Origin: Apricaphanius iberus
Taxonomy: Eukaryota > Chordata > Actinopteri > Cyprinodontiformes > Aphaniidae
Direction of reading: 5' to 3'
Length of the DNA: 64,000 nt
Assembly (NCBI GenBank): GCA_028564705.1
Contig: JAPXFQ010002722.1
Coordinates: 248,001-312,000, forward strand
Position 1 is the first letter of the stretch. Every line of letters starts with the position of its first letter. Shown here piece by piece: positions 1 to 64,000 of the stretch. The notes beneath the pieces were generated by a model. The model worked only from the letters and a program-made list of their open reading frames with translations, searched no databases and was not told the origin of the DNA. The translations under genes were made by a program, and so were the position numbers.

Positions 1-1478
1 GAGGGACATGTGTTGCCACTTTCAGGAAACATCAGTCAAAACTCGCTTCATCACACTAGCTTAAAAATTGAGAGACCTCAATATTATGATGCTCATTTAC
101 TTTTTCATGCACTACCTCTTGAATTTGAGAGAGACTCTTGCAATCTCCTTCGTTTCCTTTTTGTTTCACACGTCCAAACACAAGCACTTCTGGTAATGCT
201 TTTGTCACATCCAAATCAGAACAAGTGCACCAAGATTCTGTCAGCACTGACAAGAAAACAGCTAAAGGCCCACATTTCAGCAGTTTCACATTCAAGGCTT
301 TGCTATGCCTACTTTTTTGCCATTGTTCTGTAATTTTAATAAATAATGGAACAAATTATACCCAGGCAGAGTTACAGAGGAAAGTCACTGCCCTGGATAC
401 AGTTAGCATCTCTGGGAACTCCTTCAAGACTGTTGGAAAACCATTCCGGGTGACTACCTCTTGAAGCTAAAGAGAATGCAAAGCAGTAATCAGAGCAAAG
501 GGTGGCTACTTTGAGGAATCTAAAATGTAACATGTGTATTCAGTTATTTCACCCTTTCTGTTTAAGTACATACAGTAATTCCATAAATTATGTGTTCATT
601 CATAGTTTTGATGCCCTTAATTGAGAATCTACAATGTTGTCATGGAAATAAAGGGAACGCAATGATACTGATACTGACTCATCATCTTAGGTTCTCTAGC
701 TGACATATGTTAGAAAGTGATAATTTCTTGGAGTTTAGAGGTTCTACCCTCAACCTGCTATCTTCGTTTAGGCACAAACAAACAAAAAATACAAAAAATA
801 AATCAACAACCAAAACCACCTCTGCACCAAGTGCAACGTGCTGAGGCAGGAACCCAGTGCATCACCGGCCTAAACACTACATAAAACTGAGATTGGGAGC
901 GGACCAAAGCCCTTGGCAGCTGACCCACCAGACATCCACCACTCTCAGCTATTGCTGCCCGGTAAGCAACCAAACCCAGCGCCCTATCCCCAAAACAGAC
1001 AACATTTAAAACAGCCTTATTTGTCTCAGCTGCAGCCAGAGGGCTTGGTAATGGAATTACGTATGAGCCTTGTTGTTTGTGTGAACAACTAAATTTATAT
1101 CCACCAGTTCGACTCTAATTTCAATTTCTTTTTTGAATAAAAGTAAACTTATTCCCTTCGAGAGTGCAAACATGGTGGTGTAGTTAAAAAGATATCAGCT
1201 GTGCGCTGATGTGCCGACAAGAGGCCACAGTGTTACAGTAAGATGAAACTTTAATCCTCAAGTCCCTCTTGTAATTGAGATTGTAGGATGTTGTACTGTT
1301 AAGAAAAAAACAGATGCCCTTTACCACTCCTACACGCACAAACACACAAAGACTATGAATGAGTGTGCACATTGGTTTGTATGTTGCTGAACACCAGTTT
1401 GGATCTTCGGTCCAAAGTACCCGTAATATGTCTGAGATCTTTGAGTATTGCTTTTTACCTTTATCTTCACAAATGCCT
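1..1478. other. No gene recognised (AT-rich non-coding)
   Basis: I read both strands and found no domain, exon-like frame or repeat that I recognise. Short open frames here lack any recognisable motif and overlap each other on both strands. Confidence 0.6.
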
Positions 1479-1520
1479 GTGTGTGTGTGTGCGTGTGTGT
1501 GTGTCGTGTGCGTGTGTGTG
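1479..1520. repeat. (TG)n microsatellite
   Basis: Imperfect TG/CG dinucleotide run interrupted by TCG. It creates His/Thr-rich open frames on the minus strand that are not genes. Confidence 0.95.
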
Positions 1521-2302
1521 AAGTGAGGCTGACACTGCATTGTACAGAACCCAAATGCTGACCATACATAGTCTGTTTCATCTAGAACAAAAGCTGTGTT
1601 GGAGGACACAAAAGCCCAGGTTCAAAAGCATTGCAGGCATCAAGAGCCCAGTCCTAGATACATGAAACAATCAGTGTAAACTTGTCCGCAGCTAAGAGGG
1701 CTTGTATTCACCTACATTAATACTCCACCTACTCAACTGTGAGCAGTTTCGCTGTCCACACACGACAAGATTAAAGCACTGTGTACTGTAGATCAAACAG
1801 TGAGCATGATTAGTGCAAAAGAATGTTTTTGGTGTTCCTATCATTGATTAATATGTTGCTTCGAAGACAAGTGATGATTTATGCATGCTGTGGTCGACTT
1901 AAACCACAACACAGTACTCTTGTGATAGTACGACTGTGCAGAGAGCAGGAAGGTTGGAATCTATGCTCATGTACAAATGAATCTAATGTGACAATTGTGA
2001 TGTACCCTGGAGTATGACATACATACAAAGCCATATTAACTCATTACTATGAATGCAGATAAAACAGATACGAGATATAACGTGTTCTTTAAACAGGTAA
2101 ACATTGCCAAAGCATTCATACTTTCTGTCATGATGCAACCCAATAGATGTATTTTATTTTTATTTATGTAGCCGACCAACACAAAGCAGCATTGAAGTAT
2201 GACGTATAAGGAAAATAACAAATGGAAAAATGAAACTGAAGTGTGCCAACACTTTCAGCCCCAATTAATTAATTCTGTGTTGGACCATCTACCACAAATA
2301 AA
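1521..2302. other. No gene recognised
   Basis: AT-rich sequence without a recognisable coding or repeat feature. Confidence 0.6.
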
Positions 2303-2668
2303 AAATCTAAATGTTAAATCTAAATGTTAAATCCAATTTTCTAATGAACATGTCCAACGTTCTAAATGTTCCTAACATTTAGATTTAGATTTAACATTTA
2401 GATTTAACATTTTGATTTAGATTTAACATTTAGATTTAGATTTAACATTTAGATTTAGATTTAACATTTAGATGTAACATTTAGATTTAGATTTAACATT
2501 TAGATATAGATTTAACATTTAGATTTAACATTTAGATTTAGATTTAACATTTAGATGTAACATTTAGATTTAGATTTAACATTTAGATTTAGATTTAACA
2601 TTTAGATTTAACATTTAGATTTAACATTTAGATTTAGATTTAACATTTAGATTTAGATTTAACATGTT
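2303..2668. repeat. Palindromic AT-rich minisatellite (AACATTTAGATTT)n
   Basis: The main block, from about 2373, is a tandem array mixing a 13-bp unit (AACATTTAGATTT) with a 19-bp variant carrying an extra TTTAGA. A short block at 2303-2334 carries the same 13-mer in the opposite orientation, separated by a spacer of about 40 bp, so the locus can fold into a hairpin. The flanks to about 2790 contain scattered degenerate copies of AAATGTTAAA-like words. No coding potential is visible. Confidence 0.9.
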
Positions 2669-3136
2669 ACATTTCAAAATAATATTTAGAATTTAGATTT
2701 TTAAAATGTAAATATGCTGGTAAATGTTGAATTTTAGAAAACATTTTCTTCCTAAATGTGTGAAAGTGTGCTAAATGTGGAAAAATTAAGCTAAATGTTC
2801 AAAAAAAGTGCATTTCTACTAAATAACGGAAATTTTACACTTGGCGCCCCATACGATTGGGAGGGGACTTTGCCTGTTCTTAGAATATCTGAAGCGGTTC
2901 CTGCATGGCATGGAACAAAACTGCTCACTTTTCTTTTTATTCTTTTTCGTGATTCAATAGTCGGATTGTTGCAGAAATTATGGACATGAGATTTTGGATT
3001 TTTTTTTTTTCGCGGACAGAGAGTAACCATAGCTGTTGATCTACTGGCAGAATCCGCGCTTCGCTGCACTGGAGACTGGAGACTGCAATTACATTATTCA
3101 CTTCATAACATGAGGAAACATTTCTCACATTGTAGC
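2669..3136. other. No gene recognised
   Basis: Degenerate AAATGT-rich sequence up to about 2790, then unique sequence with a 12-base T run near 3000. No feature recognised. Confidence 0.55.
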
Positions 3137-3166
3137 TATATATATATATATATAGATAGATAGATA
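3137..3166. repeat. (TA)n / (GATA)n microsatellite abutting a Tc1 element
   Basis: Short TA run followed by TAGATAGATA. It ends exactly at the TA dinucleotide duplicated by the adjacent Tc1-like transposon, consistent with insertion into a TA-rich target. Confidence 0.85.
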
Positions 3167-3430
3167 TACACTGAACAAAAATATACACAATTTTTCATGA
3201 GATGGACTTAAAGATCTAAAATTCATTACAGATACACAATATTACCATTTCTCTAAAAAATTGTTCACAAATCAGTCTAAATGTGTGATAGTGAGCACTT
3301 CTGCTTTGCTGAGATAATCCATCCCACCTCACAGGTGTGCCACATCAAGATGCTGATCTGACATCATGATTAGTGCACAGGTGTACCTTATACTGCCCAC
3401 AATAAAAGGCCACCCTGGAATGTGCAGTTT
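3167..3430. repeat. Left terminal inverted repeat of the Tc1-like element
   Basis: Pairs with the complement of 4485-4710. The innermost shared word is close to AAAACTGCACATTC. Confidence 0.85.
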
Positions 3431-3530
3431 TTTACTTTATTGGGGGTCTGGGGACTCAGAACCGGTCAGTATCTGGTGTGACCACCATTTGCCTCATGCA
3501 GTGCAAAACATCTTCTTCGCATAGAGTTTA

Positions 3531-4485
3531 TCAGATTGTCATTGTGGCCTGTGTAATGTTGGTCCACTCCTCTTGAATGGCTGTGCGTAGTTGTTGGATG
3601 TTAGTGGGAACTGGTACACGCTGTCGTATCCGCCGGCCAAGCACATCCCAAACATGCTCAATGGTTGACATGTCCGGTGAGTATGCTGGCCATGCAAGCA
3701 CTGGGACAAATTTCAGCTTCCAAGAATTGTGTACAGATCCTTGCATCATGGGGCCGTGCCTTATCTTGCTGAAACATGAGGTGATGTTCATGGATGTATG
3801 GCACAACAATGGGCCTCATCACGGTATCTCTGTGCATTCAAAATGCCATCAATAAAATGCACCTGTGTTCTTCGTCCATAACAGATACCTGCCCATACCA
3901 TAACCCCACCACCACCTTGAGCCACACGATCCACAAGATTGACATCAGCAAAGCGCTCACCCACACGAGGCCACACACGCTGTCTGCCATCTACCCTGAA
4001 CAATGTAAACCGAGATTCATCCGTGAAGAGAACACCTCTCCAACGTGCCAGATGCCATCGAATGTGAGCATTTGCCCACTCAAGTATGTTACGGCGACAA
4101 GCCGGAGTCAGGTCAAGACCCCGATGAGGACGACAAGCATGCAGTTGAGCTTTCCTGAGACGGTTTCTGACAGTTTGTGCAGAAATTGTTTGGTTATGCA
4201 AACCAATTGTTTCAGCAGCTGTCTGAGTAGCTGGTCCAGGCGATCTTGGAGGTCAACCATCTGGATGTGGAGGTCCTGGGCTGGTGTGGTTACACATGGT
4301 CTGCGGTTTTGAGTCCGGTTGGATATACTGCCATATTCTCTGAAACACCTTTGAAGACGGCTTATGGTGGATAAATGAACATTCAATGCACGAGCAACAG
4401 ATCTGGTTGACATTCCTGCTGTCAGCATGCCAATTGCACGCTCCCTCAATGCTTGTGGCATCTGTGGCATTTTGTTGTGAGACAA
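3531..4485 (-). pseudogene. Tc1-like transposase pseudogene
   Basis: This would encode a Tc1-type transposase, which binds the terminal repeats and performs cut-and-paste at TA sites in the nucleus. The N-terminal third has a helix-turn-helix (ALRERAIGMLTAGMSTRSVA, then a second HTH-like helix). The frame then shifts near 4250. The next frame carries the linker QTISAQTVRNRLRKA and the first catalytic aspartate in FTDESRF (about 4010-4030). Another frame carries the second aspartate in QQDKARPH (about 3740-3765), where the usual QQDNARPH has N to K. A further shift gives the catalytic glutamate in AYSPDMSTIEHVWD (about 3640-3680). At least three frame breaks are needed to read through, so no functional protein is possible. 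Start chosen at the ATG just inside the right terminal repeat. Nothing suggests domestication. Confidence 0.92.
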
Positions 4486-4710
4486 AACTGCACATTCAAG
4501 GGTGGCCTTTTATTGTGGGAAGTATAAGGTACACCTGTGCACTAATCATGATGTCAGATCAGCCAGCATCTTGATGTGGCACACCTGTGAGGTGGGATGG
4601 ATTATCTCAGCACAGCAGAAGTGCTCACTATCACTATTAGATCTTTAAGTCCATCTCATGAAAATGGGAGCAGAAACAAAGGTGTTGCGTTTATATTTTT
4701 GTTGAGTGTA
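4485..4710. repeat. Right terminal inverted repeat of the Tc1-like element
   Basis: Inverted partner of 3167-3430. Blocks such as AAGTCCATCTCATGAAAA match, with small indels between the arms. Confidence 0.85.
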
Positions 4711-4712
4711 TA

Positions 4713-7448
4713 ACAACTTTTTAGTTGGAAACATTTTTAAAAAGTCCTTCAATGCTGAGAGTTGGAAAGTTTGAGATTTAGTAATAGCAATATGTCTGGA
4801 ACCACCAAGATGTCAGTGGCAGTTTTTAATCACATACTCTGGTGCAGAACCTTGCCCAGCAGGAGACTGGAAACTGGAGAGGATCAGGAAAAAGGACTGG
4901 CTGGAGACTGGAAAGGAACTGGGGGCAGGTCTGGCTTGCAGAGACTCAGGAAGGCACTGGTCTAGACAAGGGTGGAGTTCTGGGCTGGAGAACCAGATGA
5001 CAGAACAAGGAGGAGGTGAGTGAGGACTTCTTAAATATGATTAATTGAAAAGGCGGGACAGAAAGCTGTCATGTGGCACAGGTGGAAGCTGCTGAATTTC
5101 TGACACTCCCCAGAACAGGTAATAAACAGTTTTGAATATTTGTATGTCCTTAAATCTTTCACCACAGCAACACTTTGTGGTGCAGGAGTTATAATGGTTA
5201 CTGAGCACATCCACTCTTACATTAAACTGGTATTGCTACTTTGGAAATATAGTATTGTTAAGTTGGTTTGGATGCCATTCTGAGATCCAAGGTAATACAT
5301 CTGGGATCAGTCAGATACATTCTTAGTGTACATCAGTCAGCATTGGTTAATTGCACACTTAATACAATTGTATTTTCATTGCACACAAATAATACCATAA
5401 CTTCTTCTAAGTAACACTTAAGGCAGCATATCCCATCTATCGCAGAAACTTGAGACATCTAATTTCCCACTAACTGGGGATTGCCTCTATGTTCGTGCCA
5501 AATAAATCCCTTCTTATTTTATGATGCTGACACCAGCAGGATATACAGTTTTCCATGACATGTAGCGCAAAAGTTTCAATTTTGATACCAGTGCAGTTTG
5601 ATCTTTCCCTACCTGTCTTATAACCAACTTGACTTTTTAGTTTTTTTTGTTTGTTTTACCACACTTTCATAAATGCTAGATTTGTAGATTACTTAACTGA
5701 CAGTTTTTTGGTCATTAGGTTTTCTAACCTGAGGTGTGGATCTTTATAAATCCTCCAAATATACCATGGCTACTTCTCTGTCTTCTCTGACCTCTGTGTT
5801 TCTGCCATAAAAAATAGTTTAGTGGGAGTCTCTTTGCATTTTTTAAACTATCTGGGTAGATTTACAACAGTTTAAACCTTCAAGATACTTTTATAGCCAA
5901 AACCTGCTTTAAACTCTGTAAATTTAGCGCTGTGTCCGTTCTCTTTCTTGGTCTTCATGAAGCAGTAATTTATTTTTTTTCTAACTCTTTTCCAACTAGC
6001 CACTAAGGGGCTGATTTATCAAGATTCCTGATAATGGCAAAAGCTAAATTGAGTGTGGCGCTAAATATTTTTGTGAATGGGTTGTCCTTAATTTGCGAGT
6101 GATTTACTAAGATTTTGTGAGCAATTATTAACAGGCTCAAGCAGCAGTAGACAAATAAGGAGTTTGTGGCCGCTAAAGCAAACTGCACCATGGCTAGAGA
6201 GAGGAGGAATAATGAGCATGGATCCATGATGCGTCTTTGGCACAAAATTAGGCTAAAATGCTGTGCATTGAGTTTTTTTGTTTGTTAGTAATAAATGTAA
6301 TTCATGCAGCGTACGTGCGCTGCTCTCTGCTGCATGCACACATCATATTGCAGAGTTAGACTGATTAAAACTGCAGCATGTCTGAATTTTGTTTTTTAAA
6401 ATGTCATATATAATGCCAATTATCATTGTGGTATTGTATCATTTGTGATAGCAATGTGGCAAAGTTGAAGGAGCATAAATACTTTAGAAAGGCACCGTGG
6501 TGTTCGGCTGCATTAGTGTTAAAACATATTTATATCTTTTCAACCTGTAATAGATTAAACCAGCGAGTTAGCAATTTTGGTTAAACTCCAATTACAACTC
6601 TGTTCCAACAATCCATTTTGGTTAGGCGTTTTACTAAACACAAATGGTGCTTTGTTAGGGACACAACGCATACTTTGCTTATTGCCTACTGTCTGAAGAA
6701 GAACAGAAACATTTATATTTTAAACATATTGTTTATGTCAAGAGAAGAAAAAAAAAAAAAAACTTGGTTTCTCTGATGTTAGGGCTGACTGTGCCTATGG
6801 TTTGCTAAAAAATAACATTTAGAATACACATACAAGTAGCTGTGTTTTAGCTGGGGGAAAAATGACATACTTGCACTTGTTTGATGATATTTGTTTAAAG
6901 AGACATAGCCCAAGCAGCTCAATCAGTTGGACAAAGTCAAACAAATGCTTGTGAATGAGCCTAAGGTCTGACCTATAGGTTTAGTAAAAATGTTTGTTGT
7001 TTTGCACATTCTCTCATTCAAAGCTAAGCTAATTTCAGACATGTACAGTATGTGTCCAACAACAACAAAAGTTTAGACTGTTCCACGCATGTGAGAGGTT
7101 TACTTGCTGTTGATGATATTGATCAACAACACGTCTATCGAACTTAAGAAATGGCAAGTGGATAAAACGGTAAACATAAGGAGAAGCTCTGTCAATTCAC
7201 GTGACCACATAGGAATAATTAGAAGCATACACTTCTGAGAAGGAGAACCTGAAGGCACTTAAAAATCAATCCAAAAAAACGTACATTTAACAGACAAGAA
7301 GCCTGGCAATCTGGCTGCCAAATTGAAGACATGCCTGTCAGTCACAGGGAATTTAGAAAGGATGGCTAAAACCTGAGTTTTACTCATCCAAGATGGAGAG
7401 CACTGTCAATGAAAATGTGTGAAGTAGAATTAGTATTATTGAAAGTAG
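4713..7448. other. No gene recognised; AT-rich
   Basis: No domain or exon recognised. A weak transposon-like patch lies at about 6005-6265: CTGATTTATCAAGATTC at one edge and an ATG (ATGGCTAGAGAGAGG) inside it. I cannot place it in a family. Poly-A near 6750. Confidence 0.5.
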
Positions 7449-8345
7449 TATTGAAAGCCGTTTGAACATTTATTACATGTCTTTGATATCAAACCTTAGG
7501 TCCATGTACTAGTACACAGTTTGTCCTCACTAGTAAGACAATTTGGCACAGTAGTATAATGACTAGGGTGCACTAGTATAACGACTGTGTCTTACTTGTA
7601 ACATGTTTTCCATTACTAGTGCTACTTTTGGCCTACTAGTATGCAATCAACCCTTACTAGTAAACTGCTGTGCCGCACTAGTGACACTACTAGATTAAAC
7701 TAGTAGGCATGTCTCACGCACTAGTAGCCTCCCGGACCCTACCAGTGTCGCCAAAATGTCCACTAGTAGCACTAGTAAGGCATTTTGACCTCACTAGTGC
7801 TACTTATGAGATACAAAATGTCCACTAGTAGTACTAGTGAGGTGTGTTTCCCTTACAAGTACTACTAGTAACATTGAGAATGCACACTAGCGGTACTAGT
7901 CAAAGCCAAAATGAACACAAGTAGTACTAGTGAAATTTTTGGTCCTTTTAGTACTTGTAAGCTTAAACACACCCCACTAGTACAGCAAGTGTACTTTTTT
8001 GATACCACTGCTACTGCTTGTAATGGCAAGATAAACCACTAGTAAATGGACTGAACTTATATAGCGCTTTTCTAGTCTTACTGACCACTCAAAGTGCTTT
8101 ACATTGAAGCTGCATTCACCCAATCACACTCATACACTGACAGGACAATGTAGAATTTGGGGGTTAAGTGCCTTGCCCAGGGGCACATTGACATGTGACT
8201 GGAGAAAGCTGGAATTGAACCTATGACCCTCTGATTGCAAGCCAACTACTCTACCACTGAGCCACAGTCGCCCCTTACTAGTAGGGTATTCAGGATGTTA
8301 GGAGTGCTACTAGTGAGGGCGAAAGTGTCCACTAGTAGCACTAGT
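7449..8345. repeat. Left terminal arm of the foldback candidate (ACTAGT-rich)
   Basis: Contains many ACTAGT or one-base variants at irregular 10-40 bp spacing. It pairs with the complement of 16.7-17.33 kb and of 17.33-18.0 kb. It is interrupted by a SINE at 8045-8276. Without the SINE the arm is about 665 bp, the same as one right-end unit. Confidence 0.85.
8045..8276 (-). mobile_element. tRNA-derived SINE with L2-type tail
   Basis: Reading the minus strand from 8274, the head GGGGCGACTGTGGCTCAGTG is followed by GTAGAG (RNA polymerase III A-box type) and GGTTCAATTCC (B-box type). The body then ends in GACTAGAAAAGCGCTATATA and GTCCATTT. That tail is the one shared by cichlid/percomorph tRNA-SINEs and their partner L2-clade LINE, which supplies the reverse transcriptase. 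The heptamer ACTAGTA flanks both sides (8038-8044 and 8277-8283) and looks like a target duplication, although ACTAGT is abundant here. The SINE interrupts the left arm and so inserted after the arm existed. Confidence 0.9.
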
Positions 8346-8865
8346 GGATTTAATTTTACAAAAATCTAATGAGGGTCAACATGCACTGAAGCTTCTTCCT
8401 ATTGGCTCTTCAGAAAGAATTGACACCCAGACAAGATTTAACCCTATAAAGCCTGATAAACTTTCACTGTTGTTTGTTGTTAGCAATAACCATATTGATA
8501 ATTAATAATATAATTAAGAATATTATCTATATGCTATAAAGATGAATAATTAAGTCAATCTAATATATCTCAGAGAGGAATTTAATTAATGTTTAGGTTA
8601 CAGGAATGTTTTTCTCATCATGTTTAAGTTGCTACATGAAATAACAGCTAGTGCTGTTTGGAAAGAGAAAAATTAGGTTACAACTGGCAGTCTTACCTTT
8701 TTTACATGACCTAAAATGGTTGTTTGTTGATTATATAATGGATTTGACATTCAGGGTCAATTGTATGCCTATGTTTCATAATTTTTCACTGTCCTGAAGA
8801 CTTAAAACACTCCTTTGGAAACATGATGTCATTTGATTTTGGTTCCCACTTGTGGCCTCTAAATG
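8346..8865. other. AT-rich spacer inside the foldback candidate
   Basis: Sequence without ACTAGT repeats and without a recognisable frame. It separates the terminal arm from the 30-bp array. I saw no counterpart in the right half. Confidence 0.6.
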
Positions 8866-9770
8866 CTGGCTGGTAGCACTGGTGGGCACTTTCACGCCAC
8901 TAGAAGCACTAGTGGCACTAAGCTTAGAGGCCACTAGTAGCATTAGTGGGCACATAGTAGGCACTAGTAGCACTAGTGGGCATATAATTGCCACTAGTAA
9001 CACTAGTGGACACTTTGAGGCCACTACTAGCACTAGTGGGCACTTTGAAGCCACTAGTGGGCACTATAAGAGCACTAGTAGCACTAGTGGGCATTTGAGA
9101 GCACTAGTAGCACTAGTGCCCACTTTCAGGCCACTACTAGCACTAGTGGCCACTTTTAGGCCACTAGTAGCACTAGTGGCACTAAGCTTAGAGGCCACTA
9201 GTAGCACTAGTAGGCACATAGTAGCCAGTAGTAGCACTAGTTGGCATATAAAGGCCACTAGTAGTACTAATGGCAACTTTGAAGCCACTAGTAGCACTAA
9301 GCGTAGAGTCCACCATTAGAACTAGTAGGTATTTCAAGGCCACTAGTTGCACTAGTGGGCACTTTCAGGCCACTAGTAGCACTAGTGAGCACTTTCAGGC
9401 CACTAGCAGCACTAGTGGCATTAGGCTTAGAGGCCACTAGTAGCACTAGTGGGCACTTTGAGGCCAGGAGTAGTACTAGTCGGCATTTCAAGGCACATAG
9501 TGACCACTAGTAGAACTAGTGGGCATGTAATGGCCAATAGTAACACTATTGGGCATGTTGAGGCCACTAGTAGCACTAGTCAGCATTTTGAGAGCACTAG
9601 TAGCACTAGTGGGCATTTTCAGGCCACTAGTAGTACTAGTTGACACTTTCAGGCCACTAGTAGCACTAGTGGGCATATAAAGGCCACTAGTAACACTAGT
9701 GGGCACATAGTGGGCACTAGTAGAACTAGTGGGCATATAATGGCCACTTGTAACACTGGTCACACTACTG
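8866..9770 (+). repeat. 30-bp ACTAGT tandem array, forward orientation
   Basis: The consensus unit reads GCCACTAGTAGCACTAGTGG followed by about 10 variable bases (such as GCACATAGTG or GCACTTTGAG). Each unit carries two ACTAGT palindromes 9 bp apart, then 21 bp to the next. Because the period is a multiple of three, it creates long Ser/Thr-rich open frames (ATSSTSGH-type decapeptides) on both strands. I regard these as a by-product: no start context, signal peptide or flanking exon supports a protein. Confidence 0.95.
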
Positions 9771-9775
9771 ACATC

Positions 9776-9960
9776 AAAATGCCCGCTAGTTCCACTAGTG
9801 GCCTTAAAATACCCACTAGTGCTACTAGTGGCCTCAAAATGCCCACTACTGCTACTAGTGGCCACTATGTTCCCACTAGTGCTACTAGTGGCCTCTAAGC
9901 TTAGTGCCACTAGTTCTACTAGTGGCCACTATGTCCCACTAGTGCTACTAATGGCCACTA
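9776..9960 (-). repeat. 30-bp ACTAGT array, reversed orientation
   Basis: The unit now reads CCCACTAGTGCTACTAGTGG, the reverse complement of the preceding block. The switch occurs within about 9765-9785, making a local palindrome with the forward array. Confidence 0.9.
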
Positions 9961-10475
9961 TGGCTGCATGCGAAACCACTAAATCAAACCAAACCGGATG
10001 TGCGTCAGCGTCCGCCATGATAAGATGCATCCAAATTGGGCTTCCAGTTAGGAAGGAGTTAGGGAAAGTGGCCTGTATGCTAACTATCATAGCCACTTTA
10101 GCATAAGGTCCTCTGATACTAACTAACTGGCGATTAGGAGCCATGTGCCATCCCACAATCCCTTGCGCCACAAGACGCCATCAATACAAGTCACCCGGCC
10201 CACCTCACGTAAAATAACGAAAATGGCCGAAAGGAAAAAGACGCAGGCATGTGAGTACAACAACCACTTCCGAAGGTTTATTTTGATATGCGTCATTCAT
10301 GTGCGTTTATGTCGCGTAATGACGTCGGGTAGAAAGGCTGTCGAAATGGGCACATTCGCGAACGGCTCCCTAGACTACTAGCCATAGTATTCTCACTGTT
10401 GACCCCATGAAAGGTTAAGGATTAGTTGCTAGTGTTAGTGCTTAGAGGCTAACATTCAGTGGTTTCGGATGCAGG
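9961..10475 (+). promoter_or_regulatory. CpG-rich promoter-like patch within the ACTAGT arrays
   Basis: This patch is non-repetitive and clearly richer in CpG than its surroundings (GCGTCAGCGTCCGCC, GTCGCGTAATGACGTCGGG). It contains a CRE-like TGACGTC and the word ATCCCACAATCCCTTGCGCC about 70 bp upstream of an ATG with a strong splice donor. The reversed ACTAGT array resumes directly after it. Promoter function is an inference. The patch could also be a fragment of another transposon inserted in the array. Confidence 0.4.
10223..10250 (+). CDS. Candidate 28-nt first coding exon (speculative)
   Basis: ATGGCCGAAAGGAAAAAGAC and the following 8 bases encode MAERKKTQA plus one base and run directly into GTGAGTA, a near-consensus donor. 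The ATG has a G at +4 and lies within the CpG-rich patch. I found no matching downstream exon. The same geometry (28 nt, then GTGAGC) occurs at 63327-63354. If real, it would be the first exon of a gene carried by the large element. Confidence 0.2.
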
Positions 10476-10750
10476 GTATGTCCCACTAGTGCCATAGTGG
10501 CCACTATGTCCCACTAGTGCTACTAGGGGCCACTATGTCCCACCAGTGCTACTAGTGGCCACTATGTCCCACCAGTGCTACTAGTGGCCACTATGTCCCA
10601 CTAGTGCTATTAGTGGCCACTCTGTCCCACTAGTGCTACTAGTGGCCACTCTTTCCCACTAGTGCTACTAGTGCCCTCAAAGCACCCACTACGTTTACTA
10701 GTTGCCACAATGTGCCCACAAGTGGCCTCAAAATGCCCAGTAGTGCTACT
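10476..10750 (-). repeat. 30-bp ACTAGT array, reversed orientation (second block)
   Basis: Near-identical units of CCACTATGTCCCACTAGTGC type, ending in degenerate units near 10745. These are the most homogeneous copies in reversed orientation and suggest recent local amplification. Confidence 0.9.
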
Positions 10751-13040
10751 ACTAAGCTAACATTAGCCGGTACTGTATAGAGCCCGGCCATGTTGCCATC
10801 CCACTACGTTTGCTTGATCGCAAAATGAAATATAAAGCTGGTAACAATTAGCTGTCTTATTTTCTCTTATTGACAGCTTTAGAAAACATGAGACCATAGC
10901 ACTACAACTGACAATAGTACACTGTTATGAACCACAAAAATAAGAAATGAGGGACTATGAGGGAACAACACAAACTATTACATAAATACTTCTGGGTATA
11001 TTGAATAGCAACTAAATTGTCCAGGATGCCAGATGGGCTATTGAATGGGTCTACCTGAAAAAAATTGTTCTGATTACCCTTACGCAACACAAGCCTACTT
11101 CTCAATAGATTATATGACGATATATTATGTGTATTCATATATTGTTAAATTTACACATATATTTTGTATGATATGTAATTTGTGCAAATGATGTATTTTG
11201 CAGTATATGAAAATAGTGCAACTGTAAAAAAATGTTATGTTGTTAGACTTTCATTTATTTAAGATATAGAAATATACCTTAAATTATACAAGATGTTATA
11301 ATGGAATATGTATTGTAAATACAACTAGTTACTAACATTGTATATATATATATATACAAATATGCACACACTCACACACTATTTATTGCCTAACAACAGT
11401 TTAATTCTCTTAAAGTAAAAGGACACCAGAAACTACATGAAACATTGTTAGGTGTCATGTGATCCAAAAGATGGAAACAGTAATTATAAATGAAAGCAAA
11501 TTACATATAAAAAATAGAGATATTTCCCAAATAGCCAAATGTCTTTTTCAATCAAATCAAATCCCCCCAATTTTTTTTTTAAATGAGGACGTTTCCTCAG
11601 TGCTAAAAAAAGGAAGAAAAAGAACAAAACGCCTGCTAGGACGAGTCTGATTTGGTCTCTCTGAAATTTTCCATGGAAGACTTCTTATCCTGTTGTCTTA
11701 GCTAGCATATTATTTTGTTTATGGCCAGCCGTTTGTCTGGAATCTTTGACCTCGGATGTTGCTCAACAACTGCATCTCAAAAAGATGATAAAAAAACAGA
11801 CATCCAGAACAGTAACCACAAAATATTGCAAAAAAGGCAAGATTACCTACACCAGTTATTTTCCACTTGTATGCCTTTTACTTGTTCCTCAGTTCCACAG
11901 TGGGAAATATGTACATTTTTGTGTTAATTTTGCATGATTTGTTTGTGGATTTGCTGTGTTTTTGTTTGGATTTGTTATCCCTCTGTGAGTCCCAAAAACG
12001 CCCAAACTGAACTTATCCAGATGAGTCTGGAGGAGGAGCACAGCAATCAATCGATTTGTGGCATGTGCGCAAAAATGGAGTAGGCTGCACATAAGGAGAG
12101 CGAGGCAGGAACCTAAGGAGGGAATCCACTGGACAGAACACCACAAGCGATGGCGCACACTACTTCAGCAGAAAGTGACAGGCAGCGTGAGACAGATGAT
12201 CAGGGCAGAGTAAGGCCTCTGCCTTCGTGAGTACCGTTTCACCCAAGAAGCAAGTGAGGACCACCGCAAGATTTGCGCTATGCGCAGTATGAACCGTGGG
12301 TGTGCGGATATTGGTGCCTTCATCTTCCTTTTCAGCTGGCTGTGGCTGAAGAGGGGTGTGGCATGTCAAGGTCGAAGACCTGAGGGCGTCAAGATAAGCT
12401 GTTCGTAGAGGCCTGTTTCCTGCATTTTTTTTTTTTTTTACAATTCCATTGAAGCATGGTTGAAAAGCAATGTCTGAGTTTCATTTGTTAACTTTTATAG
12501 AATTTTTATTTATTATTACTTTTGTCAAATTAAAGTTATTTATGTGACCATTATGAGTTTTTCTTTTATTGACTGAAGGGTACCAACAAATTTTGTCCAC
12601 GTCTGTAAGTCTGTTAGTCAGCTAGTAGTACTGACAATAAAATATTACATTGCTAAAAAGTGATAAAAAAATACTTTGTGTACTGCTATGTGGTAAATAA
12701 TTATAATATCAAAGCCTTTAAAAAAATTGGAGGTCAAAGTTTTTGTTAGAAAGTTTTCTACTTCAAAAAGCACCTTAATAAATTTACACCTAACTTGCAT
12801 GTTAACATTTATTGCTTTTTACCCATTTCAAATTAAGAGTTATGTGACTCCCACTGAATTTGAATGAAGGCAGTTAGGAAGCGAACCCGCCGAATAATAG
12901 CTTAATGTGGATAGCAATCTAACGGCTTCCAATTTGAATCATTGCCAATTAGCCTCTATATAGTTGCTTAAGCATTTAAAGCGTTATCAATTAATATCAG
13001 CTGAAAAAGTAAAAGCCGTTAGCTATCTTACAGCCACCAA
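10751..13040. other. Interior of the foldback candidate; no gene recognised
   Basis: Mostly AT-rich with a short (TA)n at 11338-11356 and a T run at 12426-12440. The stretch 11990-12410 is less AT-rich and contains some CpG, but I found no convincing exon. This is where a transposase would be expected if the element were autonomous, and none is recognisable. Confidence 0.5.
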
Positions 13041-13799
13041 TGATACCCACTTTATTAGAAAATCAGAATCAGAATCAGCTTTAATGGCCAAGTATGACAC
13101 ATACAAGTATGACGCATACAAGGAATTTACAGATACAGTACAACCTGTCCAAGACCATTACAAACAACAACAACAAACAGATCCAGGTCACTGTTGGGCA
13201 TGCAGCCACCGAGCGGTGCTCCCGTTTATGAAACATAGAAAATACACATCTGGGTAGGGGAGGGTTCCACAGTGAGGGGAAAAAACGCTCAACTGTGTTG
13301 TGGGTCCGTACAGCACTCACAACGCAGGTAATAGAAAAAACCACACCAACAAACATTTAAGCACATATTCAGACAATAACAATGACACATCAGGAAGGAT
13401 GGGCAGGTATGAGCTCCAGTCCACAGGTTAACGCGCTGCCATCGAGGCGCGCTGTTATCCAGCTTCCTGTTGCAGGAGAGAGAATTGAGGATACAGCGAG
13501 ACGGTGTGTGTGAATGTGAGTGTGTGTAACCATGTCAGTGTGTGCGTCAGTAGATGCAGGTGTACGGGGGAGAGGAGACTCTGTTGACATTCTTCTCAGG
13601 GACATTTGATTAGGACCAGGTTAAAGGTCTTCATGGGAGCCAAAATATAAATTATTTGGATAGCAGGGAGAGATCAAATATTCCTTTCTGTCCATTCAGT
13701 CTGTCAGTGGTTTCTTTTATAGTCTAATTCAGCCAAATTATAGTTCAAATTAAAGTTCCAAATCCAAATTAATTCCCAGATTAATAGTTCCCAATCCAA

Positions 13800-14075
13800 T
13801 TAATTTCCAGTTGCCCCAATCCGCACCGACAGTTTCTCCAAGTCCGATGACAAATTACGGATGAGTCCCAGAGCGCCGGCCAGATCGCCTCTTACAGCGT
13901 CTGTTCTGCGTCCCAGCTCCCCCAGCATTTGGTTCTGAGTCCCATCAGTACGAATCAACGCATCCAGCTGTTCCTTCAGCCGTCCAATCGCTTCCAGAAC
14001 AGTGACCAATCTCGACCGTGTTTCAGATCTTTGTTGCTCCATTTTTTCGGTAGTTCCAGTAACTGCCCATTCCAA
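13800..14075 (-). CDS. Coiled-coil polypeptide, probable continuation of the membrane protein frame
   Basis: 91 residues, charged and heptad-like: EQQRSETRSRLVTVLEAIGR, LKEQLDALIRTDGTQNQML and IRNLSSDLEKLSVRI. This fits an extended amphipathic helix. Its first about 17 codons overlap the end of the upstream membrane-segment frame, so it probably is not an independent gene but the C-terminal part of that protein after a frameshift. The stop lies about 740 bases before the hexamer tail, leaving a long 3' UTR-like stretch. Function unknown. Confidence 0.35.
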   Translation of the reverse strand: MEWAVTGTTEKMEQQRSETRSRLVTVLEAIGRLKEQLDALIRTDGTQNQMLGELGRRTDAVRGDLAGALGLIRNLSSDLEKLSVRIGATGN

Positions 14076-14295
14076 TCAGCAGAAACCCGATCACCACGAT
14101 TGCTAATAGATATAAATCTTCAGCATCCTCTTGGGAGAGTATTGACAGACACAACGGCTGAAACTTTGTCCAAGCGTCCAGCACGTAGCCCGCCGGATAC
14201 GTCTCCGCAGGACACCCCGGTTGACCCTTACCGATGCTTCGTAGAGTTGAGTAGATTTTATCAATAGCATTCAGAGACCAGCTGACCATTTCCAT
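14023..14295 (-). CDS. Small single-pass membrane protein, unknown family
   Basis: A 90-residue frame starting at an ATG in a GC-richer leader. Residues about 1-60 are soluble with two cysteines (GQPGCPAETY, PLCLSIL). Residues about 62-80 form a clear hydrophobic segment (LYLLAIVVIGFLLIGMGSYW), followed by a basic tail (NYRKNGATK). The frame ends where a second frame, shifted by one base and overlapping it by about 50 bases, continues with a coiled-coil-like sequence. A single one-base frame change would therefore join them into a membrane-plus-coiled-coil protein of about 160 residues. I do not recognise the family. It could be an element-encoded protein or a retrocopy of a host membrane protein gene. 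Confidence 0.4.
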   Translation of the reverse strand: MEMVSWSLNAIDKIYSTLRSIGKGQPGCPAETYPAGYVLDAWTKFQPLCLSILSQEDAEDLYLLAIVVIGFLLIGMGSYWNYRKNGATKI

Positions 14296-14482
14296 CTTCG
14301 CTTATTCAGTTTGGTTTCGGGGAAAATTGCCAAAATATACTCCAGATAGAGGCACAGGAGACAGAGAGCTGTGGAATAAGACACAGGAGGAGGAGGGAGG
14401 GAAAAAAGCGACCGTCCTCGCTGAGAGCTGAGCAGAATGTAGCTAGCTCATCACTGTCTCGGAGCTAACAGCTAACTGTACT

Positions 14483-14536
14483 TTGCTAATACCGAAACTC
14501 TATCATTCCTTGCTAATACCGAAACTCTATCATTCC
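14483..14536. repeat. 27-bp perfect tandem duplication
   Basis: TTGCTAATACCGAAACTCTA plus TCATTCC occurs twice head to tail with no mismatch. Probably a recent slippage or repair duplication near the 5' edge of the nested unit. Confidence 0.95.
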
Positions 14537-14734
14537 TGATACATTGCATGAGAGCATTCATAAATATTTGCTGTACTTGCCTGCCAACAGTAAATGTGGG
14601 GTTTCAACCAGCCACCCATTTGTAGGTATCTTCCCTCCGATGCACCGGGCCTCGACTAGATACTCCTTAATCCACAATCCGACTCACTTGTGCTGAGTCG
14701 ACTCCCGCTCTTCTTCTTTGCTTGAGAGTTTGGA

Positions 14735-15075
14735 GACCACTAGTAGCACTAGTCAGCACTTAGAGGGTACTAGTAGCACTAGTAGGCATTTAAAGGCCAC
14801 TAGTAGCACTAGTGGGCATGATGAGGCCACTAGTAGCACTAGTGGGAACATAGTGGCCACTAGTAGCACTAGTGGGAACATAGTGGCCACTAGTAGTGCT
14901 AGTGGGCATGTTGAGGCCACTAGTAACACTAGTGGGAACATAGTGGCTACTAGTAGCACTAGTGGGCATGTTGATGCCACTAGTAGCACTAGTCTGCACT
15001 TAACGGCCACTAGTAGAACTAGTGGATCTAAGTTTTGAGGGCACTAGTGGGCACATAGTGGCACTAAGCTTAGAG
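14735..15075 (+). repeat. 30-bp ACTAGT array, forward orientation (right block)
   Basis: Same unit and orientation as the block at 8866-9770. Two successive units at 14821-14880 are exactly 30 bp apart and nearly identical, ending GGGAACATAGTG. Confidence 0.95.
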
Positions 15076-15585
15076 GCTATGGCATAGTTTTGAGTTTTAA
15101 GTGCATTTATTTTGTTAAGGAGCTTTTATTTTAATCACAACTATATTTTTCAAAAACGATTAAATAAACGCTCATATGTTGTTCATGAAAATATAATCTT
15201 GAGCTTGCTCATCTACTACAAATATTTTCTCTTAATAAAAATAGATATTATGTAATCATTTGTGTGCACAGCAATGTATTTTGAAATCTATGATTCAGTA
15301 CATTTTAATAGCTTGTTAGTCCATACACTGCTATATATTATTTATTATACGTGGAAGTTTCTCATAAATTGAAATATAATTCCAAATGCATTTAAATATA
15401 AATCGTAGTGCACTGCAATATATTTTTGTTTCGTAAGGGTAAGTTAGCAAAAAAAAGTTGTAACATCTTCCAGTATGACTGCTGCAAACACTTTAGTATA
15501 CAGAGTGGCCCCTTTAAGGCTCTAAGCATACAGTTTGAACATCCAACAATCACAATCCATGTCCCACCTCCTTCATTTGCATGCA
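15076..15585. other. AT-rich spacer in the right half of the foldback candidate
   Basis: No ACTAGT repeats and no coding feature. It contains AATAAA motifs on the plus strand. It is the positional counterpart of the left spacer, though I see no sequence match. Confidence 0.55.
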
Positions 15586-16667
15586 GTCCACTAGTCATAC
15601 TAGTGACACTAGTGGCGGCATGTTGCAACGGACTTGTTAACTAGTAAAGGCCAGACTATCCACTAGTAGCACAAGTGAGACTATTATGGTTTTACTAGTA
15701 CAACTAGTAAAAACAAACAGGTCTACTAGTAGCACTAGTGAGACTTTTTGATCTTACTAGTACCACTAGTAGATGGCAACATGTCTACTAGTACCACTAG
15801 TAAGGGCATAAATGTGCACTAGTAGAACTAGTAGGTGGCAAGATATTCACTAGTAGCACTAGTGGAGGACTTTTGCATCAAAAATGCTCACTAGTGTGAC
15901 TAGTGCCACGGTTTTGTGTTTTACTAGTGTAACTAGTAGAAGAAAACGCGTCTCACTAGTGAGCTTCTGAGCATCACATGTAAAGGCTATGGCTGTACTA
16001 GTGCGCATCTGTGCATCACTAGTTCGCAACTAGCACACAACTAGTATGCATTTACACACTACAAGTGCTTGACTACACACAACTAGAAGGAAATTTCTGT
16101 AACATGTTAGGCATTTCTGCACACTAGCAGGACAACTATGGCATACTAGTAGGACAGCTACATCGTACTAGTGAGGTGGTAGTGTGCACTAGTTGACATA
16201 TGTGGGCTACTAGTGTTACTAATGAAACACTAAATGCTAACTAGTAGAAATTTGTGATGTCACTAGTACGACTAGTGGTACAGAATTGTCAACTAGTGCA
16301 CACTTCTGCCTCCCTTGTAAGATGTAACTGTCTTACTAGTATACTAAAGTTGTCCTACTAGTGTGCAGCAATGCCTTACATGTTACACAAATGTCCTACT
16401 AGTTTTGTGTAGTCACACACTGGTAGAGTGAAATTGCAAACTAGTGGCATGCTATTTGCAAACTAGAGCTGTGCATTTGTGCACTAGTACAGCCAAAGCC
16501 TTTACATGTGACGTTCAGATGCTCACTAGTGAGACAAACTTTCTTTAACAAGTTACACTAGTAAAAAACAAAACGTACCACTAGTAACACTAGTGAGCAT
16601 TGTTGACATCACTAGTACTACTAGTAAGGTGTAAAAGTCCCCTACTTGTACTACGAGTGGATATTTT

Positions 16668-17327
16668 GCAACATTCTAGTGCTACTAGTGCACATTTGGC
16701 CCTGACTAGTTGCACTAGTAAAGTAAAACATGTCTCACTAGTTGACATGTTTGCCTTTTCTTCTAATACTTTTAATATGATAAAAGTCTCACTAGTGCTA
16801 CTAGTAGAGTGTTTGGCTGTTACAGGTTGTACTAGTAAAGTAAAACACATCCTCACTAGTACTACTTGTGTTCACTAGTACTACTAGTGTGCATTCTCAC
16901 TGTTACTAGTAGTACTAATAAGGGAAACACACCCCACTAGTAGTACTAGTGGACATTTTGTATCTTACAAGTAGCACTAGTGAGGTCAAAAATGCCGTAC
17001 TAGTGCTACTAGTGGGCATTTTGGCAATACTAGTAGGGTCCGGGAGGCTACTAGTGCGTGGCACATGCCTACTAGTTAGGTCTAGTAGTGTCACTAGTGC
17101 TGCACAGCAGTTTACTAGTAAGGGTTGATTGCATACTAGTAGGCCAAAAGTGGCACTAGTAGTGGAGAAAAATTTCACAAGTAAGACACATTCGTTATAC
17201 TAGTGCACCCTAATCGTTATACTAGTGTGTCAAATTGTCTTACTAGTGAGGACAAAGTGTGTACTAGTACATGGACCCAAAGTTTGATATCAAAGATATG
17301 TAATAAATGCTCAAACGGCTTTCCATA
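16668..17327. repeat. Terminal unit, inner tandem copy
   Basis: Aligns with the next unit at a 660-bp offset: GCTACTAGTGCACATTTGGC at 16681 against GCTACTAGTGCACATTCGGC at 17341. It ends in the same terminal sequence (CAAACGGCTTTCCATA) as the true element end. Confidence 0.85.
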
Positions 17328-17998
17328 GTCACTTACTAGTGCTACTAGTGCACATTCGGCCCTTACTAGTAGTACTACTAAAGTAAAACATGCCTCACTA
17401 GTTGACATGCTGGTCTTTTTTTGTAGTACTAATAATATGATAAAAGTTTCACTAGTGCTACTAGTAGAGTGTTTGGCCGTTACAAGTTGTACTAGCAAAG
17501 TAAAACACATCCTCATTAGTACTACTTGTGTTCATTTTTGCTTTCACTAGTATCACTAGTGTGCATTATCACTGCTACTAGTAGTACTAGTAAGGGAAAC
17601 ACACCCCACTAGTACTACTAGTGGACATTTTGTATCTTATAAGTAGCACTAGTGAGGTCAAAACTGACTTACTAGTGCTACTAGTGGGCATTTTAGCGAT
17701 ACTAGTAGGGTCCGAGAGGTTACTAGTGCTTGACACGTGCCTACTAGTTAGGTCTAGTAGTGTCACTAGTGCGGCACAGCAGTTTACTAATAAGGGTTGA
17801 TTGCATAGTAGTAGGCCAAAAGTGGCACTAGTAGTGGAAAGAATTTTACAAGTAAGACACAGTCGTTATACTAGTGCACCCTAGTTGTTATATTAGTGGG
17901 CCAAATTGTCTTACTAGTGAGGACAAACTGTGTACTAGTACATGGACTTAAAGTTTGATATCAAAGATATGTAATAAATGCTGAAACAGCTTTCCATA
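17328..17998. repeat. Terminal unit, outer tandem copy
   Basis: Second copy of the 660-670 bp unit, ending CAGCTTTCCATA at the element boundary. Roughly 90 percent similar to the inner copy by eye. Confidence 0.85.
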
Positions 17999-18000
17999 TA

Positions 18001-19081
18001 GGTGTTGATTTTGTGGAAGATGAAATACTGTCATATAGAAACGTTGAATTACATGTGTACCTTTTGATTCCTTTGCATTCTGAATAGTGTCGGTGTATGG
18101 TGATGAAGGATATGTTTTTTTAATGCTCTTCTGCATCATGACAAGGTATGCTAATTTTTCCACGACCTGTATTTCCTGTTTATTTATATTTATTTATATT
18201 ACGTATAAATAAATAAATAAATAAATAAATAAAGAAGTAAATACATAGGTAAATTATATCTATATTAATTACCACTCATGTAAACAGAGTATTTAAATAT
18301 ATATGTAAACGTGTGGCTCTTCTGGTGATAAACCTGTATACGATATAGTGCCTTATTAAAACAGTAAGGTGATAGTGCTCTAATGTGCTAGTGGGAAGTA
18401 GTAACCAAAACTATTTTTTCTACATAGTAATCCTATCATTTTAGAACAATTACTACTTTAATTAATACCAAGTATCTCCCAACAATTAGACAGACATTTA
18501 AATACTGCGGTAAAACAGTATCTTTACTATTTCAGTAAATGTATGCCATAAAACACAAAAAAAGTATTCTTTTTGAGTGGGACTCCCATGGAATGAAAAT
18601 TGTTAAACGGTGCAGTATTAATTAGCTATTTGTACCATTTTTATTTAAAAACGGAAATGTCCAAGTTGGAAAGTATATGAAAACATACAAATAGCTGGCA
18701 AAAAAAGTGTGATTTGGACTATTTTCACCTCAGTAAACCTTTCATACAAGCAGTGCCAGGTTATAAAATTTGCTTTATTGTTTGTTTTAGTTTTTGAAAG
18801 AAATACATGTATTTTAGCTTGGGTTGCTTACAAATGCAAGGTTTGTTTCTTATGTGCACATTACCAAATCACACTGGTTTTTCAAACTTTTAACTGACAT
18901 ACAGTTATATTAGGTTTTTTGCCATTCCCAGGTTTATACATATAGATTTTTTTTAAATTGTTAGAAGGCACCAGGAGACATTCCTGTATTTCTTTCTACT
19001 TTTTCCACTGCACTTTCATTTTGAGCTGTTTATATTAAAACGGATAATGTGCTTGATATACTATTTTAGGCTGTTGACACT
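18001..19081. other. No gene recognised; (AAAT)n
   Basis: AT-rich unique sequence immediately outside the foldback candidate. It contains a self-complementary ATTTATATTT...AAATAAATAAAT microsatellite at 18181-18232. Confidence 0.6.
18181..18232. repeat. (TTTA)n/(AAAT)n microsatellite, locally palindromic
   Basis: TTTATATTTATTTATATT on the left, seven AAAT units on the right, ACGT at the centre. Confidence 0.9.
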
Positions 19082-19451
19082 CCATCCAACCATCTATCCA
19101 TCCATCGATCCATCCATCCAATATCTATCTCCAGCTGTCATGGGGCCAGAGGCAGAGTAAACCCTAGACAAGTTGCCAGACAATCGCAAGCCAACATAGA
19201 CACACACAGAACAAACAACCATGCACCCACACACTCATACCTGAGGACCATTTAGAGAGTTCAATGAACCTAAAATTCATGTTTTTGGACTCTGGGAGGA
19301 AGCTGGAGTACCCAGAGGGAACCGATGCATGCACAGGAAGAACATGCAAACTACATGAAAAAAGACCCCAGGAAATAATTCAAACCCAGGACCTTATCAA
19401 GGCAACCTGGGATGCAACAGTGCTATCCAACTTTGTCACTGTGCACCCTGC
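19082..19451 (-). mobile_element. tRNA-derived SINE with (TGGA)n tail
   Basis: On the minus strand a head with CACTGTTGCATCCCAGGTTG and a B-box-like GGTCCTGGGTTTGAAT leads into the body. The body includes TGCATGTTCTTCCTGTGCAT, CTTCCTCCCAGAGTC and CTAGGGTTTACTCTGCCTCT. It ends in a (TGGA)n tail, read on the plus strand as TCCATCCA at 19082-19118. This matches a very common fish dispersed repeat. A diverged piece of the same family is at 50685-50781. Confidence 0.85.
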
Positions 19452-22400
19452 TGTTGGGTCTAATTTTCTGTTAAACATTGTTATTCTTTTCTATTTGCAT
19501 TACAAATGATTGGTACCAAATGTTCATTTAAATAATGCTAAAGAAAATCCACGTACCACCACTTGTACATACCATTATATCCGCTTCACAGGCATTGGAT
19601 ACTCATCTCGTTTAAGCCCGAAAAATGCACTTCCATCTCATTTTGTGGTATGTGGGAGTGCAGCCTGTATCTTACAGTTTGCTTCCAAACCTGATGTTGA
19701 TATTATTGTTGTTGACCGAGGTTGTGTGCTACATTGATGGCTGTGGGTTCAAACCAAAAGCTTAGCAGGAAGTTATCCAAAAAGCGCAGCTGCACCACTA
19801 GACTGATAGGCTGCCATCAGCAACCTCTTCCCTCTGTGGATAGGGATACAGTAACCATGCGAACAAGAAGAAAACTGACAAGACTGTGATATGAGCAACA
19901 AATGATACTTCTTCTAGCTCACACTATACTTTGATACTCTCCCTCCAGTGGTTAGAGCGATTTTGATATTACCCAGCTGTATTATACTTACCTATTTTTC
20001 TACTTTAAAATCTGAGTCTTATTTCACATTGTTCTCCACCTAAGTTATGTATGACAAATGCCTGGGGCCAAATCGCCATCAAAGCAGTGCATTGCAGGAA
20101 CACAGGGCTTCCAGGCTCCTTAGTGATGACAGATGTCCCTTTTGAAATGAGCAAGGGGATGAAAGTGGCGGAGATGTGACGGCCAGCATGAGGATAGCTT
20201 CACCGCAATGACCTGTCATCATCAGTGCAGCTGAGGTGTAATGGGGGAAGACTGGATGGGGTCTGGAGACTTCGATGGACTTCTTGGGTGTCTGCCTTTG
20301 CAGCCAAAAAAGGAGCTGGTCTTTCATGTCATACCCACCTACTCTGCAAGACGCCAGCACCCAATGTGGCAGCCCGTCAGGCAGCCAGTATCACTGCTAG
20401 TCGCCAGCTAGCCAGCAAGCCGTCATTCCTATGCAACCCTTTTGGGATGGAGCTGTCTCCCTCCGTTACACTGGCTGTTCAGCAAGTGCATTCATCAGGG
20501 TATAGAGAGAATAGCTAATCTAAAGGAATCAGCAGCCCAGAATCAAAGGGCCACTGGATTCTCTCTTCCCTGTGTGTAGTAGTCCTCACCTGGGTACTAT
20601 CCCTGGTGTGACAGAGCAAGCAGCAAGAGGACTTGGTAAACAAGGCATTGCAATGCAACTTTCAAACAGAAAGGTAGATAGTGCGGGGGAAACCAAAACA
20701 AACTCTTAACTCAGGAGATTCTCAGAACGTTTTTCTTCTGCCTTCCTCACTGTTCCCTGTCTCTTTATTGTGGCTTGATATGTCACCAGTGTCTATGTCT
20801 CCTACTTACTCAGGACTTCAAGTGGCTGTCTCTATTTTGCTGGGCCATAAATTATTCAGTGGCGTGTGTCTTCTTAGTATCTGTGCTTTCCATTGGGTTG
20901 CTATCTTATCCATTCTTCTGAAAGAGGGGCTGGTGCTTTGAGACATAGTTTGCAAAAGGTAACACAGGAACTTCAGCATCGACAACCACTTTCTTAGTAG
21001 GGGCTCTTGTCAAGTACATATATTTGTTCCAGCACAAGACAAAATATGAAAAGAAAAACAAAAAAAAAAGTTGTATCTGAATACAACATGGAAACCAACA
21101 AGCTGCTGCTGCTAGAACAACTTGGACTTGTATTAGTGCTAAAAATAATGCAAGTATTCCACATAGACGACATGTATTTTGTTTCCCCAGCACATACATG
21201 TGTGAATGTTCGTGTCTGTCTGTCTATTTGTGTGTGTGTGTCTGTGTGTGCGTGTATGCGTTGAGAGCCCAAGAACCACACTGTATGTAAATAGCCATAT
21301 GAGACTGCATAGCATTACTGTCCAGACATTGAAGAGGTGACCTGAACCCAATTAATCACACAATTCCAGAGAGAACTGTCACATCCCATCTCCATCAGCA
21401 GTACCATCCTGTTCTGTCTCTCTCTTGTCATCTTCTGTTCCTCTGTTTCTTTTCCTTCCCTGATACATACTGTACCAGGCCTCAACAGTCCCCACCAAAA
21501 TCCTCACCTCCCTCCGCTGAATCACTTTTTCTTTTTTTTTCTTTTTTTCATACAGATTCAAAAGCTGACAGGTCACCTGGCATGGACCATTCTGTCCCCA
21601 CCTGTCCCCTAGTTTCTTACCCCAGAAGGCAAAGTGCCAGAAGAGCACAGAAGTGAGGAGGCACTGCTTTCTTTACAGCTGCCAAAACAAGATGCAGCCT
21701 TAGGCCTCCGATCCCCCAAAGATATGCCAGGTTTGCATTGTACCGCCATAAGCATTTTAAGTTTTGTTTTCATTTTTTTTCACGACACCTAGGTGGAGAT
21801 GATGATTTCATATTTGTGTATGAACGGCAGATTGATGTATCAAAATGCAATATGCGCTTTTTCCTATTCACAGTTTTGGTCAATTCATAACAGGCATTCA
21901 TGGGAACGGAAAGTATTTTTTCAGACATGAGATTTTTTATTGTAACCATGAATCAGTTTACTTACTTTCAGGTAAGGGTTTACAATTATTGAACTACAGT
22001 ATGATAACCTTCATAAAAATAAAAATAAAAATTTTAACATTTTTTTTTATTATTATGTCTCATGATTATGTGGCAAAAAAATGTTAGAGTTGAATCCCAA
22101 CAAAAATTTCACTAAAACTAAACTGAGAGATTTGATTTGTTGTCCAAACAGACACAAAGTTGAACCAAATTAGGGCTTTAACTGCAACATGATAACCATA
22201 TTGCCTCCACAAAGATCACAAACTTTCCAAGAGAGAACTAAATATGAGACATCTAAATGTGGAAAATAAACTTTTATTCTTTACTGCCCTGGAAAAAAAA
22301 CCCAACATAAAATCTGCACGATCCTGATGGCTTTAGAAGAAAAGAAAAAAAGAAAAGAAAATGGCAACACAATTCCACTGGAGATGCATTAAATACGACA

Positions 22401-22740
22401 CAATAAAAGCACACATACAATAGAAGGACACCATAATGATTGTTTTCCTTTGATGAAATTATGGGGTATTATATTGGGCATTAGTGTCAAACTGACTGTC
22501 AATGTCAAGATGTGAGCATCTCGCTCGACCAAGGCCCCTACATGAGTGGTGATAATACAGACAAATGTATGGTAAAAAGGGTATGATTTAGTGAACTGAC
22601 CTTGAGCCCTGACAAGATACATATGGGACTCTGCACAATTAGGATAGTGTACAAAGGTTATTTTATATCAGTAATTCAACTTAAAAAGGTGAAAATAATA
22701 TAAAAGATAGATTCATTACATGGTAAACAACGTTTTTAAA
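19452..22740. other. No gene recognised
   Basis: Unique-looking sequence with a TG-rich microsatellite (21229-21254) and pyrimidine runs near 21530. No exon or domain recognised; open frames here are short and motif-free. Confidence 0.5.
21229..21254. repeat. (TG)n microsatellite
   Basis: Short TG run with interruptions, preceded by TCTGTCTGTC. Confidence 0.85.
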
Positions 22741-22749
22741 GCCTGTACT

Positions 22750-23720
22750 TGTTATATTTTGGATGACATTGCTTAGTATTTATGAAAATCCCAAATTCTA
22801 AATCTAAGAAAAATAGAATATTGTGAAAAATTCAATATTTTATGCTCAAAGTGTCACACTAATCAGCAAATTCATCCAAAACACCTGTAAAGGGTTCGTG
22901 AGCATTTACTCTCATTCATTAGGAATCCCAACCATTGGAAAGACTGCTGACATGACAGTTGTGAAGAAAACCATCATTGCCACCCTCCATGAGGAGGGAA
23001 AGCCTCAAAAGACAATTGCAAAAGAAGCTGGATGTTCCCAAAGTGCTGTATCAATCCACATTAATAGAAAGTTTTGTGGAAGGATAAAGTGTTGAAGAAA
23101 AAGATCCACGAGCAGCAGGAATGACTTCAGCCTGGAGAGGATGGTCAAGAAAAGGACACTCAAAAGTGTTGGGGACTTTCACAAGGAGTGAACTGAGGCT
23201 GAAGTTAGTGCATCAAGAGCCACTGCCTGGAGCAAATTGAGAGCAAATTGCCACTCATTTGAAAACCAAGGTCAAAGAGTTTGGAGGAAGAATGGAGAGG
23301 CAAACAATCCAAAATGCTTGAAGTCCACTCTGAAGTTTCCACAGTCTGTGTTGATTTAGGGAACCATACCATCTGCTGGTGTTGGTCCACTGTGCTGCGT
23401 TAAGTCCAGAGACAACACAGCCAACTACCTGGACATTTTGGAGTACCTCATGCTTCCTGCTGCAGAAGAGCTTTGTGGAGTTGCTGACTTCTTTTTCCAG
23501 CAGGACTTGGCACCTTCCCACACTGCCAAAAGTACCAAAACCTGGTTCAATGACTTGAATAGTACTGTAATCTATTACTGTGCTTGACTGACCAGATAAC
23601 TGGCCTGACCTGAACTCTATAGATAATCTATGGGGCATTGCCAAGAGACAGATGAGATCATTATGAGTAAAAACAAGATGTTATCCAAACTGAAAAACTA
23701 CAGCAAAGTGCAAAAAAACA
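22750..23720 (+). mobile_element. Tc1-like transposon remnant
   Basis: The 5' flank (TCACACTAATCAGCAAATTC, AAAACACCTGTAAAGG) and the interior match a widespread fish Tc1-like family as I know it. Ends are eroded and I cannot define terminal repeats or a TA duplication. A scrap of the same family lies at 60480-60720. Confidence 0.8.
22952..23690 (+). pseudogene. Tc1-like transposase pseudogene
   Basis: The first frame encodes an N-terminal helix-turn-helix: TVVKKTIIATLHEEGKPQKT, then IAKEAGCSQSAVSIHIN. Decayed frames follow: a linker with GRIKC then SLERMVKKRTLKSVGDF, and a catalytic region recognisable at the DNA level (ATCTGCTGGTGTTGGTCCAC, then CAGCAGGACTTGGCACCTTC, then CCTGACCTGAACTCTATAGA). 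The last two correspond to the QQDLAP and SPDLNPIEN motifs that carry the second Asp and the Glu of the DDE triad. Multiple stops and frameshifts make it non-functional. Ancient relative to the 3.2-kb Tc1 copy. Confidence 0.85.
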
Positions 23721-26700
23721 ACAACAACAAAACATTCAATTTAGACATATCTAGACAATGACATGAATCCAAGGACTTGCTTAATGAGTCTTGTTTGTTG
23801 AATCCCTCTGTAACAACAATAATAAAAAAATTCTACCAATTCTTTTGGACTTTGACACAAACATAAATCAAAGTTGGTGGCATCTATAAAAGAGGCACAG
23901 TGGAAGCAAGAGTCATGTCACATCATTGTCTTGATTAATTCTTTATAACATTTTTGAGTATTCCTTTTGAAAAACAGAAGCAACATCATGTGAAATCACA
24001 GAGTAATGCAGTAGACCATACATCACGTCATTACACTTAAAATTGTTTTAAAATCCACCAGCCATCTGCTGGTGGATTTTTTTAAAAAGTTATTCCCTCT
24101 TATAGTTGTGAAACATAATCAGACATGCACTGCGCCGCCAGGCCAGATTTTTTTTTTTTTTACAGTAACATTTTGCCAGTTTTACAAAGTTTTGATCTTA
24201 AGAAAGGAAGAAAAAATGCAGCTGTTACTTTGCAAAGTTTGAAAAAGAAAATGCTATACGAGACTGAGCAAGATACGTAATCTACTGAAATTCAACTTCT
24301 CTGAGATTCAAAGAGGTTTCATGATTAGTTCAGTGTCTCTCCCTCCCTCACACTCCTCGTAAGCTATTTCTCGCTGTTTTGCTTTCTCTACTCTGAGAAT
24401 ATTTTCACATTTATGGTTACATTTTTGGAATATGTGTTATTGTGTTTGCTGTAAAAAAAATCTGAGATCAACCACAAGAGTTAGGAGGTAAGGGGCCAAT
24501 GGGGGCATTTCAGGGCCCCCAGAGGTACCCACAGAGTAAAGGAGGACCATAACTTTAGTTTCAACCTCTGCAGAGAGAGGAGAAGAATGGGCCAGCATTC
24601 CCAAAGCACTATGAATTTCCCTCCTCCAACATTGTCTTGGAAGCTTCTCTCACTCATTCCCGGTCTCATTGCATTAGAGGAAAAAATTTAATGAACTGAA
24701 AAAAGCAGAACAATGGAATACACGTTTTTGAAGGTAATGAGGCCTCATGTGACTTCATGCATCTTAAATCCAGCTATTAATCAGGTGAGCTTGTTGAATC
24801 CACAGAGGACAACAGCCAGTGATGGTGCACACAACAATCAGGTGAACTGCTCCTTGCCAGCTCCATCGGTACTAGGAAGACATTAACCTTTTGAATTTAA
24901 TATATTGGTTAGGACAGGCAAAAAAATAAAAAAATAATATAAACCTGGTTTTACTTATTTTATATAATTTAAGCTTAATTCAACCCATAACATATAATGC
25001 ACAATGAAGAATATGTTAAACTATGAATGGCTTATGCAAAATTGGGATACTCCGTTTTCAGCATTTAGCTTTACAATCATAATCATCTCAAACCCACATT
25101 ACTATATTTTTTTGTTTGGTTGTGTGCTGCAAATTTGAGCAAAAAGAGTATAAGGTTACAACATTAACACAAAAAAATATTCAGAAAAGGAAAGTCAAAT
25201 ATATATGTGTAAAAACTCTCCCCCCCTAAAAAAGATTAACATTCTTGCTTTGCTTTTTTACTGCAACAATAGCACAATAATGTGGATTTACCTAAAAGGT
25301 CTCCTTCACTAGAACAATAGATTTACCTAGAATAAGCCACTTCTTCAACCAGTTGATGTCCATCCACTACAGGATGGTCTTGTTGTTAAAAGAGAGTGAC
25401 ATGTTCATTATAAATCTAAAGAATTACGAATGACTAAAGCATTTCCAAAAAATAAATGGTGTCTGTCACTAGTGTTTAAGATTTAAAGACAAGCAAGTTC
25501 TTTCTCAGAAGATGGCATGATGACATTAGAACTTAATTATTATTAGCAACCATATTTGCTCAGGTCAACAGTTATGTCATAGTGTATTCAGACCGTTTGG
25601 AACTTTTTTACTATAGAACCCTCCTATTGTGATGTAGGGCATGATTTTTTTTATCCACTTTAAACGTGATCAAATTCTATCAAACAGACACTTTATTTGT
25701 GTGATTTTCTTGTCCAATAAATCTGATTCATGTTTTGTTTTACCTTGTGTGATTAATGAATGTGACTGCTAAATAAACTAGTGATTTGTAAAAAGACTAA
25801 AGCAGCCTGTGAATTAGGTATGAACTGAACCCAATGGAATAACCCAATGAATATTTATTAATAATAATGTGTCACAAAATGTGTTTATTACAATACACTA
25901 ATAAAAGTGTGATAAAAACAGCTTCACACTATATACAGACAAATTTTATCCACTTTTAGTATACAGGCTCATTTTGTGCACTGAACCCTGCATAGTCTAC
26001 TAGTTTTGACATATCTATACTGTAGACCCTGCCTTGGTAATTATGAGCTACAAAGCTCACTGACCTTGTCAAGATCTTCTACTCTTCCCCAGGTTCCTAA
26101 CTGTATGAGAGGAGGGTGTACATTCTGCTGTCTGGTTACCTCTATTACACACATACACACACCTACACACACCTGGACTTCTGTTGTTTACTTGCCAGGT
26201 TAAAGGGCTGAAGTCAGTGACAGAAAGAGATATAACAAGGAAGCAAGGTACAGTAGGTGGAAGAAGATGAATATGCAGCAAGAGCGGATTATGAAAAAGA
26301 GGAACAGGAAGGAAGGTGGAAAAAGAACGACATAACAAAGTAGAGGGAGGGGTTGAGTGGGGGTCATGAAGTGATGAGAGGGTTAAATGCCACAAATGCC
26401 AAGTCTCAAGGCCTCATAAAGACAAGCTCTGCATTGCACCCAAGGTCAGGGCATACACAAGTGCACCTGTCTGATGGGAGAAGTGAGTTTTTGGGTGGGG
26501 GAGCATATGAGAGTGGGTTCAGTGTACAATACACACAGCCTCTCAGGGTCAGTGTAGCGTGGCAGTGCAGAAAACATCAGTCCATTTATATATCCATCTA
26601 TCTATAAATGAAAACAAATATTAGTTATATAATTTACCTATTAAACTAAGGCATCAGCAAGTCTTTTTATATGTCCATATACGTACTTTTATTCAGGACA

Positions 26701-28189
26701 CAGACTTATTTCTCATTGCAATTAGGATAGGGATTTTTGAATTTTCTGGAAGGGAAACACGTACAAGCGTTCTGCAAGTCAGCAGGTAGTGGTTGAAATG
26801 GATGGAATAGCAAGTCCTCCGATTTACTGTATATAACTTTGTTCACCTGAGGTTATTACCTGAGGTGATTACATTATGTTAATATTTTCATATTACAAAC
26901 ACAAACTTGCCTACATCATATGTTAAAACGTATTTAAAACAAGCAAACAAAACACTATTAAAATACAATGAATTGGAATATTTAAAAAAGAATAACAGCT
27001 GAGACAAAGCTGTTTTTGTAGGTGTTGGTCTTGATTCTTGATAACTGGGACTTCATGTCTCTGATCATATTGAAGAAGTAGGGACTCTGCAAACAAAATA
27101 TGGAAATCATTAAGGAAGCAACCTTCCAGCTGCTGATTTCTAGTGTACAGCAACTGCAAGACTAATATTTTACTTTCTAATTAGCTAAAACTTGCAAATT
27201 GACAAGCAGAGTTCAGTTACTTTCTTTCCTTCAGATGTAAGTTTCCAAACCATTGGCATATTAACAAAGTTATAACTGACTCAATAAGACTTCACAAAAA
27301 TATGTATTTATTTTCTGATAATGTGGGAACTTCCTTCCTACACATGTTCACAATGTTTTAAAAAAATATTTTTTTACAATGCCAGTGGGTGTGTTTGAAT
27401 GCCACCTCTCCCTTACTCATTCAAGGTTGGGTTTCAGTGTGAGAAAATGTGACAAATGTGTATTTTGTAAACCTTTACAAGGCACAGTATATGTCATCTC
27501 AACTCCATTAACGAGCCTGAGGATAAACTGCCAAATCCAAGTTAATGCAGCCAACCAACAAACTTGCAAGTTATAGGCAACATAATTTCCAGATGTCAGC
27601 CTTACACCCATTAAAATTGTGGTCAGTTATGGAACCTGGAAAGAAAAAGCTCAACATTAACTATCATCTGTATTACAAATGAAGCAGGCGGGACCAAAGA
27701 TCCAGTCAACTATTTCACATACCTCTGTATGTTGAAAACTTTAATAATTAAACCTAACAGACTGATAATTTGATCTCATCCAGTATCCTGTAACTTCACC
27801 ACCAAAACCATTATTGTCCCATGAACCTAACAGCGAGTAGCAGACTTGAGGTTTTTACAGTCTCATGTAACACACATCCCGCCTAACACTGATGCTATTA
27901 GTGTTAGCCGATACCATGAGACAACCAATTAAAACCACTTATTGGCAAGGAATTCAATGATTTAGGTCTGAAAAAATGGCTTTGGTGGGATTAACTGCAG
28001 CGTAACTTGATCTTGTTCTCTTTCCATTCAAACACAAATACATATGAGAAGAAAACTGGGCCTTTAGCTTCTTTCGTGTACATGCTTTTTTCATTCACAG
28101 ACAGAACACTGAGACATATCCAACTATACAGAAAACAATACAGAAGACGTTTTGGCAAAAAAAAATATACTGCGGAATATGATTTGCTA
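23721..28189. other. No gene recognised
   Basis: Mostly AT-rich unique sequence. It contains one short perfect hairpin (24047-24087), A-rich runs near 23710-23735, and a small CA run near 26150. No exon, RNA gene or known repeat recognised. Confidence 0.5.
24047..24087. other. Short perfect stem-loop
   Basis: AAAATCCACCAGC and GCTGGTGGATTTT form a 13-bp perfect stem around a 5-base loop (CATCT), flanked by partly complementary T/A runs. On the plus strand it ends in a T-rich tract. It could be a chance palindrome, the remains of a small inverted-repeat element, or a miRNA-like hairpin, although the stem is short for the last. Confidence 0.7.
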
Positions 28190-28888
28190 TTAAAGCCCTA
28201 CCATGTAACTCTTGCTCTCGGGGTCCCCCTACAGTTGGGAAAATCTGTTATGGTTACACCAGGGGATTCACGTACATTGACAAGTGATACCATCGAACGT
28301 TGCAGATTTTCACGTCTTGGGCAGCCTTAGTTGCTTGTCAAATGTCTTCATCCAAGGTGTATTGTGGTTTATGTCAGCATGTCATATATACGGCGGCGTA
28401 TTTATAATACTTACTAGTCCAAGAGAATGACGGCCAAGTCCACATCGGTCGAGCACCCGTCATCCTCCTTTAGCTCACGCCAGCGAGTAAATGCTCGACC
28501 AATATTGATTCTCATCCGGCCCTTTAGTTTGTCACTCTCTCTTTTTCATTTTAGAGTCTCCTCTGACTTCGCCTTCTTCGGTTTGGTTGCTGCTTCGGAC
28601 ATTACAACTTGCTCACTCACGTGCGGTAGCAGCTGGCAAACAAATGCTTGTTGGGCTCACGTGGGTTGCGGAAGTGAGCTATGCCGTAAAGCAGCAGTTG
28701 AGTTTTGTAGTTCTTTTTGTGCACAGGTAGCTACCCGCACCTGAAGTTACATAGTACCAGTGAAAGCGATACAGACCCCGTCAGGCTATGGCATGCGTGT
28801 CATTCAACCTATTGTAAGTCGATGTATCATCACAAGGGTATTGGAAATATATTATTAATGTTGAAAAACTACATAGTGTTGCTTTAAA
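28190..28888 (-). mobile_element. Non-autonomous DNA transposon retaining a first exon
   Basis: The left end TTAAAGCCCTACCATGTAA and the complement of the right end TTTAAAGCAACACTATGTAG are imperfect terminal inverted repeats. TTGCTA flanks both sides (28184-28189 and 28889-28894), a plausible 6-bp target duplication. The interior is GC-richer than its surroundings and matches a DNA repeat I recall as widespread in teleosts. It carries a minus-strand coding exon. I do not assign a superfamily. Confidence 0.7.
28414..28602 (-). pseudogene. Transposon-derived first exon (RWRELK-type), interrupted
   Basis: Starting at an ATG, 63 codons encode a basic leader (MSEAATKPKKAKSEETLK), then a stop (TGA) at codon 19, then the conserved-looking block RINIGRAFTRWRELKEDDG ending AVILLD. 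The exon runs into GTAAGTAT, a near-perfect splice donor. The donor begins inside the terminal TAG, so in a spliced transcript that stop would not be read. Similar RINIGRAFTRWRELK blocks followed by LLD occur in fish transposon-derived proteins as I recall them. Function not known. The internal TGA makes this copy defective, although a CGA to TGA change would be a simple CpG decay. Confidence 0.65.
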
Positions 28889-30053
28889 TTGCTAATAAAT
28901 AGAAACTGCCTATAATATCAATACAAAAAAAATAAAAAATTCTATGATTACACTGACACTGAAGCAAAACAAATTGGGTTCAGCGAAAAAGGCAAAATAA
29001 GAAAGTCATCTTAAAAACACTGAATGGTAATTTCTGACAATTGTGTGTTAAGCAGACAACTTAAGGGAACTATGTGAAGTTCAAAGTTTTGTGCTCACAA
29101 TTTTCCCCTTAAGCCAAATGCGTAACTGCAGCCTCAATGGTAAATTTGTACATGAAGCGCACATACTGTATGATCACTCATCAACGAACAGAAAAAACAG
29201 CGGAGTCAGTGAACCATTTACAGATTTGCAGGCATGACTTTACCTGAGGTAAAAAATATTATTGTTGTAAATTGAATTACTGTTTAAGTTTATTTGGTAT
29301 CTGGTCTGGAGTTTTACTGGGGCTTGAAGCCACTCTCTTCTTATGTTTTGCTGAATCCATCCTTCATTTACCTCTAGCTCCGTGATTGGTATATGACCTG
29401 AGTGTGAATGTGCATGACACCCTTACACTGCCTCTAAAAGCTCTCAGGAAATCTGCTTGTTCGACCCTAGAACTAGCTATTTAAGTGAATTAACAGGCAT
29501 ATAGAGGCAACCGCTGTGAAAATGCTAGGTCTTATTCTACTGACCAGGGCATTGCTGGAGCATGAGGAAGAAATGTAAAATTTTGGATATTTATTTGTGG
29601 TTAAACTTATTTATAGTTCCTTTAAGGAACAATGTAAAATAGAAGAAAAAGAAAATAAGATGATAAATACAGATTTTGTTTTTGCTAAACTAATTTATTT
29701 TCGGTTATTGTATTTATTGTTATGTGTGTATTGTATTGCTGTATGGTAATAGCTGGAAATTCAACAATTAGTTAAAATATTTTAGTTATATATCTATTGC
29801 CTTTTCATTGCTAATGTTTGGCAGGTTTGAGTTCATGCCATTCTTGCTTAGAATAATTATAAAGTATAAATATGATTTCTTCTTTTTTTAAGATTTGTGT
29901 GGCACTGGTGGGTTGTGCCAAAGGCCAAAAGTGAAAGCAGAGAAATACATGTTTCAAAGGTCCCAATGTCAGGAATCAAATATTGGATGTCTGTGTATAA
30001 GACTAAAACCTCTGTATATGGGGCACAGGTTCTACAGCTAGGCCACACAACAG
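28889..30053. other. No gene recognised
   Basis: AT-rich unique sequence without recognisable features. Confidence 0.55.
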
Positions 30054-30057
30054 ACTT

Positions 30058-30120
30058 AAATCTAATTCAGTTTATTTATATATAGCCAAGTAACAACAAA
30101 TGTAATCTTAATCCGATTCA
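30058..30120 (-). mobile_element. Short L2-clade LINE 3' tail
   Basis: AATCTAATTCAGTTTATTTA TATATAGCCAAGTAACAAC is the complement of a typical fish L2 tail (GGCGCTATATAAATAAA type). Only the terminal about 60 bp is recognisable. Confidence 0.6.
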
Positions 30121-30284
30121 ATCATGCATACATTCCAATTAACCATTGAGTTCATTATTCTAAATAATTAAAAGTTGCTGTTTTTTTTATCTAAGGAGAT
30201 CCATCAGATTGTATGTAGTCATTGATTTGCTGCAGTCCATCTGAAAATGTGTTGAAACGATAACTATGATCAGTTAAATTAAAT

Positions 30285-31417
30285 TCAGTTTATTTATTTA
30301 GTGTGAATTCATAACAAATGTCACCTCGAGGAACTTTACAAGGAAAGTAATTTTATTACAATTATATAAACATACTAATCAGTTAAAAGTTCTCTATTAC
30401 TGAATCAAGCAGGTTGCATTAAGTCGTTGACATGAGGTTGTGCCCTATACATGCAGACTCCAACCACAGCAGTTCCTCGATAAACCCTCATACTGAGCAA
30501 GGATATAGTGATAGTGGAGAAGAAAAATTGATTAACATAAAGAAACCGCCAGCAGAAGCTGGCTCAGTACGAGCAATCATCTGTCATGACCGTGTGGGGG
30601 TTTGAGAAGACAGAGCAGAGTTAGTACAGAAGGAAAGTAAGTAATATTACTTTTCATATTAAAGAAAGTAATAAGTCGATGACAGGACATGGAAGATGTT
30701 TGGTCACTGGAAGCATCATCTGAATCAGTGCTCCCCATCCAACAGAGCATTGTAGCTGAGCAGGATACCAGACCCAGGTGTAGCTTCTATGGAGAGAAAA
30801 ACACCAAGAAAAAACAAGGTTAAAAGCCAAAAGAAGAGCGAAAAAAACATCTGAAGAGTAAAAGAGAGAAGTATAAGAGTGAAGAAAAGTGGTCAGTCTG
30901 TCCTCCAACAGTCTAAGTCTATTGCAGAATAAGTACAAAGATAGCTCAGGATGACCTAAGCCATTTAACTATAAGCTTTATGAAAAAGGAAGGTTTTAAG
31001 TTTAGTCTTAAAAAATAGTTACGGTGTCTGCCTCACGGACTAAAACTGGGAGCTGGATTCACAGGAGAGGAGCCTGATAACGAAGAGATCTGCCTCCCAT
31101 TCTACTTTTATAAATAATATGAACAACCAGTAAACCTGGGGTCCAAAAACAAAGTGCTCTGTTAGGAACATTAGGAACAATCAGATATCTGATGTATGAT
31201 GGTGCTTGATCATTAAGGGCTTTATACGTAAGGAGGAGGATCTTAAACTCAATTCTGAATTCAACAGGGAGCCAATGGAGAGAAGCTAAAACATGAGATC
31301 CCTCTTTTTAATATTCATCAGAAATCTTGCTGATGCATTTTGGATCAACGGAAGACTTTTAAATACATTCTTTGGACTTCCTGATTATAAGGAATTACAG
31401 TAGTCCAGCCTTGAAGT
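30285..31417 (-). mobile_element. L2-clade LINE 3' fragment, decayed
   Basis: The minus strand contains the end of the reverse transcriptase ORF. Around 31270-31400 translated pieces resemble the L2 signature (YCNSL, LLIQNA-like, SPVLASLHWLPV-like), recoverable as CTTCTCTCCATTGGCTCCCTGTTGAATTC. The 3' UTR blocks CTGCTGGCGGTTTCTTTATG and the L2 tail end at 30285. The 5' part is missing. Frames are destroyed by indels. It meets an oppositely oriented L2 fragment at 31418. Confidence 0.8.
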
Positions 31418-31614
31418 AGATCATCAGAGATCTGATTGTTCCATTAGTTCCTAACTGAGCACTTCACTCTCAGACTGCAGGTTTAATGGTAGTTCATATG
31501 ATTTTCAAAAGTAGAATAGGAAGCAGATAATTTAGTTAAGATTGTTGTGGCAGATGACAGCTTGTACTGAGTCAGGTTCTGCTGGAGGTTTTTTTCTGTT
31601 AAAGGGGAGTTTTG
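31418..31614 (+). mobile_element. L2-clade LINE 3' fragment (5' half), split by a hAT-like insertion
   Basis: The plus strand shows the L2 C-terminal coding and UTR blocks: GAGCACTTCACTCTCAGACT, GCAGGTTTAATGGTAGTTC, and TTCTGCTGGAGGTTTTTTTC followed by TGTTAAAGGGGAG. The sequence breaks at a CAGTGTTGGG terminus and resumes at 32327. Confidence 0.75.
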
Positions 31615-32326
31615 CAGTGTTGGGAGTAATGCATTACAAAAGTAATGAGTTACAGGAATATATTACTTTTTTCAGTAACTGAGTAATGTAATGCATTACT
31701 TACAAAATATACAGCAATATATTACTAGTTACAATATTAGTAACTGAAGTTACAAATACATTTTAAATATTTTTTTTCTGGCCAACGAATGCAACAGACC
31801 AAATCAAGTTGGATACGGTAGAACAAGATCCACCGTCCACTTCCTGTTGCTCCAAACTAAAACATCAGAGAATCAGGACTGCTGAGGAAAAGATCGACTG
31901 TACATTTAAACAGCAGCATTATTCACTCTGTTTTCCTAACCATCTGTTGTAAGACTTCAGACATCGGAGTCTCTTCTTTGTCAACCATCTTTGTGATGAG
32001 CACTTTCAGGACCTTCTTTTCATTAGATTTAACAAACTTTACCATGAAATAGAAGGCATGCAAATGAACTTGAGACTTAATTTTAATAAAACAATGTTAA
32101 AAATACAGTATTTGTGGTGTGACACTTGTGTAAAATGTACATTGATAAGTTACGGTGGTTAAAAGTCGTGTTAGATATTTAAAATATTTACCCAAAAGTA
32201 ACTTAAAGTAGTGTAACTCAGTTACATTTTTAAGGCAGTAATATGTAATGCAAACATATTACATTTTTGACACTGTAACTAGTAATGTGAAATATATTAA
32301 AATTTCTGTGTAACTTGCCCAAAACT
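31615..32326. mobile_element. hAT-like non-autonomous DNA transposon
   Basis: The left end CAGTGTTGGGAGTAATGCAT and the complement of the right end CAGTTTTGGGCAAGTTAC are the CAGNGTTGGG termini typical of fish hAT-type MITEs. The interior has many GTAACT/AGTTAC and GTAATGCATTAC palindromic words. There is no transposase. The 8-bp target duplication expected for hAT elements is not clean (GAGTTTTG against TTGTTCAG). It lies inside an L2 fragment whose two halves flank it. Confidence 0.7.
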
Positions 32327-32548
32327 GTTGTTCAGTATAAGGGATTGCTGAGTGATTGCTGTGGTTGGTGTCTGCATTTCTAGGCACAGCCCTACGTGAA
32401 TGATTAAACGCAATCTGCTGGGATTCCTTACATAGAAAACTTTTAATTGATTTGTAATATTTGTACAGAAGTTACTTTTCTTGTAAAGTGCATTGAGAAG
32501 AAATCTATTGTGAGTTGGCCCTATATAAATATACTGAACTAAATTGAA
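32327..32548 (+). mobile_element. L2-clade LINE 3' tail (continuation)
   Basis: Ends with AAAGTGCATTGAGAAGAAAT, TTGGCCCTATATAAATA and CTGAACTAAATTG, the canonical L2-type 3' tail. It continues the plus-strand fragment interrupted at 31614. Confidence 0.8.
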
Positions 32549-33364
32549 ATTATTATAATTTTCCATCAGCAAGTTTGCATCTACACACACAAGTATCGAC
32601 AAAAAAGTATTTTTTATATATATACAGTACTTCTCAGTTGTGTCAGTGTTGCAAAGCAATTCAGCACAATGACAGCAGTGGGTGGAGACCTTTTCTGGCA
32701 GATTTGCCTACCATTACAGTGATGTCATTTTTGTTGAGCTTGAAAGCTTTTTACTTCTATGCAACATACTTTCAGGCACACATCTGATTTTATAAAAAAT
32801 CTGTTATGGTAAATGGCCTCTTTTGCCCCTTTTCCACAATGGTTGGCTTACGCCAGCCCAGAACATTCTGATTGTGTTTCAATTGTCATCTCAGAAACAT
32901 GGCAGTGGGCGAGGACATGGACAGGCTCAGCGTGGCAACAGTGCTAGTAAAAATCAATCATCACTTGCTATTTTCCAACATTAAAGATGCCAATGCTGGA
33001 GTCGGTCTCTAGTCCACTCTATCTCTCATTGCTAGCCGGTCTTTCACCATAAATACCATGCATTTCTATAAAGCCCTTCCAGTGCTTGCAGTCTGCCCTA
33101 CTCCAACCATTGTGGTCCTTCATGGGCTGATATTTGCATTTATTTATTTTTTTTGTTTCCCCCAGCAATGTTTTGAACTTGCTGGAAGCCATGCTCAAAA
33201 TGCCAGGTCAATCAGTGGCTACCACCAGGTAGGAGTGAGAGTGACCAATCACTGCATGTTGGGTCACCTTGGCCTGCTTTGGATCGAGCCAGATGTAGTC
33301 CAAAAAACAATGGCCAACTAGACCCAGGCAAATTTAGTGAAAACACACTTAATACATGCTGACC
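32549..33364. other. No gene recognised
   Basis: Unique-looking sequence, slightly less AT-rich after 32820. It might include part of another decayed repeat, but I cannot assign it. Confidence 0.5.
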
Positions 33365-33557
33365 AGACAGAGTAGACCCTGCCCCAGGACACACTGACAG
33401 AAGGAATACTGCTTAACACTGGCACCACCAGGCCCTCTGAACACCACCAGAAGGCAAGGTGGATGAAGTGTCTCGCCCAAAAACACAATGACGAGACAAA
33501 GTGGGTGTTCAAACTGGCAACCATCCAGTTACCGGACGAGCTCTTGGCTGCATCTGA
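33365..33557 (-). mobile_element. tRNA-derived SINE fragment
   Basis: On the minus strand: AGCTCGTCCGGTAACTGGAT, then a B-box-like GTTGCCAGTTTGAACACC, TGTTTTTGGGCGAGACAC, CTTGCCTTCTGGTGGTGTTC, AGAGGGCCTGGTGGTGCCAG and TGTCAGTGTGTCCTGGGGC. This is the head and central body of a common percomorph tRNA-SINE. The A-box end and the 3' tail are missing or diverged. Confidence 0.85.
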
Positions 33558-33559
33558 AT

Positions 33560-34065
33560 ACCTCTGCAATGCTTGCTACGTAGCAGATGACAAGGAGTAT
33601 ATGTGCAATGTAGTAGATCCAGAATCTCCAGTATGGATCAGAGTAGTAAGCACAAAGTTCCCGGATGTGTACTATTCCCACAGTAAGCAGCGGTGCATGC
33701 TACGCTATCCCACAATGCAGCAGAAGCCTCGGAATCATAGAAGAGCGACCTTGCGAAAATAATGGCTACTAAGGAACTGTCAACCATTGACACGGCGCAC
33801 TTTTGGTGTATATAAGTGCAGCGATGTTACTTATTACTTTAATTGTTTTTTGACAACAGCTTAAACATTTAAGTTGATTAAGGCGACCTTATGTAACGTA
33901 AAGATCCGGCTCAACAGAAGGGTCATACAGGTCAAAGGACATGCAAAGTGGTGGAGCAGTATGTCCGATTTCATGCCTACTACTCGCTCATTTACTACGC
34001 AGTATTTACTACATCAATGGTCGAGAAGTAGTTGCTGGTGTCTTCCCAGGAGGCTTCCGCATTAA
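33560..34065 (+). mobile_element. DNA-transposon-like unit with short ORF (family uncertain)
   Basis: The unit contains promoter-like CTACGCTATCCCACAATGCA, a small ORF starting ATGGCTACTAAGGAACTGTC, and the end block AGTATGTCCGATTTCATGCC with TTTACTACGCAGTATTTACT. The latter resembles terminal sequences of dispersed fish DNA elements that I recall. Terminal repeats are too decayed for me to define. Confidence 0.4.
33762..33815 (+). CDS. Tiny ORF within a transposon-like unit
   Basis: Seventeen codons (MATKELSTIDTAHFWCI) followed by TAA. Located 50 bp downstream of the TCCCACAATGC motif. Probably the start of an element-encoded protein or a truncated relic. Function unknown. Confidence 0.2.
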   Translation: MATKELSTIDTAHFWCI

Positions 34066-34570
34066 CAAACTCCTGTATTCAGCCTCCTCAGGGGACATTA
34101 AACCAGACGTACCCTTGCTTCCTGCCTCCTCCGAGGGTGTCTGGGAAGACACGCTTCCAGCTCCCGTCGTAATTCCCGAGGATGTCTATGAAGACACATC
34201 CCCTTCCAGAGGGTCCACTACGCCTTCCTCCAGAGGGTTCTCTGCGCCACCACGCCGTAGGTCTCCTGTGCCGTTTCACCATCGGAATTCTGTGCCTCTC
34301 CAAATGTGAGCTGATCAAGGCATGCATTGCTTTTTCCAGGTCACTAGCGGTGAGTAAGTTATAAGTAAAATTTGATTGATTGATTGAAGTAACTCAACTT
34401 AAGTTTTTATAAGACTAATTTAATTAATACGCATTAACATTATTGTTTTAAATCCCATGAAATCAAAATTTTAAAGATAATTAAAGGTTGGCTTCTATTA
34501 AATATTTCAGACAAAAGAAAAAAGCAAAACACTTACTTGGTACAGCATTATAAAGAAAAGTATTTCCGAC
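34066..34570. other. No gene recognised
   Basis: The stretch 34070-34310 is GC-richer and open in several frames on both strands, with Pro/Ser-rich translations but no motif. The rest is AT-rich. Confidence 0.45.
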
Positions 34571-34900
34571 TGTTATGATGTGTCTCCGTCTCTGTCTGCG
34601 TCACTTATTCCTCCCTGTTTTCTTTCTCCCTTTTTCTCCCCATCTGTGTTAGTCAGCCTGTGTCCTAGTTTTTTTATTGATGTCACCTGTCACCCATTGT
34701 CTAATTAGTCTTCCCTTTGTTGTCCTGCTCTTTACATACCCCTTCGTATCTCACTCCCTTCGCCAGTTCCTCGTCAAATCTTCCTCTTCGTGTGATTCTT
34801 TGTCCTCGTGATTTCTTTGCTTTGTTGGCATCTTATTAAAATGGGCAACAATTTCTCTAAACAACTCTCTGTGTCTGAGTCTGTCCCTACAACCTTGACA
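34571..34900 (+). mobile_element. Solo LTR, Gypsy-like
   Basis: Begins TGTTATGATG and ends CCTTGACA (TG...CA termini). Flanked by CCGAC (34566-34570) and CCGGC (34901-34905), a 5-bp target duplication with one mismatch. The U3-like part is pyrimidine-rich. A polyadenylation-type ATTAAA lies near 34835. No internal region is attached, so it probably arose by LTR-LTR recombination. Orientation is from the position of ATTAAA. Confidence 0.65.
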
Positions 34901-35319
34901 CCGGCAGGCTATACGCTGCCGTTCGCAATGCTGTCCTCCACTCTCATGGTATCACATTCATTCTATATTTTTGAGTAAATACCAGTGTTAGAAAGCCTAC
35001 ATTGTTCTAAGTTTTTAAGTTGCAGTATTATTATTGGTGTTTTCACTATATATCCTATGCTCCTGAACTGAATAGATTTCTGATGCTTTTTGAATGCACC
35101 ACAGGTGCTGTTCAGCATTTAAATGTTTTTCTCTTCCTAGCTGCAGGACCTCAGGGAGGAGTAATTTTGGTTTGTTGGCTGTAAATGCCAGAAAGAGAGT
35201 GATTATTATTATTATTATTATTCCTTTTACCATACTTTAAGGTTGATCATATTGTTGAAGTTTACCCATATTAGAATTGTGTTTAATCTGTTATGCTGAT
35301 TGGTAATTAAGAGTCCTTG
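34901..35319. other. No gene recognised; (ATT)n
   Basis: AT-rich with a short ATT run at 35203-35222. Contains the left CCTTG (35315-35319) duplicated by the next element. Confidence 0.6.
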
Positions 35320-35633
35320 TGTCATGACTCTCACTTCAGTCACTCCCGCTCCTCCTCATCATCCTCACCTGTGTCCCCAATAATCCACACCAGATCCTCC
35401 TTACCTCATGTCTTTATAGCCTGTCACCTCCCTTCAGTCAGCGCCGGATCATTACAGGAACCCACTACAGATGCCCACTGTGTTTCTATGCCGTCTTCCT
35501 TCTGCTGTCCTGTACCTCTGTTCCTGCCGTCAGCATTACACTGGTCAGCATTTCCTCTCCATCAGCAATCCAATAAATTACCTTACACTCTGCTTATGCA
35601 TTCGGGTCCATACTTCCACCACACTTCCTGACA
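35320..35633 (+). repeat. 5' LTR of the deleted Gypsy-type element
   Basis: TG...CA termini, TATA-like CTTTATAGCC near 35412 and AATAAA near 35573, in the expected order for U3-R-U5. Confidence 0.8.
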
Positions 35634-35653
35634 GAATGATCCGGCCCAAAAAG

Positions 35654-35710
35654 ATGGACCCAGCTGAGGAGATCGCCCAGGAGATTGCTGCCCTGCAGAA
35701 GGAGGTCTAG
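35654..35710 (+). pseudogene. Truncated gag start
   Basis: ATG then DPAEEIAQEIAALQKEV and TAG. MDPA(E/D)-type starts directly after the LTR are typical of fish Gypsy gag, the capsid protein that packages element RNA. Only 18 codons remain before a stop. The downstream 180 bp is open only in fragments. Confidence 0.65.
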
Positions 35711-35888
35711 GCTAATCCGTCCAAGATATCCGCCTCTCCTCACGCGCAACTGCGAATCTCCGGAGCTGAGGAGGTCAAAAGGCCCCAGGTCCACCGGAGA
35801 GGTCCGCTGGGCCATCCGCCCGTCCCCCATCCTGCCAAGGGTTGTCCGTCCAGCTTCCCGCTGAACCTCAAGGTCCCCAGGAGAGGAC

Positions 35889-35914
35889 CATACCTTCCAC
35901 CACACTTCCTGACA
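35889..35914 (+). repeat. Residual 3' LTR end
   Basis: Repeats the last about 25 bases of the 5' LTR (CCACCACACTTCCTGACA) and is followed directly by CCTTG. Confidence 0.8.
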
Positions 35915-35919
35915 CCTTG

Positions 35920-37459
35920 TTTGTACTGCTACAGAGGTTTGCTTTATTGCACAAATACCATTAAACGTAACTGGGAAGTACTTTCATAATAATCTGCATA
36001 ACTCGTTAGGTAATACAGCAGACCTCTGATCACTGAAAACTACGAAAATACTGGCCTGATCGGATCTCGAGATCTTGCCACCATCTCTAGATCTCTAGTT
36101 TTGACATTTTAAGTAAATGAGCTACAAATCATCTCATCAGACATCTTTCATTGGGACCGATATTGCATGTTTTATCTAAAATATATTTTTTTACCTTTTT
36201 ACACCTGTTTTTTGTCTATATTTTATAGATTTATTATACACCATTCTGCTCATCCTGGATTGCTTTAAATTAGCTTTTTAAATACAGTTGCTGTGATTTG
36301 ATGACCAAACTTTAACTATTTATAATTTTGTAATTATTCATTCATTTTTATTCCAGCTAACTGTAGTTATACGATTAAAAATTAATAGTAAAAGACCTAT
36401 GGTTCACTTGTACTCAGTGGTTACTACAATACTTATTTTAAAAAGTGCTTAACACAAAAGTATGAAATGTCATCACAATACTTCGCACTACTTAAATAAA
36501 TTAGAAAAAGCAAACCATTCTTCACTGTCTGAATATTTTTCATTTGCATAGTTTGAACTAAAGACAGCTATCATCTTGTCACTATTTATGCACATCAGCC
36601 AAATCCAGTAAGCAGTGTTTTGCAAACCCTGGAGTTTTCTAATGAGCTTAGGGCTAGTGTTCTACAGCCTTGCTTGATATATGTATGCATACATGGCCAA
36701 CCCATGAGCTCAGTTTGGCTTTCTGTGGTTTTTCATATACTGTCAAAACTGTTAGAAAGATAGAAAGCCATTAAAAATGTAACCTAAAACCCCAAATGGC
36801 CATCTCAGTGTAGGCTACTTTTAGGCTGGCACAGTAGCATATACTTTCCTTCACCTCGATACCACTAAAGCTGACCTCAACATGGAGAAAGAGAGTTTAA
36901 ACAATATATGCTTGTGTGTGCCATAGTGAGATGTCTTCTTGATCAATAACCATAGGGGAATGTAGCATTGTCAAGTTCTGGTAGCTATTTATTTGGAGAC
37001 ACTAGTCCTTACCTCCCTTATAAAAAAACATCACAACCGCATCTTTCTATGGGTCACTGCAATAAAATAAATATATTTAAGTGAAAATCTATAGATTTCA
37101 TCTATGAACTTATAGAACCTAATTTTAATTTCTATTGACTAGGCATAGTTTAAAAATTGCTTCGAGGAATGCATTCTGGTCAGAAAAGAAAACCACACTT
37201 ATCTTTTAAAGAAAGCAATCAGACTTGGTATATGAACATTAATGGTAAATAAAATAGAGTATGAGTTCTGAGTAATCTTGCTTGTAATAAACCCTTGGAA
37301 ATGTCAATATATCCATAAAGAATCTGTATAATGTATTTTACTTAGTGAATAGTCACTGAAATAATAGACAAAATATTTTAATTTATTGATCGGATCTGTA
37401 AAACAGATAAAAACAAAATCTGTAAATTGGTGCCTAGCCCTTTAATCCTTCTAGTTAAA
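35920..37459. other. No gene recognised
   Basis: AT-rich unique sequence with no recognisable exon or repeat. Confidence 0.55.
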
Positions 37460-37752
37460 AATAAATAAATAAAAACATTTGTGGCCTACATTTAAATGTA
37501 TTAGTTAAAATAAATACAATCAGAGTAATTATATGACAAAGGGAGTTTCTGTGAAAACACTACAGATCTGTCAATCACTGCACAAAGCACAAAAGAAAAC
37601 AAACGAAAACTGACCTTTTCGAATTATTAAACTGAAACATTATTATCATGTTCCTTTTTCCCCTCTTCTGAGGATCTGAGTAACTGGTTTGCCAGTTCAG
37701 AGCTGCGAGGGGCAAAGCTCATCTATGATTTCATTTCAGAAAGGCTTGGCCG
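37460..37752 (+). repeat. Left arm of a 293-bp inverted repeat
   Basis: Pairs with the complement of 39519-39812. Shared blocks include CTGTCAATCACTGCACAAAG, TTCGAATTATTAA and CTGAGTAACTGGTTTGCCAG. About 85-90 percent match by eye. Confidence 0.85.
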
Positions 37753-39518
37753 TGGGGCCAAACTGGCCAGTGCCCATCTGAAGTAAGCCAAGTGTCTGCT
37801 CCACTCAGTCTCAATGCACTGTGGTGATTACTGCAATGGTGCGGTGGCGGTCATGGTGGTGTGGTTATAAATATAAGCTCTGGTCAGACCCTCTTGTTCA
37901 TAACCATGGGTTCGAAGCTGCATTGGGAACACAAAAGCATGTGTGCTTGTCTTTGCAATCTGCAGCTACTATACCATTTAGGTTTGTACAGCCAACCAGC
38001 GTTTCACCAACTGAAGACATTAATGGGTAAAGAATAAGTGGACTAAAGAACAACAGATCAGAGCAGAGCAACGGTTGACACTGAGAAAGATCGTATCAGG
38101 GAAAATGCATGGACATAAGAGAAGAGTGGGCACTCTTTCAGATTAAAAAGGAGATTGTTCTGTACATGGTAAAATGAACAAATGGTCTTCAGTATATCTT
38201 ATGTTAACAAGACTTACTAGTTAATGAAAGGTCTTGCGGAAGGAAGGTCCTTATTCTGTAAATTGGAGCTCAACTGCTTTATAGACACAGTGAACAAGGA
38301 TCGTCCTGCAGTACAATTTAAGCAATGATTTTATATGGTTTTAATCGCAAAAAGATTATATTTTTCAGTCTTACAACTGCAGCTACATGTACATTCATTA
38401 TAGCCATTTCACCCACCAAAAAAAAGTGTTGGCACAGTAACAATAACAATCCATAATTCTAACATGTGTGGGGTTTTTATCTGCCACATTCAAAAGAGGT
38501 GAACCATACTTGATCATATATCAATATTAAGATCAATAGTTAAACTGTAAAACTGGTCAGCTGTGGATGACTGCCCCATCTACACAACCCCATTTTAAAT
38601 AAATGGAATGGTATCCAACACTGCATCTGTTGGGTTGGCAAAACTGCAACACCAGTGCCCTCCCTGGCAAATTATTTTTATTCAGTTTATATAACCACCA
38701 AAATTTGCTATCAGTCAGATTAACAGACTGATACAAAGTTAATGAATTTGAAACCCTTTTTTTATTTTCTGTTTTTAAAAGACTAATATCTTAAGCTTGA
38801 AAAATGTAAAACATGTTAAATTTTCTATTATTTAATTTTTCATCTAAACGTTTAATGACCCAAATTTATTGATTTGGTCATGAAGCAAATGCAGCATTAA
38901 ATTCAAACAGGGTCGTTGCTTTCACCATTGCATGTCAGGAGAGTACATTGGCGTAGAGCACAGGGGAGAAGGGCATGGCTGAGCTGGTGATGCTGCTTTC
39001 CCAGTTAAGATGATAATTGCCCTTATTGATGTATAAAGATATCCCACAGCGCCTTGTGAAATACCATTAGCAAACACAGGGTAAATTGTTCATGAGGTGC
39101 TTCCAAATTAGAAAAAACGGGTAAAAAGGAGGATTAAACACATTTTCCCTGAAGTGTCATAAGAGCATTATCAGTATCTGTGTATGGGCTAAAAAATATT
39201 GGAGGGAAAAAAAATGCAATTCGAAATTAACTAAAGGAGATGGTTGTTATAGGCCCTTCTAATGTAACCAAAATTCTTAATGAGTGAATGGTTAAATCAT
39301 GATTTTTAAAATTTTACTCTATGGTTCACACAAATTCTGACACGTTGGGAAATTGTATAGAAGTAATTCATCTAGGACTTTATTTAAAGAAAACTGGCAC
39401 CAGGGTTAGAAAGATGGACGTAAAACAAGTTCTAATTGTTATTTATGAAACTATGTGCAACATTGGCAATCCCAGCTTTCAAACTCTTGAGGAATTAAGA
39501 CTTTCAGTGAAAGGTGTG
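37753..39518. other. Loop between the 293-bp inverted repeats; no transposase
   Basis: About 1.77 kb without a recognisable ORF. A GC-richer piece at about 37830-37935 contains a B-box-like GGTTCGAAGC and might be a tRNA-like fragment. The stretch at 38900-39090 is also less AT-rich. I cannot assign either. Confidence 0.5.
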
Positions 39519-39812
39519 GGGCCAAGCCGCCCTGAAATCAAATCATAGATGAGCTTTGCCCCTGCCAGCTCTGAACTGGCAAACCAGTTACTCAGATCCT
39601 CAGAAGAGGGGAAAAAGGAACATGATGATAATGTTTCAGCTTAATAATTCGAAAAAGTCAGTTTTCATTTTTTCTCTTTTGTGCTTTGTGCAGTGATTGA
39701 CAGATCTATAATGTTTTCACAAAGACTCTCTTTGTCGTATAAACTATGATTGTATTTATTTTAACAAAAAAATATAAATGACGCACATACATGTTTTTAT
39801 TTTTTTATTTAT
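39519..39812 (-). repeat. Right arm of the 293-bp inverted repeat
   Basis: Inverted partner of 37460-37752. It extends from GCCAAGCC near 39521 to the T-rich outer end. Confidence 0.85.
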
Positions 39813-39876
39813 TGTGCTGTGCCCCAGCAAAGCTCTAGGTCTAGAATCGCTACTTATTAAGTCTGATCAAATTTAA

Positions 39877-41060
39877 ATGGTTAGCACATCACGTGTGTCT
39901 AATGTCTTCCCTCGGGCTTTAAAAACAACACTGATCAAACCACTACTGAAGAATAACAACTTGAACAACACATTAATACAGAACCACAGGCTAATGTCAA
40001 ATCTCCCATTCAACAGCAAGTTTATCACAAAAGCTGTGTTTCAACAAGTAAATAGCTTCCTAACAATAACCGACTGCTTTGATACTTATCAGTCTGGTTT
40101 CCATGCTTGACACAGCACTGAGTTGTCCTCGTCAAAGTTTTCATGAAATCTGCATAAACACAGACTCTGGTAGATTCACAGTGCTGGTTCTGCTGGACTT
40201 CAGTGTTGCATATTACACTGTTGATTATAAAATACTACTGGAGCGGCTGAAAAGCTGGGTGGGAATCTCTGGCAAAGTACTTCCCTGGTTTGAGTCTTAC
40301 TGAAGAACAGCGATTTCTTTGTTTCAATAGAAGACTTTTCATCAAAATGAATAGAAATCACATGCGGGGTGCCCCAAGGTTCCATTCTGGGGCTCTTCTA
40401 TACATGTTCCTACGTGCCCAGATTATACGAACCAATAACATTAGTTAGTCATAACTATAAAGATGATACTCAGCTTTACATTACAGACTCACCAGGCAAC
40501 TTTGAACCCATCCAAACACTAAGTAAATGAATCAAGTAAATGTGGACGTGTCATAACTTTCTTCAGCTGAATTGAAGCAAAACTGAAGTAGTTACCTTTG
40601 AACCTAAAAATGAATGATCAATATTCAGCACACAGCTTTAGTTAATACAGCTAGAAACCACTGATCAGGCCTGTGATCTGGGTGTATTAATAGGCTTGGA
40701 GCTGAACCTCCAGGGTCACGTAAGGGTAATTAAAAAAGTCAGCCTACTATCACCGGAAGAAAAATCTAGGATTGAAGGACTAATGTCGGAACGGGACCTG
40801 GAAAAACTTATCCATGCATTTAGATTTGGTCAGATTGATTATTACAACAGCGTCTTCACAGGTCTTTATTAAGAGCCAAGTAGATAGCTGCAACTGATCT
40901 AGAATGCTGCTGCTCACATCCTCAATAGAACCAGGAAAGTAGAGCACATCACCCCAGTTTTAAAGCCTTTACACTGGTTCCCTGTTCCTCTCAGAGAATA
41001 GACTTCAAATATTTTTAGCGCTAAAGTATGATGAAGATCCGTTGTCACTAACTCACCAGA
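39877..41060 (+). pseudogene. LINE reverse transcriptase relic (L2/CR1-like)
   Basis: Reading through stops and shifts on the plus strand gives the order expected of a non-LTR reverse transcriptase. First come ALKTTLIKPLLK and LMSNLPFNSKFITKAV (RT finger region), then YQSGF. A degraded motif A (VLLDFSVAYYTVDYKIL) follows, then motif B ITCGVPQGSILG near 40360 and motif C YKDDTQLYI near 40460. There the usual YADD has A to K. Next are FGQIDYYNSVFTGLY and the C-terminal signature RTRKVEHITPVLKPLHWFPV near 40930. Many in-frame stops make it dead. A matching LINE tail lies at 42835-42975, so this and the tail may be one element. Confidence 0.9.
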
Positions 41061-42267
41061 CAATTCAGTTTTTTTTATGCTTTTCGTGCTTTATTAAATT
41101 TAATCGCACTGTCAGGAGGTGAAAGTAATTGCTAGAAAAGCACTTTTTCTTTGGAAAAACAAAAGTGGTGGTTAGACGGAGGCCAGCAGAGCTGAACCTT
41201 GTGGTGTGACGGAGGCTGGCAGAGCTGAACCTTGTGCTGAGGTGATGGCTGGAAGAGCTGAACTATATGACCGGCATAGCAGAGAATGAGTGGTTTGTGT
41301 TTACTTCTCATTTCCTCGCCTGAAACTAGCAACATTTTACCTCCAGATTAGGTGTCCCTGACTAAGAATTTGCCCATTCAAATCCGAATTGTCAAATCTT
41401 TCTTTAGTTGAAGGATGGTCAAATGATTTATGTGTGTGTGAATGGTTTGAGATGGGTATGATACTACTTAGTCTGCAGGAAGGTAAAACAATATGTATTT
41501 TATTTTACACACTGCACACAGCACATAGGTGTCAATTTAACCGGGGACGGCATGGGTATGTATCCATCACTATTTATGATTGACGGGTTTGTCCCCACCA
41601 AACCTGATGTGCAAATTCTTTACCAGACCTGTGCTTCCAAAATAGCTGATTTGAACAGACTATTATTTAAGTCACTCCGATCCACTTCCTTATGCAATCA
41701 TGTTTTCTTTCTGTGCATATGCTGCTGTCAAGATTTTCAAAGACTCTTAAAATCTGCTCTAAAAATTTTCAGCTCAGCTGCAATGTCGCGGGTACTGCTT
41801 TAAGATGGAAAAAATAATCTAAATGTCATTGGTCTGACAGAACTTTATTTACAGTGGGTGTGAGATTAAATATTTATCTAATATTTTTGTTTGTTCAAGA
41901 TGCCCAAAGAGAACCTTTCCATTGTGTTACTGCAACAAACTTTACCTAACTTTCCGCTGAAAGCGAAATATTCTCGCTATCTCAGACACAGACTGGTGCA
42001 TCTTATCCACTGATCAGAAGGAGTGCATTGGCGCAACTTATTCTGGTATGCAGTGTGTGACCAGAGCTGATTCGTTTATTTGATTCAGATCACTGTGTCC
42101 TTAAACGGAAGTCCAGCCCTCTCTCTAGCAGTGCTGGATGAATAGACAGTGAGAATATTCCACCATCACCGAAATGTCAAGAAATACATTGTGCTCTTTC
42201 CACCAAAACAATATATTAGCATGTATCAGGAAATTTTACTGCCATAAATCAAAAGCATACACTTAAA
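41061..42267. other. No gene recognised; possible LINE 3' UTR plus unknown repeat
   Basis: Contains a short imperfect triplication at 41170-41260 (GGCAGAGCTGAACCTTGTG-type). The GGGGACGGCATGGGTATG ... TTTGTCCCCACC block near 41540-41600 resembles a dispersed fish repeat that I cannot name. Confidence 0.4.
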
Positions 42268-42785
42268 TATTGAGAGCGGGATTTTCTGTCTTAACTCTCA
42301 AAACCTGTCATGTCTGCACTCAAAACTTCTGCTCTTTCTCAAACATTCTCTGTTCGTCCTCAAAACCTATAAAGCTTGCTTTCAAAACTTTTACTCTGTT
42401 TCAAATATTCACTGTTCTCACTCAAATCTTTGTTTTCACACTCAAATGGTATGCTTCTTACTCACAGATTTTCTCCTCATGCACAAACTCTGCAGGTACC
42501 AAAACTGTGCTCACAAACCTCTCTTCTCTGTTTGCGAATTCTGTGTGCTCTCTCTCAGGAATCAGTAGTGTTGTCGCCTAGCAAGCATTCCAGCCAATAG
42601 AATGACAGTGAATATTATAATATTATAATTATAATAGTACAATAGAACAGTAAATATTTGAAAGATGGTAAAAGTTTTGAAAGCAAGCTTTACTGGTTTT
42701 GAAAGAGAAAAGAGAATATTTGCGAATGAGCCAAAGTTTTGAATGCAATCATTACAGGTTTTGAGAGTGAATCAGGCTCCACATA
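42268..42785. mobile_element. MITE-like hairpin element
   Basis: 42270-42440 pairs with the complement of 42640-42785: CTCTCAAAACCTGT, AAAGCTTGCTTTCAAAACTT and TTTCAAATATTCACTGTTCT on both arms. Each arm is itself built of repeated CTCAAA-type words. There is no coding capacity. It separates the LINE RT relic from a LINE tail and so was probably inserted into that LINE. Confidence 0.7.
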
Positions 42786-42834
42786 TCGATGGATCAAATC
42801 TTCGACTATTTGGGGTCGCCCCTCCACCCTATGT

Positions 42835-42975
42835 CTATATTGCTGTTTTAACTTTCCATGCTTGTATCATATGTTTTATTTGTTTCTTTACCACCAAATC
42901 ATGTAAAGCATCTTGAATTCCCCTCTTGATGAAAGTGTGCTATACAGATACGGTTCCCCTTGCTTTGCCTAACAA
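42835..42975 (+). mobile_element. LINE 3' tail
   Basis: CATGTAAAGCATCTTGAATTCC followed by GTGTGCTATACAGATACGG and CCCCTTGCTTTGCC matches the tail type TGTAAAGC...GTGCTATA...GCCTTGCC of fish LINEs. It is probably the 3' end of the plus-strand relic at 39.9-41.1 kb. Confidence 0.6.
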
Positions 42976-45435
42976 TAACAAACTGTTCTCTTGGGACATT
43001 TATAAAAGCACAAGCTGTTCCTGCTTATACTGTCATACTGAACTAATCACAGTGCCTATTTAATAGACTTTAAATAGATACAGCTAAAGACAGAAGGTTG
43101 CAAGCCTGATAAAAGACAAACTTTTAGAAAACTATGATATTATTCAAACAAAATATTATAGACTCTCCAAAAGGGTCAGTTATTAATCACTACAATAAGC
43201 TTTTCTGGAAGACGAACTGTGAGGATTAATTAATATATTTCAACTTTCATCAATAGAACAATAGGAGGACTTGAAAAAGATGCAATTTAAATCCCATTCC
43301 CCAGTATGTTTAGAATGTTGCTAGCCTCACCTTTTGAATTTGTTACATAGTAAATGAATGATGATCACTGACACAAGACAGACAAAAAACATGAAAGGTT
43401 TTTCATCCTAGAAAACTCAAGTTACCTATTTGTTTTTAAGGTGTTAAATTGGGTGTTATCTCCATCTGAAAGTCTCCAGATCCCAACTGTCCAGTGCAGT
43501 ATTGTACAGAACTGTACAGCACATAATATCAAAATAATAAAGACTAAAAAAAAGAACAAAATTCACTCATCTTTTCCAAAATAGAGCAATTTCCATTTGC
43601 TATGGCTTTAGAGAGCCAGGTCTCCGCTTGTGTGGTAATATACTTTGGTGCCAATCGTTAATGATGTTCCTTGGAAGAAAAAAAAATCTACTTAAGAGCA
43701 ACTCATCACCCTGCATCAAGAAAAATATATTTTAAAGTCAGAAAACCATTGTTTTTTTTATTGTGATATGAATTTCAAATGATGAAAAACACTTGCACAA
43801 CGTTGTGTATATCATCTGAGAGCTGGCATGGGATTTGAGCACATCTTACACCAATCTCCAATTAGGTAATTTTTTAAAAACAACCAGACACCAATGCACA
43901 ACTTGGATCAATGATAGCCAGTTTGAGGTTTAGTATTGCAACTAAAGAGGTTCTCAGTAAATATTTAGATGAAGTGACACTAATATGTAGTAAAAAACTA
44001 AACAAGCTCCTTAAGAGACAAATAAGTGTTTAAAGTATATCAAACCTTGAGACCACAATTCAGTGATGTATTCTGTGATAAACAAAAAAAATAAACTGTT
44101 GAAGATCTTAAGCAGATAGTTGCATAAATCCAAGTTTATATAGTTTTATGTCCTTAGAAATAGTGTCACAAGTTCTAACATACTTTTTCTAAGCATTATA
44201 TAAAATCTGCTTATCCGATACCTTTCTTTACTTACTATCTTTTTTTAATAAGACCTCAAAAAAAGTGTTAAAAAAGCTATTAGAAATATTCATGGGGTGA
44301 AATGAAGAAGACTTTTTTTAAATATTAAACAGGGCATTGCATGGTGTTTCTAATGATATATGAAGTTTCTGTGTATCCATTCAAATTTTAACCTCCTAAT
44401 TATTCAGAAAGGAATGTAACTGGAAATCTGACAGGGTTTTATCAATGAGAAATTACATCTTGTTAAGTTAGGAATGCTCTTTGTGTTAGCAATGTTTCTC
44501 CAGTAAATCTGGCACCTTTCTTGATCTACACAAGGTAATTGGAAGGTGCAGTGAAAAACTCTTGCTGTATTGAGCCAGCAGATAACAATGAGAGACGTGG
44601 ATATCACAACAGACGAGGACTTTCTAATCAATTCTTTCAATTACTGTTCAAAAGTGGGCTTGTACTTTTTTAATGAGGACGCATGGCCTGAATCTTTCCA
44701 GCTCCACTAACATAACCCATAACAGCTCCAATTACGTAAACTTCCACTTAGACATCAAGTAGATTTATCTCTTTGTTGTTGATTCTCAAGACATAAAAAT
44801 CAAATGTCAAGTAGAACACCTATATCAATCAAACAGCTGAAAAAATTAGCAGAGCAAGGAAAAGAGAGACACAGACTTTCTGCATTGGGTAAATGGCTTT
44901 CTTTTCTTGTGTTTGCCTGTCTAAAAGAGTGCACGTGTGTGCTCATTTACCTACCCGGGAACAAATGTGTGTTTTCTAGTCATCACAGTCGCAATGTCCT
45001 GGCATTAAGCAGAAGGAGCGGTGAAAGGTCAGGTCAGGGGTGGCTATGACCTTTCCATCTCCTCTGCACTGTGTCATCCTTTGGGCAAGGCAAACAAACA
45101 TGTCTGTACCCTGGGCAAAGGGGGCTCAGCGGGGATGGCATTGCCAGGTCATGCTAAAGCCTGGGACAGGCCACAATGGGATGGCACGACTCAGATAGAT
45201 GCTGCTCATTATTTCTCCTAGAAAACTGGGATAATTACAAACAGAGAGATGCCATGGCAACTTGAGTACGGGGTCACTGGCGCAAGGTTTTCAGGCCAGC
45301 TAAACACAACCACATTTGTTAGCTCATTTTCACAGACACACAAAAGTAATTGCTGAAGTACACATGCCAAATTTCTGTATATTGTATTTCTATCTTTAGT
45401 TTATGATTTTTGTGAGATACACCATAAACTGTACA

Positions 45436-45437
<2 letters not shown>
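42976..45437. other. No gene recognised
   Basis: AT-rich unique sequence. A GC-richer stretch at 45000-45260 has no recognisable exon. It could be conserved non-coding sequence, which only an alignment could tell. Confidence 0.5.

Positions 45438-45479
<42 letters not shown>
45438..45479. repeat. (TA)n microsatellite
   Basis: Perfect run of about 21 AT units. Confidence 0.97.
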
Positions 45480-45481
<2 letters not shown>

Positions 45482-47378
45482 CATTCTAAAAACTGGTATT
45501 TATAACATCAACCATTGACACTGGCAAGTCACCAAGTACAGAAAAAAAAAATCTCAAAAGTTTATGTAGTAACTTTAAAAAAAAAAAAACTTAAATAGCC
45601 TTCCTGCCAGAAAATCTTCCCATTCTCAAATGTAACTAAGTTAAGAACTAAATATGTTCACTTCTTTCACCAAAATCTTTTGACCTGCCTAGTTTGCTAG
45701 GTTGTTTTGTATAATTTAAAGAGACTGTAAGGGTATGAGGGGTGTGTGCGTGTGTGTCATGATGTCTCTCTGAACTACATATATTTACTACTGAAAGTGA
45801 ATTCTTTATGAGAGTGCAGATATCAAAGACAGCGGGATCAAAGAGAGTTTAATAAGCTACCTACTGTTCTATGAAATCTGAACTTTCATGTCATGCATTT
45901 GCCTTGGTTTCTTCATTTTGGGCTTTGGGCCAAGAAACTGACACTAAAGGCAAGCATATGTAGTCACATTGTCATTCTCGATTTCTTTAATTTGTTAGTT
46001 TGTAAACCTTGTAGCACGAAATGTCACAGTGACTGGCAATAGATTCTTTTTTCCCCTAACAATGTCAGTTTTCTACATTACGTCAACTAGCTGTTCTTTT
46101 TTCTGCAATTATTTGGCATAGCTGTTTCCCTTCTTTCCCTCCATGAAAAGCATATTGAGTTACTGAATAAAAGCACTCACGGCACAACTCATTACCCAGG
46201 GCAAAGGTAATTTACTAAAATAAAAATAAACTGAATTGAATTGAATATTATAACTAAGCACGTTCAAACGTTTTACTGTTAATATTTATTTAGTATACTT
46301 TATGAAAATATTTTTCAAAAACCGGAAACTGACTTTAAATAGTTTTACCTTATTCAAATATATAGTTATGCTTCATCTATGTCGATAATTTCAGAATCTG
46401 TGACGGGTGAGGTAGTAGGTCTTAAAAAATACACAGATTTGTACACAGAGATGTTTCTTGAATTGTGTCTTGTGTTGTAGTTATATACAAGGTGTGTATA
46501 TCCATTGTATGAAAACGACTTATAACAATAAAACAAACAATAGAGAGGCTTAACATAATTAATTACATTTGTTAAATGAAGAACAATTTTATTTAGAAGA
46601 CGCCACATTTATTTAGAAGAAATAAAAAAAAAATATTTAGAGAATTTTAGAAACTTTCATAAAATTCAAAAGACAACATAGATTGAAATTAAAATCAATT
46701 CAGAAAACTTTTTGAACTATATTAAGGCACTCCTGTAACAAACTACTTCCTTCTGTGACATCATCCAAAAAAATGAAAGCAAGACAGGGACATATCAGAA
46801 TTCTGTACTGCTGCAAATGCCCTCAGGGAAAAAAGAACATACATTTTTGAGAGTTGTGGTCTGATTAATCTAAAACTAAGGGTCTGGCTATAATGACAAA
46901 TATTATATTTAGAGAAAAGGTGGAAACCTGGTATGAAATAGAACACTAGGAAAACTGTGAAATATGAGGGTTGCAGTAAAGTAGATGCAATCACGTGAAA
47001 ACAAAAAGGCAGAAGCAACATCTTAAAACATAAGCCAGTAAATTAAAGGTTGAGTTTAAAGGGGTCTTTCAAATGGACACCCGAAACCATAATTTCAAAT
47101 TAGCAACACATCACCTTAAGGATAATAGAGTCAGTGTTTTTAAAGTGACCATAAACCATAAATATTTTGAGGACAGACGTGCAAAGTTCTGTAAGAGGAA
47201 TTCAGCCTGCAAACCATGTTAAATTTCAAAACAGGGTTAGCAGTTTCTATGGCTCAGAATGCTGAAAGATTCCAGACTGAGCTAACACAGTTACAGACCT
47301 CCAAATTTGCCTTTAGATCAGCTCAAGAACAGTGTGCAGAGAGCCTAATGAAATGGGTTTCCAATGCCAAGCCAATGT
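45480..47378. other. No gene recognised
   Basis: AT-rich. One minus-strand open frame near 46366-46608 ends in an acidic tail (TDSEIIDIDEA) but has no recognisable domain. Nothing else noted. Confidence 0.5.
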
Positions 47379-47790
47379 TTTACAGTACGTACACACTAAA
47401 AGCGAATTAAGCGAGCGGCGAGTCAGGTGTACATGTTATGTCAATGGAGGAGCGCGATGACGCGCAGCAGGGGGTCCCGCTTCAAGTCAGAAGCAGATTT
47501 GCGTCGCAAAAACGCTTTTCTGCCCGATCTTCGCGGAGGATTTGTGCGAATGAGGCGTTTACGGCGCGTGAAAAATTCTGCTCGAGTTGGAAAAATCTGA
47601 ACTCCAGCGTCAAATCGCGGCGCGTCAACCAATCAGGGGACAGAGTTTCAGTGATTCTGTGACTGTCATGGAGTCACAGCCTCAGCAGGACATGGAGGAA
47701 ATACTGATGAACACCATGGCTAATCACCCGGAGCTACATCACACAAGCAGTTTGCTATACAGAGACATAAATAAAAAAACTATTTAGACA
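47379..47790 (+). mobile_element. 5' portion of a Harbinger-like DNA transposon
   Basis: TACGTACACACTAAAAGCGA, then CpG-rich GCGAGCGGCGAGTC and GACGCGCAGCAGG, followed by GGCGCGTCAACCAATCAGG, resembles the 5' end of fish PIF/Harbinger elements as I recall them. A short ORF follows directly. No second terminus and no transposase found, so this is probably a truncated copy. Confidence 0.5.
47668..47787 (+). CDS. MADF-like N-terminal fragment of a Harbinger accessory protein
   Basis: Thirty-nine codons from an ATG: MESQPQQDMEEILMNTMANH, then PELHHTSSLLYRDINKK. The NHPELH....LYRDINKK pattern resembles the start of a MADF/Myb-SANT-like domain (hPeLyd...Yrd..k), the DNA-binding partner protein of PIF/Harbinger transposases. 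The frame stops before the central tryptophan of such a domain, so only the first helix would remain. It is either truncated or the first exon of a formerly longer frame. Start chosen because the ATG follows the promoter-like CpG region. Confidence 0.4.
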   Translation: MESQPQQDMEEILMNTMANHPELHHTSSLLYRDINKKTI

Positions 47791-47816
47791 GAAATGCTCT
47801 TAAGAGGTTTGTGGGT

Positions 47817-47832
47817 GGCTCTTAAAAGAGCC
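47817..47832 (-). other. Histone-type mRNA 3' stem-loop (orphan)
   Basis: The minus strand reads CAAC GGCTCTTTTAAGAGCC ACCCAC. This is the 6-bp stem, 4-base loop and ACCCA flank of replication-dependent histone mRNAs, where stem-loop binding protein directs U7-dependent cleavage. The upstream minus strand (47833-48340) shows no histone frame. It is therefore an orphan signal: a relic, a captured sequence or chance. Confidence 0.5.
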
Positions 47833-48826
47833 GTTGTTGCTGTAAAAGAACGTCTCGGCCTAGATGTCAGCCTTGAAACGGCCTCCTCACCCGGTTTCCT
47901 GGTTGCAGCACCACGTCCCACGCTGCTCAAATTTTATAAACTTTTACGAACCGCAGACAGATGGAAAGCTGCTCAGAAATGTAGTTGGTGTTTCGGCAGA
48001 CAAAGCTTGGACTTTCACAGCACAAACTGGGCGAGCAGGTCACGTTCTCCAGGCGGCGAGGAGCCGGTGTTTATGAGAGGCTCGGTGCCGTTCATGGATC
48101 CCTCCGCCGTAGCTGGACTGTATTTGTAGCTCACCAACCCCCGAGTGCAGCGGTCCCAGCTCTACCGGAGGCCAGGCCGAACACGTAATCCACTCTGTCC
48201 TCCGTCAGCTCGGTTCATAATCCACCGCCAGCTGCACTGTAGCCCCAGCTCCGCTGAAGCCTGGGCCAAACACGCAGTACTCCGTCAGAAGTCAAAGCAG
48301 TGGAGGCACCGGTTCTCTGCATCGAATGAGGTCAGTTGACATGGTTAAGGCATCTGATTAGGATGCCCCCTTAGTATCTCCCTTCGGAAGATTTACAGTA
48401 AAGGTACTTAAACAATCCACACCAGACTAGCTGCAGGTACATTATGAAATCACAAACCTGTCTGTGGAACTCCTCTAATTGTTGCATTTCTCTCGGCTGC
48501 GATGATGAATAGAGTAGGCAGAGCACATTGCTGAGTATTGTCAGCTGCCTGGGTAATGTTAGTTTAGCAATCTCATTAAGACAGGGCTCTCAAGTTTTCA
48601 AGATTGCTTGGAGTGAGATTGAGACGGGGTCCAGTCCGGTCCCTGTCTTCGCCAAGCTTCGTCAGCCAGCGACAACACTGCCTATTTTGGATCTTACCCG
48701 GCTAGAAACAAGACATTCTGTTTTCTGATTGGTTTAGAAATTCTATGTTCTGATTTGCTAACTTAAGACAGCTGTACGATGAGCTGTACAAGCACACAGC
48801 TGTGGTGGGCTGTTCATAGTAACGCG
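47833..48826. other. CpG-containing sequence, no gene recognised
   Basis: 47840-48330 is GC-rich and open over about 110 codons on the plus strand, but the translation has no recognisable domain and competing frames are open too. 48340-48826 is ordinary unique sequence. Confidence 0.45.
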
Positions 48827-50155
48827 CCCTCTAGGCGCCAGATCTTTTTTTCTGAAACGTTTGATTATTACATCTTAATTTCAAAAGGCTATACCTTAAA
48901 AGTGATAAGAGATAAAGACTTTCTGTAAATTAGAAAAATATTAAGAAAGAGCCAACGTTTATACGGGGATTCAATTCCCCCATCTAATTTGCATATTACG
49001 TCATATGACGTGGTGGCCATCTTGGATTATAGAATTTTCATGAAAAGTCACGTTTGGATTATTATACACCTTCTTTATGCTATATTGCACAATACTGAAT
49101 GCTCAGGTAAATATAAGTAGTAAACAAACTGTGTAAATCATTACTAATAAATGGCAGAAACTAAACGAATGCAGGTAGCGGTAGGCTAGCGATTTTCCAT
49201 TTACTACATACATTAGGAACTCTGTTTCCATTTATGCGGCCCCTATATATTATTTATATAATATATAAACATGTATATCACAAAAAAAAAACTGTGCATG
49301 AGACCCCTTCCCTGCCCCAGCGCAACACCGCCTCTGCTCCCTCCACCTCTGCTCCCACCGCCTCTGCTCCTGCTGCGGGTGGCACGGCCAGATCTGCTTG
49401 GCACAAATGTGCCTCTGCCTCCCCTAAGTTTCCTAAAAACACTACGAACTCGTCTAACATCTCCAGTGACCTTAGACAGTTGCTCCACCACGTTTCTGTC
49501 GCCACGATTGCGGGGAGGCACACGGTCAGAAGACAAAGAAGCGAGCTGGCCAGCGCAGTAAAAAGACTGGACCCCCACGCAATTTCCATCCTCGTTTCCC
49601 ACACCACAAACAAGCCTGCTGACTTTCAGATGAACACCCCGACCCTGTGAAACATTGTCCCCACCATCTACATCGGGCAAAGGAGTTTGTGCCTCGGCTA
49701 AACTCTCCCTTTGTCCAGCTGCAAGCTGGGGGCGCATCTGAAGCGCGATCACTAAATGAATCACCGTCATGTTCTGGAGGCAGATATTCCCCTTCAGAAT
49801 CAGGGTCAGCAAAGAGAAAATCCAACACCTCATTGCGGGTAAACTTGCGGGTGAACTTCGCTGATGCCATTACCCAATAATATAATGTAAATACTCGCTG
49901 ATGTTTACACTAACGCTCTGACTAAAAATAGCTGAGACGCACACTAAAACCGCTATGTAGGAATTGATTCAATTCGCTCAAGTGCAAAAATTTTGTATAG
50001 AATGATTTTTTTTTTGACTCAGTGATGACGTATGACATGTCTACCGACCAGTGGAGTAGAGTTTGAATGAAATATGACAATCTATTTGACACAATCGGCC
50101 GTTTTATTCAGTGCCGCCCGCATCTTGTCGAGAAAACATCGTGGCGCCAAGAGGG
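48827..50155 (-). mobile_element. piggyBac-like transposon, internally deleted
   Basis: The left terminus CCCTCTAGGCGCCA and the complement of the right terminus CCCTCTTGGCGCCA are near-identical inverted repeats. The right end is followed by TTAA (50156-50159), the invariant piggyBac target. The left side has CGCG instead of TTAA, so that duplicate has mutated or the end is slightly misplaced. The 1.33-kb length is well below the 2-3 kb of autonomous copies. A minus-strand N-terminal transposase exon remains next to the right end, and the catalytic core is gone. Confidence 0.8.
49724..49870 (-). pseudogene. piggyBac transposase N-terminal fragment
   Basis: From the ATG near the right terminus: MASAKFTRKFTRNEVLDFLF, ADPDSEGEYLPPEHDGDSFS, then DRASDAPPA. 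A short basic/aromatic start followed by an acidic (D/E-S) linker is the typical N-terminus of piggyBac transposases. After residue 49 the sense appears to shift by one base into a frame with an RG-rich stretch (RSGRATRSRSRGGGSRGG, about 49330-49390). The DDD catalytic domain and the C-terminal zinc finger are absent, so it cannot transpose by itself. Confidence 0.7.
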
Positions 50156-50159
50156 TTAA

Positions 50160-50684
50160 TCATTTATCAGCGTGAGAAAGTGCATGTGTGGCGTGTGAGC
50201 GTGGGAAGTTGGTGAAATGTGTGTGTCTCACGCTCATTGCGTGTGTCTCACGCTCATTGCGTGAGACAGAGCGCTAGGCTGATGGTCAGATCCATTAGGG
50301 AGAGCTAATAATGTGTGGCAACGCAGCCCATCAAACACAGGGCGGTCAGTTATTGCTTACAGGTATTCCACTGAGCTATGTTGTTGTTTTGTTTGCTAAC
50401 GTGAAGCCACATCTTAGAGCGCCGTCACACATTTTACATGTTTGCGCAGTAACACTAACACTTCTGGTTTATTCTTATTCGTTGGTACTTGGCAGGTTCT
50501 TTTTCTGGTTTGCGGACTGGGAATGAAACCTAGGTATCGGAAATTTAAAAAAAATTATGATTGAAAAGTTAGTCCCTGTTCCAGAATACATGCCTCACCA
50601 TATTTATATGCAGTCTTTTATTTAACTGTTTGCAGAATCTGAATGTGCATGATTTGAGACGAATACATTTTCTGAACCACTTAG
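50160..50684. other. No gene recognised; one 20-bp tandem duplication
   Basis: GTGTGTCTCACGCTCATTGC occurs twice head to tail at 50220-50259. Otherwise unique sequence. Confidence 0.6.
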
Positions 50685-50779
50685 TCCTCCAGGGGTCGAG
50701 GGGGGGCTGGTTCCTATCTCCAGCTGTCAACGGGCGAGAGGCGGGGTACACCCTGGACAGGTCGACAGTCCATCACAGC

Positions 50780-50781
<2 letters not shown>
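50685..50781 (-). mobile_element. SINE body fragment next to (TA)n
   Basis: GGGGGGCTGGTTCCTATCTC, CAGCTGTCAACGGGCGAGAG and GGTACACCCTGGACAGGTCG match the 3' body of the tRNA-SINE family at 19082-19451. The head is missing: it breaks at the adjacent (TA)n microsatellite. Confidence 0.8.

Positions 50782-50835
<54 letters not shown>
50782..50835. repeat. (TA)n microsatellite
   Basis: About 27 perfect TA units. Confidence 0.97.
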
Positions 50836-50838
<3 letters not shown>

Positions 50839-52103
50839 CACTATGTTGAGATACAATACTGCATTACCTGGCAAGGTGGTTGTATGAGTGGTTAATTGTT
50901 AAGTTAAAAGCTGTCTTCAGCATAACTGCATTAAAGTTAGCGAATTTTCACAGCAGTGTTTACCTCCACTCATGTGCAATAATGCCATATGCACAGCATG
51001 ATGTGATGACTGTGAAATTAAGACTGTTCTCTTTACTGAACAGTTAAGCAAGCAGTTTTACTGGCAAAATGGTAACAAAGGCACACAAATCCTTTTCAAC
51101 AGGGGAGATGAGAAATACATATACACACATCTATACTAAAACAGTGTGAAAAAAAATGATTCTGCAGAATAGAAAGGAAAGAACAAGTTTAGTTTTACAT
51201 AATAATTGTAATTTTTTCTAACAATACTGCATTTTGTGGGTGATCAGACACAGCCTTCAATTATTAACTTGTGTTTACTGAGAAAATGAAACAACATCAT
51301 CAATCATTCTTAAAGACGAGTGCTCCAGTGGGGAGAATTAGAATGCATTACAGATGTCACGCATCATCAAGCTAAACATCTCATTTCCACCTCGCTGTGT
51401 GCTATATCTGTTCTGTGTCTGGGCCTTGGATCTTTTCTCTGTCTGAGGAGCATTTGTGCACGCCTCTGTTTGTCTTTGTCTGTTTACGGTTAAGTGCCCT
51501 CGTTGCCATTCTCCCTGGGGCAAGGTATCCATCACCGTCCAAAATGGGCAAGCCAAAGGGCTTTGAGCCTCCTCCTCTGTTTCTCTGAATGTCTCCCTGG
51601 GGTCCCTCTTTGTCAAGGGATACCACCTGCACCATATACTTGCAAGACAGACTCAAATACTATTCAGTGTGATCCTAACAGTACTCTAATGCAGTCATTA
51701 GGTGATTAGTCCCAAAAGAGACACTAAAATAACATTAACCCTCTTCCAAATATCCACATTAAGGCCTGGGGGTAATTTGAGGTTTGGAGGGGAGGGTATT
51801 AAAACAGCAAAAAAATACAAAATTTCACAAATATATTTATATATATGGAATTTCTTATGGCTAAAAGTTGCTCTTTCAAAAACAAAAATGACTCCAGTCG
51901 CGATCAGAGTATATCCCTATAATAGGAGTCAATTATCTGGGGTATTATCTGCCCCAGAACTCCTTGATTTTACAAATGTTTTGTAATGGATAGTGAGCAA
52001 TATTTTTTCTGAGTTTGGAACGTCTCGGAGATGCTGTGGTGTAAGCTTCCGGGCTTTTACAGCCTTTATAAGCAACCATTTCCAATTTACACTAACCGGC
52101 GAT
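50836..52103. other. No gene recognised
   Basis: Unique sequence. 51400-51620 is less AT-rich and open in several frames, with no motif. Confidence 0.5.
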
Positions 52104-53250
52104 TTAGATTAGGTCACCCGCTATTGCAACTGTAGTCTGTGTAGGTTGCCAAAACAGAGCCTGTTGAAGTTGAACTTGTTCATTTGGTTGGTGTAATTTG
52201 GAAACACGCAGACACAAACCGTTTTGATTTCTGCAGTAGCAAGTTCTGTCTAGCTGACCACCGTAGAGCACAAGGTAGTAGTGTGTAGAGCGCCATTTTC
52301 TCTCCAGTTTCCTACTATTCTGCTTTAAAGTACGCAACTCTGCACTAATCCAGGGAGCCAGCAATGAGGAAGTAATACTTTGAATCAGACCATTAATTTC
52401 TGAAGGGTTAGTGTTGGAATTACTGCCGTCCACTTTGGTATTCTGAGACGGATAGGGATACAAGAATGGAATAGATTATTTAAAACTTGTTACTGCACTG
52501 TCTGATAAACTTCTAATGTAATTAAATTTCTTTCTGATTTTGGAATGTTGTGTAAAGTAAATTCAAAGGTTATCAAAGAATTGTCAGATAGGACTGGGTT
52601 ATGTGGGAGAACTATTAGTTCATCACACTCAATGCCGTATGTCAGTACAATGTCTAAGGTGTGTTGACCAGAGTGTGTGGGTCCCTTCACTTTCTGAGTA
52701 AACTCAATTGAGTTTAAGGTAATATTAAAGACTGCAGTTAGGCTATCACTTTAAATTTCCATGTGAATATTAAAATCCCCTATTATGATTACCTGATCAG
52801 TGTATAAAACTAAATCAGACAAAAAATCTGACATTCGGTCCAAGAATTGAGAGTAAAGGCCTCGTGGGCGATACAAAACCACAAACAAATTGGTTTTAAT
52901 GTTTTTCAGCTTAAAACTAATGATTAGATGTTCAAAAGAGCTGTAGTTAATATTTGGTCTAGGGCGAATTTGTAAATCTGAATCAAAGATGGTCGCAACT
53001 CCTCCTCCTCGCCCAGTACGTCTAGGAATGTGAAAATGTTGATAATTGGAAGGAGTTGACTCATAATTACAAAATCCTCCAGCTGCAACCAGGTTTCTGA
53101 TAGGCAAAAGAGATAAATGTTATTATCACATATCAAATCATTTACTAATAAAGTCTTTGTCAGATGGTGAACCTGGCATCTGTCTGACAAGGTCTGACTG
53201 TATGGTTGATATCTGATATCTTCTGATGTCTGCCTGGGCCTCTGATCCAT
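52104..53250 (-). pseudogene. LINE endonuclease relic (L2-like)
   Basis: Reading 53250 downward on the minus strand with frame changes gives the order of an apurinic-type endonuclease of non-LTR retrotransposons, the enzyme that nicks the target and primes reverse transcription. The pieces are LTKTLLVNDLICDNNIYLFC, LSETWL (catalytic E), GRGGGVATIF, FVVLYRPRG, IIIGDFNIHME (catalytic D and N), then THSGQHTLDIVLTYGIECDE and LSDNSLITFEF. The reverse transcriptase is absent. Several frameshifts are present. Different subfamily from the full-length LINE at 54.7-59.8 kb (IVLTYGIE against LVITYGLS). Confidence 0.88.
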
Positions 53251-54665
53251 TAGCCTAATCAGAACATTACAAACAGAATAATTTGGTTTTTTCTACATGA
53301 TCTCCTGTCCTAGATTCCCTCACTACAACAGAAAATTTGTAATCAAAGCATGATTACATAAGAAATATTCCATTGCAAAATAGACAATTTGTAATTAAAC
53401 TATTTGCTAACAGAATCATGAATTAACTTATCTCTTATTCTGTAATCTAATCATTCATTAGATAAAGAAAAAAAAACCAAGCATAATACCAACAATTTAA
53501 AAAAAGAAATAGGAGTATCATTAGCTGATGTCTAATTTAATGAAAGTTTGAATAACAGTCAGACTAAATAAGAATCTTTACATTTGTCCAAATTCAAACT
53601 GTCGTCTGAGCATCTTTCTTTTTCTTTACCCCAGATGCTTGACCTGAAAACAAAACTAAGGTTGCTGAAACTTCAAGATTAGATAGTAACAAAAAAAGAA
53701 AAGGTTATACCAGATATGAATTACATATAAATGTAATCTTTTATTTGGATGAGACTAGTTTTCATTTTAGTATGAAGAGTAATGTATGTTATGCAGTAAG
53801 AATTTTTTTTGTCTTTTAAGACTACATTTATATTATTGAGAAACATTTGGTATATTTTCTCATTTTACTCTGACATTTCTTTGCAATAGTTTGTATTTTG
53901 TTGTTAAGCAAGGAACGTTAAAAGGGGAGGGCAAGAAGGTCCTATATGAGTGAGCACAGGGAGAGCCTGTGGTTGTTGGCTAACAATAAAGATAACTCCC
54001 TTCAGCTCAACTATAACCCGCCTTTCACCCACAGCCTCTGGGACCCACTGAGCTGAGCTGCAAAATGTTAGGGTTACATAAACTTAAATAGACTTTTTTC
54101 TCAGGTCTTTGGAATCCCAAGTCTAATCACTGGAATAGTAGATCTGAGTTAGCATTGGGGGGGGCTGGGTTCCAAAACACTAATTCAGAATATTTTTCTG
54201 CCGAGAAGAGCCATCACATTCTAGGTCTAGACATATCGGTTTTACAAGAAAAAAAAAACAAAAAATGCATTTACAAATCAAGATTTGTAAACATGTAAAA
54301 TATGTGACTAATTTAAATCCGTAATTTAAATAACGTATCATTTTACTTATATTGGTATGAATCTTAAATAACTGGTTTCTGTTTTGTTTTTCTGTTTGAA
54401 TAAAAAACAATAATATTAATAGAACAATAATAAGACTATGAAAGTGTGGAGGCAATTTACCTTTAATAATCCAGACTTACAATTATTTGATCAAAACTGA
54501 CAGAAGATTATTACTGGTCACTGCATATGTAAATGTATAGGAGTGCAAAGAGTGCATGAACTAACTTCGCTATATGTACATAAGCATACATGTTTTATAA
54601 AGTCATAAGGCGTAGCTTGACTTTTTGCCATTATGTGTCAAAAGAGAGCTCCAAATCCCTAGCAC
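53251..54665. other. No gene recognised; possible LTR-like patch
   Basis: AT-rich. Around 53935-54060 a TATA-like CTATATGAGTGAGC is followed by AATAAAGATAACTCCC about 45 bp later, an arrangement seen in LTRs. I cannot define termini or a target duplication. Confidence 0.45.
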
Positions 54666-54683
54666 TACACTAGTTGTTTATTA
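54666..54683. repeat. Left target site duplication of the L2-clade LINE
   Basis: TACACTAGTTGTTTATTA, matching 59796-59813 with one mismatch. Confidence 0.92.
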
Positions 54684-55300
54684 ATCAAATCAAATCAATC
54701 AAATCAAACTTTATTTATAAAGCGCTTTTCAAACAAAGAAAGTTACTCAAAGTGCTTTACAGATTTAAAATAACCCCACAACCCCCCCCCCCCCCCCCCC
54801 CCTTCAAAAATAAAATCATCAGTGCAAATACAACCCCCTCCCAACCCAACCCATCAGCCATACTCACTCACACACACACTTAGAAGCTACAAAAAGTGGG
54901 CTGAGTACAGATGAGCCAGGAAATGCCATCATGGAGCCATCTGCATCAGCAGCAGCAGATCAACAGCAGCAGCCAAGGCTCCCACCCAGGGCGCCCAGAG
55001 GAGGGAGGGCTGGTACCCCCACCTCCACCCAAGCGCTACCTGGGGGGCACCCAGGCAGCCACAGCCGACCACCACCCCCGATGCAGGGGGCTCCCCAGAG
55101 AGGAAACACTGGCAAGAAAGATTAAAATACATTAAAATATAAAGTTAATAAAATATAAAGTATATAAAGTATAAAACAATAAGTGTAAAAAAAATAATAA
55201 AAATGCAAAGCAGATTAATAAATAAACAGTTAAAAGCTGAACTAAAAATTAAATCAGGTAAAACATGCTGAGCGATTAAAAATATATTAATAAATAATAA

Positions 55301-58300
55301 TTAGTTAAAGGCTAAGCTAAAAAGGTGAGTCTTGAGTCTGCTCTTAAAAACATTAATATTCTCTGCGGCCCTGAGGTCCTCTGGCAGCCTGTTCCAGAGG
55401 TGAGGGCCATAATAATGGAAAGACGCCTCCCCATGAGTCTGTGTCCTGACTTTGGGGATGACAAGGAGACGGGTGCCAGAGGAGCGCAGAGACCGCGAGG
55501 GTTCATACGGTAAAAGCATTTCTGACAGATACGAAGGCCCAAGACCATTAAGTCACTTAAAAACATTAAAAGAACCTTAAAATCGATCCTAAAACATACG
55601 GGGAGCCAATGCAGTGATTCTAAGACCGGTGTAATGTGCTCCCGCCTCCTAGTCTTCATCAGGACACGAGCTGCTGAATTCTGTAAAAGCTGTAAACCTG
55701 AGGTAGTCTTTTTGGGAAGACCAGAAAGCAGGGCATTACTATAATCAATTCTACTGGTGATAAAAGCATGCATTAGCGTCTCCGTATTGGCCCGAGAGAG
55801 AATGGGGCGGACTCTGGCAATGTTCTTTAGGTGATAAAAACCTATTTTGTTGATGTTTTTAATGTGAGGGATAAAAGTCAGCTCAGAGTCAAAAATCACA
55901 CCCAGGTTCTTCACTTGTAAAGAAGAATGAAAAGACAATGATTGTAGTTTTGGTAAAAGTTTTTCTCTCTGAGCCTCAGGACCGATAACTAAAACCTCAG
56001 TTTTGTCCTGGTTGAGCTGGAGAAAGTTTTCTGCCATCCAGAATTTAATGCTTAAAATGCAGTTAAAAAGTGCATCCATTGGCCGTGTGTCATCAGGAGA
56101 CATGGAGATGTACAACTGTGTATCATCAGCATAACTGTGAAAGTTAACTCCATGTCTCTTGATAACACTGCCAAGAGGGAGCATATACAGGTTAAAAAGC
56201 GCTGGGCCTAAAACTGAACCCTGGGGAACACCACAAGTGATCTTATGGACCTTAGAGGAACAGGTATCTAAACTTACCGTAAAAGTCCTGTCTGTGAGGT
56301 AGGATGTGAACCATTTGTGAACAGTACCAGAGAGACCGATCTGTTTTAAACGAGTTGAAAGAATAGTGTGGTCTACTGTATCAAAGGCAGCGCTTAGATC
56401 CAGAAGAACCAACACTGTCACCTTTTTAGCATCATAGTTTAATCTAAAATCATTTAAAATCTTTAAAAGCGCCGTCTCTGTGCTGTGGTTCATCCTAAAA
56501 CCAGACTGAAATTTCTCTAGGACATTATGAGCGTTAATAAAATCATTAAGTTGAATAAAAACAAGTTTTTCTAAAACTTTGCTTAAAAATGGTAAGTTAG
56601 ATACTGGTCAGTAGTTGTTTAAATCATTAAAATCTAATTGCTCTTCTTCAGCAGGGGCCTAACTACCGCCGCTTTAAAGGCAGCAGGAAAAACCCCCGTC
56701 TGAAGGGAGCAATTCATAAAGTTTAAAATCTCATCTTTAAAAGAACCATAAAATTGCTTAAAAAACCTGGTGGGAATCGGGTCCAAAGCGCTTGTGGTGG
56801 GCCTCACTGAGGAGAAAACTTTATCAAGGGTCCCAGCTTCTACCAGGACAAAACTGTCCAGTGTTTCCTCTGGTGAAGGCAGACACTCTGATTTGTCTAA
56901 AACCATGTTTGTTTGAGAGGATAAAATCTGATTACATCTGATGGTGTCTACCTTCCCTCTGAAGTGGTCTGCATACTCCTCACAAAGAGTGTTTGAGGGG
57001 GTTTTCTGAAAAGTATTAGTATTATGATGTAAAATGTTGTCAATGGTGGAAAACAGAATTTTGGGATTATTTTTATGTTCTGAGATGATTCTGGAAAAGT
57101 ATGTATTTCTGGAATTTCTTAAAGCGTTATTATATAGTCTGAGATATTCTATGTATATCTGATGATTTATTGTGATTTTATTTTTCCTCCATTTCCTTTC
57201 TGCCACCCTGCAGCTCCTCTTTAATTTTCTAATAGCTGCATTTCTCCACGGTACTGTACGTTTTGAATGAGGGTTTATAACTTTAATTGGAGCCAGCAGG
57301 TCGAGAGCAGATTGAAGCCTACTGTTAAAATCATTAACGATAAAATCACAGGGGGCAGGTAAAGGTATAGGAGGACATTTTTTAAAAACTTCAAGAAAAC
57401 CTGCAGCCACTTCAGGGGTTAGATGACGCTTCCTGACAGTTCTCACAGAGGTCTCTGATTGGATAAAACTGGTGATATTAAAAAACACACAGTAGTGGTC
57501 AGAGACAGCCAAGTCAACAACAGAGGACACACTGGTGGACAGGCCATACGTGATGACCAGGTCCAGGTTGTGTCCTCTGTTGTGAGTCGGCTGCATGACA
57601 TGTTGGCTAAAATCCATATAATTTAATATATTTAAAAAATCTGTTGATAAAGGATCTAAAAGGTTATCTATATGTAGATTAAAATCACCAGCTAAAATTA
57701 TCTTCTCATAAGAGTTGTGTAAAATTGATAAAAACTCTGAGAATTCTGGAATAAAAAAGTGCATTCCTTTTCGGAGGCCTATAAACTGTGACACATAAAA
57801 TCTGAGGAGTGCTAAAAACAGAGGCAGTGTATTCAAACGTGGTAAAATTATTAAATAAAACAGGTTTGGCGGAAAGAGTTGATGAACTAATAAAAGCAGT
57901 TCCGCCTCCCCTCTGGCTACTCCTCGTAGAATAAGAAAAGTTATAATTAGGTGGAGAGGCCTCTGTAAGAATAGCAGGGGCATCTGCACTCAGCCATGTC
58001 TCTGTTAAAAATAAACACTGAAGGTTCTTATCTAAAATCAAGTCATTTATTATAAAAGTTTTATTCAGCAGAGAGCGAACATTTAAAAGAGCCATATTAA
58101 GAGTGGTTGGTGATGGAGTGACTGTATGACTTACTGTAGGTGGGATTTTTAGTAACTGTTTATGATTATTTGGGTTGCATTTTCTTAGTTTATGATTATT
58201 TCTTCGCTCTCTGCTGACAATAACAGGTATGAATGAAGTAGGGTAAGGTCCAAGTCCGATATGTGAGTTACTGTTAAAATCAGGATTGGGTTCATAGGAA

Positions 58301-58317
58301 CAAGGACCAGCTGCACA
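55301..58317 (-). pseudogene. LINE ORF2: endonuclease and reverse transcriptase
   Basis: ORF2 supplies target nicking and target-primed reverse transcription. The frame is open directly after the ORF1 stop: 74 sense codons lead to MALLNVRSLLNK. Endonuclease blocks: LFLTETWL, QRGGGTAFI, TVYRPPK, then a frameshift near 57770, ILAGDFNLHID, LDLVITYG and VSDHYCVFF. RT: VVRPLLKKSN, then a frameshift and a TGA where NNYRPVSNLPFLSK is expected (near 56600; R to stop fits CGA to TGA). Then come motif A VLVLLDLSAAFDTVDHTIL, motif B GVPQGSVLGPALFN and motif C YADD in FHSYADDTQLYIS. The C-terminal part has ITPVLESLHWLPV, another shift and stop near 55560, and ends with GPHLWNRLPEDLRAAE. Catalytic residues are intact; only the frame is broken. 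Confidence 0.92.
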
Positions 58318-59617
58318 TCAGGATGTTGTGGATGGGGCAGAGAGGACAGGAGCAGCTGGAGCCGGTGCAGGGGACAGGGGTGGGCGAGGGTATGCCAGGC
58401 TTAATGCCAACATGCGGGTACCTTGTCTGTTAAGATGTAGTCCATCTGCCCCAAATAATTGACTCCTACCCCAGAAAATGTTAAAATTGTCTATAAAACC
58501 AATGTTGTGCATCACGGTAACAGAGGAAAGCCAAGTGTTGAGAGAGAGTAACCTGCTGAAGCGATTTATTCCTCTGCTGATGGTTGGAGTGGGGCCAGAA
58601 ATAAAAACAGATAGGGGCTTGTCTTTTAAAAGATTAAAAAGATGAATAAAATCCTGCTTTAAAAGCTCAGACTGCTGTTTACGGATGTCAGTGGTTCCAG
58701 CATGAATTATAACTTTACTCACAGTAGGGAAACGTTGGATGGAGTCCAGAATCTGTTCAGATATATCCTTTACTGTAGCTCCAGGAAAACAAAGGGTGAC
58801 AGCTCCTCTCATCCTAACATGCGGGATAATAGAATCTCCAATGATGAGAGTGCTGGGTGGATGGTGTGCTGGCTGCTGGGCAGAAGACCTCTCGTTATCC
58901 AGGACCTGCTGGATGTTGGGCAGCTTGGCTTCCACAGGACTGCAGCGGTGTTTAGAGGTCGCCGAGGGCTCGTTCCGTGGATTCGGGGTGTAGTGAAGCA
59001 CTCCTCGGCGGGTCCCGGCTGTAGTCCTGGGTCTGGCGCGACGTGGGTGGATACCGGAGTCTGACTGCTGCTCTGGCTGCTGGGAGGGGATGGGCGGCGG
59101 TCCTGCGGAGCTGCTGGTCTTCGGCGCGGTCGGAGGGACGGTCAGAGGAGGGAAGTCGTCCCCCAGGGCACCGAAGCGGTTCGACAGAGGAAAGGCCGGG
59201 TGGAGGAGAACGGTGAAAGCCGCTCCGGGCGCCCCCACTGCGACCAGGCCCGACCGTCCACCACGCACCCTGGGGCACCGGAGTGGAGCTGAGGGGGGCT
59301 TTTGGCTTAGCCCCCTGCTGGATCCAGCACTCCTCCTCTGCCGTAGATGTTGTACCTCCGCCGGAGTTCGTCTGTCCGAGTCCGCCTGGAGACCCAGCGA
59401 TGGAATCCCCCTCCGCAGCTTCACCGGGCTGGCAGGGGATTGTGTCGGCCAGCTGGGCGCTGGTGGCAGCAGCGAAAGTTCGGCCAAAGATGATGTCCAC
59501 GTCGCGCTCGTGGTCCTGGATCAGGTGTAAATTGGTGATCCTCTGCTCCAGTTCCTGGATTTTCTTGGTTAGCCTGGCACAACCATCACACCCGGAGCTA
59601 CAGGTGAGTGGAGGCAT
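58318..59617 (-). pseudogene. LINE ORF1: coiled-coil and SGNH/GDSL esterase protein
   Basis: ORF1 of CR1/L2-type LINEs binds element RNA, and its esterase domain is thought to interact with membranes or lipids. Start chosen at MPPLTCSSGCDGC. A short coiled coil follows (RLTKKIQELEQRITNLHLIQ), then an acidic/proline-rich linker with TPVPQGAWWTVG. A one-base frameshift near 59230 moves to the frame with LSNRFGALGDDFPPL, and the esterase occupies about the last 190 residues. Blocks visible are TLIIGDSIIPHV (catalytic Ser block), FPGATVKDI, VIIHAGTTDI (block III, normally GxND, here N to T) and GADGLHLNRQGTRML (Asp/His block). It ends at UGA. The N to T change and the frameshift argue for loss of function. 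Confidence 0.88.
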
Positions 59618-59795
59618 GGCGGAAGTAACAGCGGTCCGTGCTCTGATTAAAAACGCGTCCGATAAAAGATATGTCGCTAAAAGTTTAAAACGTTTAAAAC
59701 TAGTCAACAGAAATTATTAAAAAACGAAAAACAAACAGTTAAAAAAGAATTTAAAACTAGTTAAAACCGTGTTAACGAGCCGGAGTTAGCAGGAT

Positions 59796-59813
59796 TACAC
59801 TAGTTGCTTATTA
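59796..59813. repeat. Right target site duplication of the L2-clade LINE
   Basis: TACACTAGTTGCTTATTA, partner of 54666-54683. Confidence 0.92.
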
Positions 59814-60479
59814 CACACTGACCCCCCCCCCATTTTTTTAAAGTCACTGGCATTGGCACTATAATTAGGCATGAAATATTGATTTCTATAGCATCTTCTG
59901 TGGTTCCTATAAGCAAGCCTTAAAGACGCACCAAGTACAAAAAAAAAATCATTTTCTGTGTCTGCAAGCTTGAAAACCTAGATCACCACTGAATAATTGA
60001 CAGTAACGTCATTAGTTTCATACTGCATTGTGCTAGCATATTCTCCACACATAATACAAGCATGTTTTGCTATGAATAGACATGTCAAACAGCCACAGAG
60101 ATATCTCTAGATGCATAATTGATTTGTTTTTCTAAATTTCCTTTTTGATCCTAAATTCCAAGTTCCAGTTATTGCTGTTGATATAAAAAAATGTTGAAAA
60201 AATATGTGAAATATTTCACTTTGAAATAGGATATTTACTACAGCTGATGCATTTATTGTAGTAAGCTAGTGCTAAACCTGAGCCAATGTCGTCTCAGGTT
60301 TGGGCAAAGGAGAAAAAGAACTCAGCTGTTGTCCTTTCAGGCCTTTTTATGCTAATAAATACTGCATTTCATTGGGCAAATCAGGTTTCCTAAGTATTGA
60401 GGAAGAGTCGAGAGGGATAGAATCCCAGTGATAAAATCCAGAGTTAACATTCTAAAGTTAGTGAATATTTTCAAAGCCA
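59814..60479. other. No gene recognised
   Basis: AT-rich unique sequence with a C-run at 59821-59831. Confidence 0.55.
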
Positions 60480-60720
60480 TGCCACCTGCTGGTATTGGTC
60501 AACAGTGTTTATCAAGTCTAAAGACAGCAAAGCCATCTTGTAGGATATTTTAGAACTCTTTTTGCCTCTCTCTGTTGACAAGCTTTACCTCAATGAGAAT
60601 GTATGATGTGCTGTCAAGTGTAAGATGAGAATCATCAAATCCAACATTGCCGGTGAGCTGAAGGCCACTACTAAAGTAATGTGGGATTTATTAACATTTC
60701 AGCGGAGCCAAAGAGTGATC
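60480..60720 (+). mobile_element. Tc1-like transposon scrap
   Basis: CATGCCACCTGCTGGTATTG, GTCTAAAGACAGCAAAGCCA, GTTGACAAGCTTTACCTCAA and GAGCTGAAGGCCACTACTAA correspond, in order, to pieces of the catalytic half of the same Tc1-like family as the remnant at 22.75-23.7 kb. A central part is deleted and no frame survives. Confidence 0.75.
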
Positions 60721-63080
60721 ACATTCATACATTTTACATTCATACAGAAAAGTCCATACTGCGTATACTTTTCAGTGGTTTTGTATTTCTATATTTTAAA
60801 AACCTTTTTATTGGTCCTATGTAATACTAAAATCATCAGAGAAACTGGACTTTAGATATTTTTTTTAGCAGTAATGCATAATCATTTAAGTAAACACAAA
60901 CAATATTGAAATCATTAGCTCTATGTGTAATATAAAAGTACCACTCTGTAAATGGAGATCCTGCAAAAAAAAAAAAAAAATTCAGTTGTTTCTAACTTAT
61001 TGTGATGCACCTGTAGGCCTTCAAGCGGGCAAATAAAAAGGTAAAAATAACAACAAAAGGAACAGAAGCTATTTAAAATGGTAGACACGTTAAATAAATA
61101 AAAAACGACAAAGACTAAAAATACAATAAAATATTTCACAAGAGGGAGAGCATAAGTGTTTTTTACTCTGTAACTTGAAGCACTCTAGGGTTTCAGCAGG
61201 AGACTATTTCGTACTGTGGGATTCAGAATAGCAAAATAGCAGTCCCCATTATATACATTCAACCTAGAGCAAGAAACAATAAGAATCTTCTGATCAGAAA
61301 ATCTTAGGAAAATCTAATCTAGAAGTAGTGCAAGGGCTTAAATGTTCACTACTGTAACTACCAGGAATTTAACTGATACCTAACAGTTCTGAACTGGAAG
61401 CCGGTGCACCAAGATGTAAATAGGGGTTATATGGTAGCAAAACAGTTTTTTTTGTGTGTGTGCAATTTGTGTGATTAAAAATGACACTTATTAAACTTAG
61501 AAACTAGAACCTATCTTTATTATTCTTCACTTTTGTTAAACAAAATAATTTGTAGTTTGGTTTATCAAAATAAACCAAACTACATATTAGAATGCTTTGT
61601 GTGCTAGCAAAAATATTTTAACAGAAACATTTGTGGGTTGTTTTAAACATTTTCAGATGCTTTTTTCTCTTAATGGAAATTTCATGTGTGTCTGTTATTT
61701 GGAAATTATTCAGTAGAAATGTCTTATACGTTAAGTTTATCATCACAAACTCAATCCATAGACTGCCAAGGATATGTGAAAAAACCAAGGTGTGTCCTAA
61801 GATTTTATTTATCACTCATCATGACAACTAATTTTTTAAAAATTATTGTTAATTATTCTTTAATTTATCTATATGCTGCTTTATTATAATAAGACAGCTG
61901 TAATCCTTTTTGATTTAGCCTCTATTTAAAGAGAACATTTTGTTCAAATGATGACAGTTTGGACTGCCTTGTCCTCTGTAACGGGCAAATTTATGAAAAA
62001 TCACTGGAAGCCGACAAATCCATCCCTAACTGAGGGCTGTCTGCTGAACGCCATTCTTGTGCCATAGAATAAAATAATCCCCCTCATCTGCTCGGACTTG
62101 TTAACAAAGCTGTCAGCTTGATTTTACAACCAAATGGGCCTCAGTCAGGCCCTCTCCCTGACAGTGGAGTTGACAGTGACTGTGTAATGCAGAGTACACC
62201 ATCAGCACTGGCTTCCTCTAACAGTGCTCCCACACACAGACACTCACACACACTTATACACTCAGATACACACACACACTTCCATCTTTCTCTACCGTGT
62301 CGACTAAATGTCAACTCCTTTGACATACAGCCTTGTTTGCAGCCATTGATTACCTCATAGTCAATTAATCCTGATTCAATCAATAAGGACTGCTTGGATA
62401 TTGTGTGTGTGTGTGTGTGTGTGTGTTTGTGTGTGTGTGTAAGCCTGTTTGTGCTACTTGTAGATGTGCTAATGTGGGAGAGTGTGTGAGACAGAGACAT
62501 AGTAATCAGAAGGGAGGAGCAGGAGGTCAGATGATGATGGATGGCACTCAGTGAGAGGCCTGTTCTAATCAGCAGGACCTTTTCTCTGGGGTAGAGGAGG
62601 TGGCATCAGAGAGGATGGCTCAGACTGATTAACAGTGGCAAACTGTGTTTTGTTATGTGGAACTGTACCTTGATAATTTCCAAATTAATGCAGGAGATTC
62701 TTTCAAGTGTTAGCTGCCTCATCAAGTCTAGAGGAAATAGAAAGCAGATAGGTAGCATACATATTAGTTATAATTGTAATGATAAGTAAACATTTGAAAC
62801 TAAAATAATATTTTATCATAATAGAATAAGCTCACATTCTTAGAAAACAAAAAAACTTTAATTTTAGTAAATTTATTAAGTGAGGTTGGAGGTGTTAAGA
62901 AATCATCAATGACAAAACACCGGTAACCCCTTGAATTACTTTGAAATGTATGTTGTTGGACAATTTTTTTCTGCTTTAGTTTCTACGGTTTGTGTTCTTT
63001 ATTTTTTGTTTCTGTCCATGAATGTTTTTTTCCCTGGGCTGTCAACATGAGAGCACTCAGTGAGTATACTTGCAAAGTCT
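60721..63080. other. No gene recognised
   Basis: AT-rich. Contains a 14-bp inverted pair near 61554-61585 (TTTGGTTTATC...ATAAACCAAA) and CA/TG microsatellites near 62225-62290 and 62402-62440. 61980-62240 and 62500-62640 are moderately GC-richer and could be conserved non-coding sequence, which I cannot test here. Confidence 0.5.
62402..62440. repeat. (GT)n microsatellite
   Basis: About 19 GT units with one TTT interruption. Confidence 0.97.
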
Positions 63081-63360
63081 ATGGTACCAATGCAGCAAGT
63101 GGCTGTCAAGCTGCTACGCAGCGAGTCGTGTGCGTCGGTGCAGCGGGCATCAGCGTGTCCATGCAACTGCTGCTTGGAGGGGTTGACGGACCGCCAAGCA
63201 GCTGCTCATTGAAGGTGGGAATACTGAACTTTGGGGCAGCAAACGCAGGGCGTCAACCAATGAGCAACTCTTTGTACTAAGGTCATTACGCAATCAATGT
63301 GTGGATCAGCAATTCATTCATTCGAAATGGAGGATAAGGATATTGGAGTGTCGGGTGAGC
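63081..63360 (+). promoter_or_regulatory. CpG-rich promoter/first-exon-like patch
   Basis: GCAGCGAGTCGTGTGCGTCG and GGCGTCAACCAATGAGCAAC (with a CCAAT box) precede a short ATG frame ending in a splice donor. The CGTCAACCAATSAG word is also present in the Harbinger-like patch at 47619-47640, suggesting the 5' end of a related DNA transposon. Confidence 0.35.
63327..63354 (+). CDS. Candidate 28-nt first coding exon (speculative)
   Basis: ATGGAGGATAAGGATATTGG and the next 8 bases encode MEDKDIGVS plus one base, followed by GTGAGC, a good donor. No downstream exon identified. Same length and phase as the candidate at 10223-10250. Confidence 0.2.
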
Positions 63361-64000
63361 AGTTAAATATTTATTTTTAACTTTCTTGTTATGTTAGCTA
63401 TCACTAGCCAAACCTGGATAGGACAACTACGGTACTAAATATGCACTACTAGTTTCCCATTGTTTATTCAACAACAATTTGAGCAACTGAGAAATCCCGA
63501 CCTGTGCGCTGACGTACTGACATGATGCGCCAACCAGGACTACAAACTGTTTAAGTAGCTGGGTTTTAATTTTAAAGCATCAACCATTGTCTGTTTGAGT
63601 GTTTTAAGTTCTGGACGCATTGACCGGCGTGAACGCAGAGTTACACCTTACAAGCATGTGTCTGAAATGTATTATCATAATAAATATTATTATTTATTAT
63701 GTTCAAAACCACACTATACAACTTCTCTTCCCAGATGCCTCCCGAACTGAATGAGATCGCTTTACAGTAGAACGTCATACGCTATAAAATGATATAAAAA
63801 AAACCTGCAGTTTTGAGACTTGAGCCATGGTAGAACCACCAAAGCAACCAAAAAAGACACTATCTGTAATGGCATTTAAAACTCTTAATAAAGATGAGAG
63901 AGATTCCTTTAAGCGTTTGGAGGTTTTAATAAAAGTTGAATTGATCATACAGGAGAACAGCACAGATCACAGTGAATGCGAAATGCTGCCCCCCTCCTAC
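63361..64000. other. No gene recognised
   Basis: AT-rich, apparently unique sequence to the end of the window. The phrase GACGCATTGACCGGCGTGAACGC near 63615-63640 might be the far side of the unit beginning near 63081, but the ends do not pair convincingly. Confidence 0.45.

Follow-up and report, generated by a model that had tools for sequence, protein, structure and literature searches.

The stretch at positions 7449–17998 of the window, by which we mean the whole 64,000-nucleotide stretch of Apricaphanius iberus DNA that was analysed, is read, with a probability of roughly 0.83, as a composite in which two non-autonomous copies belonging to a single foldback-armed DNA transposon family of the IS3EU type are joined. 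In agreement with the first-pass annotation, which had described its ends as inverted, ACTAGT-rich copies outside which similarity stops abruptly, local alignment placed 7449–7933 in inverted orientation against 17998–17513 at 90.9% identity over 486 columns, and other copies terminate at the same word. The same left segment was also inverted relative to 17327–16853 (89.7%). ACTAGT was seen 200 times in 7449–17998 against 8.1 occurrences expected from dinucleotide content, and 14 times elsewhere in the window, where 14.0 were expected. These dyads are arrayed at 9-bp and 21/22/30/31-bp spacing. The family termini are TATGGAAAGCCGTTTGAGC...GCTCAAACGGCTTTCCATA, and the window copy itself has TATTG at its left end and CCATA at its right end. 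Both the window stretch and other copies show the foldback architecture, with extended inverted arms that contain tandem repeats.

The stretch is a genuine mobile DNA element with dozens of copies in the genome. Searches of the window's own assembly (1.2 Gb) gave 80 exact matches to the 17-bp terminus TATGGAAAGCYGTTTGA on many contigs and 121 matches to the arm word at up to 2 mismatches, with no matches to the control in either case (a reversed pattern for the terminus). The first-pass annotation had named a lack of other copies with the same termini as a refuting outcome, and the search did not refute it. It had also proposed looking for a target duplication, which was found in other copies at 6 bp and in some at 7 bp. 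A 6-bp duplication in which 5–6 of the 6 bp agree was observed in 10 of 20 flank pairs (5 exact) against 1 of 380 cross-paired flanks, and an exact 7-bp duplication in 3 further pairs against 0 of 380. No duplication was seen in the other 7 pairs, including that of the window copy, where 3 of 6 bp agree. The window flanks by themselves had led to TA or TAG being considered as the duplicated target, a reading dropped once other copies gave 6 bp. Of the 11 fetched copies with two ends, 7 had TATGG..CCATA at both. Copy lengths that were read spanned 2.6–11 kb, and end positions put another two copies at about 14 and 15 kb. Many copies are recent: in an arm alignment of 20 copies, 17 lay 0.5–3.1% from the majority, while L030 and L045 lay at 4.7–4.8% and the window copy at 6.5%.

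On the basis of termini, duplication length and the integrase-like exons of relatives, the family best fits IS3EU, a little-studied transposon group. The marks of IS3EU given in PMC12730594 and PMC10045372 are TAYGG..CCRTA ends, 6-bp target duplications and terminal inverted repeats longer than 30 bp; inverted repeats here extend over 486 columns at 91% in the window and over 672 bp at 87% in copies L031 and L040. Relatives carry exons of an integrase-like DDE transposase that is a candidate for the IS3EU type. Unlike in IS3EU as so described, the arms are several hundred bp long and packed with ACTAGT, inner arrays and palindromes are present and the copies hold no whole transposase; such arm architecture is not named for IS3EU in the passages of those two papers that were consulted. 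It is unlikely that the family belongs instead to a 6-bp-duplication group near but outside IS3EU proper, namely GingerRoot or another integrase-like superfamily. According to PMC10045372, GingerRoot shares the 6-bp duplications, its termini are mostly TA..TA, and no line is drawn between it and IS3EU; TAYGG..CCRTA is, however, quoted for IS3EU, and the family ends in TATGG..CCATA.

Assignment to IS3EU also draws on copies that adjoin transposase exons. In the C880 copy, an ACTAGT arm is followed by spacer, inner array and then transposase exons 1–2, with exon 2 matching rva_4 positions 2–21 (E 2.2e-7). C493 has an exon 2 with 97% identity to the C880 one, and its exon 3 matches rva_4 positions 21–194 (E 3.9e-76); these two relatives hold HTH-like and rva_4 (integrase-core) exons. 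C493 has exons 2–3 and an exact terminus 27 kb off, with no second arm seen, and C880:241500–246500 contains zero ACTAGT. A flank test did not support the idea that a full element is divided between C1488 and C493, and none of the assembled copies was seen to combine both arms with the complete set of transposase exons. Neither 10 ORFs from the window nor 3 from other copies gave a Pfam match above cut-off, the core of the window copy did not match the transposase proteins tried, no transposase was found in the window copy, and exon 3 had no meaningful match among solved structures. The core of the non-coding copies had no match to the transposase-bearing elements read, so that their descent from an autonomous copy is hypothetical. 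A scan of viral contigs gave 0 matches to a 21-base array word and none for the transposase; at 17 bases there were 18 single matches, in contig stretches holding no more than 12 ACTAGT each, and these were taken as chance.

The order of parts, on the plus strand where a strand is assigned unless stated otherwise, begins with the outer left arm of the older copy (7449–8044), which is ACTAGT-rich, has the terminus TATTGAAAGCCG (family form TATGGAAAGCCG) and is 92% identical to positions 1–601 of the L027 element. Among 40 scored candidates, 31 places elsewhere in the genome covered at least 570 of 592 bases of the left-arm query. The arm is interrupted by a SINE-like nested insertion of 232 bp (8045–8276) between ACTAGTA at 8038–8044 and 8277–8283; L027 is continuous across this point, its positions 1–601 corresponding to window 7449–8044 and 604 onward to 8277 onward. 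The remaining left arm and an AT-rich spacer occupy 8277–8868, and each of the 19 fetched copies has a counterpart of the spacer (8351–8868) at 71–89% identity. Repeat analysis then identified an inner array (8870–9760) whose 30-bp unit carries a pair of ACTAGT words at 9-bp spacing, and an array of opposite orientation on the minus strand (9763–10751). The pieces of the latter, 9763–9962 and 10477–10751, are split by a CpG-rich nested insertion of 514 bp (9963–10476) that has GCTGCATGCGAAACCACT / CCCTGCATCCGAAACCACT as its short inverted ends and TATG on either side. The core of the older copy (10752–13063) is without coding match and resembles L027, L034, L036, L037 and L038 at 79–86% in matching pieces, these five having about 2.4 kb extra in mid-core relative to the window copy. 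It is followed by a nested insertion on the minus strand (13064–14435) with an (ATTCTG)n-like 3' end, its type judged by eye, which is absent at this point from L027: window 12606–13063 and 14436–14741 align to the adjoining L027 segments 7622–8071 and 8069–8342. The older core ends at 14436–14741.

The right part of a younger copy takes up 14743–17327 and comprises an inner 30-bp ACTAGT array (14733–15077), a spacer (15078–15570), an imperfect palindrome and a right arm with terminus CTTTCCATA at 17327. The palindrome (15661–16870, centre about 16265) is 74% complementary over 1,264 columns and has counterparts in copies L031 (77%) and L040 (74%). The right arm of the older copy follows at 17328–17998, with terminus CTTTCCATA at 17998. 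The stretch contains two tandem right arms (16676–17327 and 17336–17998, 90% alike). The doubled right arm, the palindrome, the inner 30-bp arrays and the two-copy chimera went beyond the first-pass annotation.

Identity to L027 is 80.8% up to 14741 and 96.6% over the 2,585 bp of 14743–17327, with 95.6–99.5% in 200-bp windows from 14849 to 17348. The switch from older to younger sequence, at about 14741–14743, lies where the right inner array begins. From 17336 the outer right arm is 92.3% identical to C1782 and C110, 93.2% to C850 (1–630 of 663), 91.5% to C483 (1–600) and 90.8% to the young L027. The older arms of C1782, C110 and C483 read GCAACTTACTAG, GCTACTTACTGG and GCCACTTACTAG, and the young arms of L027 and L031 read GCAACATACTAG; in the window copy, younger sequence stops exactly at its own right terminus, within the older right arm. 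The older copy is therefore 7449–14741 plus 17328–17998, holding the right part (14743–17327) of a younger copy inserted in its right arm. A single intact 10.5-kb element was dropped, as the identity switch and the comparison of older and young arms show a chimera. The younger copy would have inserted into the older right arm with GTCACT (17328–17333), which from comparison with other arms is both the start of the older right arm and the surviving half of the presumed target duplication, and the right inner ACTAGT arrays of both copies may then have recombined, removing the younger left part together with the older right spacer and palindrome. A single copy that underwent local tandem duplication or gene conversion, with no nested insertion, would also have a doubled arm. 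Local alignment shows the right arms as direct repeats with 8 bp between them, L039 and C345 too have small extra terminal repeats at their ends, and the left copy of the presumed GTCACT duplication is gone and so not checkable. We nevertheless consider this origin improbable: the inner arm goes with 2.5 kb of younger sequence (96.6%) and the outer arm is older, and the 8 bp between them are older-arm sequence running straight on from the younger terminus.

Foldback architecture is best known from flies. FB and Galileo, whose target duplications are 9 and 7 bp, belong, like Tetris, to other superfamilies than IS3EU. The first-pass annotation had proposed a fish element of FB/Galileo architecture or a new non-autonomous giant element; a mobile, non-autonomous element of foldback build stands, but neither the FB/Galileo kind nor one intact element does. 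Drosophila Tetris, FB and Galileo share with the family extended inverted arms that contain tandem repeats, a variable middle, rearranged copies and non-coding copies (compare PMC4079207 on Tetris). That the family is a foldback element related to P (Galileo) or to FB and Mutator-like elements is nonetheless very improbable, as 6-bp duplications prevail (7 bp in 3 of 20) against 8–10 bp in Tetris (PMC4079207), TATGG..CCATA fits IS3EU and not FB or Galileo, and the transposase exons adjoining arms match rva_4 where those elements have transposases of their own. Teratorn is likewise a large teleost element with long inverted repeats; it differs in its piggyBac transposase and herpesvirus-like genes (PMC6431247), none of which were found in the window stretch. 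That a satellite, of which tandem arrays exist here, was locally duplicated in inverted orientation and is not mobile is refuted by the exact termini on many contigs and the target duplications.

Two further elements were compared with the IS3EU-type family. A transposase-bearing element of the same genome (C1123:125551–139956) has the left terminus TATGGCAAGCCATTTTAACATTTA, alike in 20 of 25 bp by eye, an exact 6-bp duplication GGTGTC, an rva_4 exon and arrayed palindromic words near its ends; it differs in its 14.4-kb length, in GATATC arrays instead of ACTAGT, in ending in CCAAA, not CCATA, and in a HECT-domain piece. DNA identity at exon 2 is 72% over 117 bp. The L071 element has 783-bp arms, 98.9% inverted, in which CGCCG/CGGCG is arrayed more weakly.

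The ACTAGT arrays are probably transposase-binding sites. The rva_4 transposase, made elsewhere, would bind the arrayed dyads, bringing both arms together, and would then cut at the TATGG/CCATA termini and insert with a 6-bp stagger. In diverged arms mismatches amounted to 3.4% inside ACTAGT vs 6.3% outside; conservation of the word was significant alone in 1 of 7 comparisons, all sharing one partner, and is only suggestive. It is possible, though rather doubtful, that a branch of vertebrate IS3EU elements normally has foldback arms and that each family in it has its own arrayed word (ACTAGT here, GATATC in the C1123 element and, more weakly, CGCCG/CGGCG in L071), read by the HTH of its own transposase. 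If so, end recognition would be a fast-evolving repeat code and one family could not move another. The family places foldback architecture in a different transposase superfamily, in a fish, and its many copies allow arms, duplications and candidate transposase exons to be compared. Its arrays of palindromic dyads lead to a testable claim on end recognition by the transposase, and the window copy is an example of how copies can become fused when such arrays recombine.

The inverted ends that the first-pass annotation had described for 7449..18000 were confirmed, with 7449-7933 pairing with 17998-17513 at 90.9% identity. ACTAGT was counted 200 times in this 10.55-kb copy (7449-17998) against 8.1 expected, and its count outside the copy was at background (14 versus 14.0 expected). 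Distances between adjacent ACTAGT words in the copy peaked at 9, 21, 22, 30 and 31. The right arm is doubled (16676-17327 and 17336-17998), a palindrome spans 15661-16870, and the inner arrays consist of 30-bp units with both orientations represented. A 514-bp CpG-rich insertion with inverted ends of roughly 18 bp and a TATG duplication lies in an inner array (9963-10476). Other repeats in the window include a partly inverted minisatellite of ATTTAGATTTAACATTTAG-like units (2303-2715), inverted repeats of 95% identity (3285-3431 and 4484-4634) that enclose broken minus-strand reading frames resembling by eye a Tc1-type transposase (3285-4634), and long minus-strand reading frames that by eye resemble a non-LTR retrotransposon with reverse transcriptase and an endonuclease-like part (55312-59720).

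The same annotation had taken the 10.5-kb stretch as one element. This did not hold, as 14743-17327 is 96.6% identical to L027, a young copy from the same assembly, and is flanked on both sides by older sequence. In 200-bp windows, 14849-17348 was 95.6-99.5% identical to the best of nine young copies. Against these copies, windows to the left gave 90.0-94.5% in the arm and 74.6-92.3% in spacer, arrays and core, while those to the right gave 89.0-95.0%; windows over nested insertions gave no match. The young part stops exactly at its terminus and the bases that follow, GTCACTTACTAG, are the older arm sequence itself. Among the arms of other copies, three older ones have GCAACTTACTAG, GCTACTTACTGG and GCCACTTACTAG at that stretch and young ones have GCAACATACTAG; a fourth older arm, on contig C850, is without it. 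The window copy is thus a chimera of older and younger copies, and as the older arm continues directly from the young terminus, the younger copy was therefore inserted into the older right arm. The change from old to young sequence, at about 14742, falls at the start of a right inner array, as would be expected if the two copies had recombined through their right inner arrays.

That the stretch represents a transposable element was borne out by a search of the window's own 1.195-Gb assembly for other copies with the same ends, in which exact matches to the 17-bp terminus numbered 80, against none for the reversed control. An arm word allowed up to two mismatches had 121 matches (places given for the first 100) and its control 0. 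Arm searches gave 225 candidates for the left arm and 241 for the right, 40 of each being scored. Twenty regions were retrieved, holding 19 copies, of which 11 have both ends and measure 2.6 to 11.1 kb end to end; in the best preserved of these the 25-bp ends are complementary. Target duplications were evaluated in 20 flank pairs (12 including the window pair, and 8 more), the C345 and C1348 pairs being left out on account of one truncated or unrecognised end. A match at no fewer than 5 of 6 positions was seen in ten pairs, five of them exact, and three further pairs matched at 7/7; among 380 cross-pairings the numbers were one and zero, respectively. Neither a 6-bp nor a 7-bp duplication was seen in 7 of the 20, and the window pair is alike at 3/6 positions. 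By end positions, copies on C1530 and C778 span 13.7 kb (duplication 5/6) and 15.0 kb (7/7). The L039 copy shows a CTGGYG duplication only when a 19-bp extra right-end repeat is included, a post hoc reading. Extra partial terminus copies are stacked at the L039 right end (19 bp) and at the element end at C345:351240-351322 (83 bp), as if ends were repeatedly re-added. The ACTAGT-armed element is a mobile family.

The ends of the family, TATGG..CCATA, fit the TAYGG..CCRTA ends given for fungal IS3EU families, along with 6-bp duplications and TIRs longer than 30 bp, in the available text of PMC12730594; that of PMC10045372 gives IS3EU ends as TA..TA and the duplication as usually 6 bp. Tetris, a foldback element, shares the build of the family but makes duplications of 8-10 bp, according to the available text of PMC4079207. 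No ACTAGT-armed or foldback IS3EU was found in the portions of the literature searched, and Repbase may already hold a consensus.

ACTAGT arms were found joined to transposase exons. On contig C880 the order is left arm (87% identical to the window), spacer and inner array, with two transposase exons less than 100 bp beyond. In L029 (C1488), arm and array are followed by roughly 4.5 kb of other sequence and then exon 1 at the contig end; apart from this exon, none of the transposase proteins tried convincingly matched the cores of the window copy and the 19 retrieved copies. A genome search with exons 1-2 gave 8 matches out of 8 candidates, including C493, where exon 2 is 97% identical to that of C880 and exon 3 supplies the remainder of the domain (rva_4 21-194, E 3.9e-76). 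An exact terminus oriented as a right end lies 27 kb downstream; a second arm was not seen in the C493 sequence read. Among the best 120 of 2,866 proteins, the closest relatives of the exon-3 protein are from fish, with Acanthopagrus, Larimichthys (85%), Nibea, Labrus, Hippocampus and Gymnodraco at 73-87%.

A Pfam rva_4 search of the genome gave at least 157 matches (150 scored of 536 candidates), and five of these loci were examined. One of them lies on C1507; its sister copy, on C1123, sits within a 14,406-bp element that begins with TATGGCAAGCCATTTTAACATTTA, ends in CCAAA, has an exact GGTGTC target duplication and codes for rva_4 (E 3.9e-85) as well as a HECT-domain piece (E 5e-10). This piece of a HECT ubiquitin-ligase domain lies at L074:6536-6913 (minus strand). 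GATATC is arrayed at the C1123 ends, 7 times in the left 420 bp and 16 in the right 700 bp. Inverted arms were also found at two more of the five rva_4 loci, over at least 783 bp in L071 (98.9%) and 757 columns in L073 (94.2%). L071:1-851 and L073:619-1373 represent a further family that bears a transposase and has inverted arms, near-identical and about 0.8 kb long, and L071 begins at its contig's first base with TGGCAAGCCGTTA. CGCCG/CGGCG occurs at 8 places in each, in the outer part only. That the families of a vertebrate IS3EU branch each carry their own arrayed end word, read by their own transposase, may hold but is less likely than not, and L071 and L073 lower its odds somewhat, as their commonest 6-letter words are others, e.g. 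AAAACG.

Seven comparisons of diverged arms, all including L027 and with CpG columns excluded, gave fewer mismatches inside ACTAGT (36/1,066) than outside (198/3,122), a deficit significant alone in only one of the seven. Transposase is likely provided in trans, and its HTH domain would bind the arrayed ACTAGT dyads. The two arms would then likely be paired, cut at the TATGG/CCATA ends and inserted, probably with a 6-bp stagger.
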